This document shows positions 1-64,000 of a stretch of 64,000 nt of DNA, piece after piece. Made by a program: the position numbers and the translations under genes. This DNA is from Chloroflexia bacterium SDU3-3. GTDB taxonomy: Bacteria > Chloroflexota > Chloroflexia > Chloroflexales > Roseiflexaceae. Every line of letters begins with the position of its first letter. The first letter of the stretch is position 1. Under the pieces are notes generated by a model, which worked only from the letters and a program-made list of their open reading frames with translations, made no database searches and was not told the DNA's origin. The DNA lies in the NCBI GenBank assembly GCA_009268125.1, contig WBOU01000005.1:124001-188000 (forward strand), written 5' to 3'.

Positions 1-326
1 CCGCGCTGATGCGCGATGTCGGCCAGCGGCGGCAGCAGGGCCTCCAGCCCGGCGGGCACGGGCACGCTGTCGGCCAGGGCCACAGCCCGCAGCCAGGCCA
101 CATGCTGCACTGGCCAGCCCGCCACTACGGCCCCCAGCACATCCGCGCCCAGGGCCAGCGCCACGGCGGGGGCGCCGCCGAGCAGCGCGGGCAGGTCGGC
201 GCTGGCGGCGGCTAGGAAGCGGTGGGACTGGTCGCGCAGCATGCGCGAGATCGCGGTGATGTCCTCGGGCGCGCACGGGCGCACCGTCGCCTGGCTGAGG
301 TCGAGCGGACGGCGAAAGAATGGCAT
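1..326 (-). CDS. N-terminal part of a GNAT-like acetyltransferase (runs off the left edge)
   Basis: An open frame reads leftward from an ATG at 326 with a purine-rich AGAAG just upstream and has no stop before the window edge, so about 108 residues are seen. The N-terminal stretch (VRPCAPEDITAISRML around residues 15-30) is the usual opening of GNAT N-acetyltransferases, in which a beta strand with R-P is followed by E-D and a helix. The acetyl-CoA loop is not in view, so the family call rests on this opening only. The gene is divergent from the glycosyltransferase at 407. The substrate cannot be told. Confidence 0.6.
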   Translation of the reverse strand, partial: MPFFRRPLDLSQATVRPCAPEDITAISRMLRDQSHRFLAAASADLPALLGGAPAVALALGADVLGAVVAGWPVQHVAWLRAVALADSVPVPAGLEALLPPLADIAHQR

Positions 327-406
327 AGTCAACTTCTTCTTGTGGATGGCGCGGCTGCCGCTGCGGCGGCCCCTCTGGCTGTAGTATACACGATAGGATC
401 TTTGCT

Positions 407-1534
407 ATGCAGTGGCTTTTTGGCCTGCTTGGGCTGGGCGCGGCCCTGGCCGCCGTGGCGGCGCAGGATGCCGCGCGCATGCGAGCCACGCCCCAGCTGC
501 CCCAGGCTGCCTCAGCGGCGGGCGGGCGCATCTCGGTGCTCATCCCCGCTCGCGACGAGGCCGGGCGGATCGGGGCATGCCTGGGGGGGCTGGCCCACCA
601 GCGCCTGCGCGCCTGCGAGGTGATAGTGGTGGATGACGCCTCGACCGACGGCACCGCCGATGTGGCCCGCGCCCACGCGGCGGCGCTGCCCGAGCTGCGC
701 GTGCTGGCGGGCCAGCCGCTGCCGCCGGGCTGGGCGGGCAAGTGCTGGGCCTGCTGGCAGGCCGCCCAGGCCGCGCGCGGCGAGTGGCTGCTGTTCCTCG
801 ACGCCGATGTGGTGCCCGCCCCTGGGCTGCTGGCCGACGCGCTGACCCACGCCCAGCGCGCCGACGCACTGACCCTGATGCCGCGCCAGACCCTCGTCAC
901 GCTGGCCGAGCGCCTGCTGGTGCCCGCCTTCCACACCATCCTCTATAGCCTCTACCCGCTGGCCGCCGTGGGCGACGCTAGCTCGCCGCTGGCGCTGTTT
1001 AACGGCCAGGCCATCCTCATCCGCCGCGAGGTGTACCAGGCCACCGGCGGGCACCGCAGCGTGCGCGCCAGCGTGCTGGAGGATGCCGACTACGCGGCGG
1101 TGGTGAAGGGCGCAGGCTACCGCATACGCGCCGCCGAGGCCTTCGGGCAGCTGTCGGCGCGCATGTACACGGGCTGGCCCGACGCGCTGGAGGGGCTGGG
1201 CAAAAACGCAGTGGCTGGGGCGCGCAGCGGCGGGCCGCGCAGCGCCTGGGTGGGCCTGCGCCAGGGGCTGCTGGCCTTCGGGCCGTGGTGGGCTATGGCG
1301 GCGGCGCTAGCGGCTGGCCCGCCGCTGGCGGCGGCGGGTGCGCTGGCCCTGGCCGCGCTGGCCGCCGCCCACGTGGGCTGGCTCTACCACCGGCGCTATG
1401 GCCTCGCACCGTGGTGGGGGCTGGCCTACCCGCTGGGCCTGGGCATCTACTACGCGGTGGCGCTGCGCGGGCTGCTGCGGGTGCGCGGCGGGCGCGGCGT
1501 GCGCTGGAAGGGCCGCGTGCTGGACGGGCGCTAG
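407..1534 (+). CDS. Membrane glycosyltransferase family 2 (CrtQ/CruC/HpnB-like)
   Basis: A 375-residue GT-A fold glycosyltransferase. An N-terminal hydrophobic segment is followed by a GT2 domain: SVLIPARDEAGR near residue 45, VVDDASTDGT near 75, the metal-binding D-A-D at 132-134 and LEDADY at 224-229, which supplies the acidic catalytic pair. The GWAGKCWA and FNGQAILIRREVY motifs are typical of GT2 enzymes that decorate carotenoids or hopanoids. Hydrophobic helices at about 283-365 anchor the C-terminus. The start is an ATG with AGGA upstream. The acceptor is a membrane lipid by family analogy; no carotenoid gene lies nearby in this window to confirm it. Confidence 0.8.
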   Translation: MQWLFGLLGLGAALAAVAAQDAARMRATPQLPQAASAAGGRISVLIPARDEAGRIGACLGGLAHQRLRACEVIVVDDASTDGTADVARAHAAALPELRVLAGQPLPPGWAGKCWACWQAAQAARGEWLLFLDADVVPAPGLLADALTHAQRADALTLMPRQTLVTLAERLLVPAFHTILYSLYPLAAVGDASSPLALFNGQAILIRREVYQATGGHRSVRASVLEDADYAAVVKGAGYRIRAAEAFGQLSARMYTGWPDALEGLGKNAVAGARSGGPRSAWVGLRQGLLAFGPWWAMAAALAAGPPLAAAGALALAALAAAHVGWLYHRRYGLAPWWGLAYPLGLGIYYAVALRGLLRVRGGRGVRWKGRVLDGR

Positions 1535-1589
1535 GGGGCCGATGGCCTAGTTCTTGCGCAGAGGAGGCAGAGCCAAAAGGAGAACTGCA

Positions 1590-2033
1590 ATGACTGAGCA
1601 AGAGCCGCAGACCATCGTCGCGCTGTTCGCGGCGCTGCCCGCCGCCACCACGGCGCTCGACGCGCTGCAGGCCGCCGGGCTGCCCTACACCAGCCTAGCC
1701 CTGCGCGAGCAGCGCCCCGACGACCCCGGCCTGCCCGCGCAGGCCCAGCAGGCCCAGCAGCTGTGGTCCGTCGCCGCCAATGTCGGCGGGCCGCTGCACC
1801 AGCGCGCCTACGATCTCCTCCGCGACCACGGGCCGCTGGCGCTCGGCCATAGCCGGGCCGACGCCCGCCCCGAGGCCACGCGCGGCAGCATCGCCTGGGG
1901 CCACTATGTATTCGAGACCAGCGCCCCCACCAACCCGATCGGCGATTCCGCCGGGACCACCGGCGTGAGCGGCGTGGCCACCAGCGGCATATTCGCCAGC
2001 GACGCGCTGGCCGAAGATCGCCCCGCCGACTAG
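1590..2033 (+). CDS. Small hypothetical protein, possible stress-type alpha/beta domain
   Basis: A 147-residue protein of unknown function. The start at 1590 has a good AAGGAG eight bases upstream; the frame is open further 5' but without a better start. The first 40 residues (IVALFAALPAATTALDALQAAGLP) read like the beta-alpha-beta opening of the general stress protein 17M type, which detects changes by paired residues in a short domain. The C-terminal 45 residues are rich in Gly, Ser, Thr and Ala and look unstructured. It follows the glycosyltransferase by 55 bases and could be co-transcribed. No catalytic motif is seen. Confidence 0.6.
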   Translation: MTEQEPQTIVALFAALPAATTALDALQAAGLPYTSLALREQRPDDPGLPAQAQQAQQLWSVAANVGGPLHQRAYDLLRDHGPLALGHSRADARPEATRGSIAWGHYVFETSAPTNPIGDSAGTTGVSGVATSGIFASDALAEDRPAD

Positions 2034-2060
2034 GGCCGATGCGTTCTTGAGCCACCAAAG

Positions 2061-2165
2061 TTTCTTTACCACGAAGACGCGAAGGTTTTATCACTTTGTT
2101 TCGAATCTCCATGCCGTCGTAGAGAGTGGATTCCTAGGTTCCTTGGAGTCTTGGTGGTAAAAGAA
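2061..2165. repeat. Two copies of the dispersed CTTCGTGGT / CTTGGTGGT repeat family
   Basis: One copy reads TACCACGAAGACGCGAAGG (minus orientation, about 2068-2086) and a second reads CCTTGGAGTCTTGGTGGTAA (plus orientation, about 2141-2160). The same words recur at 7559-7596, 9446-9567, 13244-13309, 13645-13785 and 16642-16755, always between genes. Confidence 0.8.
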
Positions 2166-2213
2166 TCGGCGCGCTGTCGAAAACGCATAGACTCTAGCCG
2201 CCAACGCCGCAGG

Positions 2214-2242
2214 GTGACATCGGCCCCCGTTTGTGCTAGCAT
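2214..2242 (+). promoter_or_regulatory. Sigma-70-type promoter of the trehalose operon
   Basis: GTGACA at 2214-2219 is separated by 17 bases from TAGCAT at 2237-2242, which is preceded by the extended -10 element TGC. Predicted transcription start is near 2249, about 150 bases upstream of the treY ATG. Confidence 0.55.
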
Positions 2243-2268
2243 AGCTCGCAGAGCAAATTGACCTGCCG

Positions 2269-2384
2269 CGTGCGTTTATGCTAGAGACGCACGCCCAAAC
2301 GTCAGATGCTTGCACTCAGACGGCCAAGACCAAACAATCAAGCACAGGCACCGCACTGCTCGCACCATGCCGTGCGGTGCTTTT
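2269..2384 (+). promoter_or_regulatory. Structured leader ending in a terminator-like hairpin before treY
   Basis: The predicted treY leader can form three hairpins: GCGTGCGT/ACGCACGC (2269-2276 with 2286-2293), CGTC/GACG (2300-2303 with 2319-2322), and GCACCGCAC/GTGCGGTGC (2348-2356 with 2372-2380) followed directly by TTTT. The last has the form of an intrinsic terminator placed 17 bases before the treY start. This would suit attenuation or a ligand-sensing leader, but no known riboswitch class is recognised. Confidence 0.5.
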
Positions 2385-2400
2385 CCATGAGAGGTTGACC

Positions 2401-5349
2401 ATGTCCGTCCTACCTGACACCGAGCCTCAGCGCGATTCGATGGAGAACCGCCCAAACCGCATCCCCAGCGCCACCTACCGCGTGCAGATGAATAGCGCCT
2501 TCACCTTCGCCCAGGCCCAGGCCATCGTGCCCTACCTGCGGGCGCTGGGCGTGAGCGACCTGTACGCCTCGCCGATCTTCCGCGCGCGGCCCGAGAGCAC
2601 CCACGGCTACGACATCGCCGACCACAACAGCCTCAACCCCGCGCTGGGCGGCGAGGATGGCTTCGAGCAGCTTTCCGCCGCCCTACGCGAGCACGACATG
2701 GGCCTGCTGCTCGACATCGTGCCCAACCACATGGGCATCGGCGAGCCTTCCAACACCTGGTGGATGGACGTGATCGAGAACGGCCCCTCCTCCAAGTACG
2801 CCCGCTTCTTCGACATCGACTGGCACCCCGTCAAGCGCGAGCTGGAGAACAAGGTGCTGCTGCCCATCCTGGGCGACCAGTACGGGCGTGTGCTAGAGCA
2901 GGGCGCGCTGCAGGTGCGCTACGAGGATGGCGCGTTCTGGCTGCACTACTACGAGCACTGCCTGCCGCTCAACCCCCGCAGCTACACCAACATCCTCGCG
3001 CCCCAGCTGGATGCGCTGGCCGAGCAGCTGGGCGACGACCACGCCGACCTGCTGGAGTACCAGAGCATCATCACCGCGCTCACCAACCTGCCCGAGCGCA
3101 CCGAGACCGACCAGGCCCGCGTGGCCGAGCGCCACCGCGAGAAGGAGATCATCAAGCGCCGCCTGGATGCGCTGTGCACCAGCTCGCAGGCGGTGCGTGA
3201 GGCCGTGGCGCGCAGCATCACCATGATCAATGGTGCGGCGGGCGACCCGCGCAGCTTCGACGCGCTCGACGACCTGATCGGCAGGCAGGCCTACCGCATG
3301 GCCTACTGGCGCGTGGCCGCCGAGGAGATCAACTACCGCCGCTTCTTCGACATCAACGACCTGGCCGCCATCCGCATGGAGGATGAGGAGGTCTTCCAGT
3401 CCACCCACCAGCTGCTGCTGCGCCTGCTGGCCGAGCAGAAGATCACCGGCGTGCGGCTCGACCACCCCGACGGCCTCTACGACCCCGAGGGCTATTTCCG
3501 GCGGCTCCAAGAGGCCTTCGCCATCGCCCAGATGGGACAGGACGCCGAGGGCATCGCCTGGGCCGAGCACGAGCGCCCGCTGTATGTGCTGGTCGAGAAG
3601 ATCCTGGCCCGCAACGAGCCGCTGCCCGAGAGCTGGCCGGTCTATGGCACCACCGGCTACGATTTCCTGAATGCGGCGGGCGGCGTGCTAGTGGACACAT
3701 CCGCCGAGCGGCGCATCAGCGAGATCTACAGCGACTTCATCGGCAGGAAGATCGACTTCGAGGATCTGGTCTACAACACCCGCAGGCAGATCATGCGCAC
3801 CTCGCTGGCCAGCGAGCTGACGGTGCTGGCCTACCAGCTCAGCCGCGTGGCCGAGCACAGCCGCTACTATCGCGACTTCACGCTCAACTCGCTGCGCGAG
3901 GCCCTGCGCGAGGTGATCGCCAGCTTCCCGGTGTACCGCACCTACACCGTGGCCGCCACCGACACGGTGAGCGAGCGCGACCAGCAGGTGATCGACCAGG
4001 CCCTGGCCCGCGCCCGCCGACACAACCTGGCCGCCGAGCCGACAATCTACGACTTCATCCGCGATGTGCTGCTGCTGCGCTACCCCGGCATGCTGGATGA
4101 AGCCGCCCGCGAGTCGCAGCGCCAGTTCGTGATGAAGTTCCAGCAGCTCACCGGCCCGGTGATGGCCAAGGGCCTAGAGGACACCGCCTTCTACATCTAC
4201 AACCGCCTCACCTCGCTGAACGAGGTCGGCGGCGAGCCGCGCCTGTTCGGCACCACCGTGGCCGCCTTCCACCGCCAGAACCACGAGCGCCTGCGCACAT
4301 GGCCGCTGGCCATGCTGGCATCCTCCACCCACGACACCAAGCGCAGCGAGGATGTGCGCGCCCGCATCAGCGTAATCTCCGAGCTGCCCGCCACATGGAA
4401 GACCCTACTCGGGCGACTCAGCCGCCTGAACCAGCGCAAGAAGCGCGAGATCGACGGCAGGCCCGCCCCCGACCGCAACGAGGAGTACCTGCTCTACCAG
4501 ACCATCCTCGGCACCCTGCCCATCGAGCCGCTGGATGAGGCCGCCCTGCGCGCCTACACCGCCCGCATCAAGGCCTACATGGTCAAGGCCATCCGCGAGG
4601 CCAAGGTGAACACCAGCTGGCTCAACCCCAACAGCGAGTACGATGACGCGGTGCAGGCCTTCGTCGAGGCCACCCTGGCCGACAGGCGCTTCATGGCCCA
4701 GATCCGCGAGCTGCACCAGCTGGTGGCCCACTTCGGCATCTACAACAGCCTCAGCCAGACCCTGCTGAAGCTCACATCCCCCGGCGTGCCCGACATCTAC
4801 CAGGGCACCGAGATGTTCGACTTCAGCCTAGTGGACCCCGACAACCGGCAGCCGGTGGACTACGCTCTGCGCACCTACCTGCTGGATGAGCTGACGACCA
4901 TGGATGTGCCCGCCCACGATCTGGCCCGCACCATCAGCGACCCGCGCGACAGCCGATCCAAGCTCTTTCTGGTCGCCAAGGTGCTGGCCTTCCGCGCCGC
5001 GCACCCCCAGCTCTTCCAGGGCGGCAGCTACGCCGCGCTGGCTGCCACCGGCACAGCCGACGAGCACGTGGTGGCCTTCGCCCGCCGCGCCGAGGACCAG
5101 ATGGCGATCGCCGTGGCCCCCAGGCTGCTGGCCAAGAAGCTGGGCGAGGCCCGGCTGCCGCTGGGCGCGGATGCCTGGGGCGATGACATGCTGGTGCTGG
5201 CCAGCGCCCGCGCCGGGCAGCTCTTCCGCAATGTGCTCACCGATGAGACCGTGGCCGCCGTCGAGCGCAGCGGCCAGGTGGGCCTGCCGCTGGCCCAGGT
5301 GCTGGCCAGCTTCCCGGTGGCCCTGCTCGCGCGCGACGAGCGCAGCTGA
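2401..5349 (+). CDS. treY: Malto-oligosyltrehalose synthase
   Basis: A 982-residue GH13 enzyme that isomerises the reducing-end alpha-1,4 bond of malto-oligosaccharides to the alpha,alpha-1,1 bond of trehalose. Family marks are ATYRVQM near the N-terminus, [11 protein letters not shown], the nucleophile Asp354 in [13 protein letters not shown], the acid Glu399 in LVEKIL and Asp645 in [14 protein letters not shown]. The protein is longer than many TreY proteins because of an extended region before Asp354. The ATG at 2401 is chosen, with GAGAGG upstream; the frame stays open to 2278, but that would put a terminator-like hairpin inside the gene. First gene of treY-treX-treZ; cytoplasmic, makes trehalose from glycogen. 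Confidence 0.95.
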
Positions 5350-5382
5350 TCTTGTACCCTTTCGAGCGAATCCGGAGGACGT

Positions 5383-7515
<2,133 letters not shown>

Positions 7516-7558
7516 ATCTTGCTCAGGCTATCAGCGGTATAGAAAACCAGAAGGCAGG

Positions 7559-7596
7559 CACCAGAACACCAAGGTTTTCGCCTTGGTGTTCTGGTG
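7559..7596. repeat. Perfect 16-bp hairpin built from two inverted repeat-family copies
   Basis: CACCAGAACACCAAGG (7559-7574) pairs without mismatch with CCTTGGTGTTCTGGTG (7581-7596) across a TTTTCG loop. The arms use the same words as the dispersed CTTGGTGTCTTGGTGG family. It lies between treX and treZ and lacks a T-run, so it may process or stabilise the operon mRNA rather than end it. Confidence 0.8.
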
Positions 7597-7625
7597 TTCG
7601 CCGCCACCCATAGAGAGGCACAGCC

Positions 7626-9428
7626 ATGATCTTCTCCCTGCCCTTCGGGGCCACGCCCGCAGCGGACGGCACCCACTTCCGGGTCTGGGCCGCCAGCGCC
7701 AGCCAGGTGGATGTGGTGATCTACCAGGATGGCAGCCCCGCCGCCGCCTACCCCATGCGCCCCGCGCCCGGCGGCTTCTTCGAGGCCAGCGTGCCCGGCG
7801 TGGGCCACGGGGCCAGGTATATGTACCGCCTGAACGGCGCAGACGACCGCCCCGACCCCGCCTCACGCTCGCAGCCCGAGGGCGTCCACGGCCCATCCGA
7901 GGTGGTGGACCCCGCCCGCCATCCCTGGGGCGACGCCGACTGGCGCGGCATCCCGATCGAGCAGGCCGTGATCTACGAGCTTCACACCGGCACCTTCACC
8001 CCCGAGGGCACCTTCGACAGCGCCATCCCGCGCCTGGCCGCCCTGCGCGACCTGGGCGTCACCGCCATCGAGATCATGCCGGTGGCCGACTTCCCCGGCC
8101 AGCGCGGCTGGGGCTACGACGGCGTCAGCCTGTTCGCACCATCCCGCGCCTACGGCGGGCCAGAGGCGCTGCGCAGGCTGGTGGACGCGGCCCACCAGCA
8201 GGGGCTGGCCGTCATCCTCGACGTGGTCTACAACCACCTCGGGCCGGATGGCAACTACCTGCGCCAGTTCGCCGAGCACTACTTCACCCACCGCCACAGC
8301 ACGCCCTGGGGCGACGCGCTGAACTTCGACGACGTGGCGAGCGAGCACGTGCGCGCCTTCTTCGTGGCCAACGCCTGCTACTGGGCCGCCGAGTTCCACC
8401 TGGATGGCCTGCGCCTCGACGCCACCCACGCCATCCAGGACGACAGCCCCACCCACATCCTAGCCGAGATCGCCGCCAGCGTCCGCGCTATCCAGCCGCC
8501 GGGCCGCCACTTCATCCTGATCGCCGAGGACGAGCGCAACCAGCCGCGCCTCATCCGCCCGCCCGCGCAGGGCGGCTACGGGCTGGATGCGGCCTGGGCC
8601 GACGACTTCCACCACCAGCTGCGCGTGGCGCTCACCGGCGAGCGCGAGGGCTACTACGCCGACTACACCGGCAGCGCCGCCGACCTGGCCGCCACCATGC
8701 GCCAGGGCTGGTTCTACACCGGCCAGATCTCGGCGGCCATGGGCCACCCGCGCGGCCAGCCCGCCGATGGCTGCCCGCCCTCGGCCTTCGTCTACTGCAT
8801 CCAAAACCACGACCAGGTGGGCAACCGCGCCTTCGGCGAGCGCCTGGGCCATATGGTGCCGCCCGAGGCCTACCGCATGGCCTCGGCGCTGCTGCTGCTG
8901 GCCCCCCACACGCCCATGATTTGGCAGGGCCAAGAGTGGGACGCCTCCACGCCCTTCCTCTACTTCACCGACCACCACGCCGAGCTGGGCAGGCTGGTGA
9001 CCGAGGGCCGCCGCAAGGAGTTCGCCCGCTTCGCCGCCTTCGCAGGCGAGCAGATCCCCGACCCCCAGGCCGATGAGACCTTCCTGCGATCGAAGCTGCG
9101 CTGGGCCGAGCGCGGGCAGCCCCGCCACGCCCAGACCCTGGCGCTCTACCGCGACCTGCTGGCCCTGCGCCCCAGCCTGCCCCAGGGCAGCTTCAACGCC
9201 CAGCCGCTGGGGCCGGACACCCTGGCCCTGCGCCGCAGCGATGCAGACCGCGAGCTGCTGCTGCTGGCCAACCTGCGCGGCGCAGCCCGCCACCCGCTCG
9301 ACGGCCAGTGGCAAGTGCTGCTCTCCACCGAGGAGGCCCGCTACGGCGGCGCGGGCGCGGCCACGCTCGCCGACGGCGCGGCCAGCTTCGACGGCCCCGC
9401 CGCCCTGCTGCTCCGCCGCGTGGGGTAG
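7626..9428 (+). CDS. treZ: Malto-oligosyltrehalose trehalohydrolase
   Basis: A 600-residue GH13 enzyme that hydrolyses the maltotriosyl-trehalose bond next to the trehalose unit and releases free trehalose. An N-terminal beta-sandwich (residues 1-95, GATPAADGTHFRVWA) precedes the barrel. Catalytic residues are Asp265 (GLRLDATHAI), Glu301 (LIAEDERN) and Asp396 (QNHDQVGN). The RGQP and PPSAFVYCIQNHDQ segments are diagnostic of TreZ against branching enzymes. The ATG has AGAGAGG upstream. It is the last gene of the trehalose operon, 110 bases after treX with a hairpin between, and is followed by an intrinsic terminator at 9579-9611. Confidence 0.95.
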   Translation: MIFSLPFGATPAADGTHFRVWAASASQVDVVIYQDGSPAAAYPMRPAPGGFFEASVPGVGHGARYMYRLNGADDRPDPASRSQPEGVHGPSEVVDPARHPWGDADWRGIPIEQAVIYELHTGTFTPEGTFDSAIPRLAALRDLGVTAIEIMPVADFPGQRGWGYDGVSLFAPSRAYGGPEALRRLVDAAHQQGLAVILDVVYNHLGPDGNYLRQFAEHYFTHRHSTPWGDALNFDDVASEHVRAFFVANACYWAAEFHLDGLRLDATHAIQDDSPTHILAEIAASVRAIQPPGRHFILIAEDERNQPRLIRPPAQGGYGLDAAWADDFHHQLRVALTGEREGYYADYTGSAADLAATMRQGWFYTGQISAAMGHPRGQPADGCPPSAFVYCIQNHDQVGNRAFGERLGHMVPPEAYRMASALLLLAPHTPMIWQGQEWDASTPFLYFTDHHAELGRLVTEGRRKEFARFAAFAGEQIPDPQADETFLRSKLRWAERGQPRHAQTLALYRDLLALRPSLPQGSFNAQPLGPDTLALRRSDADRELLLLANLRGAARHPLDGQWQVLLSTEEARYGGAGAATLADGAASFDGPAALLLRRVG

Positions 9429-9445
9429 GGGAAGGGGACGCATAC

Positions 9446-9567
9446 CACGAAGCCGCGAAGGCACGAAGGGAGAACCGACTCACCACCAAGACTCCAAGAT
9501 ACCAAGGAACACAAGGGCACAAACACCTCAAAGGCACGAAGCCGCGAAGGCACGAAGGCACATCAGG
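9446..9567. repeat. Cluster of ACCACGAAG / ACCAAGACTCCAAG repeat copies
   Basis: At least four copies in one orientation: ACCACGAAGCCGCGAAGGCA, ACCACCAAGACTCCAAGATA, CCAAGGAACACAAGGGCACA and AAGCCGCGAAGGCACGAAGG. The block starts 18 bases after treZ and ends just before its terminator, so it would lie in the 3' untranslated region of the operon. Confidence 0.8.
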
Positions 9568-9578
9568 GCGTAGGTGAA

Positions 9579-9611
9579 GGGAGATCACACCCGATAGGTG
9601 ATCTCCCTTTT
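9579..9611 (+). terminator. Intrinsic terminator of the treYXZ operon
   Basis: GGGAGATCAC (9579-9588) pairs perfectly with GTGATCTCCC (9598-9607), followed by TTTTAT. Confidence 0.85.
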
Positions 9612-9643
9612 ATCAAGAATAGGGGGAGCCTCGCCCGCCCTTC

Positions 9644-9973
9644 CCCATGCGGCGACGGTGGCGCTGGTGTTGGCTGGCCCTATGCACGAAGACCAGCCGC
9701 CAGGCAACGGCATCTGGAAACGGCAAAGCATACCACCAGCTGCGCTCCCAGCAAGCGATCTGCCCCAAACCATGATCGCGGCGCACCAGCCCACCTCTCC
9801 CATGCGGCGAAGGTGCCGCTGATGTTTTCATGGCCATATGCACGAACACCAGCGGCCAGCATTCGGCATCGGAACGCTTCAAATTGGGGTTCCAAGGGGC
9901 AACGCCCCTGGCGGGGTTCCAAGGGCGCGGAGCCCTTGGTGCCGCCCGCACAGGGCATCCACCACCAAACAAG
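9644..9973 (+). repeat. Composite dispersed repeat, one partial and one full copy
   Basis: The partial copy (9644-9722) holds CCATGCGGCGACGGTG followed by TATGCACGAAGACCAGCCGCC. The full copy (9797-9973) holds CCATGCGGCGAAGGTG, GGCCATATGCACGAACACCAG, GGAACGCTTCAAATTGGGG, then the self-complementary GGGGCAACGCCCC and AAGGGCGCGGAGCCCTT, and ends in GCCGCCCGCACAGGGCATCC. The same module order is found inverted at 13433-13605. No open reading frame or terminal inverted repeat with a transposase is present. The rest of this intergenic stretch is unassigned. Confidence 0.8.
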
Positions 9974-10054
9974 AACAACCACTATCCCTCGAAAGCATAC
10001 CCTGGCCGACCCGATAGCAAGGCACCATTTCGCCAAAACGGCCTTGGGACACCT

Positions 10055-10440
10055 AAGAAAATGACACCATGTCAGGGCATTGCCCCTGGCGGGGTTCCTA
10101 GGGGCTGGCCCCTCGACACTGCCCGCGCAGGGCATCCACTCACCACCCAAACACCACCGCCATCAGTGATGGGGAACACGTCGAAAAGTGACACCATGTG
10201 AGGGGCAACGCCCCTCGTGGGGGTCTAAGGGCGCGGAGTCCTTGGTGCCGCCCGCACAGGGCATCCACCACCAAACAAGCGCGTACCATCAACGGATCGC
10301 GCACCAGCCTCAGGCCGACCTAGGCGCTGCCCGCACAGGGCATCCACCGAACAAGCATCACCGCCATCGCGCATAGAAAAGAAGCCCAGCACCGATGTAA
10401 AAAGTGACACCATGCGAGGAGGCATGCCCCGGCTGCCGCC
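10055..10440 (+). repeat. Partial copies of the composite repeat with TGACACCATG modules
   Basis: Three copies of AAAGTGACACCATG (near 10058, 10185 and 10401) each lead into GGGGCAACGCCCC-like palindromes, and three copies of GCCCGCRCAGGGCATCCA (near 10120, 10248 and 10328) close the units. Spacing is irregular and the units are truncated to different degrees, which distinguishes them from a CRISPR array. The block fills most of the space before the pterin operon at 10541. Confidence 0.75.
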
Positions 10441-10540
10441 CCTCGGCACCCTTCTTGCCTCACCCCTCTAGCACATCCAAGCTAACCGGCACCGCGTAGC
10501 ATCTAGCGGCGTCGAGCAATTCACGAAGAGAAGCGCAACT

Positions 10541-11356
10541 ATGGTCGCAATCACCAGAAGATTCGATTTCTCCGCCGCCCACCGCTACTGGAACAGCGAC
10601 TGGAGCGCCGAGGAGAACCAGCGCGTGTTTGGCCGATGCACCAGCCCCTATGGGCACGGCCACAACTACCGGCTGGATGTCACCGTGCGCGGCCAGGCCA
10701 ACCCGGTCACCGGCATGGTGATCAACGTCACCGAGCTGAAGCGCGTGGTGAACGAGGTGCTGGCCGAGTTCGACCACAAGCACCTCAACGAGGACACGCC
10801 CTACTTCAAGCAGCAGATCCCCACCACCGAGAACATCGTGCGCGTGCTGTGGCGGCTGATCGCCCCCCAGCTGCCGCCCGAGGCCGCGCTGGCCCACCTG
10901 CGCCTGTACGAGATGGACGACCTGTGGGCCGACTACGCGGGCGAGGACGAGGCGCAGTTCTCGCGATCCTACGTGTTCTCGGCGGCGCACCGCCTGCACG
11001 CCCCGCAGCTCTCCGACGAGGAGAACCGCGAGCTGTACGGCAAGTGCAACAACCCCAATGGCCACGGCCACAACTACACGCTGGAGGTGAGCGTGCGCGG
11101 CGCGATAGACCCATCCACCGGCATGGTGATCGACCTCGTGGAAATGGACCGGGCCGTGCGCGGCGTGCTCGACACGCTCGACCACACCCACCTCGACCGC
11201 CAGGTGGCGCACTTCGCCGAGCGCACATCCACCGCCGAAAACATCGTCGTCTACCTGTGGGGCCAGCTGGCCCCGCGCTTCGAGGGGCGGCTGGCCCACC
11301 TGAGGCTGTGGGAGACGCGCAACAACAGCTTTGAATATAGCGGCGAGAGGCCGTAA
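10541..11356 (+). CDS. Tandem-fused 6-pyruvoyltetrahydropterin synthase (two complete domains)
   Basis: A 271-residue protein made of two 6-pyruvoyltetrahydropterin synthase domains (about 1-130 and 138-268). Each has the zinc-binding histidines (His14, His39, His41; His150, His175, His177), the catalytic Cys (Cys33; Cys169) in C-x5-HGH spacing, a D-H pair (FDHKH; LDHTH) and the substrate Glu (TTEN; TAEN). C-x5-HGHNY is the spacing of the animal enzyme; bacterial QueD usually has C-x3-HGH. The known reaction turns dihydroneopterin triphosphate into 6-pyruvoyltetrahydropterin. The next genes are GTP cyclohydrolase I and a short-chain reductase, which supports a tetrahydrobiopterin role. Usual family members are single-domain hexamers of about 140 residues. 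Confidence 0.88.
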   Translation: MVAITRRFDFSAAHRYWNSDWSAEENQRVFGRCTSPYGHGHNYRLDVTVRGQANPVTGMVINVTELKRVVNEVLAEFDHKHLNEDTPYFKQQIPTTENIVRVLWRLIAPQLPPEAALAHLRLYEMDDLWADYAGEDEAQFSRSYVFSAAHRLHAPQLSDEENRELYGKCNNPNGHGHNYTLEVSVRGAIDPSTGMVIDLVEMDRAVRGVLDTLDHTHLDRQVAHFAERTSTAENIVVYLWGQLAPRFEGRLAHLRLWETRNNSFEYSGERP

Positions 11357-11392
11357 CATACAGCAGTACACCCACCACGATTGGAGCAGACC

Positions 11393-12076
11393 ATGCACAC
11401 AAATGGGCATAATGGACACAGCCACGCCGCAGACGATATCGAGACCCTGGACTACCAAGAGCTGGTGCTGCCCGGCCAGGGCAAGCTGGAGGGCCTGACC
11501 TTCACATCCGACGCCCGCATCGAGCAGGGCGTCTACGACATCCTAGAGGCCATCGGCGAAGACCCGGCCCGCGAGGGCCTGCAGAAGACGCCCAGCCGCG
11601 TGGCCAAGATGTACGCCGAGCTGACGGCGGGCTACCGGATCGACCCCGAGGCCCTGATCAACGAGGCGATCTTCACGGTGGACTACGACGAGATGGTGAT
11701 GGTCAAGGACATCGACTTCTACAGCCTGTGCGAGCACCACATGCTGCCGTTCATGGGGCGGGTGCACGTGGCCTACATCCCCAAGGGCAAGGTGATCGGC
11801 CTCTCGAAGATCCCGCGCGTGGTCGAGATGTTCGCCCGCCGCCTGCAGGTGCAGGAGCGCATGACGGTGCAGATCGCCGACTTCCTAGACACCTACCTGC
11901 ACCCGCAGGGCGTGGCCGTGGTGGCCGAGGGCGTGCACATGTGCTCGGTGATGCGCGGCGTGAAGAAGGCCAACGCCAGCATGATCACCTCGGCCATGCG
12001 TGGCGTGTTCCGCAGCGAGCCGGGCGTGCGGGCCGAGTTCATGGGCCACGTCGACCGCTCGCGCGGCAGGGAGTAG
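11393..12076 (+). CDS. folE: GTP cyclohydrolase I (type IA)
   Basis: A 227-residue zinc enzyme that converts GTP to 7,8-dihydroneopterin triphosphate, the substrate of the synthase encoded just upstream. Zinc ligands are Cys113 and His116 (LCEHHMLPF) and Cys184 (HMCSVMRGV); the substrate-binding GLSKIPR and QVQERMT segments are intact. The N-terminal 25 residues are His/Asn-rich and not part of the fold. The ATG at 11393 has GGAG seven bases upstream; a TTG twelve bases earlier is in frame but overlaps that site. It sits second in a four-gene operon, so it probably serves biopterin synthesis, although a folate role cannot be excluded. Confidence 0.95.
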
Positions 12077-12080
12077 CACC

Positions 12081-12791
12081 ATGGCCGAAACACAGCACGT
12101 GGCCGTGATCGTGGGGGCCTCGCGCGGCATCGGGCGGGCCAGCGCGCTGGCGCTGGCCGCGCCTGGCCGCACCCTGGTGCTGGCCGCCCGCGACGAGGCG
12201 GGCCTGGCCAGCCTAGCCGCCGAGGCCCAGGCGCTGGGCGCACAGGCGCTGGCCATACCCTGCGACGCCACCAGCGAGCCGCACATGCGCCGCCTGATGG
12301 AGCAGGCCGCCGCGCACACCGGCCAGATCGACATGCTGGTGAACAGCGCGGGCGGCGCGGTGATCGCGCCCTTCGAGCAGCTGCGGCTGGAGGACTGGGA
12401 GCACGGCCTGCGCACCACGCTCACCGGCGCGTTCCTGGCCTGCAAGCACGCCGCCCCGCACATGGGCGCGGGCGGCCTGATCGTCAACATCGCCAGCGTG
12501 GCGGCGCGGCAGGCCTTCCCCGGCTGGTCGGGCTACGCGGCGGCCAAGGCCGGGCTGCTGGCCTTCACCAGCGCCATCCGCGAGGAGCTGCGCGAGCGCG
12601 GCGTGCGGGTGACCGCCGTGCTGCCCGCCGCCACCGACACCAGCCTGTGGGACGCGCTGCCCGGCGAGTGGAACCGCGCCAACATGCTGCGCGCCGAGGA
12701 CGTGGGCCGCGCCATCGCCGCCCTGGCCAGCCAGCCGCCATACATGGCCACCGAGGAGCTGGTGGTGGGCCACGTGGCGGGCAGGCTCTAG
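12081..12791 (+). CDS. Short-chain dehydrogenase/reductase, candidate sepiapterin-type reductase
   Basis: A 236-residue classical SDR. The N-terminal nucleotide-binding GASRGIG motif lies at about residues 13-19, VNSAGG near 90, the catalytic Ser in NIASVAARQ and the Y-x3-K pair in GYAAAKAG near 150. Arg in LAARDEAG after the second strand suggests NADPH preference. It starts four bases after folE stops. By family it is an oxidoreductase of unknown substrate; by position, after GTP cyclohydrolase I and pyruvoyltetrahydropterin synthase, it is the natural candidate for the reduction of 6-pyruvoyltetrahydropterin to tetrahydrobiopterin. The substrate assignment is inference from the operon. Confidence 0.8.
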   Translation: MAETQHVAVIVGASRGIGRASALALAAPGRTLVLAARDEAGLASLAAEAQALGAQALAIPCDATSEPHMRRLMEQAAAHTGQIDMLVNSAGGAVIAPFEQLRLEDWEHGLRTTLTGAFLACKHAAPHMGAGGLIVNIASVAARQAFPGWSGYAAAKAGLLAFTSAIREELRERGVRVTAVLPAATDTSLWDALPGEWNRANMLRAEDVGRAIAALASQPPYMATEELVVGHVAGRL

Positions 12792-12801
12792 CGGGGGCGC
12801 A

Positions 12802-13125
12802 ATGGCGAAAGAGGAGACCCGTGTGGCCAGCCTGGCCGAGATCCCGCCTGGCGCGCTGCGCTACGTGGAGGTAGACGGCCTGCCGATCGCGCTGGCCAAT
12901 GTGGATGGCCAGATCTACGCCATCGGCGACTCGTGCCGCCACGAGGGCGCGTCGCTCTCCTGCGGCGCGCTGGTGGGCGACACGGTGGCCTGCCCCTGGC
13001 ACGGCTGGACCTACAGCCTGCGCACCGGCAAGGCGATCGTGCCGCCGGTGGGCATCCGGGTGCCCAGCTACCCTGTGCGGGTGGATGGCGACGATGTGCT
13101 GGTGACGGTGGACTGGCCCGACTGA
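12802..13125 (+). CDS. Rieske-type [2Fe-2S] ferredoxin
   Basis: A 107-residue stand-alone Rieske domain. The cluster ligands are Cys45 and His47 (SCRHEG) and Cys64 and His67 (ACPWHGW), the spacing of the small soluble ferredoxins that feed oxygenases and nitrite-reductase-like enzymes. There is no signal peptide or membrane helix, so it is cytoplasmic. It follows the reductase by ten bases and closes the pterin operon. Its role there is not known; it could donate electrons to a reductase or monooxygenase. No aromatic hydroxylase is found in the window. Confidence 0.9.
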   Translation: MAKEETRVASLAEIPPGALRYVEVDGLPIALANVDGQIYAIGDSCRHEGASLSCGALVGDTVACPWHGWTYSLRTGKAIVPPVGIRVPSYPVRVDGDDVLVTVDWPD

Positions 13126-13243
13126 GGGGCCAGGGAACAGGGATCAGCGATCAGGGATGTGGCATCTGGATAGCGCGCCTATCTCGGCGATCCCATCCAT
13201 CTGTTCATCATAGCCCAATGCGTCTGCCGCTGCGCGATTAAAA

Positions 13244-13309
13244 ATCTTGGTGCCTTGGAGCATTGGTGGTGAAAAACCTTCGCGTCTTCGTGGTGAAAAC
13301 GGTCAACCG
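13244..13309 (+). repeat. CTTGGTGCCTTGG / CTTCGTGGTGAAA repeat copies
   Basis: ATCTTGGTGCCTTGGAGCA, TTGGTGGTGAAAAACCTTCG and CGTCTTCGTGGTGAAAACGG follow one another directly, in plus orientation. Confidence 0.8.
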
Positions 13310-13344
13310 GACGCCAAGGTACCATTCATGATGGTGTTTCTGCG

Positions 13345-13392
13345 TCCGGTCGACCGTAGGCAATGCTTCCAGCGTTGCCCGGTCGACCGGGC
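13345..13392. repeat. Imperfect inverted repeat flanked by GGTCGACCG
   Basis: CGGTCGACCGTAGGCAATGC and GCGTTGCCCGGTCGACCG face each other across TTCCA. Each arm ends in the self-complementary CGGTCGACCG. A two-base bulge and one G-T pair interrupt the stem. No gene overlaps it. Confidence 0.65.
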
Positions 13393-13432
13393 TGCTTGCC
13401 GCTTCGATGATAATGGCTCCTCGTGGCTGGTT

Positions 13433-13605
13433 GGTGTGTGCCCTACGCGGGCAGCGTCTGGGGGCCAGCCCCCAGAACCCCCGCGATGGGGCTACGCCCC
13501 CTTCGAACCCCCAATTTTGAGCGTTCCCGCGCTGGAAAATAGGCGGCTGATGTTCGTGCATATGGCCAGTTTGCGTGAGCGACACCTTCGCCGCATGGGC
13601 CGGGT
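13433..13605 (-). repeat. Full composite dispersed repeat, inverted copy
   Basis: Read on the minus strand this block gives CCATGCGGCGAAGGTG, GGCCATATGCACGAACATCAG, GGAACGCTCAAAATTGGGGG, two GC palindromes (GGGGGCGTAGCCCC and GGGGGCTGGCCCCC) and GCCCGCGTAGGGCA, which is the same order as in 9797-9973. The outer modules are the most conserved; the palindromic middle differs in sequence but keeps its self-complementarity. Confidence 0.8.
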
Positions 13606-13644
13606 GGGTAGGGGGGCCTCTCACCATCCTCCAGCACATTTTCT

Positions 13645-13785
13645 CCCCTTAGAGTCTTGGTGGTAAAAAGAATCTTGGTGCCTTAGAGTTTTCGTAGTGA
13701 AAAACCTTCGTGCTAAAAAATCTTGGAGCCTTGGAATCTTGGTGATAAAAACCTCGCGCCTTCGCGTCTTCGTGGTGAAGAATCG
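13645..13785 (+). repeat. Array of CTTGGTGGTAAAAA / CTTCGTGGTGAA repeat copies before deoC
   Basis: Six to seven copies of a word of about 20 bases in one orientation (for example AGAGTCTTGGTGGTAAAAAG, ATCTTGGTGCCTTAGAGTTT, TTCGCGTCTTCGTGGTGAAG), imperfect in sequence and length. The deoC promoter follows 29 bases later. Confidence 0.8.
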
Positions 13786-13813
13786 CAGCGGCGGGGGCGG
13801 ATGCCTGACGCTG

Positions 13814-13822
13814 TGCTATAAT
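13814..13822 (+). promoter_or_regulatory. Extended -10 promoter of deoC
   Basis: TGC-TATAAT with no clear -35 element; predicted start near 13829, 34 bases before the ATG. Confidence 0.65.
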
Positions 13823-13862
13823 CGGGAGACCGACCGATAGCACTATTAAAGGATTCCGAGCC

Positions 13863-14546
13863 ATGACCATCGCTCGTTTTATTGACCACACGCTGCTGAA
13901 GCCCGACGCCACGCCCGAGCAGATCGAGACGCTCTGCGCCGAGGCCCGCCAGTACGGCTTCGCCAGCGTCTGCGTGAACCCGATCTACGTGCCGCTGGCC
14001 GCCAAGCTGCTGACCGGCAGCACCAGCGGCGTCTGCACCGTGATCGGCTTCCCCCTGGGCGCGACCCCCACCGAGGTCAAAGTCTTCGAGGCCGAGAACG
14101 CCATCCGCCAGGGCGCCACCGAGGTGGACATGGTGCTGCCGATCGGCCTGCTGAGGGCGGGCGAGCTGGATGCGGTGCGCGACGACATCCAGCGGGTGGC
14201 CGCCGCCAGCCACGCGGGCGGCGCGATCTGCAAGGTCATCATCGAGGCCTGCCTGCTGACCGACGCCGAGAAAGAGACCGCCTCGCGGCTGGTGGTCGAG
14301 GCCGGGGCCGACTTCGTCAAGACCTCCACCGGCTTCTCCAGCGGCGGCGCGACGGTGGCCGACGTGGCGCTGATGAAGCGCGTGGTGGGCGAGAACGCCA
14401 AGGTCAAGGCGGCGGGCGGCATCCGCAGCCTGGCCGACGCCAAGGCTATGATCGCGGCGGGCGCGGCGCGCCTGGGCACCAGCGGCGGGGCCTCGCTGGT
14501 GCGCGAGGAGCAGGGCGCGGGCGCTGCGGGCATCAGCGGCTACTAG
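13863..14546 (+). CDS. deoC: Deoxyribose-phosphate aldolase
   Basis: A 227-residue class I aldolase that cleaves 2-deoxyribose 5-phosphate to glyceraldehyde 3-phosphate and acetaldehyde. Asp89 (EVDMVLPIG), the Schiff-base Lys153 (FVKTSTGF) and the proton relay Lys182 (KVKAAGGIR) are all present; the phosphate-binding GTSGG lies near the C-terminus. Length is typical. It is a single gene with its own promoter and a terminator at 14560-14604, so it is not part of a nucleoside catabolic operon here. Confidence 0.95.
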   Translation: MTIARFIDHTLLKPDATPEQIETLCAEARQYGFASVCVNPIYVPLAAKLLTGSTSGVCTVIGFPLGATPTEVKVFEAENAIRQGATEVDMVLPIGLLRAGELDAVRDDIQRVAAASHAGGAICKVIIEACLLTDAEKETASRLVVEAGADFVKTSTGFSSGGATVADVALMKRVVGENAKVKAAGGIRSLADAKAMIAAGAARLGTSGGASLVREEQGAGAAGISGY

Positions 14547-14559
14547 GCCCACCCCAGCG

Positions 14560-14604
14560 CGAGCGGCAGGCGGCGGGCGCACCCCGCGCCTGCCGCTCGG
14601 TATT
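14560..14604 (+). terminator. Terminator hairpin after deoC
   Basis: A 13-bp perfect stem (14560-14572 with 14587-14599, CGAGCGGCAGGCG) followed by a weak T-rich tail, GTATTTCT. Confidence 0.65.
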
Positions 14605-14669
14605 TCTGCCCCACCCGCCGCCCAAGCGTACAAGCGTGCGATCCTATCGCACTGGAGCGAGGAGCACCC

Positions 14670-15488
14670 ATGGAACTGCACGAGGCCATCCGCAAGCGCC
14701 ACACCACCAACGGAGCCTTCGCCGACCGACCCGTGTCCCCCGAGCACCTGCGCACCATCCTGGAGATGGCCGCCCGCGCCCCATCGCACTTCAACTCGCA
14801 GCCCTGGCGCTTTGTGGCCGTGCAGGATGCCGAGCGCCGCGCCGCCCTAGGCGAGATCGCGGGCGACTCGATGCGCCAGCTGATGGCCGAGGGCCGCTTC
14901 ATCCAGCAGTACCGCCACCTCTTCCGCTTCTCACAGGAGGAGATCGAGCAGAGCCACGACGGCATCCACTTCGACAATATGCCCACGGTGCTGCGCCCCT
15001 TCGCCAAGTATGTGTTCACCGAGCGCGGCACCCAGATGATGAACACCTTCTTGGTGCCCCGCGTGCTGGGCAACGACGCCCGCAAGCTGGTGGCCGGGTC
15101 GCCGCTGCTGCTGGGCATCGCGCTCGACCGCGCGCTCTACCAGCCGCTGGAGCTGACGGGGCTGTACACCAGCATCTCGCTGGGCGCGGTGGTGCAGACG
15201 ATCTGGCTCACCGCGATCGCCCAGGGCATGGGCATGCAGTTTGTCTCCACCCCGCAGGAGATCCCCGCCCAGTGGGCCAGGGTCAGCGATCTGCTGGGCG
15301 TGCCGCCCGAGTTCGAGCTCATCCTGCTGCTGCGGCTGGGCTACGAGGATCCCGCGCTCAAGCGCCCGACCATCGACTGGACCTCGCCGCAGCGCAAGCC
15401 GGTGGAGGAGCTGGCCTTCGCCGAGCGCTGGGGCCAGCCGGTGGCGGGCGGAACGGGGAGCGAAACGCAAAGCAGCGGTGACGCATAG
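14670..15488 (+). CDS. Nitroreductase-family flavoprotein
   Basis: A 272-residue member of the FMN-dependent nitroreductase family. The FMN phosphate-binding start (RKRHTTNGAF near residue 9), APSHFNSQPWRF near 33-44 and the GAVVQTIWLTAIAQGMGMQ helix near 172-190 are clear. Between them lies a long helical insertion (about 65-130) that most nitroreductases lack, and the C-terminal tail past 250 is low in complexity. The start has GAGGAG upstream. The substrate is unknown; it is a single gene between deoC and the Dabb gene. Confidence 0.85.
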   Translation: MELHEAIRKRHTTNGAFADRPVSPEHLRTILEMAARAPSHFNSQPWRFVAVQDAERRAALGEIAGDSMRQLMAEGRFIQQYRHLFRFSQEEIEQSHDGIHFDNMPTVLRPFAKYVFTERGTQMMNTFLVPRVLGNDARKLVAGSPLLLGIALDRALYQPLELTGLYTSISLGAVVQTIWLTAIAQGMGMQFVSTPQEIPAQWARVSDLLGVPPEFELILLLRLGYEDPALKRPTIDWTSPQRKPVEELAFAERWGQPVAGGTGSETQSSGDA

Positions 15489-15579
15489 CAACGAGCCAGC
15501 GCGCAAGCTCGGCTATACTGCGGGGGTGGGCCTGCGATGTGGCGCGGCCCGCCCCTTGCACTGAGAAAAGGAAACCGCA

Positions 15580-15873
15580 ATGGTCAAGCACCTTGTGATG
15601 CTGAAGAAGAAGGCCGACACCGACGACGCGACGGTCAGCGAGATCATGGCCCGGCTAGAGGCACTGGTGGGCCAGATCCCCGGCCTGATCGAGCTGCGCT
15701 GCCACCGCAGCCTGCCCTCCGAGCGCCCCGTGGTCTGGACCTTCCTGCTCGACAGCACGCTGGAGGATGAGGCTGCCCTGGCGGCCTACGTGCCGCACCC
15801 CGCCCACGTGGCGGTGAACGAGTGGATGTCGCCCTTCCTTGAGTCCCGCGCCGTGATCGACTACGTGATCTAG
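15580..15873 (+). CDS. Dabb-domain (stress-responsive alpha/beta barrel) protein
   Basis: A 97-residue ferredoxin-like fold protein. The opening VKHLVMLKKK, the central LRCHRSLPSERPVVWTFLLDSTLED and the closing AYVPHPAHVAVNEWMSPFLE with the conserved H-P-x-H are typical of Dabb domains, which usually work as dimers. A good AAAAGG lies ten bases upstream. Function in bacteria is mostly unknown; some relatives bind small aromatic ligands. A TATACT at 15514-15519 may be its promoter. Confidence 0.85.
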   Translation: MVKHLVMLKKKADTDDATVSEIMARLEALVGQIPGLIELRCHRSLPSERPVVWTFLLDSTLEDEAALAAYVPHPAHVAVNEWMSPFLESRAVIDYVI

Positions 15874-15883
15874 GCCGCCGCAC

Positions 15884-15908
15884 GCGGGCGGCGCGCTGCG
15901 CCGCCCGC
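15884..15908. terminator. GC-rich hairpin between the Dabb and phosphoesterase genes
   Basis: An 11-bp perfect stem (GCGGGCGGCGC with GCGCCGCCCGC) with a GCT loop. There is no T-run, so termination is uncertain. Confidence 0.5.
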
Positions 15909-15927
15909 CCACCACCGGAGCCAGCCC

Positions 15928-16623
15928 ATGCGAATCGTGATCTTCTCGGATGTGCACGGCAACGCCGCCGCCCTTGAGGCGGTGCTGGCCGACATCCGCA
16001 CCCACGCTGCGCCCGACGCCATCTTTGTGGCGGGCGACCTGGTGCTGAACGGCCCGCGCCCGGCGGAGGCGCTGGCCCTGCTGCGCGGCATCCCAGGGGC
16101 GCGCTTTGTGCGCGGCAACACCGACCAGTACCTGCTGGATCGCTCGGCAGATGTCGAGGATGTCGACTTCGCCCGCGAGCGGCTGGATGGCGACGCGATG
16201 GCGTTCCTGCACGCCCTGCCGTTCTCGCAGCAGCTGGATGCGGCCCCCGGCCACCGGCTGCTGGTGGTGCACGCCAACCCGCGCGACCTAGAGGGCCAGA
16301 TCAAGCCCGGCAGCCCCGACGCGCTGCTCCGCCCGTGGTTCGCGGGCGTGAATGCGCAGGTGGTGGCGTTCGGCCACTACCACGTGCCCTTCACCCGCAC
16401 GCTGGATGGCGTGGCACTGGTGGATGTGGCCAGCTGCGGCATGCCGCGCGACGGCGACCAGCGGGCCGTCTACGCCACGCTCGACTGGGACGGCGCAGCC
16501 TGGCAGGTGGCCCACCGCCGCGTGGCCTTCGACATCGAGGCGGTGGCACGCGACTACGCCGCCGTCGGCTTCCCCCACGCCAAGCACGCTGCCGCCAAGC
16601 TGCTGCGGGCGCGCTACGGCTAG
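15928..16623 (+). CDS. Calcineurin-like metallophosphoesterase (YfcE/MJ0936-like)
   Basis: A 231-residue metal-dependent phosphoesterase. All five blocks are present: SDVHGN near residue 7, GDLVLNGP near 37, GNTDQYL near 63 (Asn-Thr-Asp in place of the usual N-H-D/E), VVHANP near 113 and GHYHVPF near 148. The GNTD block is common in the small DHH-free phosphodiesterase subgroup. Cytoplasmic, substrate unknown. It starts 55 bases after the Dabb gene behind a strong hairpin. Confidence 0.88.
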   Translation: MRIVIFSDVHGNAAALEAVLADIRTHAAPDAIFVAGDLVLNGPRPAEALALLRGIPGARFVRGNTDQYLLDRSADVEDVDFARERLDGDAMAFLHALPFSQQLDAAPGHRLLVVHANPRDLEGQIKPGSPDALLRPWFAGVNAQVVAFGHYHVPFTRTLDGVALVDVASCGMPRDGDQRAVYATLDWDGAAWQVAHRRVAFDIEAVARDYAAVGFPHAKHAAAKLLRARYG

Positions 16624-16641
16624 CGCGCCCATTTCCCATCA

Positions 16642-16755
16642 GGACGCAAGGACACCAAGGAAAAACAGACACTTCCTCCCCTCGCACCTTCGTGTCTTCG
16701 TGGTATTCGCTCTCTTATGTCCCCTTGGAGCCTTGGGATCTTGGTGGTAAAAACG
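16642..16755. repeat. Repeat-family cluster before the kinase gene
   Basis: GGACGCAAGGACACCAAGGA is in minus orientation; CACCTTCGTGTCTTCGTGGT and CCTTGGGATCTTGGTGGTAA are in plus orientation. Copies in opposite orientation can pair. Confidence 0.75.
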
Positions 16756-16822
16756 TGCTACTGAACGAGAGCGCATCGGCCCTGGCATCACGCGGGCCTC
16801 AGCCTCAGAACAGGTGCGGTTG

Positions 16823-16831
16823 TGGTACAAT
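16823..16831 (+). promoter_or_regulatory. Extended -10 promoter of the kinase gene
   Basis: TGG-TACAAT, with predicted start near 16838, about 30 bases before the ATG. Confidence 0.5.
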
Positions 16832-16868
16832 CAGGGCCGTGGCATCTACCGAAGTCTAGCGACATACT

Positions 16869-18284
16869 ATGCTTCCTGAACTACTAGCCCCAAACACGGT
16901 TGTCCGTGGAAAGAACGCCGAGTACCGAGTCCTCAGCGTCATTGGGCGCGGCGGCATGGGCGCGGTCTACCGGGTCCAGCGCACCGCCGACGGAGCGCTC
17001 TGGGCGCTGAAAGAGATGCGCGTCCCCTCCGACGTAGCCGAGCAGGAGGCGCAGGAGAACCGGCGGCTCTTCGAGCAGGAGGCCGAGCTGCTGCGCACGC
17101 TCGCGCACCCCAGCCTGCCGATCGTCGCCGACTCGTTCGAGCAAAATGGCCGCCCCACCATGGTGATGGAGTATGTGCCGGGGCAGAGCCTAGAGGACCG
17201 CATGCGCGAGGCCAACGCGCCGCTGCTTGAGCAGCAGGCCCTCGGCTTCGGCATCCAGCTCACCCGCGTGCTCAGCTACCTGCACACCCGCAACCCGCCG
17301 ATCATCTACCGCGATCTCAAGCCATCCAACGTCATCCTCACCCCCGAGGGCGTGCTCAAGCTGGTGGATTTCGGCGTGGCCCGCACCTACAAGGCCCGCA
17401 AGTCGAAGGATACCGTGGCCATGGGCTCGGCGGGCTACGCGCCGCCCGAGCAGTACGGCAAGGGCCAGACCGACCAGCGCTCGGACATCTACGCCCTGGG
17501 CGCGACGCTGCTGCACCTGCTCACCAACATGCCGCCCATCCCGCTGCAGACGCCCACGCCGGGCAGCATCCGCAAGCTCAACCCGTCGGTGGATGCCCAG
17601 GCCGAGGCCGCGATTATCAAGGCCATGGCCCTTGAGCAGGCGGCCCGCTTCACCTCCATGGCCGAGTTCGAGCAGGCGCTGGTCAAGTGCCTCGACACGC
17701 CCTTCGTGGACCCGAGCGCCCGCGCCACGCCGCCGCCGCCGGTGACGCCAGTGCCAGGGGCGCAGCCGCCCGCCCAGCCCGCACCAGCCCAGCCAGCCGC
17801 CCAGCCGAAGGCTCAGCCCGCCCAGCCAGCCCAGCCAGCCGCCCAGCAACCAGCCGCCCCAGCAGCCAACGCCGCCGACATGGTGGCCTGCGAGCGCTGT
17901 GGCAGGCTGAACAAGCGCGTGGCCAAGTTCTGCGCGGGCTGCGGCGCACCGCTCGGCGCACCGCCTGTGGCCCGCCTGATGCTCAGCTCGCCGCGCGGCA
18001 GGTGGGAGCAGAAGATGGACCGCATGCCCATGCGCATCGGGCGGCGCGACCCGCGCCAGCAGCACTACCCCGAGATCGACCTGGCCGAGCACGACCGCGG
18101 CATCGCCTCGCGCAACCACGCGATCATCAGCCGCAACGGCGACTACTACACCATCACCGACCTCGGCTCGACCAACGGCACCCAGCTCAACGGCAAGCCG
18201 CTGGGCCAGCACCAGGCCACGCGCCTGCGCTCGGGCGACAAGATCAAGATCGGCGAGGTCGAAATAGAGTTCCGAGGAAGCTAG
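16869..18284 (+). CDS. Serine/threonine protein kinase with zinc ribbon and FHA domain
   Basis: A 471-residue cytoplasmic signalling protein. The kinase domain (about 19-275) has GRGGMGAVYR at 26-35, Lys48, catalytic Asp149 in a Y-R-D motif (Tyr where most kinases have His) and D-F-G at 167-169. A Pro/Ala/Gln-rich linker (about 283-335) leads to a zinc ribbon (Cys341, Cys344, Cys355, Cys358) and a C-terminal FHA domain (about 375-468: RIGRR, SRNHAII, DLGSTNGTQLNG), which binds phosphothreonine. Kinase and phosphopeptide reader are thus on one chain. There is no membrane helix or PASTA domain. Its partners are unknown; it precedes purQ by 46 bases. Confidence 0.92.
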   Translation: MLPELLAPNTVVRGKNAEYRVLSVIGRGGMGAVYRVQRTADGALWALKEMRVPSDVAEQEAQENRRLFEQEAELLRTLAHPSLPIVADSFEQNGRPTMVMEYVPGQSLEDRMREANAPLLEQQALGFGIQLTRVLSYLHTRNPPIIYRDLKPSNVILTPEGVLKLVDFGVARTYKARKSKDTVAMGSAGYAPPEQYGKGQTDQRSDIYALGATLLHLLTNMPPIPLQTPTPGSIRKLNPSVDAQAEAAIIKAMALEQAARFTSMAEFEQALVKCLDTPFVDPSARATPPPPVTPVPGAQPPAQPAPAQPAAQPKAQPAQPAQPAAQQPAAPAANAADMVACERCGRLNKRVAKFCAGCGAPLGAPPVARLMLSSPRGRWEQKMDRMPMRIGRRDPRQQHYPEIDLAEHDRGIASRNHAIISRNGDYYTITDLGSTNGTQLNGKPLGQHQATRLRSGDKIKIGEVEIEFRGS

Positions 18285-18330
18285 AAAAGGACGAACCAGC
18301 AGGGCGGGAACGCCCAGTTCGCTAGGAGCT

Positions 18331-19113
18331 ATGGCACCAAAAGCACTTATTCTCCGCGCCCCAGGCATCAACCGCGACGCAGACGCCGCCGCCGCCATCG
18401 AGCTGGCCGGCGGGCAGGCCGAGCTTGTCCACGTCAACCGCATCGTCGAAGGCTCGGCCAAGCTGAGCGACTACGCGCTGCTGATCATCCCCGGCGGCTT
18501 CTCCTACGGCGACCACCTGGGCGCAGGCAAGCTGCTGGCGGTGGACCTGGCCCATCGGCTGGGCGACCAGATCCGCGCTTTCGTCGAGGCGGGCAAGCCG
18601 GTGATCGGCATCTGCAACGGCTTCCAGGTGCTGGTCAAATCGGGTGTGCTGCCCGACACCGGCGAGCAGGCCAGCGGCACGCCCGCCGCCACGCTCACCG
18701 ACAACGCCTCGGGCACGTTCGAGTGCCGCTGGGTGCACCTGGCTGCCGCGCCCGAGAGCCGCTGCATCTTCACCAAGGGTATCGAGCAGCCGATCGAGGT
18801 GCCGATCGCCCATGGCGAAGGCCGCTTTGTCGCGCGCGACGCGGCGGCGCTGGCCGCGCTGCAGACCAACGGCCAGGTGGCGCTGCGCTACACCGCCAGG
18901 GGCGGCAGCGTGGGCTACCCCGCCAACCCCAACGGTTCCGACGACAACATCGCAGGGATCTGCAACCGCCAGGGCAACGTGCTGGGCCTGATGCCCCACC
19001 CCGAGAACGCCGTGCTGCCCACCCAGCACCCCGCGTGGACCCGCGAGCCAGCCCGCGCCCAGGGCGACGGCCTGATCATCTTCACCAACGCGGTGCGCTA
19101 CGCCGCGCAGTAG
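18331..19113 (+). CDS. purQ: Phosphoribosylformylglycinamidine synthase, glutaminase subunit
   Basis: A 260-residue class I glutamine amidotransferase that supplies ammonia to PurL for purine synthesis. The nucleophile Cys95 (GICNGFQVL) and the His223/Glu225 pair (MPHPENAV) form the triad; PGGFSYGDHLGAGK is the family signature. Length matches the longer PurQ type (about 260), not the 225-residue type. purL and purS are not adjacent in this window, so the purine genes are scattered in this genome. Confidence 0.93.
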   Translation: MAPKALILRAPGINRDADAAAAIELAGGQAELVHVNRIVEGSAKLSDYALLIIPGGFSYGDHLGAGKLLAVDLAHRLGDQIRAFVEAGKPVIGICNGFQVLVKSGVLPDTGEQASGTPAATLTDNASGTFECRWVHLAAAPESRCIFTKGIEQPIEVPIAHGEGRFVARDAAALAALQTNGQVALRYTARGGSVGYPANPNGSDDNIAGICNRQGNVLGLMPHPENAVLPTQHPAWTREPARAQGDGLIIFTNAVRYAAQ

Positions 19114-19128
19114 CCACCCCCAGGCGGG

Positions 19129-20004
19129 CTAGGGGGCCACCCCTGCGCCCGCCTGAAACCACTTCGCCCCATTCTGCTCCAGCCACCCATTCGTGCGCAG
19201 CCGCTCCAGCGCCCCGTTGATCGCATCGCGCAGCAGGTAGGCCCTGGGCGCGACCGCCACCGCATACGGCTCCAGCGTCAGGGCGGGCGGCACCAGCCGC
19301 AGCCCGGCCTGGCTATTGATGGCCGTCAGCGCCGAGGCGTTATCGGCCACCACCGCATCGGCGTCGCCCGCCCGCAGCGCAGCAAAGGCCTGCTCGGGCG
19401 TGTCGTACGCGGCGCGCACGTGGATGCTGGCATCCTGCGCGGCGCGGCTGCGCACCAGCGTGTCGGCATCCGACCCCAGCGCCACGGCGATGGTCAGCCC
19501 ACCTAGCCGCTCGGCATCCTGCAGCGGCGAGCTATCGCGCACCACCAGCACCTGCCCGGCGTTGAAGTAGAAGGTGGAGAACGCGGCCCGCCAGCCCTGC
19601 TCGGGCGCGTAGGGCAGCGCCGAGATCACCGCATCGGCCTTGCCAGTGTCGATCGTCTCATAGGCCGCCTCCAATGTGGTGGGCACAAACTCCACATCCA
19701 TGCCTAGCTGCCGCGCCACCTCGCGGGCCAGATCCACATCATAGCCATACGGCTGCTCGCTGGCCTGCCCGCCCATCATCACCTGGCGCGTGCCCGTGAA
19801 CGGCGCGTAGCCAAAATCGACCGCCACCCGCAGCCGCCCGCGCTGCTGGGCCGCCGCCCACACCGGATCGAGGCCCTGGCCGGCCACATTTGTGCCCAGC
19901 TGCGCGCTCAGCGCCAGTACAGCATACATGCCCAGCACCGCCCAGGCAGGCCAGCCCCCTTTATGAAAGCGATTCAAAACCGCATACCAAACATGTCTGA
20001 TCAT
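19129..20004 (-). CDS. Amino-acid-type solute-binding protein (SBP_bac_3)
   Basis: A 291-residue periplasmic-binding-protein fold. A signal-anchor helix (about 18-40) is followed by the family opening RLRVAVDFGYAPFTG, then YDVDLAREVARQLG, KADAVISALPY and GDADAVVADN, all typical of cluster 3 binding proteins for polar amino acids. The ATG at 20004 is chosen; a TTG twelve bases earlier with AAGG upstream is possible. No permease or ATPase is adjacent, so it may be an orphan receptor or serve a transporter elsewhere. It is convergent with purQ. Confidence 0.85.
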   Translation of the reverse strand: MIRHVWYAVLNRFHKGGWPAWAVLGMYAVLALSAQLGTNVAGQGLDPVWAAAQQRGRLRVAVDFGYAPFTGTRQVMMGGQASEQPYGYDVDLAREVARQLGMDVEFVPTTLEAAYETIDTGKADAVISALPYAPEQGWRAAFSTFYFNAGQVLVVRDSSPLQDAERLGGLTIAVALGSDADTLVRSRAAQDASIHVRAAYDTPEQAFAALRAGDADAVVADNASALTAINSQAGLRLVPPALTLEPYAVAVAPRAYLLRDAINGALERLRTNGWLEQNGAKWFQAGAGVAP

Positions 20005-20018
20005 CCGATCTACCAACC

Positions 20019-20047
20019 TTGCGTTTCAATAGCTGGCTCCGTATACT
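20019..20047 (+). promoter_or_regulatory. Candidate promoter of the membrane protein/FtsH-like pair
   Basis: TTGCGT and TATACT are separated by 17 bases. Only the first half of the -35 is canonical. It lies in the divergent gap that also serves the binding-protein gene. Confidence 0.4.
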
Positions 20048-20191
20048 GAAGAATAGCCTAGTTTTGCTGCCAAGCAGCGCCCCTATCCGTCACATACCAA
20101 ACAAACGAATCCCTCCGACCTAACCAAATCGCGCAATCATCGCAACTTCATGTCTTCCAACCCATCAACCCATCAACCGTAGGTGACAGCC

Positions 20192-20803
20192 ATGGAACAA
20201 CACACGGAAACGCGCGCCCCGATCGGCATGGCCACGCACGCCCCCATGCGCCCCGGCCCACTCCTCATCCTCCGCCGAGCCACGCGGCTCTTCCTCCGGC
20301 GCAGCATCTACCTTGGCGTGCGGGCGGCACAAGCGCTGCACCAGCGCGCCGCCCTGATCGCGATCATCGCCCTGCTGCTCGGGGCCAGCGGCTGGATGGC
20401 TTTCCAGCTCTGGGGGCCAAAGACAGCCTCGGCAGCGGCGCTCTCATCGATGCCGCCATCCGAGAATGTCAAGAATTATATCAAAGGCCGCACCGACTTC
20501 AACGCCCAGCTGATGTGGAGCTCCTTCAGCGACGACCTGCAGGCCCGCCGGATCACCAAAGGCGAGACACCCGACATCATGCAGGCCAAAGCCGATCAGG
20601 AAGAGCAGCTTGGCATCAAGTTCCTCGACTACATCTACATTGGCGGCCTCACGCTCGACGACGGCGACACGATGTACTTCTACTCAACCAAGCTCATGAT
20701 CGCCGGGGAAAATGTTGACATCCCCTCAACATTCCTCACCACCCCCGATGGCAAGCTCAAAGCGATCTACGCGATCGACCCCATCCAGCTGCTGCCCAAG
20801 TAG
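20192..20803 (+). CDS. Single-pass membrane protein, unknown; partner of the FtsH-like gene
   Basis: A 203-residue protein with a basic N-terminal region (several Arg, residues 15-45), one strong transmembrane helix (about 53-75) and a soluble domain of about 125 residues with no motif that I recognise. The ATG at 20192 has AGGTGA upstream; a GTG nine bases earlier would overlap that site. The soluble part is probably extracytoplasmic. It precedes the FtsH-like protease by 50 bases, so it could be an adaptor or substrate of that protease; this is inference from position only. Confidence 0.7.
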   Translation: MEQHTETRAPIGMATHAPMRPGPLLILRRATRLFLRRSIYLGVRAAQALHQRAALIAIIALLLGASGWMAFQLWGPKTASAAALSSMPPSENVKNYIKGRTDFNAQLMWSSFSDDLQARRITKGETPDIMQAKADQEEQLGIKFLDYIYIGGLTLDDGDTMYFYSTKLMIAGENVDIPSTFLTTPDGKLKAIYAIDPIQLLPK

Positions 20804-20853
20804 CCCCCAGCATCCCGACACCGATACTCGCACACGCAGAAGAGGGGAATCCT

Positions 20854-22749
20854 ATGGCGCTTCGACCATCTCAGCACTATCAGGATGAGCTCGACCAAGC
20901 GATCGATAAGAAAATCGACCAGGCTCTTGAGCGCTGGCCCGCCAAGCTCTGGCGGATCTTCCAGCGGCTGGCGATCATCGGCGTCTCGGTCGCGCTCTAC
21001 TGGTTCTACCTCGCCCCCGTCGTCACCGGCTGGGTCACACAGGGCAACCCGGTGCTCGACGTGCTGATGTTCGCCATGCGCATGGCGCTCACCATCGCGC
21101 TCTCGATCGTGCAGTTTGTGGCGATCTTCTGGTTCATGGGGCGCGGGCGGGTCTACTGGGTCAAACCCGGCGAGACCGGCATCTCGTTCAAGGACTACCG
21201 AGGTAACCCCGAGGTGGTCGAGGCCGCCCAGCGCATCGTGACGCTGCTGAAGGGCGTGAAGGAATTCAAAGACATGGGCGGCGAGGTCACGCGCGGCCTA
21301 CTGCTGATCGGCCCGCCCGGCACCGGCAAGAGCTACCTGGCCCAGGCCATCTCCACCGAGGCCGGTGTGCCCTTCGGCTACGCCAGCGCGCCCTCGTTCC
21401 AGAACATGTTCGTGGGCGTCGGCCCGCTACGGGTGCGCATGCTCTACAGCAAGGCCCGCAAGCTGGCCAAGACCTACGGCGCATGTATCCTCTTCATCGA
21501 CGAGATCGACGCGATCGGCACGGCGCGCGGCGGCGGCACCGGCGGGCCGATGGGCGCGATGGGCGGGATGTTCGGCGGCGGCATGGGGCTGGGCATCATC
21601 AACGAGCTGCTGCTGCAGATGGACCCGCCGCCGCAGGAGGTGCGCTGGTGGAAGAAGGCGCTACGCACCATCGGCCTGCTGCGCAAGAAGGTCGAAATGC
21701 CGCCGGTACTCACCATCGGCGCGACCAACCTGGCCGAGACGCTCGACGCCGCGCTGCTGCGCCCTGGCCGCTTCGACCGCAAGATCGTGGTCGACAAGCC
21801 GGATGCCGATGGGCGGCGCGAGATCCTTGAGTACTACCTCAGCAAGGTCAAGCACGACCCGATGCCGATGGAGCGCATGGTCTCCGACACCATCGGCTAC
21901 ACCCCGGTTGCACTCAAGTACGTCATCAACGAGGCAGTCATCCACGCCCACTTCGACAGCCGCCAGTCGATCAGCTACTGGGATTTCAGCCACGCCCGCG
22001 AGGTGCACGAGTGGGGCCTGCGCCAGCCCATCCGCAATATGAGCTACGAGGATCGGCGGCGCATCGCCTACCACGAGGCCGGGCACGCCTACGCCATGGT
22101 CAAGCTGTATAAGAAAGAGAAGTTCCGGCTCACCAAGGTGACGATCATCCGCCACGGCGGGGCGCTGGGGCTGGCCGCGCCCAAGCCGGTGGAGGAGACC
22201 TACACATCCACCAAAGAGGAGGAGCTGACCAACATCCAGATCAGCCTGGCCAGCCGCGCCGCCGAGGAGATCTTCCTGGGCGTGCAGATGACCGGCGTCA
22301 CCGGCGACCTGCAGAGCGCCACCGTGAGCGCCGCGCTGATCGTGGGGGCCTATGGGATGGACAGCAGCTTTATCTCCTACCTGCCCATGGGCTTTAGCGG
22401 CATGCTGCAGGCCACCATGTCCAACCCCGAGCTGAAAGCGCGCATGGACCGCATTCTGAACGAGCAGTACGCCCGTGTAAAGGCGCTGATCGAGCAGAAT
22501 AAAGAGGCCGTCAGCGCGATCGCCGAGGCGCTCATCCTGCGCAACGAGCTGACCGACATCGACGTGGCCGAGATCTTGGCCAGGGTCGAGGCCGAGCGAC
22601 CCTTCAGCCTCACCCCCGAGGGCGAGCGGCGGCACTTTGGCTTCGGCACACAGCTCCTGCCCGAGCCAGCCGCGCCGCGCCGCCACTACCCCAGCGACAG
22701 GCCCCACATCCCGGTGCCCTCGGCCCAGCAGCCCTCAGCCGAACGATAA
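20854..22749 (+). CDS. Divergent FtsH-like AAA+ zinc protease
   Basis: A 631-residue membrane-anchored protease. Two transmembrane helices (about 37-58 and 70-97) precede the AAA domain with Walker A GPPGTGKS (Lys159), Walker B LFIDEID (Asp216, Glu217) and LRPGRFDR. The peptidase has H-E-A-G-H at 407-411 and Asp485 (GDLQSAT) as the third zinc ligand. Unlike typical FtsH, the AAA domain carries a Gly/Met-rich stretch (about 223-248) right after Walker B and a basic/aromatic insert (about 257-278), and the loop between the helices is short. A housekeeping ftsH is probably elsewhere. A strong terminator follows. Confidence 0.88.
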   Translation: MALRPSQHYQDELDQAIDKKIDQALERWPAKLWRIFQRLAIIGVSVALYWFYLAPVVTGWVTQGNPVLDVLMFAMRMALTIALSIVQFVAIFWFMGRGRVYWVKPGETGISFKDYRGNPEVVEAAQRIVTLLKGVKEFKDMGGEVTRGLLLIGPPGTGKSYLAQAISTEAGVPFGYASAPSFQNMFVGVGPLRVRMLYSKARKLAKTYGACILFIDEIDAIGTARGGGTGGPMGAMGGMFGGGMGLGIINELLLQMDPPPQEVRWWKKALRTIGLLRKKVEMPPVLTIGATNLAETLDAALLRPGRFDRKIVVDKPDADGRREILEYYLSKVKHDPMPMERMVSDTIGYTPVALKYVINEAVIHAHFDSRQSISYWDFSHAREVHEWGLRQPIRNMSYEDRRRIAYHEAGHAYAMVKLYKKEKFRLTKVTIIRHGGALGLAAPKPVEETYTSTKEEELTNIQISLASRAAEEIFLGVQMTGVTGDLQSATVSAALIVGAYGMDSSFISYLPMGFSGMLQATMSNPELKARMDRILNEQYARVKALIEQNKEAVSAIAEALILRNELTDIDVAEILARVEAERPFSLTPEGERRHFGFGTQLLPEPAAPRRHYPSDRPHIPVPSAQQPSAER

Positions 22750-22765
22750 CATCGCGACAAAACAC

Positions 22766-22814
22766 ACGCCAGCAGGCCGTGGGGATGGCGTTCCCACGGC
22801 CTGCTGGCGTATTT
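22766..22814 (+). terminator. Intrinsic terminator after the FtsH-like gene
   Basis: An 18-bp perfect stem (22766-22783 with 22793-22810) with a GATGGCGTT-type loop, followed by ATTTT. Confidence 0.85.
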
Positions 22815-22992
22815 TCGCCCCATGCGATGGAGGCGGATCGGGCCTAGAAAGCCCACCAGGCGCCATGCGCCACACGATAGGGTTGCCTATCGAGCAAAAG
22901 ACTACGGTAGGCAGGATACCCGGTTGTGTGTATACTTGTGCTGTTTCTGCAATAGAGCGCGGTTGCAGCCTTTTTTCGTTTCCGATACACTA

Positions 22993-23946
22993 ATGCCTAT
23001 GCGAGCACTGATTACGGGTATCAATGGATTTGTCGGCGGCTACCTCGCCGAACAACTGATCGCCGAGGGCGGCTGGTCGATCTGGGGTATCGCCCGCCAG
23101 CCAGCGCTCTCCCTTGACCATCTGCGTGGCGCAGCCCAGCTCATCGTTGCCGACATGGCAGACGCCGACGATCTTGAGCAGGCGCTGCTCGCAGCCCAGC
23201 CCGATGTCGTCTTTCACCTTGCCGCCCAGTCGAACATCCCAAGGTCGTTTGCCGACCCGCAAAATACGCTCACCACCAATATCAATGGGCAGCTGGTGCT
23301 CTTCCAGGCGCTGATCAAGCTCAAGCTCAGCCCGACGATCCTGATCACGGGCAGCAACGAGATCTACGGGCAGATCCGCCCCGAAGATCTGCCTATCGAT
23401 GAGCAGACCGCATTTCGCCCCGTCAACCCCTATGCGGTCAGCAAGGCCACCCAGGATCTGCTGGCGCTGCAGTACCATATCAGCCACCAGCTGCGCACCA
23501 TCCGCATGCGGCCATTCAACCACATCGGGCCGCGCCAGACCGAGGCATTCGTCGCCTCGGCCTTCGCCGCGCAGATCGCGCGGATCGAGCGCGGCCAGCA
23601 GGAGCCGGTGATGCGGGTGGGCAACCTGGCCGCCGAGCGCGACTTCACCGATGTGCGCGATATCGTGCGCGCCTACGCGGTCGCGGCGGTGGCGGGGCAC
23701 CCCGGCGAGGCCTACAATATCGGCTCGGCCCGCAGCGTCAGTATCCGCTGGATACTCGACACACTGCTGGGCATGAGCACCCACACCATTGCCGTCGAGC
23801 AAGATCCCGCGCGGATGCGACCAGCCGATGTGCCCCGCGTGATCGCCGACTATACGCTGTTCCACAGCCACACTGGCTGGCAGCCACAGATTCCCCTAGA
23901 GCAGACCCTACACGACATCCTTAGCTACTGGAGAGCAACGCTATGA
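22993..23946 (+). CDS. NAD-dependent epimerase/dehydratase, GDP-4-keto-6-deoxymannose reductase-like
   Basis: A 317-residue extended SDR. It has the nucleotide-binding ITGINGFVGG, FHLAAQS near 80, TGSNEIYG with the catalytic Ser/Asn region near 120 and the YAVSK pair near 147-151; NHIGPRQ and DPARMRPADVP are typical of GDP-4-dehydro-6-deoxy-D-mannose reductases, which make GDP-D-rhamnose. The next gene is a mannose-1-phosphate guanylyltransferase-like enzyme, overlapping by four bases, which supports a GDP-mannose-derived sugar. Two ATG codons (22993, 22999) are equally possible; neither has a clear ribosome site. The 4,6-dehydratase is not in the window. Confidence 0.82.
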   Translation: MPMRALITGINGFVGGYLAEQLIAEGGWSIWGIARQPALSLDHLRGAAQLIVADMADADDLEQALLAAQPDVVFHLAAQSNIPRSFADPQNTLTTNINGQLVLFQALIKLKLSPTILITGSNEIYGQIRPEDLPIDEQTAFRPVNPYAVSKATQDLLALQYHISHQLRTIRMRPFNHIGPRQTEAFVASAFAAQIARIERGQQEPVMRVGNLAAERDFTDVRDIVRAYAVAAVAGHPGEAYNIGSARSVSIRWILDTLLGMSTHTIAVEQDPARMRPADVPRVIADYTLFHSHTGWQPQIPLEQTLHDILSYWRATL

Positions 23947-25055
23947 AAGCTGTCATTCTTGTCGGCGGGCTGGGCACGCGCCTGCGCCCGCTCACATGCA
24001 ATACGCCCAAGCCCATGATCCCGCTGGTAAACCAGCCGTTCATCGAGCACATGCTGGAGAACCTGCGCGACCAGGGGATCACCGAGGCCATCTTGGCCGT
24101 GCAGTACCTGGCCGAGCGCTTCCGCGAGGCCCTGGGCGATGGATCGCGCCTGGGCATCAAGGTGCATATTGTCGAGGAGCCAGAGCCGCGCGGCACGGCG
24201 GGCGCGGTGAAGAATGTCGAGCACATGCTGGATGGCCCGACCTTTGTGTTCAACGGCGATGTGATGACCGACCTCGATCTGCGGGCGATGTACGCCTTCC
24301 ACCAGGAGCGCCAGAGCAAACTGACCATCGCGCTGACGCCGGTGGAGGATCCCACCGCATTCGGCCTGGTCGAGACCAACCCCGACGGGCGCATTCGCCG
24401 CTTCCTAGAGAAACCCCGCCCCGAAGATGTGACCACCAACATGATCAACGCTGGCACCTATATTATGGAGCCGGAGCTGCTGCGCTACGCCCCTGCGAAC
24501 GAGTTCTACATGTTCGAGCGCGGCCTGTTCCCCACCGTGCTGGAGAAGGGCGACCTGATGTTCGGCTACCCATCCAAGGCCTACTGGACCGACATCGGCA
24601 AGCCGCAGGCCTACATCGACGTGCACCACGACATCCTCATGGGCAAGGTGCGCTACGGCTTCCGCGGAAATGAGATCGCCGACGAGGTCTGGGCCGAGGG
24701 CGAGGTGCAGATCGCGCCCACCGCCCAGATCCACGGGCCGGTGGTGCTTGGCCCCAATGTGATCGTCAAAGATGGCGCGGTGATCACCGGCCCAGCGGTG
24801 ATCGGCGCAAACTGCGTGATCGGCGAGCAGGCCCGGCTGGAGGATGTGGTGCTGTGGGATGGGGCCGAGGTGGGCGAGGGCGCCGAGATCGAGTGGAGCG
24901 TGATCGGGCGCGGGTCGAAGGTGGGCGCGAAGGCGCGGATCAGCGACGGCGCGATCATCGGCGACAGCTGCACCATCGGTGCGGAGAACCATCTGACCAA
25001 GCACATCCGTATCTGGCCAGGGACGCAGCTGAACGACAAGTCAATCACCTTCTAG
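23943..25055 (+). CDS. Mannose-1-phosphate guanylyltransferase-like nucleotidyltransferase
   Basis: A 370-residue sugar-nucleotide pyrophosphorylase. The N-terminal transferase domain (1-235) has LVGGLGTRLRPLT, the substrate-binding TPKPMIPLVNQPF, FNGDVMTDLD with the metal Asp, and FLEKP; the C-terminal part (about 255-370) is a left-handed beta helix with hexapeptide repeats (GPVVLGPNVIV, GPAVIGANCVIG). This layout is that of GDP-mannose pyrophosphorylases of the eukaryote-like type; a glucose-1-phosphate specificity cannot be excluded by eye. The start ATG overlaps the upstream stop in ATGA, so the genes are translationally coupled. Confidence 0.85.
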   Translation: MKAVILVGGLGTRLRPLTCNTPKPMIPLVNQPFIEHMLENLRDQGITEAILAVQYLAERFREALGDGSRLGIKVHIVEEPEPRGTAGAVKNVEHMLDGPTFVFNGDVMTDLDLRAMYAFHQERQSKLTIALTPVEDPTAFGLVETNPDGRIRRFLEKPRPEDVTTNMINAGTYIMEPELLRYAPANEFYMFERGLFPTVLEKGDLMFGYPSKAYWTDIGKPQAYIDVHHDILMGKVRYGFRGNEIADEVWAEGEVQIAPTAQIHGPVVLGPNVIVKDGAVITGPAVIGANCVIGEQARLEDVVLWDGAEVGEGAEIEWSVIGRGSKVGAKARISDGAIIGDSCTIGAENHLTKHIRIWPGTQLNDKSITF

Positions 25056-25074
25056 CACGTATGGAAGGTCGACC

Positions 25075-25115
25075 CAGCTGCCGCAGCATCCTAGGATCTG
25101 CGGCAGCTGTTTTTT
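25075..25115 (+). terminator. Intrinsic terminator of the GDP-sugar operon
   Basis: CAGCTGCCGCAG (25075-25086) pairs with CTGCGGCAGCTG (25098-25109), followed by six T residues. Confidence 0.92.
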
Positions 25116-25121
25116 GGTGTT

Positions 25122-25733
25122 CTACGAGCCGAGGCGCTCGTTGATCTTGTCGAGCACCGCCTTCTGGGCTGCGCCGCCGGTGGGCTTCGCGCCCGAAGCC
25201 GCGCTTGCGGCGGCACGGCGCGCCAGCAGGTGGTTGCCCCCAACGACCGCGACCACAATCGCCATCGCAGCCGCGCCGCCAGCCAGCAGCGTGGAGACCC
25301 GCTCGTACAGAAACTGGCCCACCGCCGATGCCTGGACCTGGGCCAGAAACCCAGGGTTCTCGTAGCAGGCGTAGATGATCAGGAAGCCCGCTGCCAGACA
25401 GCCGCTGAAGACCCCAAGCAGCGCGCCCGTGGTGCGAAACAGCGTGCTGGAAACCGCCGACGGAGGGAAGAGCAGGCCGCTGCCGAAGCCCACGACGGCG
25501 GTGGTGGCGATAAACACCACGGTGCTGGCGAAGCGCTGCAGCAGCGCGATATCGGGGTTGCCGAGGCGCTGGGACAGATCGGCGGCCAGCGGGGCCGACC
25601 AGAAGCTGACCAGGGCGGCCCCAAACAGCACCCCGGTGAGCACCAAGATCCCCCGCTGCAGATCGCGCATAAACCCGCTGATGCCAAAGCCGATGATTAG
25701 CGCAAGCGCTCCAAGCGTCACCAGAAGAGCCAT
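25122..25733 (-). CDS. CvpA-like membrane protein
   Basis: A 203-residue integral membrane protein with four likely helices (about 4-22, 29-50, 70-92 and 105-128), a fifth hydrophobic segment near 155-175, and a basic C-terminal tail. The helix pattern and the Gly-rich first helices (IIGFGISGFMRDLQRG) recall the CvpA/colicin V production family. The ATG at 25733 with AGGGG upstream is chosen over in-frame codons further 5' that lie in the promoter. It is divergent from gap. No biochemical role is known. Confidence 0.65.
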   Translation of the reverse strand: MALLVTLGALALIIGFGISGFMRDLQRGILVLTGVLFGAALVSFWSAPLAADLSQRLGNPDIALLQRFASTVVFIATTAVVGFGSGLLFPPSAVSSTLFRTTGALLGVFSGCLAAGFLIIYACYENPGFLAQVQASAVGQFLYERVSTLLAGGAAAMAIVVAVVGGNHLLARRAAASAASGAKPTGGAAQKAVLDKINERLGS

Positions 25734-25785
25734 AGATCTGCCCCTTGAGAAGGTTGAGGTAGCCCGATGTAGCACTATACTACCT

Positions 25786-25794
25786 ATTGTAGCA
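25786..25794 (-). promoter_or_regulatory. Extended -10 promoter of the CvpA-like gene
   Basis: Minus-strand TGC-TACAAT; predicted start near 25779, about 45 bases before the ATG. Confidence 0.5.
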
Positions 25795-25854
25795 TACCCG
25801 CTAGACCACCTACCTCGCTCCATGGATCATTCGCGTGTGCCTCGTTTTCGTTAG

Positions 25855-27602
<1,748 letters not shown>

Positions 27603-27733
27603 AACGTACTCCACATGAATGCTACCTCTTTGCAGTACTGAACGTAGCGCCGTGTCTGTTTTGGCGTACAAATTCTTAACTTTTCCGTTAACCAAACGGC
27701 CACTTCGGATGCACGATCCGGCGCGTGCCCAGC

Positions 27734-28489
27734 CTAGGAGGCGGCCAGCAGCTTGCGCAGCTCCTGGTTGCGGCTGAGCCGACCGAGGATATTGCGCTTG
27801 ACGTTGTAGACATCGTTGATGCAGCCGAACAGATCGGGGCGGCCCTGGTAGATATCGCCCGGCTTCATGCCCATCACGAACGAGCTATACATCACCACCC
27901 GCTCGGCCTCATCATTCAGCTGGGCGTTGATGTAGTTCCAGAACTCCTCACGGTTGATGCGCTCCATAGCTTCCTCATCTGGCGATACAAGCGAGGCGCT
28001 TCCATAGGGGATGGCCTCTTCCGGCACCATCTCGGCCCACGACTGCGAGCGAACACTGTCGATCACCACGCACCCCGCGCACAGCTGCAGGTAGTGCAGC
28101 AGCGATGCGAGCGTAGGAAACGCGGGAAATTTCTCGGGGGTGACCGCGCGCCAGAAGCGCGTGAATGCCGACACCACAAAGTACTCGCTTGTCTCGCCGC
28201 TGCTGGCGAACGCACCCGAGCGGCGCACCCAGCTTTCCACCAAGGGGCTATAGTGGGTGTAGATGTACTCCCAGGCGGCCTCGGAGCGCTCGACCAGCGC
28301 CCGGCGGAACAGCTCGTAGGAGTAGGATGGGTCGTGCGGCTGGCCGCGGTAGAAGCGCTCGCTCTCTGCGCCGCACAGCCGCATCAGCGCCGCAATATCC
28401 ATCTGCGCGATAGGGCGATTCTCCGCCATATGGGCCGACGTATAGCTGGAAGCTGGCCCAGCTGCCGATGCTACGCTCTGCTGCATCAT
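27734..28489 (-). CDS. Sigma-70 family RNA polymerase sigma factor (ECF-like)
   Basis: A 251-residue sigma factor. Region 2 spans about 55-150 (AWEYIYTHYSPLVESWVRR, then LLHYLQLCAGCVVIDSVRSQ, which corresponds to the -10 recognition and melting helices). Region 4 lies at about 180-245 (YQGRPDLFGCINDVYNVKRNILGRL as helix-turn-helix). Spacing and weak conservation place it in a group peculiar to Chloroflexia rather than a classic ECF. The ATG has AAGGAG seven bases upstream. The next gene on the strand encodes a zinc-motif protein that may be its anti-sigma factor. Confidence 0.8.
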   Translation of the reverse strand: MMQQSVASAAGPASSYTSAHMAENRPIAQMDIAALMRLCGAESERFYRGQPHDPSYSYELFRRALVERSEAAWEYIYTHYSPLVESWVRRSGAFASSGETSEYFVVSAFTRFWRAVTPEKFPAFPTLASLLHYLQLCAGCVVIDSVRSQSWAEMVPEEAIPYGSASLVSPDEEAMERINREEFWNYINAQLNDEAERVVMYSSFVMGMKPGDIYQGRPDLFGCINDVYNVKRNILGRLSRNQELRKLLAAS

Positions 28490-28548
28490 AGAATAACTCC
28501 TTCACCACTCGATGTATCACATGCGCCCGTGTGCTACGTTCTGCCGCA

Positions 28549-28557
28549 AGCATAGCA
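28549..28557 (-). promoter_or_regulatory. Candidate extended -10 promoter of the sigma factor gene
   Basis: Minus-strand TGC-TATGCT, about 60 bases before the ATG. No convincing -35. The remainder of 28490-28732 shows no other feature. Confidence 0.45.
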
Positions 28558-28732
28558 AAGCCTCACTGCGGAATTGGTTCGGCAGGACTACGGTCGAACT
28601 ACGGGGCCGATTTCATTGCGCTATACCAGGATTGTAGGCGGTGGGGCGTGTGGCGAAAAGAGCAGTGGATGAGCAGAAGATGACAGTCGTACTATGCCGT
28701 GTCGAAGATCTGGATACAGCTATTGGCAGCGC

Positions 28733-29908
28733 CTAGCGCGCTAGCTCTTGCAGCAGGAGCATGCGGCGCTCCCAGGCTTCGGCCTCGGCCTCGGCCCCCA
28801 CGGCGCGGGCCTCGTCGCGGTTGCGCTTCATGGCGTTGAAGCCCTGGCCCGCCGCCAGCCACAGCTGCGCCATGCGGCGCTGGGGGTGCAGGGGCGCGAG
28901 GGCCATGGCCTCGGGCGTGGTGAGCGCGAGGTCGCCCCAGCCATACCAGTCGTCGGTGGGGTCGCCCGCCCGCCCCGGCCCCGTCTCAAGCGTGACCGTG
29001 ACGCGCTGGCCCGCCCAGCGCCGCAGGTCGGCGTAGCCGCGCACCCAGCCCAGCCGCGCCGCCGCCGCATCCACCGGCAGTGCGAGCGCCTGCTCCTCGT
29101 GGCCCTCTGCGCCTACTAGGATGCGGAAGGTGGCCCCGTCGGATGCCCAGTCGCGCGCCACCGGGTCGAGGCCCACCGCAAAGCGCAGGATGGGCAGATC
29201 CTGCGGGATGTCAAGCGCGGCGCTGAGGCGGGCCGTGGGGTGCAGGAATAGCACGTCGCGGCGCACATCGCCGCTATCGGGGTCGTCGAGGTTGGCCTGG
29301 GCGTAGGAGGTGCGCCCAAAGTAGCACGAGGCCGCGCCAGAGGCATCGCAGAACTGCGAGCGCACCATCTGCCCAGGTGCGCTCAGCTGGCCAGCGGCGA
29401 ACAGCTCGAACACCGAGCGCTCAGGCGCGCCATCCAGCTCGGGCAGCAGCTGCTCGTAGGCGAGGCTGGCCTGCCAGGCGGGCAGCGGCTCGGCGGGGGC
29501 CAGCCAGTGGGCGCGCTCGAACGAGGCCGCCGCCTGCCGCCACTCGCCGCGCGCCATGTGGGCGTCGCCAGCCAGCCGATAGGCGTAGGCGTGGCCGGGG
29601 CGGGCCAGCTCGGCTGCCGCCAGATGCGCCAGCGCGGCATCCAGCTGCGCGGCATCGCCAACGGTGGGCAGGCTGTCGGAAAGGCGCGGGGTGGGCCAGC
29701 GCAGCCCTCGCTGCAGATCGCGCCCGGCCTGGTCGAGGTGGTAGGCCCAGACGGCATAGGGCCAGAGCACAGCCAGCAGCGCCAGCGCGGCCAGCGCCAG
29801 CAGCGCCAGCCGCACGGGGCGCGGCCAGCGCCGAGGATCGGGGGAGGTCTGTCCAAGCGATGTGAGAGCCTGCAAGACGCGGGCGGGGATGCCAGGGCGA
29901 GTGCTCAC
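28733..29908 (-). CDS. Single-pass membrane protein with TPR-like region
   Basis: A 391-residue protein of unknown function. A transmembrane helix (about 25-46) precedes Ala-rich helical repeats (about 55-155; LAAAELARPGHAYAYRLAGDAHMARGEWRQAAASFERA is TPR-like) and a C-terminal beta-rich domain (about 215-350) with the feel of a carbohydrate-binding sandwich. The start is a GTG at 29908 that overlaps the upstream stop (GTGA), so it is coupled to the membrane glycosyltransferase. The frame is open far upstream, but that part is a shadow of the neighbouring gene. Last gene of a minus-strand glycan operon. Confidence 0.75.
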   Translation of the reverse strand: MSTRPGIPARVLQALTSLGQTSPDPRRWPRPVRLALLALAALALLAVLWPYAVWAYHLDQAGRDLQRGLRWPTPRLSDSLPTVGDAAQLDAALAHLAAAELARPGHAYAYRLAGDAHMARGEWRQAAASFERAHWLAPAEPLPAWQASLAYEQLLPELDGAPERSVFELFAAGQLSAPGQMVRSQFCDASGAASCYFGRTSYAQANLDDPDSGDVRRDVLFLHPTARLSAALDIPQDLPILRFAVGLDPVARDWASDGATFRILVGAEGHEEQALALPVDAAAARLGWVRGYADLRRWAGQRVTVTLETGPGRAGDPTDDWYGWGDLALTTPEAMALAPLHPQRRMAQLWLAAGQGFNAMKRNRDEARAVGAEAEAEAWERRMLLLQELAR

Positions 29909-31923
29909 AAAAAGTAGCTCCGGATCAACATGAGGGACGCCACATCGAGCGACACCAGCGCCAGCAGGAAGATCAGCAGCGCTAGCGGGCGATAGCGGCG
30001 CGGCGGCAGCGCCCAGCTCCCCCCCGCGAGCAGCAGCACGGTAGGGATGATCGCGGGGAAGGTGTAGCGCGCGATCGGGGTCGCATCGCCGCTGCCGATG
30101 CTGGGCAGCGGGCGCAGCACCACATTGGCCCAGGCCAGCGCCCCCGCCAGCGCCAGCAGCAGCAGCGCGGCGTAGACGCGGCGGTCGACCGACCGCCGCC
30201 GCGTGAAGAGCCACCAGAGCGCGCTGGCAGCGGCGAGGCCTGCCACCAGCCGCGACGCTAGCACCCATGCCGGATCGGTCAGGCGGGTGCCGCCCCAGCC
30301 AAACCAGCCCGCAAAGCTGTCGAAGGCCAGCGGCAGCCACCCCGAGACAATCGCCCAGCCCACCCGCTCGACATCGAGCAGCGCCGAGAGGATCTGCGCT
30401 GGCGAGCGGTGGATGTAGTGGTAGATCGCATCGTCGATCCAGGGGCGCAGCCGCAGCCAGCCCTGCTCGCCCGAGCCGTTGCGCACCAGATTCACAAACT
30501 GGCGGCCGCCCCATGTGCCCTGCGTGGCATCCGCATCGGCGAACTGCGGCGCGGCCTGGGTGTCGTACCAGCCGGGGGCGAGCATCACGCCGTCGGCGTA
30601 GACCGTCGCCCCGCTGCCATCGGGCGGGGCCTCGGCGTACAGCATGTACGACATGGTCTGCACATACTGCGGGATCGGGGTCGTCCACGCGAAGAAGCGC
30701 GGCTCGGTGCCCACATCCACATCCCAGACGATATCGGCATCGGCAGCGCCGGCCTGGGCGTAGCGCAGGCCGACTTTCGCCCGCGCATCGGTCGAGCTTG
30801 CCCACATCCACACGCCCACGGTCACTGTGCGCCCGCTGATGCGCTGCACCTGCGCGGGCAGCAGCGGGCTGATCAGCTGGCGCATCGGCGATTCTGCCCC
30901 CACCTGGTTCTCGATCACCGCGCCGCCCACGGGTGCGCCGGAGAGCAGCGCCTGCGTGCCAGCCCGCTGGCCGTCGCCGCTGGCCCAGCGGTACCAGCCA
31001 AACGCATCGCCCCCCTGCAGCGCCGCCACGCCCAGCGCCAGCGCCAGCGCGGCGCAGGCCAGCCCGGCCCAGCGCAGCCGCACGCGGGCATGGTGCACCA
31101 CCACCGCCAGGCCTAGGGCCACGCCCAGCAGCGGGATCATGATCGAGGTCGTATTTTTCGTAAAAATGCCAACCGCCACCGCCGCCACCGCGCCCAGCAG
31201 CCGCCATGGCCCCAGCCCATAGCGCACCAGCCGCACCGCCGCCCACAGGAACAGCGAGCCGACAAAGGCTGCGCCCACATCGCTATTGACCGAGGTCATC
31301 ACATCGGCAAAGGTGGGGGTCAGCGCCATGGTCAGCGGCACCGCCCAGCGCAGCGGGTGGCGCTCGGGCAGCAGGTCGCGCATCAGGCCGAACGCCACCG
31401 CAATCGTGGCCAGAAACAGCAGCAGCGAGCCAAGCCGGGCCACATACAGCTGGGTCAGCACATCCAGGTGCGCGACAAGCCGCAGCGGCAGGCTGAGCAG
31501 CGCATAGTAGAGCGGCGGGTGGCCTAGCTCGGTTACCCCCAGCCAGACATCCTTATGGCTGGTCAGCAGCGCTGGCGCGGGCACACGCTCGAAAAAGCCG
31601 GTGCCAAACAGCGTGCTCAGCACCTCGCGCCGCATGGCGGGGTGCTCGTCGCCGGGGCTGGGAAAGCTGCCGGTGTTGGCGATCAGCCAGGCATACTCGA
31701 AGTGGGTTGGCTCGTCGTAGTGCTGCCAGGGCGGCACCGTAGCCACAAACAGCAGGCCGTGGATGAAGGCCAGGCCCAGCACGGCCCAGAAGATCGTGCG
31801 GTAGCTCAGGGCCTGCAGCCAGGCCAGGGTGCGCGGCGCGACCAGCCGCACACGCGGCAGCGGCATGGGCGGCGCAACCAGCGGGGCGGCGGCCTGATTG
31901 CGCGCGGCGGGGCGGCGGGCCAC
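29905..31923 (-). CDS. Polytopic membrane glycosyltransferase (GT39/ArnT-like)
   Basis: A 672-residue membrane protein with about ten helices. The first extracytoplasmic loop carries PPWQHYDEPTHFEYAWLI (near residue 65), in which the D-E pair matches the conserved acidic site of polyprenyl-phosphate-sugar-dependent glycosyltransferases. A large soluble loop (about 310-500) with beta character interrupts the helices. The start is a GTG whose first base is the last of the upstream stop (TAGTG), again suggesting translational coupling. The acceptor is unknown; in its operon it would elongate or decorate a surface glycan. Confidence 0.75.
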   Translation of the reverse strand: MARRPAARNQAAAPLVAPPMPLPRVRLVAPRTLAWLQALSYRTIFWAVLGLAFIHGLLFVATVPPWQHYDEPTHFEYAWLIANTGSFPSPGDEHPAMRREVLSTLFGTGFFERVPAPALLTSHKDVWLGVTELGHPPLYYALLSLPLRLVAHLDVLTQLYVARLGSLLLFLATIAVAFGLMRDLLPERHPLRWAVPLTMALTPTFADVMTSVNSDVGAAFVGSLFLWAAVRLVRYGLGPWRLLGAVAAVAVGIFTKNTTSIMIPLLGVALGLAVVVHHARVRLRWAGLACAALALALGVAALQGGDAFGWYRWASGDGQRAGTQALLSGAPVGGAVIENQVGAESPMRQLISPLLPAQVQRISGRTVTVGVWMWASSTDARAKVGLRYAQAGAADADIVWDVDVGTEPRFFAWTTPIPQYVQTMSYMLYAEAPPDGSGATVYADGVMLAPGWYDTQAAPQFADADATQGTWGGRQFVNLVRNGSGEQGWLRLRPWIDDAIYHYIHRSPAQILSALLDVERVGWAIVSGWLPLAFDSFAGWFGWGGTRLTDPAWVLASRLVAGLAAASALWWLFTRRRSVDRRVYAALLLLALAGALAWANVVLRPLPSIGSGDATPIARYTFPAIIPTVLLLAGGSWALPPRRYRPLALLIFLLALVSLDVASLMLIRSYFL

Positions 31924-33344
31924 TAGTAGGCCCCTTGACCGCTGGCCACCACAAAGATCGTGCGCAGCAGGATCTTGATATCGAGCATCAGCGAGTAGTT
32001 TTGGATGTAGTAGAGGTCGTCGGCGGTGCAGAGGTGCTGGTGCTCAAAGCCGCGCCGGTTGATCTGCCACCAGCCGGTCATGCCCTGCGGCACTGTGAAG
32101 CGGCTCCACTGCCATGGCTCGTACTCCTCGCGCACGATCATCGGCAGCTCGGGGCGCGGGCCGACCAGGCTCATGTCGCCAAAGAACACATTCAGCAGCT
32201 GCGGCAGCTCGTCCATGCTGGTGCGGCGCAGCAGCCGCCCGATCGGCGTGATCCGAGGGTCGTCGGGGTGCTTAAACTCCAGCTTGCCATCGGGGCGGCG
32301 CAGCGACACCTGGTTGAACATCTTATCGGCATTCTGGTACATGGTGCGGAACTTGTACATCTTAAATGCCGCGCCGTTCTCGCCGATGCGGTTCGAGACA
32401 TACAGCGCCGGGCCAGACGAGGTGACGCGGATGATCAGGGCGATCAGCAGCATGAGCGGCGAGACGATCAGCAGCAGCAGGCCGCTCACCGTCAGGTCGA
32501 ACAGCCGCTTGGCCACGCGCTGCTCGGATGTCATCGCAGGCACGCGCAGGCCAACCACCGGCAGTCCCTCTAGGTAGTCCACGCGGGCGTTGATCATCGC
32601 GTAATCGAGGAAGTCGGGCACCAGCCGGATGTGCACCGGCGTGCTCTGCAGCTTGCGCACCAGCTTCACGGTCTGCGCGTGCTCCTCCAGCGACAGCGCG
32701 ATGAAGATCTCCTCGATCGACTCGCGCTCGACCACGGCCAGCGCATCTTCCACTGTCCCCACCACCGGGTGCTCGTCGAGCCGCACGCCCACCATGCGCG
32801 CGTCGGTGCTCAGGTAGCCGACCATGGGTGCAAAGCCCGCCATCTGGCGGTCGATCGCCCGCGCGATGTTCTGCGCGTTGGCCCCGGTGCCCGCCACCAG
32901 CACGCGGCTCTGGCTGCGCGGCTGCTGGCTCTGCCGCCGCATGGCCAGCTGCAGCACCACATAGAACACGATCAGGGCCAGCAGATCGAACACCACAAAG
33001 TAGATAAAGTAGAGCCGCGAGACATCGCGGAACGACAGGTACATGGTGCCCGCGAAGGTGAGCGAGGCCAGGCCCACCGCCGTGACGATCTGCCAGAGGC
33101 CATCCAGCAGCGTGCCGGTGCGCACCAGGCGCGGTGCCGAGAAAATGATCAGAAAGAAAAACCAGATCAGCCCAACGATCAAAAACAGCATGGGCGGAAT
33201 CACCTCTGCGCCAGGCTCCAGCGGGCGTCCCAGCGAGAGCAGCTTGCGCACCTCCATCGCAAGATAGAGGACGGCTTCGGTGATCGCAATGCTGCCCAGC
33301 AGCACCAGCAGATCGAAGTGTGTCTGTGTTCGTGGCTTCATCAT
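31923..33344 (-). CDS. Polyprenyl-phosphate sugar-1-phosphate transferase (WbaP/PssY-like)
   Basis: A 473-residue initiating enzyme of exopolysaccharide synthesis. Four N-terminal helices (about 10-130) and a Rossmann-like CoA-binding-type domain (about 145-255, VLVAGTGANAQNIARAI) precede the catalytic part: KRLFDLTVSG with a membrane hairpin (about 280-310), the F-R-T-M-Y motif, the D-E-L-P-Q-L and V-G-P-R-P-E blocks and QGMTGWWQINRR. It transfers a sugar-1-phosphate to undecaprenyl phosphate on the cytoplasmic side. It begins 54 bases after the GT4 gene in the same operon. Confidence 0.92.
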   Translation of the reverse strand: MMKPRTQTHFDLLVLLGSIAITEAVLYLAMEVRKLLSLGRPLEPGAEVIPPMLFLIVGLIWFFFLIIFSAPRLVRTGTLLDGLWQIVTAVGLASLTFAGTMYLSFRDVSRLYFIYFVVFDLLALIVFYVVLQLAMRRQSQQPRSQSRVLVAGTGANAQNIARAIDRQMAGFAPMVGYLSTDARMVGVRLDEHPVVGTVEDALAVVERESIEEIFIALSLEEHAQTVKLVRKLQSTPVHIRLVPDFLDYAMINARVDYLEGLPVVGLRVPAMTSEQRVAKRLFDLTVSGLLLLIVSPLMLLIALIIRVTSSGPALYVSNRIGENGAAFKMYKFRTMYQNADKMFNQVSLRRPDGKLEFKHPDDPRITPIGRLLRRTSMDELPQLLNVFFGDMSLVGPRPELPMIVREEYEPWQWSRFTVPQGMTGWWQINRRGFEHQHLCTADDLYYIQNYSLMLDIKILLRTIFVVASGQGAY

Positions 33345-33397
33345 GGTTGCGTGCCTTTTCGCACAGCGGTTCGAGTATTAAAAGATAGCCCAGCGCA

Positions 33398-34579
33398 TCA
33401 CAGAGCGCCGTAGGCTATCGTGTCTGGCAGTGCCTGGGGCCGGATCTTCAGCACCTGGTCGTAGAGCGCCATGGTCGCGCCCGCCATGCGCTCGGCGCTC
33501 CAGCGCTCGCGCACCCAGGCCCCGCCAGTGCGCAGCATCGCGGCGCGGCGGTCGGCGCGGGCCAGCAGCATCTGGGTGGCGCTGGCGATCGCGTCGGGGC
33601 GCTGCGCGGGGGCCAGCAGCCCGGCCTGGCCGCGCAGCAGATCGCGCGTCCCAACGGCATCGCTGGCCACGATCGGCACGCCCAGCGCCATGGCCTCCAT
33701 CAGCACCGTGGGCAGGCCCTCGTAGGCCGAGGTGAGCCAGAAGCAGTCGAGCGCGGCCATCACCGCCAGCGCATCCTCGCGGTGGCCCAAGAAGCGCACC
33801 GCGTGGGCTACGCCCAGCTCGTTGGCCCAGGCCTCGGCCTGGGGCTGCAGGTCGCCGCTGCCGCACCACACAAAGCGCGCCGCTGGCACCGCGCCAAGCA
33901 GATCGCGCGCGGCCTCAAGAAACAGGCGCGGGTCTTTCTGGGCCGACATGCGCGCCACCGTGCCGATCAGCGGGCCGTGGCCAGCGCCAAGGCTGGCGCG
34001 CATGGCCGCGCGGCGGTAGTCGGCGGGCAGCTGCGGCTGCCGGATGCCATTTTCGATGCAGACGATCCGCTCGGCGGGGGCGATATGGGCGCGCTGGGCG
34101 TGGGCGTACTCGCCGGGCGACACGGCGATCACGCGGTCGCCAAGCCGACCGGCCAGCTGCTCAAGCAGCAGAAAGAAGCGGCGTTTGAGCGGGCTGCGCA
34201 GCCCAAGGAAGTACAGGCCGTGGGGGGTGTAGACCGAGGGCACGCCAGCGACCCGCGCCGCAACGCGGCCCAGAAAGCCAGCCTTCGAGCTGTGCGCGTG
34301 CACCAGGTCGATCTGCTCGCGCCGGATGATCTGCACCAGCGCGGCCAGCGCCCGCGCATCATCGGCGGGGCGGATCGAGCGCGACATCGGCACCTGCACC
34401 ACCGGGATGCGGGCGCGCTCAAGATCGCCCACGAAGCAGCGGTCGCCATACGATTGCGCTCGCTCGGGGGGGCAGGCCACAGTCACCGCATATCGACGCT
34501 GATCTATAGCGCTGGCGAGGGTAAAGACTTGGGTGCGAACACCAGCAGTAGTTGACTCGACAACAAATAATATGCGCAT
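33398..34579 (-). CDS. Glycosyltransferase family 4 (GT-B)
   Basis: A 393-residue GT-B enzyme, first gene of the minus-strand glycan operon. N-terminal RILFVVESTTAGVRTQ, HAHSSKAGFLGRVAAR and VYTPHGLYF mark the acceptor domain; GTVARMSAQKDP, VWCGSGDLQ and the donor-site S-A-Y-E-G-L-P-T-V-L-M-E-A-M-A with the E-x7-E pair mark the C-terminal domain. The ATG at 34579 is chosen. The GTG at 34630 lies only about five bases past the predicted transcription start and has no ribosome site. It probably adds the second sugar to the lipid carrier. Confidence 0.9.
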   Translation of the reverse strand: MRILFVVESTTAGVRTQVFTLASAIDQRRYAVTVACPPERAQSYGDRCFVGDLERARIPVVQVPMSRSIRPADDARALAALVQIIRREQIDLVHAHSSKAGFLGRVAARVAGVPSVYTPHGLYFLGLRSPLKRRFFLLLEQLAGRLGDRVIAVSPGEYAHAQRAHIAPAERIVCIENGIRQPQLPADYRRAAMRASLGAGHGPLIGTVARMSAQKDPRLFLEAARDLLGAVPAARFVWCGSGDLQPQAEAWANELGVAHAVRFLGHREDALAVMAALDCFWLTSAYEGLPTVLMEAMALGVPIVASDAVGTRDLLRGQAGLLAPAQRPDAIASATQMLLARADRRAAMLRTGGAWVRERWSAERMAGATMALYDQVLKIRPQALPDTIAYGAL

Positions 34580-34641
34580 AGCACACACACCATCTACAAC
34601 ATGGGAGGGTGCGTATGAGGCTCCTTTCACAAAGCGCGATC

Positions 34642-34650
34642 ATTATAGCA
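34642..34650 (-). promoter_or_regulatory. Extended -10 promoter of the minus-strand glycan operon
   Basis: Minus-strand TGC-TATAAT, predicted start near 34635, leaving a 56-base leader before the GT4 ATG. Confidence 0.65.
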
Positions 34651-35123
34651 TATCTAGTACGACGTTCCTAGATACGATCGCCTGCGCTCACAGCATCGGA
34701 ATGCGGCGGCTGCCTGTTCGCGCGCACCGGAGGCCGATCTTCGATCTTGCGACATCCAGCGGCGGGGCGATCGCCAGATCATGCCGCCCCCAGTCATAAA
34801 CGTGCTGCCGATCCACATTCTCTTTGATAAGTATTTAGCGTATAATATGCAGCATTCAGGTTGTCCTCTGGCAATCTTCATGGTGTAAGCGACAACAGCT
34901 GGCCTCCCGCAGGGCGGCGAGGGGGCCGGGCAAAAGTCGATACATCTTGTTGCGCCGCCAGCAACGTATCATGAGCGCACGGCATGGCTGTGCCCTCATA
35001 TGGTGGTGTGTTCCCCGGGCGACGCCGCTGTCGCATCTGGCAATAATCCAACCATGTATGGCGTTTCAATTCGCTCTAGCAGACAGAAGCGCGAAGACCT
35101 CCGGCAGAAGGTTGCTCTGCCAC
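34651..35123. other. Intergenic stretch upstream of zwf
   Basis: About 470 bases without a convincing gene. A TATAAT at 34841-34846 without clear -35 may start a long zwf leader. GTTGC/GCAAC (about 34949-34965) and CCTCCCGC/GCGAGGGGG-type pairings suggest RNA structure in that leader. Short open frames here lack ribosome sites and natural composition. Confidence 0.5.
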
Positions 35124-35153
35124 GGCCTTCCGTCTTCGGTCTAACGGAAGGCC
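35124..35153 (+). promoter_or_regulatory. Perfect 10-bp hairpin abutting the zwf start codon
   Basis: GGCCTTCCGT (35124-35133) pairs with ACGGAAGGCC (35144-35153), and the ATG is the very next base. The only Shine-Dalgarno-like GGAAGG is inside the 3' arm, so the fold would hide the ribosome site. Confidence 0.7.
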
Positions 35154-36683
35154 ATGACAGAATCTACCACTAACCCCCTGCGTTCGGGCCTGCGCATGCA
35201 GCGCACCCCGGAGCCATGCACTGTTGTCATCTTCGGCGCGACGGGCGACCTCACCCACCGCAAGCTGGTGCCGGGCCTGTACAATCTCTACCGCGAGCGG
35301 CTGCTGCCGCCCGGCTTCAGCGTGATCGGCTTCGCCCGCCGCGAGTGGACGGACGAGTACTTCCGGCAGACCCTCTACGACGACGTGAAAGAGTTCTCGC
35401 GCAGCGGCCTTGAGGAGCCGCTGTGGCAGAGCTTCGCCGAGGGCATCTCCTACAACCGCTCCTCGTTCGACGACCCGGCGGGCTACCAGGCCCTGGCCGA
35501 GAAGCTGGCCGCGCTCGACGAGCAGCGCGGCACCGGCGGCAACCGCCTGTTCTACCTGGCCACCCCACCCGAGTCCTACGCCACGATCATCGAGCAGCTG
35601 GGCGCGGCGGGCCTGAACCACTCGCCCAACGGCGGGTGGACGCGGATCATTATCGAGAAGCCCTTCGGGCGCGACCTGAACAGCGCCCGCGCGCTCGACA
35701 CCGCCGTGCACAAGGTCTTCGACGAGTCGCAGGTCTACCGCATCGACCACTACCTGGGCAAAGAGACCGTGCAGAACATCCTGGTGTTCCGCTTCGCCAA
35801 CGGCATCTTCGAGCCGGTCTGGAACCGCCGCTATGTCGACCACGTGCAGATCACGGTGGGCGAGAGCGTGGGCGTGGAGGGGCGCGGCAACTACTACGAG
35901 CACGCCGGCACCATCCGCGACATGGTGCAGAACCACCTGATGCAGCTGCTCACGCTCACCGCGATGGAGCCGCCCGGGTCGTACGAGGCCAACTCGGTGC
36001 GCGACGAGAAGGTGAAGGTGGTGCGCGCCATCCGCCCGATCGCCCGCGAGGATGTGGCCAAGTACTCCATCCGCGGCCAGTACACCGCCGGAACCGAGGG
36101 CGGCAAGCCCGTGCCCGGCTACCGCGAGGAGACCGGCGTCGACCCCAGCTCGAACACCGAGACGTATATCGCGCTGCAGCTGTTTGTGGAAAACTGGCGC
36201 TGGGCCGGGGTGCCGTTCTACCTGCGCACCGGCAAGCGCCTGCCCAAGCGCGCCAGCGAGATCGCCATCCAGTTCAAGAGCGCGCCGCTCATGCTGTTCG
36301 ACCAAGGCCCGCTGAACAACATCGAGCCAAATGTGCTGACGATCAAGGTGCAGCCGGATGAGGGCATCTCGCTCAAGTTCGAGTCGAAGATCCCCGGCCA
36401 GACCACCCAGATCCGCCCGGTGACCATGGACTTCCGCTATAACGCCTCGTTTGGCGTGGCCTCGCCCGAGGCCTACGAGCGGCTGCTGCTCGACGCGATG
36501 CTGGGCGACTCCACCCTGTTCACCCGCAGCGACGAGGTGGATGCCTCGTGGTCACTGATCACGCCCATCCTGGAGGGCTGGCAGAACGGCCCCGCGCCCG
36601 AGCCATACGAGGCAGGCACGTGGGGGCCGCAGGCATCGGATGCGTTCCTGGAGAGCGCAGGCCGCAAGTGGCGCAAGCTCTAG
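35154..36683 (+). CDS. zwf: Glucose-6-phosphate 1-dehydrogenase
   Basis: A 509-residue enzyme of the oxidative pentose phosphate pathway that makes 6-phosphogluconolactone and NADPH. The coenzyme site IFGATGDLTHRKL (about 25-37), the active-site Y-R-I-D-H-Y-L-G-K-E (about 195-204) and the substrate segment YLRTGKRLPKR (about 355) are intact. The N-terminal NPLRSGLRMQRTPEP stretch is the one seen in actinobacterial and Chloroflexia enzymes that pair with OpcA. A strong hairpin sits directly before the ATG. opcA follows after 42 bases. Confidence 0.97.
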   Translation: MTESTTNPLRSGLRMQRTPEPCTVVIFGATGDLTHRKLVPGLYNLYRERLLPPGFSVIGFARREWTDEYFRQTLYDDVKEFSRSGLEEPLWQSFAEGISYNRSSFDDPAGYQALAEKLAALDEQRGTGGNRLFYLATPPESYATIIEQLGAAGLNHSPNGGWTRIIIEKPFGRDLNSARALDTAVHKVFDESQVYRIDHYLGKETVQNILVFRFANGIFEPVWNRRYVDHVQITVGESVGVEGRGNYYEHAGTIRDMVQNHLMQLLTLTAMEPPGSYEANSVRDEKVKVVRAIRPIAREDVAKYSIRGQYTAGTEGGKPVPGYREETGVDPSSNTETYIALQLFVENWRWAGVPFYLRTGKRLPKRASEIAIQFKSAPLMLFDQGPLNNIEPNVLTIKVQPDEGISLKFESKIPGQTTQIRPVTMDFRYNASFGVASPEAYERLLLDAMLGDSTLFTRSDEVDASWSLITPILEGWQNGPAPEPYEAGTWGPQASDAFLESAGRKWRKL

Positions 36684-36725
36684 CGTCGCCGACCTGCATA
36701 GAGCAGCGAGAAGAGAGGCAAGTAG

Positions 36726-37838
36726 ATGACGAGCATTCCGCTTGGCGAGCGCCAGCCAGTCGATATCGGCGCAATCGAGAAGGATCTGGCCGCGCTCTGG
36801 AAGCAGCCGCTCGGCGGCGACTCGCAGCGCGCGCAGATCACACGCTCGTGCGTGATGACGCTGATCGCCGTGGTCTCGGGCCAGCGCGAGGCCAACGAGG
36901 TGACCTCGGCCATCATCCAGATGACCGACCGCTTCCCCAACCGCACGATCGTGATCGACGCCCAGCCCGAGAGCGGCGGCGAGTCGCTGGAGGCCTGGGC
37001 GCAGGTGAGCTGCCAGGTGCCTGCGGCGGGCAGCACCCAGATCTGCTGCGAGCAGATCGCGATCGAGGCGCGGGGCGCTGGCGTGGGCCGCGTGCCCGGC
37101 GCGGTGCTGCCGCTGCTGGTGCCCGATGTACCGGTGGTGGTGTGGTGGCCGCGCAGCGCGCCGCTGGGCACGCCGCTGTTCGAGCGCCTGAACGCCATGG
37201 CCGACCGCGTGATCATCGACTCGGCCCTGATCGATGAGCCGGAGGGCCAGATCGGCGGGCTGCTGGCCAAGTTCGGCAAGGGCCGCGCGATCAGCGACCT
37301 GGCCTGGGGCCGCCTGACGCCCTGGCGCGAGCTGACCGCGCAGTTCTTCGACACCCCCAGCGCGGTCTCGCACCTGAGCGAGATCACCGATGTGGCCGTG
37401 CACTATCGCTCGCGCCCCGATGGCACGGTCGACCGGCTCCAGCCGCTGCTGTTCATCGGCTGGCTGGCATCCAAGCTGGGCTGGCGCACCGCCGAGTGCG
37501 CCGAGTGCAACCGCGACACCAGCATGAAGCTCCAGCGGCCCGACGGCGGCATGGTGCGGGTGTCGCTGGCCGCCATCCCCGGCGACCTGCGCCACGACGA
37601 GCAGATCGAGGGCGTGGTGATGCACTGCGACCACGCCAGCTACCAGATCAGCCGCGAGGGCGAGCGCGCCGACGGCGTGATCGTGGCCACGCGCGAGGGC
37701 GAGCTGGCCCCGCTGCGTCGCGTGGTGCACCTTGAGCAGGTCGATCTGCTGAAGCTGCTGGCCGAGGAGCTGCGCCAGTTTGGGCGCGACCTGGGCTACG
37801 AGCAGGCGCTGGGGGCCGCCGCCGCGATGGTGGCCTAG
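36726..37838 (+). CDS. opcA: Glucose-6-phosphate dehydrogenase assembly protein
   Basis: A 370-residue OpcA, known from cyanobacteria and actinobacteria as a chaperone/allosteric partner of Zwf, with a redox-sensing role in cyanobacteria. Family marks are CVMTLIAVV near residue 40, VPGAVLPLLVPDVPVVVWWP near 122-140 and RLTPWRELTAQFFD near 198. Cysteines occur in pairs (CC near 101-102; C-x2-C near 258-261, AECAECN), which may be relevant to redox control. It is co-transcribed with zwf, with GAGAGG upstream, and ends before a 22-bp hairpin terminator. Confidence 0.93.
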   Translation: MTSIPLGERQPVDIGAIEKDLAALWKQPLGGDSQRAQITRSCVMTLIAVVSGQREANEVTSAIIQMTDRFPNRTIVIDAQPESGGESLEAWAQVSCQVPAAGSTQICCEQIAIEARGAGVGRVPGAVLPLLVPDVPVVVWWPRSAPLGTPLFERLNAMADRVIIDSALIDEPEGQIGGLLAKFGKGRAISDLAWGRLTPWRELTAQFFDTPSAVSHLSEITDVAVHYRSRPDGTVDRLQPLLFIGWLASKLGWRTAECAECNRDTSMKLQRPDGGMVRVSLAAIPGDLRHDEQIEGVVMHCDHASYQISREGERADGVIVATREGELAPLRRVVHLEQVDLLKLLAEELRQFGRDLGYEQALGAAAAMVA

Positions 37839-37855
37839 CCCCACCCGAGCACAGC

Positions 37856-37902
37856 GCAACGACGAGGCGTGCGGGCAGAGTGCCCGCACGCCTCGTCGTT
37901 GC
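37856..37902. terminator. Bidirectional terminator with a perfect 22-bp stem
   Basis: The arms 37856-37877 and 37881-37902 are fully complementary across a three-base GAG loop. It separates the convergent opcA and LacI-family genes and is symmetric, so it can serve both. Confidence 0.85.
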
Positions 37903-37919
37903 TTCACGGCCTCGCCTGC

Positions 37920-38984
37920 TCAGATCAGCGGCACGTTGCTGAGGGCCAGCACATCGCGCGAGATCGGCAGCACCGAGTCGCGGATGACCAGCTCGGTGGG
38001 CAGGATGTGGTGCTGCGGCTCGCCCTGATTCTCGATGGCGTTGACCAGGATCTCGGCGGCCAGCCGCCCTTTCTCCTCCACCGGCTGGCGCACTGTGGTG
38101 AGCGGCGGGCGCATCAGGCGGGCGTCGGGCAGGTCGTCGAAGCCCACCACCGACAGCTCCTCGGGCAGGGTTAGGCCCATGCTGCGGGCCGTATCCAGCA
38201 CGCCAAAGGCCAGGATGTCGCTCATAGTGACAATAGCGGTGGGGCGCTGGGGCAGCGCCCACAGCTGCTCGAAGGCGTTGCTGCCGCCCTGCCAGCTGCT
38301 GGGGGCCTCGACAAAATGCACCCGCTCGTCGTCGTGGGCGATCCCGAACTCGCTCAGGGCCTCGAAGTAGCCCTGCAGGCGCGCGCCCAGCGTGCCGGTG
38401 TAGTTCTCCGGCCCGGGCTTGCCCGACTCGATGCTGATCACGCCGATGCTGCGGTGGCCCTGCTCAAGCACATAGCGCATGGCCGCGCGCGCCCCGCTGC
38501 GGTCGTCCACGTTCACGCTGGGGATGTCGTCGGGCGCGGCGCTGTCCACGATCACGAAGGGGATGCGGCGGCGGCGCAGCAGCACGATCTCGCTGCGGTC
38601 GACCTCGATGCCCACCACGATAAAGCCGTCGACGGTGGCGTGCGGGATGGCCTTCAGGCGCGAGCCCCAGAGCGGCGGCACGATCATCAGGGTCTTGCCG
38701 GTGCTGTTGCAGATATGGCCGATGCCGCGCATCAGCTGGGCGAAGAAGGGGTTGGACATCACGGTGGCGATGTCCTGCGGCACCAGCAGGCCCAGCGCGT
38801 TGGTGCGCCGCGTGGTCATGCTGCGGGCGATCGGGTCGGGCGAGTAGCCCAGCTTCTCGGCGACGGCGTGGATGTGCTGCACCGTGGCCTGGGCCAGCTG
38901 GCTCGGGTCGTTAAATGCAAATGATACGGCGGTTTTTGAGACGCCCGCCTCTTTTGCGATGTCGTTAATGGTGACTTTTGCCAT
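37920..38984 (-). CDS. LacI-family transcriptional regulator
   Basis: A 354-residue repressor-type protein. The DNA-binding headpiece (TINDIAKEAGVSKTAVSFAFN, about 5-25, with hinge near 45-58) is followed by a periplasmic-binding-like sensor domain that starts at LGLLVPQDI and ends near 340; GFDDLPDARLMRPPLTTVRQP is the family signature. The ligand is a sugar or sugar phosphate by family. A 16-base palindrome with a central CG overlaps its own promoter, pointing to autoregulation. The zwf-opcA unit next to it is convergent; whether it is a target is unknown. Confidence 0.93.
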   Translation of the reverse strand: MAKVTINDIAKEAGVSKTAVSFAFNDPSQLAQATVQHIHAVAEKLGYSPDPIARSMTTRRTNALGLLVPQDIATVMSNPFFAQLMRGIGHICNSTGKTLMIVPPLWGSRLKAIPHATVDGFIVVGIEVDRSEIVLLRRRRIPFVIVDSAAPDDIPSVNVDDRSGARAAMRYVLEQGHRSIGVISIESGKPGPENYTGTLGARLQGYFEALSEFGIAHDDERVHFVEAPSSWQGGSNAFEQLWALPQRPTAIVTMSDILAFGVLDTARSMGLTLPEELSVVGFDDLPDARLMRPPLTTVRQPVEEKGRLAAEILVNAIENQGEPQHHILPTELVIRDSVLPISRDVLALSNVPLI

Positions 38985-39008
38985 GGATTGCGGTCTCCTG
39001 ATGGGGCA

Positions 39009-39029
39009 ATTATAGCATAGCGCTATGCT
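39009..39029 (-). promoter_or_regulatory. LacI-family gene promoter overlapped by a 16-base palindromic operator
   Basis: Minus-strand extended -10 TGC-TATAAT occupies 39009-39017. The palindrome AGCATAGCGCTATGCT (39014-39029), centred on CG as in LacI-family operators, overlaps its upstream part. Confidence 0.75.
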
Positions 39030-39091
39030 GCATCCATACCTATTTTTAAGCCGTATTAACCTGTGGCAGACCGCACAATGTTAGGCATACT

Positions 39092-39844
39092 ATGTCCACT
39101 GATTTTCTGCTCGAACAGCTGCTCGCCAACTCCCCAGCCCCGCGCCCCCCGGCCCCCACCCTGATCCGGCTCGACCGCGTGAGCAAGAGCTTCCGCGAGG
39201 GCGGGCGCACCCGCAGCGTGCTGCACGAGGTAAGCGCCAGCTTCGCCACGGGCGAGTTTATCGTGCTGCTGGGCAAAAGCGGCTCGGGCAAGAGCACGCT
39301 GCTGAATCTGATCAGCGCGATCGACACGCCCACCAGCGGCGAGGTCGTCATCGGCGGCACGCCCATCCACAGGCTGGGCGAGCACGAGCGCACCCTGTTC
39401 CGGCGCGAGAAGATCGGCTTCGTGTTCCAGTTCTACAACCTGGTGCCCACGCTGACGGTGCTGGAAAACCTGCTGCTGCCGCTGGAGCTGAACGGGCGCA
39501 CCACACAGGCCGACCGGCGGCGCGCCACCGACCTGCTAGAGCAGGTGGGGCTGGAAAGCCGCCAGCGCGCCTACCCCGACACGCTCTCCGGCGGCGAGCA
39601 GCAGCGCATCTCGGTGGCCCGCGCGCTGGTGCACGACCCGCAGCTGGTGCTGGCCGACGAGCCGACCGGCAACCTGGATGAGGAGACCGGCCAGCAAGTG
39701 CTGGCGCTGCTGGACACGCTGACGCGGCGGGCGGGCAAAAACCTGGTGATGGTGACGCACAGCCGCGACGTGGTGGGACTAGCCGACCGCGTGTTCCGCA
39801 TCCGCGAAGGGCGGCTGCTGGAAGAGGCGGGCGCGGCGCTATGA
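39092..39844 (+). CDS. ABC transporter ATP-binding protein (LolD/MacB type)
   Basis: A 250-residue ATPase. Walker [10 protein letters not shown] near residue 65, Q-loop in [14 protein letters not shown], signature LSGGEQQR near 165 and Walker [12 protein letters not shown] near 185 are complete. The FVFQ-YNL-P form is that of the LolD/MacB group that works with FtsX-like permeases. It overlaps the permease gene by four bases (ATGA). Together with that permease and the AttH-like lipoprotein it forms an AttEFGH-like unit. Confidence 0.95.
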
Positions 39845-42390
39845 TCCCACCGACCCTGCTCAAGACCTCGTACCGCACCATGCTGCGCCAACCCTGGCAG
39901 ATCCTGCTGGCCATCCTGGGCGTGGCGCTGGGCGTGGCCGTGGTGGTCGCGATCGACCTAGCCAACGACAGCGCCCGCCAGGCCTTCGCGCTCTCCACCG
40001 AGACCCTGACCGGCAAGGCCACCCACCAGCTGCTGGGCGGGCCGCGCGGCGTGGATGAGGCGCTGTACCGACGGCTGCGCCAGGAGCTGGGCCTGCGCGA
40101 CGTGGCCCCGCTGGTGGATGGCTACGCCGCCGACCCTGACCGCGCGGGCCTTACGCTGCACATCCTGGGCATCGACCCCTTCGCCGAGGCGGCGTTCCGG
40201 CCCTACCTGGCGCCCAGCGGCCAGGGCGCGGCAGTGGGTGACGCCACCGCGCTGCTGCGCACCCCCGGCGCAGCACTGATCTCGGCTGGCACAGCCAGCG
40301 CCTACGGCATCCGCCCCGGCGACCACATCCGCCTGCAGCTTGGGCAGGAAGCGCGCGAGGCGCTGATCATCGGGCTAATCACGCCGGAGGATGAGACCTC
40401 GGCGCGGGCGCTAGATGGCATCCTAGTGGCCGATATCGCCACCGCACAGGAGTGGCTGGGCAAGCTCGGGCGGCTGAGCCAGATCGACCTCATCCTGCCC
40501 GAGGGCGACGCGGGCGCGGCGCAGGCCCAGGCCATCCAGGCCATGCTGCCCGCCGACACCCGGCTGGCCCGCCCCGCCGCCCGCACCGAGGCCATCCAGC
40601 AGATGACGGCGGCCTTCGAGCTGAACCTCTCGGCGCTGAGCATGCTGGCGCTGGTGGTGGGCATGTTCCTGATCTACAACACCATGACCTTCTCGGTGGT
40701 GCAGCGGCGCGGCCAGATCGGCACGCTGCGCTGCATCGGCGTGGCGCGCGGGCAGATCTTTGCGCTGGTGCTGGGCGAGGCACTGCTGGTGGGGCTGGTC
40801 GGCTCGCTGCTGGGGCTGGCGCTGGGCGTGGCGCTGGGGCGCGGCCTGGTGGGGCTGGTGACGCAGACGATCAACGACCTGTACTTCGCCGTCTCGGTGC
40901 GCTCGGTGGCCATCTCGGCGCTGCCGCTGGTCAAAGGCTTCGCGCTGGGCATGCTGGCCACGCTGGCCGCCGCCGCCGCGCCCGCCTTCGAGGCCACCAC
41001 CACGCCGCCGCGCATGGTGCTGCGCCGCTCGTCCTACGAGCAGCGGGTGCGGCGGGCCGTGCCGCTGGTGGCGGGCGCGGGCGCGGCGCTGATCGCGCTG
41101 GGCTGCGGGCTGCTGGCCTGGCCCAGCCAGAGCATCGTGCTGGGCTTCGCGGCGCTGTTCGCCATCACCATCGGCGCGGCGGCGGTCACGCCCCTGGCCA
41201 CGCTGCTGCTGATGGACACAATCCGACCGCTGGCGGGCCGTGTGGGCGGCCTGCTGGGCCGCATGGCCGCGCGCGATGTGGTGGCCGCGCTCTCGCGCAC
41301 CTCGGTGGCCATCGCCGCGCTCATGATCGCCATCGCCGTGACGATCGGCGTGGGGCTGATGGTCGGCAGTTTCCGCCAGACCGTGGTGCAGTGGCTGGGG
41401 CAGACGCTCCAGGCCGACATCTACATCTCGACGCCCGCGCAGAATGGCGAGCCGCTCGCGCCCGAGCTGATCGCATCGTTTGGCGCGACCCCTGGCGTGG
41501 CCGGGCTGCGCCGCTACCGCGAGGCCTCGGTCGATAGCGCGCAGGGGCCGACCCAGATCGTGGCGGTGGATGTGGTGCAGGGCCGCGACGACCGCTCGTT
41601 CACGCTGATCGAGGGCCAGCCCGACCAGGCATGGCCCGCCTTCACGCGCGGCGCGGTGGTGGTGAGCGAGCCGCTCTCCTACCGGCGCGGTCTGCACGCT
41701 GGCGACGTGCTCCAGATCACCACCGACCGAGGGCCACGCGCGCTGCCAATCGCGGGCGTGTTCACCGACTACGCGTCCGACCAGGGCCGCGTGTTTATGT
41801 CGATTGAGACCTACCAGTCGCTGTGGGATGACCCGGCGATCTCGTCGCTGGCGGTCTACGCTGCGCCGGGGCAGGGCGTGGATGCGCTGGTCGAGCGGCT
41901 GCGGGCCGAGGTCGGCGCGGGCCAGGTGGTGCAGGTGCGATCCAACCAGGCGCTGCGCGAGCAGTCGCTGGTGGTGTTCGACCGCACCTTCGCGATCACC
42001 CGCGTGCTGCAGCTGCTGGCCATGATCGTGGCCTTCATCGGCATCCTCTCGGCGCTGATGGCGCTGGAGCTAGAGCGCGGGCGCGAGCTGGGCGTGCTGC
42101 GCGCCAACGGCCTGACCCCGCGCCAGCTGTGGGCCATGGTGCTCTCGCAGACCGGGCTGATGGGCCTGACCGCCGGGCTGCTGGCCATCCCCATGGGCGT
42201 GGCGCTGGCCAGCGTGCTGGTGTTCGTGATCAACAAGCGCTCGTTCGGCTGGAGCCTGCTGTTCTCGCTGGATGGCGGTCTATTCGCCCAGGCGCTGCTG
42301 GTGGCCGTGGTGGCCGCGCTGCTGGCGGGGGTCTACCCCGCCTGGAAGATGGGCCGCACCTCGCCCGCGCTGGCCCTGCGGGAGGAGTGA
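39841..42390 (+). CDS. FtsX-like ABC transporter permease
   Basis: An 849-residue permease with two FtsX domains. Helix 1 (about 20-38) is followed by a long extracytoplasmic domain (about 45-265), three helices (about 268-390, [30 protein letters not shown]), a central pair (about 405-465), a second soluble domain (about 505-715) and three C-terminal helices (about 725-840, [23 protein letters not shown]). The LR-IG/LRANG motifs are coupling helices to the ATPase. Permeases of this kind move lipoproteins, lipids or peptides, or act as mechanical transmitters. The start is inside the upstream stop. Confidence 0.93.
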
Positions 42391-42392
42391 GG

Positions 42393-43559
42393 ATGAGCAT
42401 GCGAGCCTATCGAACAGCGCTGGCCTTATTTTTCCTAACTATTGCGCTGGCATCATGTGGAAAAGCTGGCCCGGCGGCCATCCAAAGCCATATCTCGGCA
42501 GTGCAGGCCGTGGGCGGCAGCGGCGGCGCGGGATTCGCCAAGGCCACCGAGCCGCGCACGTTCAGCTTCCCGCGCGACCACGGCGCGCATCAGCAGTACG
42601 CCACCGAGTGGTGGTACTACACCGGCAACCTCGCCGCCGAGGATGGGCGGCGCTTCGGCTACCAGCTCACCTTCTTCCGCTTCGGGCTGGGGCCGCAGCT
42701 GCCCCAGCGCGCCTCGGCCTGGGCCGCAGGCAATGTCTACATGGCCCACCTGGCGCTCACCGATGTGGCGGGCAACACCTTCCACGCCTACGAGCGCTTC
42801 AGCCGCGACGGCGCGGGTCTGGCCGGGGCCAGCGGCGAGCCGCAGTTCCGCGTGTGGCTCGACGACTGGTCGGCGGAGGGCCAGGGCCAGGCCGGGCTAC
42901 CCATGCGGCTGCGCGCCGCCCAGGGCGCGGTGGCGCTCGACCTCACCTTGGAAGGCGGCAAGCCCGTGGTGCTAGAGGGGCCGGGCGGCGTCAGCCAGAA
43001 GAGCGCCACGCCGGGCAACGCCTCGTACTACTACTCGTACACCCGCATGCCCACTCAGGGCAGCATCACGCTGGATGGCCAGCAGATCGCCGTGCGCGGC
43101 AGCTCGTGGTTCGACCGCGAGTTTGGCACATCGGCGCTGGAACCAGGTGCGAGCGGCTGGGACTGGTTCGCCATCCAGCTCGACGACGGGCGCGACCTGA
43201 TGGTCGCCCAGATCCACCGCGCCGACGGCACGCCCATGTTTGCCGCAGGCACCCTGGTGGCCCAAGATGGCACACCATCTTACCTAACTATGGATGACAT
43301 CACGATCACGGCCACATCCACATGGCAGAGCCAGCGCAGCGGCGCGCGCTACCCCAGCGCGTGGCGCATCCTGGTGCGCTCGGCCCAGATCGACCTCGCC
43401 GTCACCCCCGCCATCCCCGACCAAGAGCTGCCGCTGACCGTCACCTACTGGGAGGGCGCGACCAGCGTCGAGGGCAGCGCCGCAGGCCAGCCCGTGCGCG
43501 GCCAGGGCTACACCGAGCTGACCGGCTACGGCGAGCAGGGCCAGCTGCAGCTGCGCTAG
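42393..43559 (+). CDS. AttH/CrtC-domain lipoprotein
   Basis: A 388-residue lipoprotein. A signal peptide (residues 2-20) ends in the lipobox LASC, then a long low-complexity segment leads to the AttH/CrtC fold: RDHGAHQQYATEWWYYTGNL, FGYQLTFFRFGL and SSWFDREFGTSALEPGASGWDWFAIQLDDG. This fold is shared by hydroxyneurosporene synthase and secreted AttH proteins. With an ABC ATPase and FtsX-type permease just upstream the unit matches the AttEFGH arrangement, so a carotenoid role is less likely. The ATG with GGAGGAG starts three bases after the permease ends. Confidence 0.85.
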   Translation: MSMRAYRTALALFFLTIALASCGKAGPAAIQSHISAVQAVGGSGGAGFAKATEPRTFSFPRDHGAHQQYATEWWYYTGNLAAEDGRRFGYQLTFFRFGLGPQLPQRASAWAAGNVYMAHLALTDVAGNTFHAYERFSRDGAGLAGASGEPQFRVWLDDWSAEGQGQAGLPMRLRAAQGAVALDLTLEGGKPVVLEGPGGVSQKSATPGNASYYYSYTRMPTQGSITLDGQQIAVRGSSWFDREFGTSALEPGASGWDWFAIQLDDGRDLMVAQIHRADGTPMFAAGTLVAQDGTPSYLTMDDITITATSTWQSQRSGARYPSAWRILVRSAQIDLAVTPAIPDQELPLTVTYWEGATSVEGSAAGQPVRGQGYTELTGYGEQGQLQLR

Positions 43560-43678
43560 CGCCCTGGCCATTTGTCTAGGTGCGCCCTGGCCAGTCGGCC
43601 AGGGCGCGCTCGCCGCCGCCGCCGTATACTTCCCCCACAACCGCAACCCAAGCAGAAAACCGAACAAGGAGCGCGATC

Positions 43679-44584
43679 ATGACCCAGCCCGATGTGAGCT
43701 TGCTCTACGCCTTCTCAAACCAGTTTGCCGACGCCGTCGAGCGCGCGGGCGTCTCGCTGGTGCAGGTGAACGGGCGGCAGCGCCAGTCCTCCAGCGGCGT
43801 GGTGTTCGCCGACGAGCGCGTGCTGACCGCCGACCATACCCTTGAGCGCGAAGAAGACCTAACAATTGAAACCCACGACGGGCGCACTCTGCCTGCGCAC
43901 CTGATCGGGCGCGACCCCGCCACCGATCTGGCCGTGCTGCACGTGCCCGGCCTGGGCCTAGCCCCGGCCACCACGCCCGAGCAGCCCGCGCGGGTGGGCC
44001 AGATGCTGCTGCTGGTGGGGCGGCCATCCCCGGGCGGCGCGATGGCCAGCCTGGGCATCGTGAGCGCGGCGGGCGGCCCCGTGCGCAGCAGGCGCGGCGC
44101 GATGCTGGAGCGCTACATCCAGACCGACGCCACGCCCTACCCCGGCTTCTCGGGCGGCGCGATGATCGACGCCCACGGCGCGGTGCTGGCCATCACCACC
44201 ACCGGGCTGGCCAGCGGCGTGGCCGTAGGCATCCCCAGCGACCTAGCGTGGCGCGTGGCCGAGGCGATCGCCAGCCAGGGCCACGTGCGGCGCGGCTTCC
44301 TGGGCATCAGCAGCCAGCCGGTGCCCATCCCGCCCGCCCAGCGTGCGGGGCGCGATCAGGCCCGCGGCCTGCTGATCGTCACCGTGGAGGAAGGCAGCCC
44401 GGCGCATACCGCAGGCGTGCTGGTGGGCGACATCTTGGTGGGCTTCGACGGCCAGCAGATCGCCGACACCGACGACCTCCAGAACCTGCTCTCCGGCGAT
44501 CGCGTGGGCCAGAGCTTCCCCATCGATCTGCTGCGCGGCGGCAGCCTAACTACCATCCAGATCACCATCGGACAGCGCAGCTAG
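43679..44584 (+). CDS. HtrA-like serine protease with PDZ domain, no signal peptide (first copy)
   Basis: A 301-residue trypsin-fold protease with His53 (TADHTL), Asp83 (PATDLAVL) and Ser158 (PGFSGGAM), all three triad residues present; the oxyanion motif is G-F-S-G-G rather than the usual G-N-S-G-G. A PDZ domain covers about 205-298. There is no signal peptide or membrane helix, unlike most DegP/HtrA proteins, so it would act in the cytoplasm unless exported in another way. ATG at 43679 with AAGGAG upstream. A second such gene and a LuxR-type regulator follow. Confidence 0.88.
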
Positions 44585-44614
44585 ATTTCTTCTGGTGTAG
44601 AAAAAGGGGCCTAT

Positions 44615-45499
44615 ATGGCGACTTTCGTCCCAATCTATCTCCCCGGCGATCTCTCGCAGGAGATCGCCGAGATCGCCAGCCGGGTGCGGGCCAGCATAGT
44701 GCAGGTGCAGGCCCACAGCCACGGCGGCGGCGCTGGCTTCGTATGGGGAGAGCGCGGCCAGATCATCACCAACCAGCACGTGGTGGGGCAGCACAGCGAG
44801 GTGAAGGTGCAGCTTGCCGACGGCAGCGCGCATGCCGCGCAGGTGGTGGCCCGCAGCCAGACCCTCGACCTGGCGCTGCTGCAGATCGAGGCGCACGGCC
44901 TGCCCAGCATCCCGCTGGCCGACTCGGCGCGGCTGCGCGTGGGCGAGCTGGTGATCGCGATCGGCCACCCATGGGGCCAGCCGGGCGTGGTGACGGCAGG
45001 CGTGGTCAGCGGCATCGGCGAGCTGCCGGTGGGCGATGGACGCACGGCCAGCTACATCCGCTCCGACGTGCGCCTGGCCCCCGGCAACTCCGGCGGGCCG
45101 CTGCTGAACGCGCGCGGCGAGCTGATCGGCATCAACGCCATGATCTTCGGCGGCGATCTGTCGGTGGCCATCCCCAGCCACGTGGCGCGGCGCTGGGCCG
45201 AGGGCGCAGCCCAGCAGCAGCCCATCACCCTGGGGGTGCAGCTCCAGCCCGTGGCGGTGCGAGCGCCAGGCGGCAGCGCCGCGCCCGCCCTGCTGATCGC
45301 TGGCGTGGCCGAGGGCTCGCTGGCCGAGCGCGGCGGGCTGTTCGTGGGCGATGTGCTGCTGGCGGTGGGCGGCCAGCCCGTGGCCGACGCGGCGCACCTG
45401 CGCGAGGCGCTGCTGCCCGACGAGCACGGCCAGCTCGCCATCCGCATCCTACGCGGCGGGCAGATCGCCGATCTGGTCATCCAGAGCGAGGGCCAATGA
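44615..45499 (+). CDS. HtrA-like serine protease with PDZ domain, no signal peptide (second copy)
   Basis: A 294-residue paralogue of the preceding gene, with His55 (TNQHVVG), Asp85 (TLDLALL) and Ser159 (PGNSGGPL) and a C-terminal PDZ domain (about 205-292). It keeps the canonical HtrA motifs better than the first copy. It too lacks a signal peptide. The two begin 30 bases apart and have diverged widely in sequence, so the duplication is old. The stop overlaps the start of the regulator gene in ATGA, which links its translation to that regulator. Confidence 0.9.
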
Positions 45500-46113
45500 C
45501 CCAGGTGCTGATCATCAGCCCCAGCCGCGCGGTGCGGGCCGGGCTGCGCGCCCTGCTGGCCGAGGGCGGGGCCGAGGTGGCGGGCGAGGCCCCATCGTTC
45601 GCGCGGGTGGATCTGGCCAGCGCCGACGCGGTGCTGCTGGCCGACGAGAGCCAGCTGGCCGACGCCGAGCAGGCCCTGCGCGAGCACGCCCGCCCGCTGG
45701 CCCTAGTGGTGCTGGCCGAGCGGCCACAGGTGGCGGCGGCCCTGCGCGACATGCCGCTGGCGGGCTGGGCCGTGGTCCCCCAGGACTCCGGCCCAGCCGA
45801 GCTGGCTGCGGCCATCGCGGCGGCGGCCCAGGGCTTCGCGGCGCTGCCCGTGGCGATGGCCCGCCGCGCCATCGCCAGCGGCCCGCCCGGCGCGGGGCTG
45901 GCCGCCCCATCCGCCGAGCCGCTCACCCCGCGCGAGCGCGAGATCCTGCAGCTGCTCGGCCAGGGCCTCTCCAATAAAATGATCGCCCGCGACCTTGGCG
46001 TGAGCGATCATACCGTGAAATTCCATGTCTCATCGATCTACGCCAAGCTGGGTGCGGCCAACCGCGCCGAGGCCGTGAACCTGGGCGCGCGGCTAGGGCT
46101 GGTGGCGCTGTGA
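45496..46113 (+). CDS. LuxR-family regulator with degenerate receiver domain
   Basis: A 205-residue protein of the NarL/FixJ type. The C-terminal LuxR domain (about 142-203) is canonical: [44 protein letters not shown]. The N-terminal receiver (1-118) keeps the fold pattern ([18 protein letters not shown]) but lacks the acidic pair after strand 1, and the expected phospho-Asp position is shifted (AVLLADESQ), so phosphorylation is doubtful. It is coupled to two leaderless HtrA-like proteases, and may sense their activity or control their expression. Confidence 0.87.
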
Positions 46114-46120
46114 CTCAGGG

Positions 46121-47749
46121 CTAGGGCTGCAGCTCGTAGACATTGGCGTAGTCGTTCGCCAGCACCAGCGTCACATCCATGCCCTGCACATCGGCCGCGC
46201 CGCCCACCAGAAACACCGGCCTGCCCGCGTAGCGCGATCTGGCCCGCTCCTGCCAGGGGTCGTCGGTCGGCTCCACCACATCCACCCACACATCTGGGCG
46301 CTGGTGCTCGGCCAGCACCAGATACTGCAGCAGCATACCCTGCTCCCAGTGCGCGATCACGATCGCGTTGCGCGGCAGCTGGGCCAGCGCCGCCTGGCCA
46401 AAATCGCGCCATACGGTGAGATAGCGCTTGTTGGCGTAGGGAAGCCGCGTCTTGCCCCAGGCCAGGGTCAGCAGCAGCAGCGCGACCAGCGCGGCCTGGG
46501 CGCACGCCGCCGCCACGCGCGTGTCCCAGCGCCCCGCCGCGCGGCGGATGAGGTTGGCCAGCGCCACCCCGCCCGCGCCCGCCCACAGCGCCAGCGGCAG
46601 CAGCATCGGCAGGGTGAAGATCGGCGCATCCTGCACCGCCGGGCCGAGCAGCAGCAGGTAGATCAGGGTGCCCAGCCCAATGCACGCCGCGCCCAGCCAG
46701 GCCCGCCAGCTGCGCCACAGCAGCCAGCCGCAGCCAAGCGCCGCTAGCGCAAGCCCCAGGGTGCCAAACTCGAACCGCAGGCGCTCGCCCAGGTTTGCCA
46801 GCACTGCCAGCGCAGCCTCGGGCGTGGGGATGCGGAAAACGCCCTGCCGCATGGGGCCGCCCGCCAGCATGCCGATCGCATCGGCCCAGCGGGTGGGGCT
46901 GCCCCAGAAGTAGAAGCGCGGCAGGCCGTAGTTCTCGCCGCTGAATGGCCCGAACCGCGCGTACTGGATGAGCGGAAACAGCCACGGCGTGAGGCCAAGC
47001 ACCAATGACACACCTAACGCAATAACAGCAATCACCACACTGCGCACGCCACGACCGCGCCCAGCGCCCAGGGCGCGCGGCCAGCAGGCATAAAGCAGCA
47101 GCGCCAGCGCCACAAACGGCAGCGTGGTAAACACGAACAGCCCGTGGTGCGCGATGCCCAGGCCCGCCAGAAACGCGGCCAGCAGCGCGCTGGGCTGCAC
47201 ATGATCCCACAGCTGGGCCAAGCCTTTGCGATACGGCCCATCCGACAGCGCACGCAGGCGGGCCGCATCCACATGGGCCACCGCCAGCCAGCAGCCTGCG
47301 ATCAGCGCGGCCAGCAGGCCATACACCTCGGCCATCGTCGCCGCGTTCCACAGCCCCGGCGCAACCATCAGGGCCAGCGCGGCCAGCCAGCCGCCCAGCG
47401 CCGATCCGGTCAGCCGCCGCGCCAGCGCGCCCAGCAGCGCCACCGCCAGCGCCGCCCCGAACGACGAGACCAGCGTCACGCGGTGGGCCAGATCGCCCAG
47501 CGGCACGGCCAGGGTGAACAGCTTGCCCAGCAGGATGGCGAGCGGGTAGGTGGTGGGGTGCGGCACGCCCAGCAGTGGGGCCGCCATCTGGAACTCCGCC
47601 GAGTCGCCGCCCATCACGCTGGGCGCGGCGGTGTAGGCGTACAGCGCCGCCGCCACGCCGAACAGCACCACGCCCGAGGTGAGCGGGTGGCACAGAAGCG
47701 AGATCAGCCGCGCGGCACGAGGTGGTGCGGGGGTTGTGGGTTCGCTCAT
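46121..47749 (-). CDS. DUF2723 membrane protein (O-mannosyltransferase-like)
   Basis: A 542-residue polytopic protein with about eleven helices. The first periplasmic loop carries APSVMGGDSAEFQMAAPLLGVPHPTTYPL, the DUF2723 signature whose Asp/Glu pair is thought to bind a lipid-linked sugar; eukaryotic relatives (TMEM260) are protein O-mannosyltransferases. The C-terminal soluble part (about 430-540) is likely extracytoplasmic. It overlaps the upstream nuclease-like gene by four bases. The acceptor is unknown. Confidence 0.85.
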   Translation of the reverse strand: MSEPTTPAPPRAARLISLLCHPLTSGVVLFGVAAALYAYTAAPSVMGGDSAEFQMAAPLLGVPHPTTYPLAILLGKLFTLAVPLGDLAHRVTLVSSFGAALAVALLGALARRLTGSALGGWLAALALMVAPGLWNAATMAEVYGLLAALIAGCWLAVAHVDAARLRALSDGPYRKGLAQLWDHVQPSALLAAFLAGLGIAHHGLFVFTTLPFVALALLLYACWPRALGAGRGRGVRSVVIAVIALGVSLVLGLTPWLFPLIQYARFGPFSGENYGLPRFYFWGSPTRWADAIGMLAGGPMRQGVFRIPTPEAALAVLANLGERLRFEFGTLGLALAALGCGWLLWRSWRAWLGAACIGLGTLIYLLLLGPAVQDAPIFTLPMLLPLALWAGAGGVALANLIRRAAGRWDTRVAAACAQAALVALLLLTLAWGKTRLPYANKRYLTVWRDFGQAALAQLPRNAIVIAHWEQGMLLQYLVLAEHQRPDVWVDVVEPTDDPWQERARSRYAGRPVFLVGGAADVQGMDVTLVLANDYANVYELQP

Positions 47750-48549
47750 CGTCGCTTGGTTTTGCTCTCCATCGCCTTTCGCATGGCCTCGGCAAATGCG
47801 CCGCCGTCGTCATCGGCAGCATCGGCGTCGGCTGCGTCGTCAGCTGGGGCCTCCTCGGCGGCGGGTTCCTCCGCGCCCTCATCCTCATCCTCGATCAGGT
47901 CGTCGTCCTCATCCCACACTAGGTGCAGGTTCTCCTCGCCCGCGATGGCGATGATATGCTCCACATCAAAGCGCATCAGGTTTACGGCGGCGGGGTCGCG
48001 CGCATCCAGCGTGGCGGCCTGGCGCACCTCGGGCAGCAGGGCCAGCACCTCGTCGAGCGTGGGCGGCGGCTCGAAGGGCGCATCCTCCCGCGCCATGATC
48101 GCGGCCACATCCTCGGCGGTCTTGGGGATGCCGGTGTCGACCAGCAGGATGGTGCATGTGACATTGCGGAAGATCATCTGCAGCAGCTCGCGGCTGTCGC
48201 GCAGCTGGCGGGCGGCGCGGCGCACGCTGCTGGCCTTCTCGCTGGCCTTCATCTCGAAGATCTGCACCGAGCTGCCTTCGATGATCACGGCATCCAGCTC
48301 GCGGTACTTCTTCACCGCCGAGCGGCCCTTGTGCTCAAGATACTCGATCAGCCGCCTGTCGGAGAGGGTGTAGCGCTCGCCCAGCCACTGGCGCAGCGCC
48401 TCTTCGGCCTCGCCGCCGAACAGCTCGCGGGCGCGCGGGGGCCGCATGGGCCGGTGGTTGTCCTTGGTCATCATGATGCGGGCCAGATGCTCGCGGTAGA
48501 GTCGGTCGCTGGCATCGATCAGGCGCGGGCGCGAAAAGCGTGGTGCCAC
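47746..48549 (-). CDS. PD-(D/E)XK nuclease-like protein with acidic tail
   Basis: A 267-residue protein. ELDAVIIEGSSVQIFEMKAS puts Asp86, Glu99 and Lys101 in the D-x12-E-x-K arrangement of restriction-type and recombination nucleases, with a helical start (EEALRQWLGERY, about 48-59) able to give the first Glu. The C-terminal 70 residues are almost entirely Asp, Glu and Ala. A GTG at 48549 with AAGGAG seven bases upstream is chosen: the in-frame ATG at 48585 lies inside a TGC-TACAAT promoter element. It is translationally coupled to the DUF2723 gene. Nuclease activity is a motif-based guess. Confidence 0.65.
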   Translation of the reverse strand: MAPRFSRPRLIDASDRLYREHLARIMMTKDNHRPMRPPRARELFGGEAEEALRQWLGERYTLSDRRLIEYLEHKGRSAVKKYRELDAVIIEGSSVQIFEMKASEKASSVRRAARQLRDSRELLQMIFRNVTCTILLVDTGIPKTAEDVAAIMAREDAPFEPPPTLDEVLALLPEVRQAATLDARDPAAVNLMRFDVEHIIAIAGEENLHLVWDEDDDLIEDEDEGAEEPAAEEAPADDAADADAADDDGGAFAEAMRKAMESKTKRR

Positions 48550-48583
48550 AGTCTGGCTCCTTCGATGTATCTCGATTTTTTGC

Positions 48584-48592
48584 ATTGTAGCA
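48584..48592 (-). promoter_or_regulatory. Extended -10 promoter of the nuclease-like gene
   Basis: Minus-strand TGC-TACAAT; it rules out the ATG at 48585 as start codon. Confidence 0.6.
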
Positions 48593-48644
48593 CTGTTCGC
48601 AGGCGCGGCAGTGGTGGTTTTTCTTTAGAGTTCGCTGAAAACAA

Positions 48645-48675
48645 AACGCACCAGGGCCGAGGCCACTGGTGCGTT
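48645..48675 (-). terminator. Terminator after the 177-residue membrane protein gene
   Basis: AACGCACCAG (48645-48654) pairs with CTGGTGCGTT (48666-48675); read on the minus strand a TTTTGTTTT tail follows. Confidence 0.8.
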
Positions 48676-48694
48676 CTGCGGATGTTCTGGGCTG

Positions 48695-49228
48695 CTACTG
48701 CGCGAGCGCCGAGCGCTCTTCGGCGGTGATCAGCTGAAACTGGCCATCCTTGTTGAGGTAGACAATCTCTTCGTTCTTGATGTTGACGACCAGATCCCTC
48801 GTGCCGTCTTTGTTGAGATCATCCAGCCGCATGAGGACCGGGGTCTTGTCCTCATCGGCGCCGAACAGGTAGGGGCCAGTCAGCGTGCGAACCTTCGAGG
48901 AGTCGCCCCCTGGTAGCTCGATGATCACCACCTGTCGATTCAGGTTGATGGCCATCAGGTGGGTGGGGTTGGCGGGGCTGTCCTCGTGGCCAATCGCCTC
49001 GGAGAGCTGGAACGTGCGCGGGTTCCCATAGCGCAGCGTGTCGACCTGGGTGCGGCCCCACGTCACGACATTGCCCATGATGGCGGAGATGGCGGCAAGC
49101 GCCAGCAGCGCGGTGACAATGTAGGCGAGTGCGTGTGGCGCGACCGAGGGAGTGACAGCGACCGGGCGCAGACTTGGGGTGCTGGCCCTGGTGGCGGCGT
49201 TGCGCATTTCCTGGCTTCGTACAGCCAT
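48695..49228 (-). CDS. Membrane-anchored protein with EF-hand-like repeat, LexA-box promoter
   Basis: A 177-residue protein of unknown function. One transmembrane helix (about 33-55) is followed by a soluble domain containing DLNKDGTRDLVVNIK (near 139), which is the D-x-N-x-D-G calcium-binding loop of the VCBS/FG-GAP type. A good GGAGGAA precedes the ATG. Its promoter has a GAAC-N4-GTTC box exactly in the spacer and a second similar site downstream, so it may belong to the DNA-damage regulon. It is a single gene with a terminator. Confidence 0.75.
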   Translation of the reverse strand: MAVRSQEMRNAATRASTPSLRPVAVTPSVAPHALAYIVTALLALAAISAIMGNVVTWGRTQVDTLRYGNPRTFQLSEAIGHEDSPANPTHLMAINLNRQVVIIELPGGDSSKVRTLTGPYLFGADEDKTPVLMRLDDLNKDGTRDLVVNIKNEEIVYLNKDGQFQLITAEERSALAQ

Positions 49229-49296
49229 GGTGGGTTCCTCCTCACGGCGACTTGGTAGTTACATCCACCCGACCTCTATGCTCTTTTTAAACATCA

Positions 49297-49355
49297 CGAA
49301 TGCTTGTTCTGTCATCGGGTATCAGGAGTATACCAGAACAAGTGTTCGCAGTCAA
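49297..49355 (-). promoter_or_regulatory. Promoter with LexA-type box in its spacer and a second downstream site
   Basis: On the minus strand TTGACT (49350-49355) and TATACT (49327-49332) are separated by exactly 17 bases that contain GAACACTTGTTC (49336-49347), the GAAC-N4-GTTC pattern of Gram-positive-type LexA boxes. A second site, AGAACAAGCATTCG (49297-49310), matches the first (AGAACAAGTGTTCG on the other strand) at 12 of 14 bases and lies just past the predicted start. Confidence 0.7.
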
Positions 49356-49563
49356 GCATGGCGACAGGCGGTTGATTGCAAATGTATGACAGCATATATA
49401 GTACCACATTATGTCCCTTGGTTGGTTACGCCATCGCCACAGGCGAGGATCTGTTTGTTAAACGAATCGTAGCGAAGCGTTATCCTACGCACTGTAGCAG
49501 GCCAGGCTCCAGGCGGCGTGGCGCGCGCCGCCCGAGCGCAGGGGTGGCAAGGCCACGCTACGC
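49356..49563. other. Intergenic stretch in the divergent region
   Basis: About 210 bases between the LexA-box promoter and the oxidoreductase promoter. No further gene or repeat copy is seen; it includes a short AT-rich tract near 49380-49410. Confidence 0.4.
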
Positions 49564-49572
49564 TGCTATAAT
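49564..49572 (+). promoter_or_regulatory. Extended -10 promoter of the oxidoreductase gene
   Basis: TGC-TATAAT, predicted start near 49579, 30 bases before the ATG. Confidence 0.65.
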
Positions 49573-49608
49573 GGCCCCAAGGTTTTTCCAAGCAAAGGGG
49601 GCGCTACG

Positions 49609-50589
49609 ATGCAGAAAATACGCTGGGGTATCCTTTCCACCGGCAATATCGCCGAGCAATTTGCCAGGGGCCTGGCGGTGCTCGACGACGCCGAGCTGGT
49701 AGCCGTCGGCTCGCGCTCGCAGGAATCGGCGGATCGCTTTGGCGACACGTTCAATGTGCCGCATCGCCACGCCACCTACGAAGATCTGGCCAGCGACCCC
49801 GATGTCGATGTGATCTACGTGGGCACGCCGCACCCGTTCCACGCCGAAAACACCCTGCTGTGCCTGCGCGCGGGCAAGGCGGTGCTGTGCGAGAAGCCCT
49901 TCGCTATGAACGCCGCCGAGGCCGAGGCCATGATCGGCGAGGCCCGCGCGCGCGGCCTGTTCCTGATGGAGGCGATGTGGACGCGCTTTCTGCCCCATAT
50001 CGTGAAGCTGCGCGAGCTGCTGGCCCAGGGCGCGATCGGCGAGGTGCAGATGATGACGGGCAACTTCGGCTTCCGCACCGAGTTCGACCCCAAGAGCCGC
50101 ATGTTCGCACCCGAGCTGGGCGGCGGCGGCCTGCTGGATGTAGGCATCTACCCGATCTCGCTGGCCTCGATGCTGTTTGGCGCGCCCCAGTCGGTGGTGA
50201 GCCAGGTGCGGCTGGGCAGCACCGGGGTGGATGAGCAGGCCGCCGCGATCTTCCGCTACGCCAGCGGCGCGATGGCCAGCGTGGCCTTCGCCACCCGCAC
50301 CGAGCTGGTGAGCGAGGCCTGGATCTACGGCACCACCGGGCGCATCCACGTCCGCCCGCCATGGTGGGGCCCATCCACGATCACACTCTACCAGAACGGC
50401 CAGCCCGAGCAGCAGATCGCGCCCGAGCAGGTGGGCAACGGCTACAACTACGAGGCAGCCGAGGTGGCCGCCTGCCTGCGCGCGGGCAAGCTGGAGAGCG
50501 ACGTGATCTCACTGGATGAGACGCTGGCGATCATGCGCACCATGGACACCATCCGCGCCGAGTGGGGACTGCGCTACCCCGGCGAGTAG
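49609..50589 (+). CDS. Gfo/Idh/MocA-family oxidoreductase
   Basis: A 326-residue NAD(P)-dependent dehydrogenase of the dihydrodiol dehydrogenase/glucose-fructose oxidoreductase kind. The N-terminal Rossmann domain has GILSTGNIAEQF, VGSRSQESA and YVGTPHPFH; E-K-P-F (CEKPFAMN, near 96) carries the catalytic Lys, and GGGLLDVGIYP with the conserved Asp lies near 180. The substrate is a sugar or related polyol by family; nothing next to it narrows that. It is a single gene with promoter and terminator. Confidence 0.9.
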   Translation: MQKIRWGILSTGNIAEQFARGLAVLDDAELVAVGSRSQESADRFGDTFNVPHRHATYEDLASDPDVDVIYVGTPHPFHAENTLLCLRAGKAVLCEKPFAMNAAEAEAMIGEARARGLFLMEAMWTRFLPHIVKLRELLAQGAIGEVQMMTGNFGFRTEFDPKSRMFAPELGGGGLLDVGIYPISLASMLFGAPQSVVSQVRLGSTGVDEQAAAIFRYASGAMASVAFATRTELVSEAWIYGTTGRIHVRPPWWGPSTITLYQNGQPEQQIAPEQVGNGYNYEAAEVAACLRAGKLESDVISLDETLAIMRTMDTIRAEWGLRYPGE

Positions 50590-50608
50590 CGGTCGCACAG
50601 GTCGTATG

Positions 50609-50644
50609 GCGGGTAGCGAGACACATCTCGCTACCCGCTTTTTT
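50609..50644 (+). terminator. Intrinsic terminator after the oxidoreductase gene
   Basis: GCGGGTAGCGAGA (50609-50621) pairs with TCTCGCTACCCGC (50626-50638), followed by six T residues. Confidence 0.92.
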
Positions 50645-50715
50645 CAGCTCTTCGCAGCCTTGTACATACGTTCGGCCATAGGATTGCCGATACGCAGGGC
50701 TTCAGAATGCCCAAC

Positions 50716-50744
50716 TTGACGCACCGCAGGGGCTATGCTATAAA
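50716..50744 (+). promoter_or_regulatory. Promoter of the metallopeptidase gene
   Basis: TTGACG (50716-50721), a 17-base spacer ending in TGC, and TATAAA (50739-50744). Predicted start near 50751. Confidence 0.75.
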
Positions 50745-50829
50745 CACCGCCACACATGGTTTCTCGTATTGAATAGATGCCCCGTGGCATCTACCACGAG
50801 CACCCCGACCGTGCTCGCCAGCAGGTATT

Positions 50830-51822
50830 ATGCTGCAACTAGCCCAGCGGCTCGCCGCTTTCTTTGCGCCAATGGCCGTTTTCTCGGCTTTCTTTCCGAT
50901 CGGGCCTGCGCCACTGCCCGCCCCCAAGCCAGTGGTCGCCAGCGATCTGCCCCCAGCCGCCCCAGGCCTCGCCCATAGCATGCTCGCCGCGACGCCCGCG
51001 CTGCCCGCCGCGCTGCTGCCGGGCCGCCAGGCCGCACTCAGCGCCCAGCAGGGCATGATCCACGCGCTCGACAATATGCCCCAGCAGCTGGCCCAGCTGC
51101 CCGACCGCCCGTTCTGGATCGATGGCGCTGGCCCGCAGCTGCGCGGCACCCTGGTGGCCCAGACCGAGCGGCTCGACCTGTATGTCGGTGTCAGCACCTT
51201 CTCCGAGCAGGAGATCGCCAGCATGTCCGGCCACATCGAGCAGATCCTGCGCGACGACGAGGCATGGTTTGGCACGCGGCTGGGGCACCGCATCTCGCTG
51301 GGCTTCTTCCGCCCCAGCGCCGCCGAGATCAAGGGCGTGCGCGGCCTGGCCTACACCGACGCCGCCCGCGCCGAGGTCTACTTCGCCCAGGGTGAAAGCC
51401 TCGACCGCGCGCTGGTGGTGGCCGCCCACGAGATCGCCCACCATCTGGAGGAGGAGCGCTACGGCACCGCCGTTCAGAAGCGCGCCGACACCATCCTGCA
51501 CGAGGGCCTGGCCACCTGGATCACCGGCAGGCGCTGGCTGGAGCTGTGCGGCGCATCCACCTGGAAGCAGCGAGGCCGCCAGCTGCGCGATGCGGGCATC
51601 CCCCTGCGGCTGCTCACCGCCGAGGACTACGGGGCCAACAACGCCTACGAGATGTGGACCTCGTTCGTGCAGTATCTGCTGCTGCAGTACGGCTGGGAGA
51701 AGTTCGACCAGCTCTACAGCTCCAGCTCGGGCCGCGCGCCCGGCTCCGCCGACTATGAGGGCGTGCTGGGCAAGCCGCTCGATCAGCTGGCCGACGACTG
51801 GCGGGCCTGGCTCGACTCGTAG
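50830..51822 (+). CDS. Exported zinc metallopeptidase (gluzincin, peptidase MA-like)
   Basis: A 330-residue protein with a hydrophobic signal-like start (about 4-27) and a catalytic domain with H-E-I-A-H-H at 200-205; Glu201 is the base, His200 and His204 zinc ligands and Glu225 (ILHEGLATW) the likely third ligand, the gluzincin pattern. DQLADDWRAWL at the C-terminus is common in peptidase MA-like proteins. The domain before the zinc site is short and lacks an inhibitory propeptide motif. It is probably exported. Convergent with the M1-family gene. Confidence 0.85.
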   Translation: MLQLAQRLAAFFAPMAVFSAFFPIGPAPLPAPKPVVASDLPPAAPGLAHSMLAATPALPAALLPGRQAALSAQQGMIHALDNMPQQLAQLPDRPFWIDGAGPQLRGTLVAQTERLDLYVGVSTFSEQEIASMSGHIEQILRDDEAWFGTRLGHRISLGFFRPSAAEIKGVRGLAYTDAARAEVYFAQGESLDRALVVAAHEIAHHLEEERYGTAVQKRADTILHEGLATWITGRRWLELCGASTWKQRGRQLRDAGIPLRLLTAEDYGANNAYEMWTSFVQYLLLQYGWEKFDQLYSSSSGRAPGSADYEGVLGKPLDQLADDWRAWLDS

Positions 51823-51839
51823 CTGAAAACCGCAGACAA

Positions 51840-51878
51840 AAAGAGCGCGGTCGGCATCATATGCTGGCCGCGCTCTTT
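51840..51878. terminator. Bidirectional terminator between two metallopeptidase genes
   Basis: AAAGAGCGCGG (51840-51850) pairs with CCGCGCTCTTT (51868-51878), with a smaller GCAT/ATGC stem in the loop. A-run and T-run flank it on both sides. Confidence 0.85.
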
Positions 51879-51902
51879 CTCTTTATCTCGCACCATAGCG
51901 CG

Positions 51903-53522
51903 CTAGGGAACCTTAACCGCCACCGCCCGCTCGATCCAGTTGGTGTAAAGCGTATCCAGCTGGCATCCGCAGGCATCCTCCGCCGAGGCCAGCAGGTCGC
52001 CGCCGCCCACATACTGGTAGCGCCGCTGCTGGTAGTAGCTGTGCAGGAAGCGGTCGAAGGCCTCCTCGCCCAGCTCGTTGCGCAGCGCCTGGATGAACAA
52101 CGTGCCCTTGCCGTACACCACCGCAAAATAGTTCTTGCCAAACGCGCTGTTGCCCTGGCCCACCGGCGCATCGCGGCCAGCCGCGCGGTTGCTGCGGTAG
52201 CGCTCGCGGAAGCTGGCCAGCTCGCGCTCGGCGGCGGCTGGCCCCGCCGTCTCCTCGCGGTAGATCACCTGGGCGTAGCTGGCCATCGCCTCATCCAGCC
52301 ACGACTCGCGCAGCACATTGTTGCCCACCGCATTGTAGAACCACATGTGCGCCACCTCGTGCGCCACCGTGATCTCTAGCTCGCCGGTGTTGCTGCTATA
52401 GAGCGTGTGGTTGATCATGGTGAGGCCTGGGTACTCCACGCCAAAGAAGATCGTGGCGCTGATCTCGATGATCTCCAGCTCGCGCTGGGGGTAGGGGCCA
52501 AAGCGCCGGTTGTAGATCGCCAGCGCCCGCGCGGCGGCGTCCAGCGCCTGCTGGCCCTGCTCGGCGCTGCCGGGGCGGAAGTAGGAGGTGATGGTGGTGC
52601 CATCCACATGCGTGCTGGCCTCTTGCAGCTGCAGCGCGGCCAGGGTGAAATCGCGCTGCGGCCCGCTCACGAAGCGGCTGGCCTGCACACCCTCGCGCAC
52701 CTCGTAGCCCACCGCCGCGCCGGTCGTCACCAGCTTCCAGTCGGCGGGCGCGCGCAGGCTCACGTCGTACAGCGCGGTCTCGCTATTCACAAAATCGCCC
52801 TTGGGGTCGGGCCGCTCGGTGTCCCACGCGCCGCCGCGCACCAGCGCCAGCGTGGGGTAGGCCGAGGCCATGGCCAGCACGCCCGCCTCTTTGTTGAACG
52901 CGCCATACTTGCTGCGGCTGGCCCCCAGCGGCGCGGTGGTGGTGAAGCCCAGCCGCACGCTGGCCGATGCCCCCGGCGCAAGCGGCTGCGGCAGGTTCAC
53001 CCGCAGCAGGAAGCCCTTGGCCTCCAGCACAGGCTCCACGGCCTGGCCATCCACGCTCAGGCTGGCCACCTCGGTGCTGCCGCCGAAGTCGCCCAGGTTG
53101 GGGTAGAGGTGGAAGTAGATCGCATCCAGCGGCGCGCTGTCGCGGTTGGTATAGTCCACGCGCTGCTCGGCCCGCAGCTGGCGGGCCTCCACATCCAGCG
53201 TGCCGCTGATGGTGTAGCGATTCCAGGCCGCCGCCATATCCATGTCTGCCGCCTGTTCGGGGCGCAGCGCCGCCGCCTGGGCTGCCAGGTCGAACGGCGC
53301 ATCGATCGGGGCCGCAGGGGTGGGCGTGGGCGCAAGGGTCGGGGTGGGATGCGGCGTGGCGGTGGGCACGGGGGAGGGCGTAGGCGTGGATGTATGCCTT
53401 GGCGCGGCGGCCTGGGCCAGCGTGGCGCTCGGCAGCAGCGCGGTGGGCGCGGGGGCGTAGGCCATCGGCCCGCCGCAGGCCGTGAGCAGGGCCAGCAGCG
53501 CAAAAAGAGATGACGATCGCAC
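51903..53522 (-). CDS. M1-family metallopeptidase lipoprotein
   Basis: A 539-residue lipoprotein. A GTG start with AGGAGG eight bases upstream opens a signal peptide with lipobox LTAC (Cys16). A Thr/Pro repeat linker (about 44-75) spaces the enzyme from the membrane. The peptidase has H-E-V-A-H at 388-392 and Glu411 (DEAMASY). The usual G-A-M-E-N exopeptidase motif is replaced by EYPGLTMIN, as in many bacterial M1-like proteins, so aminopeptidase specificity is uncertain. Divergent from the Crp/Fnr-type regulator. Confidence 0.9.
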   Translation of the reverse strand: MRSSSLFALLALLTACGGPMAYAPAPTALLPSATLAQAAAPRHTSTPTPSPVPTATPHPTPTLAPTPTPAAPIDAPFDLAAQAAALRPEQAADMDMAAAWNRYTISGTLDVEARQLRAEQRVDYTNRDSAPLDAIYFHLYPNLGDFGGSTEVASLSVDGQAVEPVLEAKGFLLRVNLPQPLAPGASASVRLGFTTTAPLGASRSKYGAFNKEAGVLAMASAYPTLALVRGGAWDTERPDPKGDFVNSETALYDVSLRAPADWKLVTTGAAVGYEVREGVQASRFVSGPQRDFTLAALQLQEASTHVDGTTITSYFRPGSAEQGQQALDAAARALAIYNRRFGPYPQRELEIIEISATIFFGVEYPGLTMINHTLYSSNTGELEITVAHEVAHMWFYNAVGNNVLRESWLDEAMASYAQVIYREETAGPAAAERELASFRERYRSNRAAGRDAPVGQGNSAFGKNYFAVVYGKGTLFIQALRNELGEEAFDRFLHSYYQQRRYQYVGGGDLLASAEDACGCQLDTLYTNWIERAVAVKVP

Positions 53523-53556
53523 GGGGCGTTCCTCCTAAGCTTGGGCTACCAGGCGC

Positions 53557-53582
53557 ATTATACCTGCCCGCCGTGGTAAGAT
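53557..53582. promoter_or_regulatory. Divergent promoters of the M1 and Crp/Fnr genes
   Basis: Minus-strand TATAAT at 53557-53562 serves the M1 gene. Plus-strand TGG-TAAGAT at 53574-53582 serves the regulator; its predicted start falls at about 53589, at the GTG itself. Confidence 0.5.
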
Positions 53583-53589
53583 ACCCCCG

Positions 53590-54306
53590 GTGGAACTGAG
53601 AATCTCCTTATATCTTCGCCGCACGGCCCGCGCCGCGCGCGAACCCGCTGCCGTGGTAACATCCGCCGATCTGCGCCAATTCACCTTTCTGGCGGCCCTG
53701 GATGAGGCCGCCCTGGCCGACGTGCTGCGCCAGATGCGCTTGTGCGAGTACCGCCCAGGCGAGTATGTGCTCTACGAGGGCGAGCAGCCGCCGGGCCTGT
53801 TTCTCATCCTGCGCGGGCGGGTGCGGCTCTCGCGCACGGCCCCGGATGGCCGCGAGCAGGTGCTGGCCATGCTGCGCCACGGCGCGCACTTCGACGCCGC
53901 CCCGCTGTTCGACCATAACCCCAATATGGCCACCGCCCGCGCCATGAGCCAGGTGGCCTGCCTGCTGCTGCCGCGCGAGGCGCTGCTGGCCCTGATCACG
54001 CGCCACCCCCCGATCGCGCTGGCCCTGATGGCCGAGATGGCCGGGCAGCTGCGCGAGCTAGTGGTGCTGGTCGAGGATCTGGCCTTCCGCTCGGTGCGCG
54101 AGCGGCTGGTGCGCCAGCTGCTGCGCGAGGCCACCGAGGGCGCAGCCGACCTGACCCAACAGGAGCTGGCCGAGCGCACCGGCACCGTGCGCGAGATCGC
54201 AGGGCGCGCGCTGCGCCAGCTGGCCCAGGAGGGCCTGGTGCAGCTGGAGCGCGGGCGGGTGCGCATCCTCAACCAGGCCGGGCTGGCGGCAATCGCCGAG
54301 GGCTAG
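53590..54306 (+). CDS. Crp/Fnr-family transcriptional regulator
   Basis: A 238-residue regulator. The cyclic-nucleotide-type sensor domain spans about 30-145 (FLAALDEAALADVLRQM, then YRPGEYVLYEGEQPPGLFLILRGRVRLSR) and the winged helix about 165-235 (DLTQQELAERTGTVREIAGRALRQL as recognition helix). No Cys cluster of the Fnr type is present and the R-x-S cAMP pocket is not evident, so the effector is unknown. The GTG at 53590 has no ribosome site; it could be leaderless, or the true start may be a GTG at 53653. Confidence 0.88.
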   Translation: MELRISLYLRRTARAAREPAAVVTSADLRQFTFLAALDEAALADVLRQMRLCEYRPGEYVLYEGEQPPGLFLILRGRVRLSRTAPDGREQVLAMLRHGAHFDAAPLFDHNPNMATARAMSQVACLLLPREALLALITRHPPIALALMAEMAGQLRELVVLVEDLAFRSVRERLVRQLLREATEGAADLTQQELAERTGTVREIAGRALRQLAQEGLVQLERGRVRILNQAGLAAIAEG

Positions 54307-54498
54307 CGCGGTACAGCCATTGAATGCATCCGCAGATCACGCGATTATGGCGAAAGATGGTATTTTGACACAAAAGGTATAAATTACCGAAAGTTATCTA
54401 TTTCCTCTTTTCATTCTGAAAGTAATTTCTTGTTTTATAGAATATATTCCATCTATCAAAGTTATGGTACAAAAGTCGCATACGGTGGTTATTTTCTG
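54307..54498. other. AT-rich intergenic stretch
   Basis: The region from about 54355 to 54480 is far richer in A and T than its surroundings and holds several TATAAA/TTTTAT-like words, but no gene. It may be an upstream activating region for the ferredoxin promoter or a foreign scrap. Confidence 0.45.
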
Positions 54499-54507
54499 TG
54501 CTATTCT
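54499..54507 (+). promoter_or_regulatory. Extended -10 promoter of the ferredoxin gene
   Basis: TGC-TATTCT, predicted start near 54514. Confidence 0.5.
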
Positions 54508-54548
54508 TCAGCCCAGAGCAAATGCTTATGAACCTGAAGGAGCCTACC

Positions 54549-54785
54549 ATGCCATATGTGATCACTGAGCCGTGCATCGGCACCAAGGATGCCGCCTGCG
54601 TCGCTGTCTGCCCTGTCGACTGCATCTACGAGGGCGACGACCAGTACTATATCAACCCCGACGAGTGCATCGACTGCGGCGCGTGCGAGCCCGAGTGCCC
54701 GGTCAGCGCGATCTTCTCCGAGGACTCGATCCCGGCCCAGTGGGCCAGCTACGCCGAGAAGGCCAAGGGCTTCTTCAACGCCTAG
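54549..54785 (+). CDS. 7Fe ferredoxin ([3Fe-4S][4Fe-4S])
   Basis: A 78-residue dicluster ferredoxin. Cysteines are at 9, 17, 21 and 25 and at 40, 43, 46 and 50. The C-x7-C-x3-C spacing of the first half and C-x2-C-x2-C-x3-C-P of the second match the 7Fe type, in which Cys9, Cys17 and Cys50 hold a [3Fe-4S] and Cys21, Cys40, Cys43 and Cys46 a [4Fe-4S] cluster. Cys25 would be free. The ATG has GAAGGAG upstream. It is a general low-potential electron carrier and stands alone, with a hairpin after it. Confidence 0.93.
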
Positions 54786-54795
54786 CCCACCCGCT

Positions 54796-54824
54796 GCCTG
54801 CGCCCGGGGTAGCTGGGCGCAGGC
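54796..54824 (+). terminator. Hairpin after the ferredoxin gene
   Basis: GCCTGCGCCC (54796-54805) pairs with GGGCGCAGGC (54815-54824); only a weak T tail follows. Confidence 0.6.
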
Positions 54825-54836
54825 GGCGCTGCCTAT

Positions 54837-54865
54837 TTGACAGTTCGGCAGTGCTATGCTATTAT
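54837..54865 (+). promoter_or_regulatory. Consensus-like promoter of the tRNA gene
   Basis: TTGACA (54837-54842), 17-base spacer ending in TGC, TATTAT (54860-54865). It is the best -35 match in the window. Confidence 0.85.
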
Positions 54866-54887
54866 TCACGCCGCTACAGAAGAAGAC

Positions 54888-54964
54888 GCCGGGGTAGCTC
54901 AGATGGTTAGAGCGTGGGATTCATAACCCCAAGGTCGAGAGTTCGATTCTCTCCTCCGGCACCA
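54888..54964 (+). tRNA. tRNA with CAU anticodon (elongator Met, or Ile2)
   Basis: A 77-base cloverleaf with CCA encoded. Acceptor GCCGGGG pairs with CTCCGGC (one G-U), the D arm is GCTC-loop-GAGC, the anticodon loop is TTCATAA, and the T arm is GAGAG-TTCGATT-CTCTC. The G1-C72 pair excludes an initiator tRNA, which has a mismatch there. Met-elongator and lysidine-modified Ile2 both have CAU; the sequence alone does not settle it. One A-C mismatch lies at the top of the anticodon stem. Confidence 0.93.
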
Positions 54965-54974
54965 CACAAGCCTC

Positions 54975-54999
54975 ACGGCAGCGCCGCTGGGGTTTTTTT
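54975..54999 (+). terminator. Terminator after the tRNA gene
   Basis: A GC-rich stretch with CAGCG/CGCTG complementarity is followed by seven T residues (54993-54999). Confidence 0.6.
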
Positions 55000-55027
55000 G
55001 TACCCCGCGCCGCATCTAGTGTACAAT
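54998..55027 (+). promoter_or_regulatory. Candidate promoter of the ABC-2 operon
   Basis: TTGTAC (54998-55003), an 18-base spacer and TACAAT (55022-55027), about 38 bases before the ATG. Confidence 0.5.
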
Positions 55028-55065
55028 ACAGCAGCTTCTAGCCAGCATGTGCCAGAGGAGAGGCA

Positions 55066-56067
55066 ATGGCGATTGTCGAAACGCGCGACCTGACGCGCAC
55101 CTACGGCTCCACCCTCGCACTCGACCACCTGACGCTTGAGATCCCCGAGGGCGCGATCTACGGCTTTATCGGGCCAAACGGCGCAGGCAAAACCACCACC
55201 ATGCGCATCCTCACCACCCTGCTGGCCCCATCCAGCGGCGACGCCTGGGTGGATGGCATATCGGTGCGGGCCAACCCGCGCGGCGTGCGCCGCTTGGTCG
55301 GCTTTATGCCCGACTACTTCGGCGTCTACAGCGGCATGAAAGCCTGGGAGTACCTCGACTTCTTCGGACGGGCCAACCACGTGCCAGCCACGCGGCGCGC
55401 CCAGCTCATCCCCGAGGTGCTGGAGCTGGTGGACCTAGGGCACAAGCGCGACGACGATGTGATGGGCCTCTCGCGCGGCATGAAGCAGCGCCTAAGCCTC
55501 GCCCGCACCATGATGCACGACCCCCGCCTGCTCATCCTCGACGAGCCAGCCTCGGGCCTCGACCCGCGCGCCCGCATCGAGCTGCGCGAGCTGCTGAAGG
55601 AGCTGAGCGCGCTGGGCAAGACGATCATGATCAGCTCGCACATCCTCACCGAGCTGGCCGAGATGTGCACGCACATCGGCATCATCGAGCGCGGGCGGCT
55701 GCTGGCCACCGGCAGCGTCGAGCACATCCTGCGCTCGCTCCAGCCCCACCGCACCATCGAGCTGCGGATCCTGGGCGATGCGGAGCCTGCCACGCTGCTG
55801 CTCGGCCAGATCCCCGGCATCACCAACGTGCGCGGCGAGCAGCCCGCCCCCGAGGAGATCGCGCCCGAGCCGACCGAGGAAGGCGCGCCTGCCCCCGCAG
55901 GCCAGCCCACCACCACGCTGCTAGCCGACTTCAGCGGCGATGAGCGCAGCCAGGCCGAGCTGCTGGCCCGCCTCGTGGGCGCAGGCATCTTGGTGACACG
56001 CTTCGCCGAGCAGCAGAGCGACCTTGAGGACATCTTTATGCAGGTCACGCGCGGCCTCGTGCAATAG
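55066..56067 (+). CDS. ABC-2 type transporter ATP-binding protein
   Basis: A 333-residue ATPase of the drug/antibiotic exporter kind. Walker A GPNGAGKT (36-43), a signature written LSRGMKQRLSLA in place of LSGGMKQ, and Walker B LLILDEPASGLDP are present; a C-terminal regulatory extension (about 225-333) contains a Pro/Glu-rich insert. The Gly-to-Arg change in the signature occurs in many active exporters. It is paired with the permease 15 bases downstream. The substrate is unknown. Confidence 0.93.
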   Translation: MAIVETRDLTRTYGSTLALDHLTLEIPEGAIYGFIGPNGAGKTTTMRILTTLLAPSSGDAWVDGISVRANPRGVRRLVGFMPDYFGVYSGMKAWEYLDFFGRANHVPATRRAQLIPEVLELVDLGHKRDDDVMGLSRGMKQRLSLARTMMHDPRLLILDEPASGLDPRARIELRELLKELSALGKTIMISSHILTELAEMCTHIGIIERGRLLATGSVEHILRSLQPHRTIELRILGDAEPATLLLGQIPGITNVRGEQPAPEEIAPEPTEEGAPAPAGQPTTTLLADFSGDERSQAELLARLVGAGILVTRFAEQQSDLEDIFMQVTRGLVQ

Positions 56068-56082
56068 CAAGAGAGAAAAGCC

Positions 56083-57012
56083 ATGCCAGAACTAAACCCC
56101 GTGCTTGTAAAAGAGCTGCGTGGGCGCATGCGTGGCATGCGCTCGTTTGTCATGCTTACGATCTTCCTGGGACTGCTGGGCGGCGCGACCCTGCTCGTCT
56201 ATATGGCGCTCAACGCCTCAATCAGCGTCTACAGCAACCCCAACCGCTCCTCCGAGATCGGCCAGTTCCTGTTTCTGATGGTCAGCGGGGCTGCGCTGGT
56301 GGGCATCTCGATCATCACGCCCACGCTCAGCACGGGCGCGCTGGCTGGCGAGCGCGAGCGCCAGACGCTCGACCTGCTGCTGGTCTCGCAGCTTTCGCCC
56401 TGGCAGATCGTGATGGGCAAGCTCGGCTCCTCCATGGGTTTCGCGCTGCTGATCGTGATCGCGGTGGTGCCCTTTATGAGCATCTCGTTCCTGTTCGGCG
56501 GTGTCTCGCTCACCGAGGTGCTGATCGCGATCGAGGGCCTCGCCGTGTCCACCCTGCTCTACACCTCGATCGGCCTGTTCTGGTCGTCGGTGATGCGCAC
56601 CACCCTGGGGGCCACCAGCCTAACCATGGGCACGGTGGCGCTGCTGCTGCTGGGCATCCCCTTCCTGATGCTGATGGTCTCGATCACATCCAGAGGGTCT
56701 GATTGGTTTACCACCGTCCCCATGATCTATATATCGATCACCGCGATCTCGGCACACCCATTTATCGCGCTCGGGCTGACCGAGGCCATGCTGCGCGACG
56801 GCCAGGGGGCGCTGTTCATGAAGTTCCCGATCTACAACAGCACATCCAGCACCAGCACCGAGGTCTACATGCCCAGCTCGTGGCTGATCTTCACCACCCT
56901 GGCAGTGCTGGCCAGCGTGGTGCTGCTGCTGATCACCGTCAGCCGCGTGCGCGCCGGCGGCGGGGCGGGCAGGCGGCCCAGCGCCAAGGCGCAGGCCCAG
57001 GCCGAGGGCTAG
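56083..57012 (+). CDS. ABC-2 type transporter permease
   Basis: A 309-residue permease with six helices (about 20-45, 62-85, 118-140, 150-175, 180-205 and 265-287). ERERQTLDLLLVSQLSPWQIVMGKL (near 87-110) is the conserved coupling segment of ABC-2 permeases of the NatB/gliding type. The loop between helices 5 and 6 is Thr/Ser-rich. It forms an exporter with the ATPase just upstream. A small inverted repeat (CAACCTG/CAGGTTG near 57016-57038) follows the stop. Confidence 0.88.
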   Translation: MPELNPVLVKELRGRMRGMRSFVMLTIFLGLLGGATLLVYMALNASISVYSNPNRSSEIGQFLFLMVSGAALVGISIITPTLSTGALAGERERQTLDLLLVSQLSPWQIVMGKLGSSMGFALLIVIAVVPFMSISFLFGGVSLTEVLIAIEGLAVSTLLYTSIGLFWSSVMRTTLGATSLTMGTVALLLLGIPFLMLMVSITSRGSDWFTTVPMIYISITAISAHPFIALGLTEAMLRDGQGALFMKFPIYNSTSSTSTEVYMPSSWLIFTTLAVLASVVLLLITVSRVRAGGGAGRRPSAKAQAQAEG

Positions 57013-57138
57013 CCCGCAACCTGACAAAAGTGGCAGGTTGGGTAAATGGGCTGGCATCCCCTTAAAAATAACCGTACCCCTCCTCTAAAGGTTATCAGCA
57101 CAGCTTAAACCAGCCCCACATTCCTAACAACTAAGAAG

Positions 57139-57166
57139 TTGCACCGCCGACAAATTGTGGTATTAT
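57139..57166 (+). promoter_or_regulatory. Candidate promoter of the polysaccharide locus
   Basis: TTGCAC (57139-57144), a 16-base spacer ending in TGG, TATTAT (57161-57166). The surrounding 200 bases are AT-richer than the genes to the left. Confidence 0.55.
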
Positions 57167-57262
57167 TGTCCACTGCAGAAACAAAAAGTTCAGAAACGCT
57201 GGGGATGGAGCGATTCCTCTGATGGTGCCAAGCAGCATCTGCCCTAGCCACGTAGGATGTTC

Positions 57263-58114
57263 ATGGCAACAGTCATCACATCGCGCTCTGAGAGCGTGTT
57301 TCACTACCTCAATCCTATCGCAATGGTGCGACATCTCTGGCAGCACCGAGACCTTATCCAGCAATTCACCAAACGAGAGATCGAGGGGCGCTATAAAGGA
57401 TCCTTTCTCGGCCTGTTTTGGTCTTTTATCAACCCGCTTATCCTGCTCTTGATCTACACCTTTGTTTTTGGCGTCGTGATGAAATCACGCTGGTCGATCT
57501 CACAAGAGTCAAGCCTGAGTGAATTTGCACTCATCCTGTTTTGCGGTCTTATCGCCTTCAATATCTTTAGCGAGTGTGCTGGGAAAGCTTCTAATATCAT
57601 CACCAGCGTACCCAACTACGTGAAGAAGGTGGTCTTCCCCCTTGAGATTCTCCCCGTGAGCACCCTGGGCAGCGCGCTCTTCCATGGCGCGATCAGCCTT
57701 GGCATTCTGCTGGTGGCAAAGCTGATCATCACTGGTACGCTGCAGCTGACGTTGCTGCTGCTGCCTATTATCATGCTGCCGCTGCTCTTTCTCTGCCTGG
57801 GGTTAATGTGGTTTCTTGCCAGTATGGGGGTCTTCATCCGAGATATTGGCTATACCGTTGCGCTAGTACTCCAGGTGCTATTTTTTCTCACTCCCATATT
57901 TTATCCGATCGAAAGCATACCTCAGCCATTTAATGCGATCATTCGTCTTAATCCGATGGCGTCGATCGCCGATAATTTTCGAAGAAGCATTATCTGGGGC
58001 ACATCCCCCAGCTGGTATGGCTGGCTCGCATGGACTGCGCTCACGGGCAGTATCATGATTCTTGGCTATGCTTGGTTCATGAAAACAAAAAAAGCATTTG
58101 CAGATGTGATTTAG
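57263..58114 (+). CDS. Polysaccharide export ABC permease (Wzm/TagG-like)
   Basis: A 283-residue ABC-2 permease with six helices. LIQQFTKREIEGRYKGSFLGLFWSFINPLILLLIY at about 35-70 is the hallmark of O-antigen and teichoic acid exporters (Wzm, TagG). The ATG at 57263 is preferred because GTAGG then lies at a workable distance; the ATG two codons earlier overlaps it. Its ATPase partner (Wzt) is not next to it and the ATPase at 55066 has its own permease, so Wzt must be beyond the window or elsewhere. Composition is lower in GC than the genes to the left. Confidence 0.9.
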   Translation: MATVITSRSESVFHYLNPIAMVRHLWQHRDLIQQFTKREIEGRYKGSFLGLFWSFINPLILLLIYTFVFGVVMKSRWSISQESSLSEFALILFCGLIAFNIFSECAGKASNIITSVPNYVKKVVFPLEILPVSTLGSALFHGAISLGILLVAKLIITGTLQLTLLLLPIIMLPLLFLCLGLMWFLASMGVFIRDIGYTVALVLQVLFFLTPIFYPIESIPQPFNAIIRLNPMASIADNFRRSIIWGTSPSWYGWLAWTALTGSIMILGYAWFMKTKKAFADVI

Positions 58115-58129
58115 CTGGAGCTGCGATAC

Positions 58130-59254
58130 ATGCCATACCATATCCTTATCACTGGTGGCGCTGGGTTTATTGGTTCTTTTCTTACCGACTACTTTCTATC
58201 GAGCGGCCACCGTGTGCGCATCCTCGATAATCTTGACCCGCAAGTGCACCCACATGGGGCACCGGCCTATCTGAACAGCAAGGCCGAGTTCCGCCAGGCC
58301 GACATCCGCGATAAGCAGGCGGTGTATGACGCACTCGAAGGCATCGATGTCGTGATCCACGCCGCAGCGGCTGTAGGCGTTGGGCAATCGATGTACCGCG
58401 TGCAGCACTACGTCGACACCAACGCGGGCGGCACCGCAGTGCTGTTCGAATGCCTGATCGAGCGCAAGCAGACGCTGAAGAAGCTGATCGTCTTCACATC
58501 CATGACCGGCTATGGCGAGGGCCTCTACCGCCGCCCCAGCGACGGCAGCCTGCTGCGCGTCGCCATCCGCACCCAAGAGGACATCGCCCGCTTCGGCTGG
58601 GATCTGGCCGATCCGGCCAGCGGCGAGATCCTAGAGATCGCCCCCACCCCCGAAGACTCGGCGCTGCTGGCACGAAATGTCTACGCCCTGGCCAAGCGCT
58701 GGCAGGAGGATCTGGCCCTCAGCCTCGGCGAGGTCTACGACATCCCGACCACATGCCTCAGGCTGTTCAACGTGTTTGGCCCGCGCCAGTCGCTCAGCAA
58801 CCCCTACACCGGCGTGCTCGCCATCTTCCTGAGCCGCCTGCTCAATGGCGAGCGCCCGGTGGTCTACGAGGATGGCCGCCAGAGCCGCGACTTTGTCTCG
58901 GTGCACGATGTGGTGCGCGCCGTCGACCTGGCCATCCAGAACCCAGCCACCAACGGCCAGGTCTTCAATATCGGCACGGGTATCGCGCGCGAGGTCGGCC
59001 AGATCGCGCAGACCCTGGCGCGGCTGATCGGGCGCGAGGACATCGAGCCAAACATCACCGGCCAGTTCCGCAAGGGCGACATCCGCCACTGCGTGGCAGA
59101 TCTGACCCGCAGCCGCGCGATCCTTGGCTTCGAGCCGCAGACCAACTGGGAAGATGCGCTCCAGGAGATCATCGCGTGGTCGGCTACCGCCGATAAGATT
59201 GACAACTTCCAGCAGGTCGATCAAGAGCTGCGCAAGCATGGCCTCGTAAGCTAA
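58130..59254 (+). CDS. NAD-dependent nucleotide-sugar epimerase (dTDP-L-rhamnose 4-epimerase-like)
   Basis: A 374-residue extended SDR. The coenzyme site ITGGAGFIGSFL is followed by RILDNLDPQVHP, which is frequent in dTDP-L-rhamnose 4-epimerases; FTSMTGYGEG gives the catalytic Ser region and NVYALAK the Y-x3-K pair. LRLFNVFGPRQSLSNPYTGVLAIF is the substrate segment. The product would be a dTDP- or UDP-linked 6-deoxyhexose for the surface polymer. It begins 15 bases after the Wzm-like gene. The exact sugar is not fixed by the sequence. Confidence 0.85.
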   Translation: MPYHILITGGAGFIGSFLTDYFLSSGHRVRILDNLDPQVHPHGAPAYLNSKAEFRQADIRDKQAVYDALEGIDVVIHAAAAVGVGQSMYRVQHYVDTNAGGTAVLFECLIERKQTLKKLIVFTSMTGYGEGLYRRPSDGSLLRVAIRTQEDIARFGWDLADPASGEILEIAPTPEDSALLARNVYALAKRWQEDLALSLGEVYDIPTTCLRLFNVFGPRQSLSNPYTGVLAIFLSRLLNGERPVVYEDGRQSRDFVSVHDVVRAVDLAIQNPATNGQVFNIGTGIAREVGQIAQTLARLIGREDIEPNITGQFRKGDIRHCVADLTRSRAILGFEPQTNWEDALQEIIAWSATADKIDNFQQVDQELRKHGLVS

Positions 59255-59279
59255 TAGTGTACTGAAAGACAGGTTTGTT

Positions 59280-60338
59280 ATGTCTATGCATAAAAAGGTG
59301 CTCATCACCGGCAGCAGCGGGCTCATTGGCTCCGAGGCCGTGGCCCACTTCGACCGCAAGGGCTGGGATGTCCACGGTGTCGACAACAATATGCGGCGCG
59401 AGTTCTTCGGCCCCGATGGCGACACCACCTGGAACCTCAACCGCCTCAAGGGCTCGACCAAGCGCTTCACCCACCACAACCGCGACATCCGCGATCGCCA
59501 GGGCATCCTCGACTTCATCGGCGAGCTGCGGCCCGACCTGATCATCCACTGCGCCTCGCAGCCCTCGCACGATCTGGCCAAGGATCGCCCCTTCGACGAC
59601 TTCGACGTCAACGCGGGCGGTACGCTCAACCTGCTGGAGGCCACGCGGCGCGCATGCCCCGAGTCGCCCTTCATCTTTATGAGCACCAACAAGGTGTATG
59701 GCGATGCGCCAAACGAGATCCCGCTAGTCGAGCAGGAGACCCGCTGGGAATATGCCCGCCCCGAGGACTTCCACGGCGTCAGCGAGCAGTGCCGGATCGA
59801 TGCCAGCACCCACAGCCTGTTTGGCGCATCCAAGGTTGCCGCCGATGTGATGGTGCAGGAGTACGGGCGCTACTTCAACATCCCCACCGTCTGCCTGCGC
59901 GGCGGCTGCCTGACCGGCCCGCACCACTCGGGGGCCGAGCTGCACGGCTTCCTCTCGTACCTGGCCAAGGCCACCCGCGAGGGCCGAAAGTACCGGATCT
60001 TCGGCTACAAGGGCAAGCAGGTGCGCGACAACATCCACTCGCACGATGTGTGCACCTTCTTCGAGGCCTTCTACAACGCGCCGCGTGTGGCCGCTGTCTA
60101 CAACCTGGGCGGCGGGCGCGAGAACAGCGTCTCGATGATCGAGGCGATCGCGCGATTCGAGGCCCTGATCGGCAAAAAGCTGGATGTCGAGTATATCGAC
60201 CAGAACCGCGTCGGCGACCATATCTGCTACATCAGCGATCTGCGCCACATCCACGCCGATTTCCCCAGCTGGCGGCAAGAGTACACGCTTGAGCGAACCC
60301 TTGCGGAAATTGCAGCGGCAGGCGTAAAGGAGCAGTAA
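59280..60338 (+). CDS. NAD-dependent epimerase, CDP-paratose 2-epimerase-like
   Basis: A 352-residue extended SDR. It has ITGSSGLIGSEA, VDNNMRREFFGPDGDT, HCASQPSHDLA and MSTNKVYGD, the pattern of CDP-tyvelose (CDP-paratose 2-) epimerases. The expected Y-x3-K is written F-G-A-S-K (HSLFGASKVAAD): Phe stands where most SDRs have the catalytic Tyr, so the mechanism or substrate may differ. LRGGCLTGPHHSGAELHGF is the substrate loop. It follows the first epimerase by 25 bases and precedes a GT2 gene by one base. Confidence 0.85.
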   Translation: MSMHKKVLITGSSGLIGSEAVAHFDRKGWDVHGVDNNMRREFFGPDGDTTWNLNRLKGSTKRFTHHNRDIRDRQGILDFIGELRPDLIIHCASQPSHDLAKDRPFDDFDVNAGGTLNLLEATRRACPESPFIFMSTNKVYGDAPNEIPLVEQETRWEYARPEDFHGVSEQCRIDASTHSLFGASKVAADVMVQEYGRYFNIPTVCLRGGCLTGPHHSGAELHGFLSYLAKATREGRKYRIFGYKGKQVRDNIHSHDVCTFFEAFYNAPRVAAVYNLGGGRENSVSMIEAIARFEALIGKKLDVEYIDQNRVGDHICYISDLRHIHADFPSWRQEYTLERTLAEIAAAGVKEQ

Positions 60339-60339
60339 G

Positions 60340-61131
60340 ATGAAACTGTCGATCGTGATCCCTGCGCGGAACGAGGCGGGAAATATCGGCGCCACCATCG
60401 ATGTGCTGCGCGCGCGGCTCGCCCGAGAGCAGATCGCCTATGAGATCCTGGTGGTCGACGATGGCAGCTCGGACACCACCTGCGACGAGGTTCTGGCCAG
60501 GGCCGCTATCGACAGCGGGGTGCGCCTGGAGCGCAACCTGGGCCTGCACGGCTTTGGGCGCGCCATCCGCTACGGGCTCGAGCGCTTCACCGGCGACGCG
60601 GTGGTGATCGTGATGGCCGATGCCTCGGACGACCCCGAGGACGTGGTGCAGTACTACTATGTGCTGCGCGACGAGGCCGAGTGCGCGTTTGGCTCGCGCT
60701 TCATGCGCGGCGGCGGCACCTACGACTACCCGAAGTTCAAGCTGGTGGTCAACCGCATCTCGAACCTGTTCGTGCGGCTGCTCTTCGGCCTGCGCTACAA
60801 CGATGTGACGAACGCCTTCAAGGGCTATCGCGCCGAGGTCATCCGCGGCTGCCAGCCGCTGATCTCGCCCCACTTCAACCTGACGGTAGAGATCCCGCTG
60901 AAGGCGGTGGTGCGCGGCTACAGCTACAAGGTGCTGCCGATCACATGGCGTAACCGCAAGGTTGGCAAGAGCAGCCTGCATCTTGAGGAGCAGGGCAGCC
61001 GCTACCTCTACATCGTGCTCAATGTCTGGATGGAGAAGCTGCTGACCAAAGGCGACTACCGCCGCCCCAAAGACGAGGCGTTTGAGCCGTGGGAGATCCA
61101 GCTTGGGCAAGAGCGTCATTCCACACAGTAG
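60340..61131 (+). CDS. Glycosyltransferase family 2 (dolichyl-phosphate-mannose synthase-like)
   Basis: A 263-residue GT2 enzyme. SIVIPARNEAGNIGATID, VVDDGSSDTT and VMADASDDPED (metal-binding acidic motif near 91-97) are complete; VTNAFKGYRAEVI and the R-K-V-G-K-S-S-L-H segment are typical of DPM-type transferases that load a sugar on a polyprenyl phosphate. It lacks the C-terminal membrane helices of some relatives. AAGGAG precedes the ATG, which is one base after the upstream stop. It may supply lipid-linked sugar to the membrane proteins downstream. Confidence 0.9.
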   Translation: MKLSIVIPARNEAGNIGATIDVLRARLAREQIAYEILVVDDGSSDTTCDEVLARAAIDSGVRLERNLGLHGFGRAIRYGLERFTGDAVVIVMADASDDPEDVVQYYYVLRDEAECAFGSRFMRGGGTYDYPKFKLVVNRISNLFVRLLFGLRYNDVTNAFKGYRAEVIRGCQPLISPHFNLTVEIPLKAVVRGYSYKVLPITWRNRKVGKSSLHLEEQGSRYLYIVLNVWMEKLLTKGDYRRPKDEAFEPWEIQLGQERHSTQ

Positions 61132-61438
61132 ACTCCAGTAGCGCAATCCTACGCGAGCCAGCGTGTCAAACGTGGGACGAGAGGGAATTCTCGTGCTGAG
61201 TATTCACCTGCGGTGGGTACCGGCAGCGGGGCATCGCTGCGCGATTTTCAAGCGCACGAGGCGCAAAGTGCACGCCTAGGGATCAGCCTCACGAGGCTCG
61301 CGCTCCGGCACTATCAGCCGCAGATAGGCTCGTTATACCAGACAAAGTGGTACATATCGTTGGCTCTAAGGTATCTAACCGGCAGCAACAGGCCATTCAC
61401 GACAGTCTACACTACCAAGCATATAGAGTAAGGTTATC
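61132..61438. other. Intergenic stretch before the large membrane protein genes
   Basis: About 300 bases without a convincing gene, in which GC content falls from left to right. An open frame at 61213-61431 has no ribosome site. No repeat-family copy is present. Confidence 0.45.
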
Positions 61439-63265
61439 ATGAAACCTCCTAAGGCCAGCCCAATCAATCTACCAGTTCTGCCTGATAATCTTAAGCAGTC
61501 CATAGCGATGAATGCACTGCTTTCTGTATTATTATTAACGGCCTTCCGGCTCTACCTATTTGTAAACCAGTATGCAGTAAATATACTCTTTTGGGATCAG
61601 TGGGATTTCTATGACCCAATTTTCAACCAGGAGAGCCTGCTCACCCTGTTTGATCGCCAGCATGGGCCACATAAACAAGGCCTCGGGTTCATCATAACCA
61701 AATACCTAAATGACATCACACATTGGAACTCTCGATCTGACTCCTTTTTTATTGCATCAGTCGTGTTGGTGGCAGCTATATGTTTTATCTTCCTAAAGGT
61801 AAGAACAGTAAAGTCACTCCATATAACCGACTTTATCATCCCCGCCTTAATTTTAAACCTCAATCAATTTGAGACATTTGTAGGAACGCCTAATGTCTCC
61901 CACTCAGCCTTCGCCTTATTCCTTATAAGTCTATACGCGTTATCCTGGACTATACCAAACATCCATCTCAAATTTATCGCCATCGTATTCATTAATTTTT
62001 TGCTCATATTCTCGGGATTTGGCTTCTTCATGGGGCTATTCACCCCACTGCTGCTCATCCTGATGATCATAAACAAATTCATCCGGAAAGATCACAGTTC
62101 ATTCCACGTCTATTTTATCAGCCTTTTCCTGTGCTTTCTCTCGTTGTTCTCATTCTTCGCGAAGTACAATATCGAGCAAGGTATTGGGTGCCTCGCAGCC
62201 CCTGAGAGTAATCTCGGCAACTATGTGCTCTTTGTGGGCCTGATGCTCGTGCATATTAATGGCACCACCATAAGTGCATTGGGGGTGGCTGCGCAGATAT
62301 TCGGCTTCATCCTGCTGCTGCTATTCATAGCGACGATCATATACCATGGCCTGATTCTGCTGAGAAATGACATTAGCCAGCACACATCGAGCATTATCAT
62401 CCTAGCGCTCACCAGCTTCTCCATGATCTTTGCGCTCAATGTGTCGCTTGGGCGATTCTGCATGGAGGGAGCGGCAGAGGCATCTCGGTATGTCACCCTG
62501 CTCCTGCCTGGCTTCCTTGGCATGTACCTCCACCTTCTTCAGATCAACGTTGCACCGCCGATAAAGCATACGGCAGTCGGCATATATTGCCTATTCCTGC
62601 TCCCCTGCCTTATCTTTCCGTTCAACTTCAACGACGATCTTCCGGTGAACTTCTATGCGAAAGGTAAGGAGAAGTGGAAAGCCTGCTATCTGGTTCTTGA
62701 GAACGCAGAGGACTGCGACAAGGCAAGCGGCTTCCCCATCTATCCCAACAACGCTAACACCCGCCTAGACTATAAGCTTAATTATCTGAAGTCGAATAAT
62801 CTGAATCTGTTTCTTGATGCCGATTCTTACAAAGAATATCTCTACCCGATACAAGACTCGAATGACCACGATTTCGGCCCAATCACATCAGATAACCCAC
62901 TAGAGCAGGATTTCCTCTCAAACTCTAATGGCCTGAAGGCGGTGTATATCAAGCTCGCAACATACAATCGTGTAAACCATGGTAACGCCACCATATCGCT
63001 CTATACTGCTGATGACAAGCTGATCGCACAAGAGACCGTAGATATGTCTGTCCTCAAAGACAACGATTTCTTTGTGCTCCAGTTCCCAAAGCAGAACTCG
63101 AAGAACGTGCGCTACCTAATCAAGATAGCGACCGACACAGCCGACCCGAGCCAGACAATCACAGCTTGGATGAATAAAAAAGATGTCTACCAGCAGGGTA
63201 GCATCCACTCAAAAGATGGAAAAGTCAAAGGCGATCTCGCATTCAAGCTACTTTACGAGAAATAG
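61439..63265 (+). CDS. Large polytopic membrane protein, unknown
   Basis: A 608-residue protein with about ten helices in the first 410 residues and a soluble C-terminal domain (about 415-608) rich in Asn, Asp and Lys. YAVNILFWDQWDFYDPIF in the first extracytoplasmic loop contains a W-D-Q-W-D acidic/aromatic motif comparable in place with the acidic site of lipid-linked-sugar glycosyltransferases, so it could be a GT-C-type enzyme. AAGG lies upstream of the ATG. Codon use is much more AT-rich than in the left 57 kb, which suggests a separate origin. Confidence 0.7.
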   Translation: MKPPKASPINLPVLPDNLKQSIAMNALLSVLLLTAFRLYLFVNQYAVNILFWDQWDFYDPIFNQESLLTLFDRQHGPHKQGLGFIITKYLNDITHWNSRSDSFFIASVVLVAAICFIFLKVRTVKSLHITDFIIPALILNLNQFETFVGTPNVSHSAFALFLISLYALSWTIPNIHLKFIAIVFINFLLIFSGFGFFMGLFTPLLLILMIINKFIRKDHSSFHVYFISLFLCFLSLFSFFAKYNIEQGIGCLAAPESNLGNYVLFVGLMLVHINGTTISALGVAAQIFGFILLLLFIATIIYHGLILLRNDISQHTSSIIILALTSFSMIFALNVSLGRFCMEGAAEASRYVTLLLPGFLGMYLHLLQINVAPPIKHTAVGIYCLFLLPCLIFPFNFNDDLPVNFYAKGKEKWKACYLVLENAEDCDKASGFPIYPNNANTRLDYKLNYLKSNNLNLFLDADSYKEYLYPIQDSNDHDFGPITSDNPLEQDFLSNSNGLKAVYIKLATYNRVNHGNATISLYTADDKLIAQETVDMSVLKDNDFFVLQFPKQNSKNVRYLIKIATDTADPSQTITAWMNKKDVYQQGSIHSKDGKVKGDLAFKLLYEK

Positions 63266-63290
63266 CTACCCTTTAGAACCCAATACCATC

Positions 63291-63328
63291 AGCTCCTGAG
63301 ATAGATGATCTCGACTATCTCAGGAGCT
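63291..63328. terminator. Hairpin after the large membrane protein gene
   Basis: AGCTCCTGAGATAG (63291-63304) pairs with CTATCTCAGGAGCT (63315-63328), 14 bp. No T-run. Confidence 0.6.
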
Positions 63329-63394
63329 TAGAATAACCAGCAGGGATATTAAGCGTATCTAGGCACAGTCACCCACAGAGTAAGCACTATAACT

Positions 63395-64000
63395 ATGAAA
63401 AATTTAAGCATAAGTAGAATCATCAAAAGTAACATATTCATAGTCTTGTGTATGATTGTGCTATCTGCCTTTATGTTCTTGATGGGACTAAGCAAAAATC
63501 AATATTGCGAACTGCCCGATCTCGACTGCTCCTGGCGCGCAGATCTGCAATATAAGCTTGATAACAACCAGCTGTCGGGAAGAGACTTTATCTTCACCTA
63601 TGGCCCGGTGTCCCAGTATATCTTCTCGATTGGGCAGGCGATCACCCCCACTGGCAGCGTAGCCGACTCTATGCCCTATATTTATGTTGGGCCATATATT
63701 GTTGCGATTCTCGCTCTCGCCTGTGTTCTGGTGCTATCGCCATGGATAAACTGGCAAGGCTCCTTATTAACCCTGACGCTTTTTATTATCTTGGATGTCA
63801 TTTTAAACATGCGCGCGCTGGTGTCGATTGTAGCTTTAGTTATCTTTTCATCTGCCATCAATGGCAGTAATAGATATATAAAGCTGAAGTCGATCATAGC
63901 GGGGCTGGTATGCTTCTTAGCTCAGACCATAACCTTTGACTCGGGCATCTTCTGCGCGGCAGCATGCACCGCACTCTATGCCATACATCTGTTCATATAC
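63395..64000 (+). CDS. Membrane protein, unknown (truncated by the right edge)
   Basis: The frame is open from an ATG at 63395 to the window end, giving 202 residues. A first helix (about 13-32) is followed by an extracytoplasmic loop with CELPDLDCSWRADLQYKLDNNQLSGRDFIFTYGP, then helices near 98-118, 121-140, 143-158 and 165-200. This layout, with an acidic residue in the first loop and Y-G-P, resembles polytopic GT-C-type proteins of polysaccharide loci, but the family is not recognised. AT-rich like the gene before it. The ribosome site is weak. Confidence 0.7.
   Translation, partial: MKNLSISRIIKSNIFIVLCMIVLSAFMFLMGLSKNQYCELPDLDCSWRADLQYKLDNNQLSGRDFIFTYGPVSQYIFSIGQAITPTGSVADSMPYIYVGPYIVAILALACVLVLSPWINWQGSLLTLTLFIILDVILNMRALVSIVALVIFSSAINGSNRYIKLKSIIAGLVCFLAQTITFDSGIFCAAACTALYAIHLFIY

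Follow-up and report, generated by a model that had tools for sequence, protein, structure and literature searches.

Does the gene for a 177-residue membrane protein in Chloroflexia bacterium SDU3-3 belong to the SOS response, and if it does, what would such a protein do after DNA damage? The gene lies on the minus strand of the 64,000-nucleotide stretch of DNA that we analyzed (hereafter, the window). SOS control of cell division is known from a few phyla, in which unrelated proteins carry it out. In the literature that we searched, we found no work on the LexA regulon in the Chloroflexales.

The promoter and its product

On the minus strand, positions 49355 to 49327 read TTGACT-GCGAACACTTGTTCTGG-TATACT, and the 17-base spacer contains a palindrome of the form GAAC-N4-GTTC (GAACACTTGTTC) that starts two bases 3' of the -35 hexamer (Table 1). 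This is the arrangement that an earlier reading of the window from its sequence alone had described. The second site that it had noted just past the predicted start is also present: GAACAAGCATTC lies ~38 bp downstream of the first palindrome, at about +11 to +22 relative to the predicted transcription start. Set against the first site as read on the plus strand, it differs at 2 of 14 bases (AGAACAAGTGTTCG / AGAACAAGCATTCG).

Table 1. Features of the 177-residue gene in the window, and loci of related LexA-boxed genes
Feature	Position or loci	Strand	Basis
-35 hexamer TTGACT	49350..49355	-	sequence; TTGACN kept in orthologs
Putative LexA operator 1, GAACACTTGTTC, in 17-base spacer	49336..49347	-	sequence; 51 of 64 homologous promoters alike
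-10 hexamer TATACT	49327..49332	-	sequence and homologous promoters
Putative LexA operator 2, GAACAAGCATTC	49298..49309	-	sequence; Roseiflexaceae paralog-A promoters similar
Shine-Dalgarno AGGAGG	49237..49242	-	sequence; GGAGG upstream of most orthologs
Paralog A, 177 residues	48695..49228 (stop included; ORF 49228-48698; ATG 49228)	-	
Paralog-B operon	L139:5777-8055, L145, L147, L260-L267		
Small LexA-boxed cassette	L135 ~4760-5180 (G000 C9:107148); L115-L125, L242-L244		

The N-terminus of the predicted protein is short and basic and contains several arginines; it is followed by one predicted membrane helix (residues ~31-67) and a beta-rich C-terminal domain that resembles FG-GAP and includes a DLNKDGTRDL loop (DxNxDG). 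The single helix is seen both in the sequence and in an AlphaFold2 model built from five sequences, whose low confidence (pLDDT 53) allows it to be read for secondary structure only. In Pfam, the only match was to FG-GAP_3 (PF13517), and this was a weak one (18.7 bits, below the cut-off of 26.9); there was no match to LysM. The second member of the family in the source genome (paralog B) matches the same model at 30.7 bits, which is above the cut-off. For the window protein, a profile search of the PDB and a search of NCBIfam gave no match, and PHROGs gave nothing meaningful and no match to a phage family.

Conservation of the box in its promoter

The sequence-only reading considered the box, its spacing, and its duplication to be hard to explain by chance. 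The bare motif does not bear this out: exact GAAC-N4-GTTC occurs 25 times in the 6.76-Mb genome versus 93 times for a reversed control, and in the window we observed 15 matches with at most one mismatch versus 10.75 expected. Because the box by itself is not enriched, we rejected its bare count as evidence. When we built a matrix from the lexA and recA sites only, the window box ranked third of 64,000 positions, which is no better than the maxima in shuffled sequence, so the matrix alone cannot tell the window box from chance.

The claim does hold for the box in its place in the promoter. Boxes with a correctly placed -35 and -10 gave 9 matches in the source genome versus 1 for the control, and most of the 26 Roseiflexaceae genomes likewise had low control counts. 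It also holds across homologous promoters. The protein family is present in all 26 Roseiflexaceae genomes that we searched and, across the class, in 84 of the 158 genomes, which include nearly all of those from the order's four families (f1-f4); there are usually two paralogs per genome. We scanned 64 upstream regions from these four families for boxes with at most two mismatches, using the spacer of the best promoter, and found the box inside the spacer in 51 of them, mostly two bases past the -35. Exact boxes were present in 39 of the 64 regions versus ~0.3 in shuffles; these promoters are kin, and the counts are not independent events, though they do span four families. By group, the box was exact in 15 of 30 regions from Roseiflexaceae (shuffled mean 0.13) and in 24 of 34 from the other three families (shuffled mean 0.18). 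That the box is a chance palindrome without function is hardly credible: the bare motif does lack genome-wide enrichment, but the position of the box is kept in four families and in both paralogs.

The two paralogs have different arrangements. Roseiflexaceae promoters of paralog A, which is the type in the window, have a second operator 31-39 bp past the first, while those of paralog B have a single box. Some f2 genomes depart from this, with the operators of paralog A located 3' of the -10. Family members from f5 have no box, although f5 possesses lexA. In one genome (G009, L050/L144), the promoter, LexA box included, is intact, and ~170 bp of additional sequence separates it from the start of paralog A.

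The motif at lexA and recA

The LexA of the source genome (C12:109243-109914) is, by its sequence, a cleavable one: it passes the equivalog cut-off of TIGR00498 with 185 bits, and the Ala-Gly, Ser, and Lys positions are present. If lexA and recA had carried a box of another kind, this would have spoken against the sequence-only reading. What we found at both promoters was the same architecture with a slightly degenerate box, and exact boxes in relatives. The lexA promoter reads TTGACA-taGCACAGTTGTTTctt-TATAAT and is followed by CTACATAAGTTC and GAACATACATGC, and the recA promoter (TTGTCT-ttagcGAACACTCGTGC-TATAAT) also has the box in the spacer. In 23 of the 23 Roseiflexaceae recA genes that we found, including that of the source genome, GAACNNNNGTKC lies directly 5' of the -10. 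The lexA promoters of the order retain operators of the GCACAAGTGTTT and CTACATAAGTTC types, and most of the f2 lexA promoters that we examined retain the degenerate pair. Exact boxes occur at lexA in L085 (GAACAGATGTTC), in g9 genomes (GAACATAAGTTC), and in L302, L305, and L306; at recA in four g9 genomes (L288-L290 and L292); and at a UvdE-type repair gene in G017 (L131).

In Bacillus subtilis and Mycobacterium tuberculosis, GAAC-N4-GTTC is well established as the motif of LexA (PMC3323433). Because the same motif is found at the genome's own recA and lexA, is exact in relatives, and is known from other bacteria, we predict with high probability that the box is the LexA operator of this group. 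Binding by some other regulator seems very unlikely, as the motif is present at lexA itself and at recA, even though those two boxes depart from a perfect palindrome. The only other LexA-type DNA-binding match in the source genome is a 223-residue protein (L021, G000 C1:345984) with a weak match to this domain at its C-terminus. We rejected it as a rival LexA-type repressor because it has no LexA cleavage domain.

A LexA that runs a programme other than SOS has been proposed for some cyanobacteria. If the same were true here, the membrane protein could be an envelope factor that is unrelated to DNA damage, and the boxed genes do include some for non-repair proteins (kinase, glyoxalase-like, and TPR). 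We consider this unlikely given the motif at recA in every one of the 23 genomes and the boxed UvdE-type gene in G017. Overall, the promoter evidence suggests that the window gene is quite probably under LexA/SOS control.

Other boxed genes and repeats

The Ser/Thr kinase-like, TPR, and glyoxalase-like genes are each boxed in single genomes, and these boxes may be due to chance. In many genomes across the families, the box also accompanies a small cassette that encodes a ~95-residue protein (...EQRYNFLPRRF...) and/or a ~85-residue protein (...WFDDN.KKP...); neither has a Pfam or NCBIfam name above the cut-off. Another box (C9:118581) lies upstream of a sequence that looks like a tRNA. Separately, repeats of the form CTTGGNNNCTTGG occur at positions 2142, 9486, 13246, 13722, and 16724 of the window (8 matches to this form versus 0.12 expected), and repeats of this type are also found near other genes of the source genome.

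Linkage to genes for cell-wall proteins

In the source genome, paralog B (G000 C16) is the first gene of a three-gene operon with a LexA box upstream. The second gene encodes a membrane protein that is rich in proline and has a glucosaminidase-like domain (PF01832, just below the cut-off), and the product of the third has an M23 domain (PF01551, 2e-22). Representatives of all four families have this gene order together with the LexA box, and in L266 the glucosaminidase-like and M23-like partners are fused. In the M23-like proteins, the usual histidine of HxxxD is replaced by tryptophan in 11 of 11 sequences, and HLH is replaced by HLD in 8 of 11. Because of this unusual motif, the M23-like protein may have a regulatory and not an enzymatic function.

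Outside the order, we found a second lexA, a membrane gene, and a glucosaminidase-like gene running in one direction in two genomes (G098 C74, L307; and G089 C370, L308). Their promoters have the form TTGACA-a(GAAC-N4-GTTC), with an exact box, and the cluster is possibly an ancestral SOS operon. In the Chloroflexales genomes that we examined, the membrane gene is not beside lexA; in G044, the two are 2.6 kb apart.

The function is argued from gene linkage, and the window gene itself (paralog A) stands alone, outside any hydrolase operon. The sister genes are wired with cell-wall enzymes, and in two other lineages with lexA, so the family probably has a part in changing the envelope or division upon DNA damage. 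The proposal from the sequence-only reading that the product is a new damage-response membrane factor gains strength from this linkage, both to genes resembling those for murein hydrolases and, in genomes outside the order, to lexA; its more specific suggestion of a division inhibitor is a guess. For the membrane protein of the window, we put a role in the wall or in division at about even odds.

The module might instead serve lysis or peptidoglycan turnover, with SOS setting off lysis or the release of vesicles, and not act as a division checkpoint. An operon of glucosaminidase-like and M23-like proteins would suit that role, and in Pseudomonas, explosive cell lysis with links to SOS has been described (PMC4834629). 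But the M23 motif residues are degenerate, and the family shows vertical, order-wide conservation with no match to a phage family. A lysis module is therefore possible but doubtful, and we prefer a role in modifying the wall or division.

Proposed mechanism

We infer that in an undamaged cell, LexA would occupy the box between the -35 and the -10 and block RNA polymerase, and that the second operator, which lies a little beyond the transcription start, would assist in repression. Upon DNA damage, RecA filaments would lead LexA to cleave itself, and the gene would be expressed. Its product would be a single-pass membrane protein whose FG-GAP-like domain is probably extracytoplasmic, and it would most likely serve to change the peptidoglycan, or division, in the course of the SOS response.

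We propose that the core of the regulon comprises lexA, recA, the membrane family, the hydrolase-like operon, the small two-gene cassette, and, in some genomes, UvdE. More broadly, Chloroflexota might have an SOS envelope module of their own, in which an FG-GAP membrane protein under LexA repression, together with its glucosaminidase-like and M23-like partners, links damage in multicellular filaments to remodelling of the wall or to an arrest of division. This idea, which seems to us as likely to be right as wrong, would make the module evolutionarily unrelated to SulA, YneA, and SidA, and the operon of lexA, membrane protein, and hydrolase may be its ancestral form. For these bacteria, which are filamentous and in part phototrophic, the outcome is a testable operator and a candidate envelope factor of the damage response.

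Comparison with known systems

In Gram-positive bacteria, the known SOS inhibitors of division span the membrane once, and their genes are commonly beside lexA; two of them, DivS and SosA, do not have LysM (PMC6851548). YneA acts by blocking FtsW (PMC13396833). The family described here resembles YneA (B. subtilis), ChiZ (M. tuberculosis), DivS (C. glutamicum), and SosA (S. aureus) in its putative SOS control, and probably also in having a single membrane segment, as predicted, and a C-terminus that would be extracellular. The adjacency to lexA has a parallel in G089 and G098, but not in the family's own source genome. ChiZ is a reported wall hydrolase, and the family here is linked to hydrolase-like genes. 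On the other hand, YneA and ChiZ have LysM, whereas this family has an FG-GAP-like domain instead; SosA is smaller; and this family has two paralogs, one of which heads a hydrolase-like operon. Because the family has no LysM and we found no sequence relation to YneA, ChiZ, DivS, or SosA, we do not place it among the inhibitors of this type. By analogy, it plausibly works like YneA, SosA, DivS, or ChiZ, and not as a homologue of them.

The likeness to FG-GAP / VCBS repeat proteins (PF13517) comes from paralog B, which exceeds the Pfam cut-off, and from the weak match of the window protein. Those proteins form multi-blade propellers, whereas this family has a single, incomplete repeat attached to a membrane anchor.

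Finally, the predicted regulon shares with the Gram-positive LexA regulon its operator core (GAAC-N4-GTTC), the overlap of box and promoter, and the inclusion of lexA and recA. It differs in that the operators of lexA and recA are degenerate here, the position of the box within the 17-base spacer is nearly fixed, and the envelope targets are specific to this lineage.
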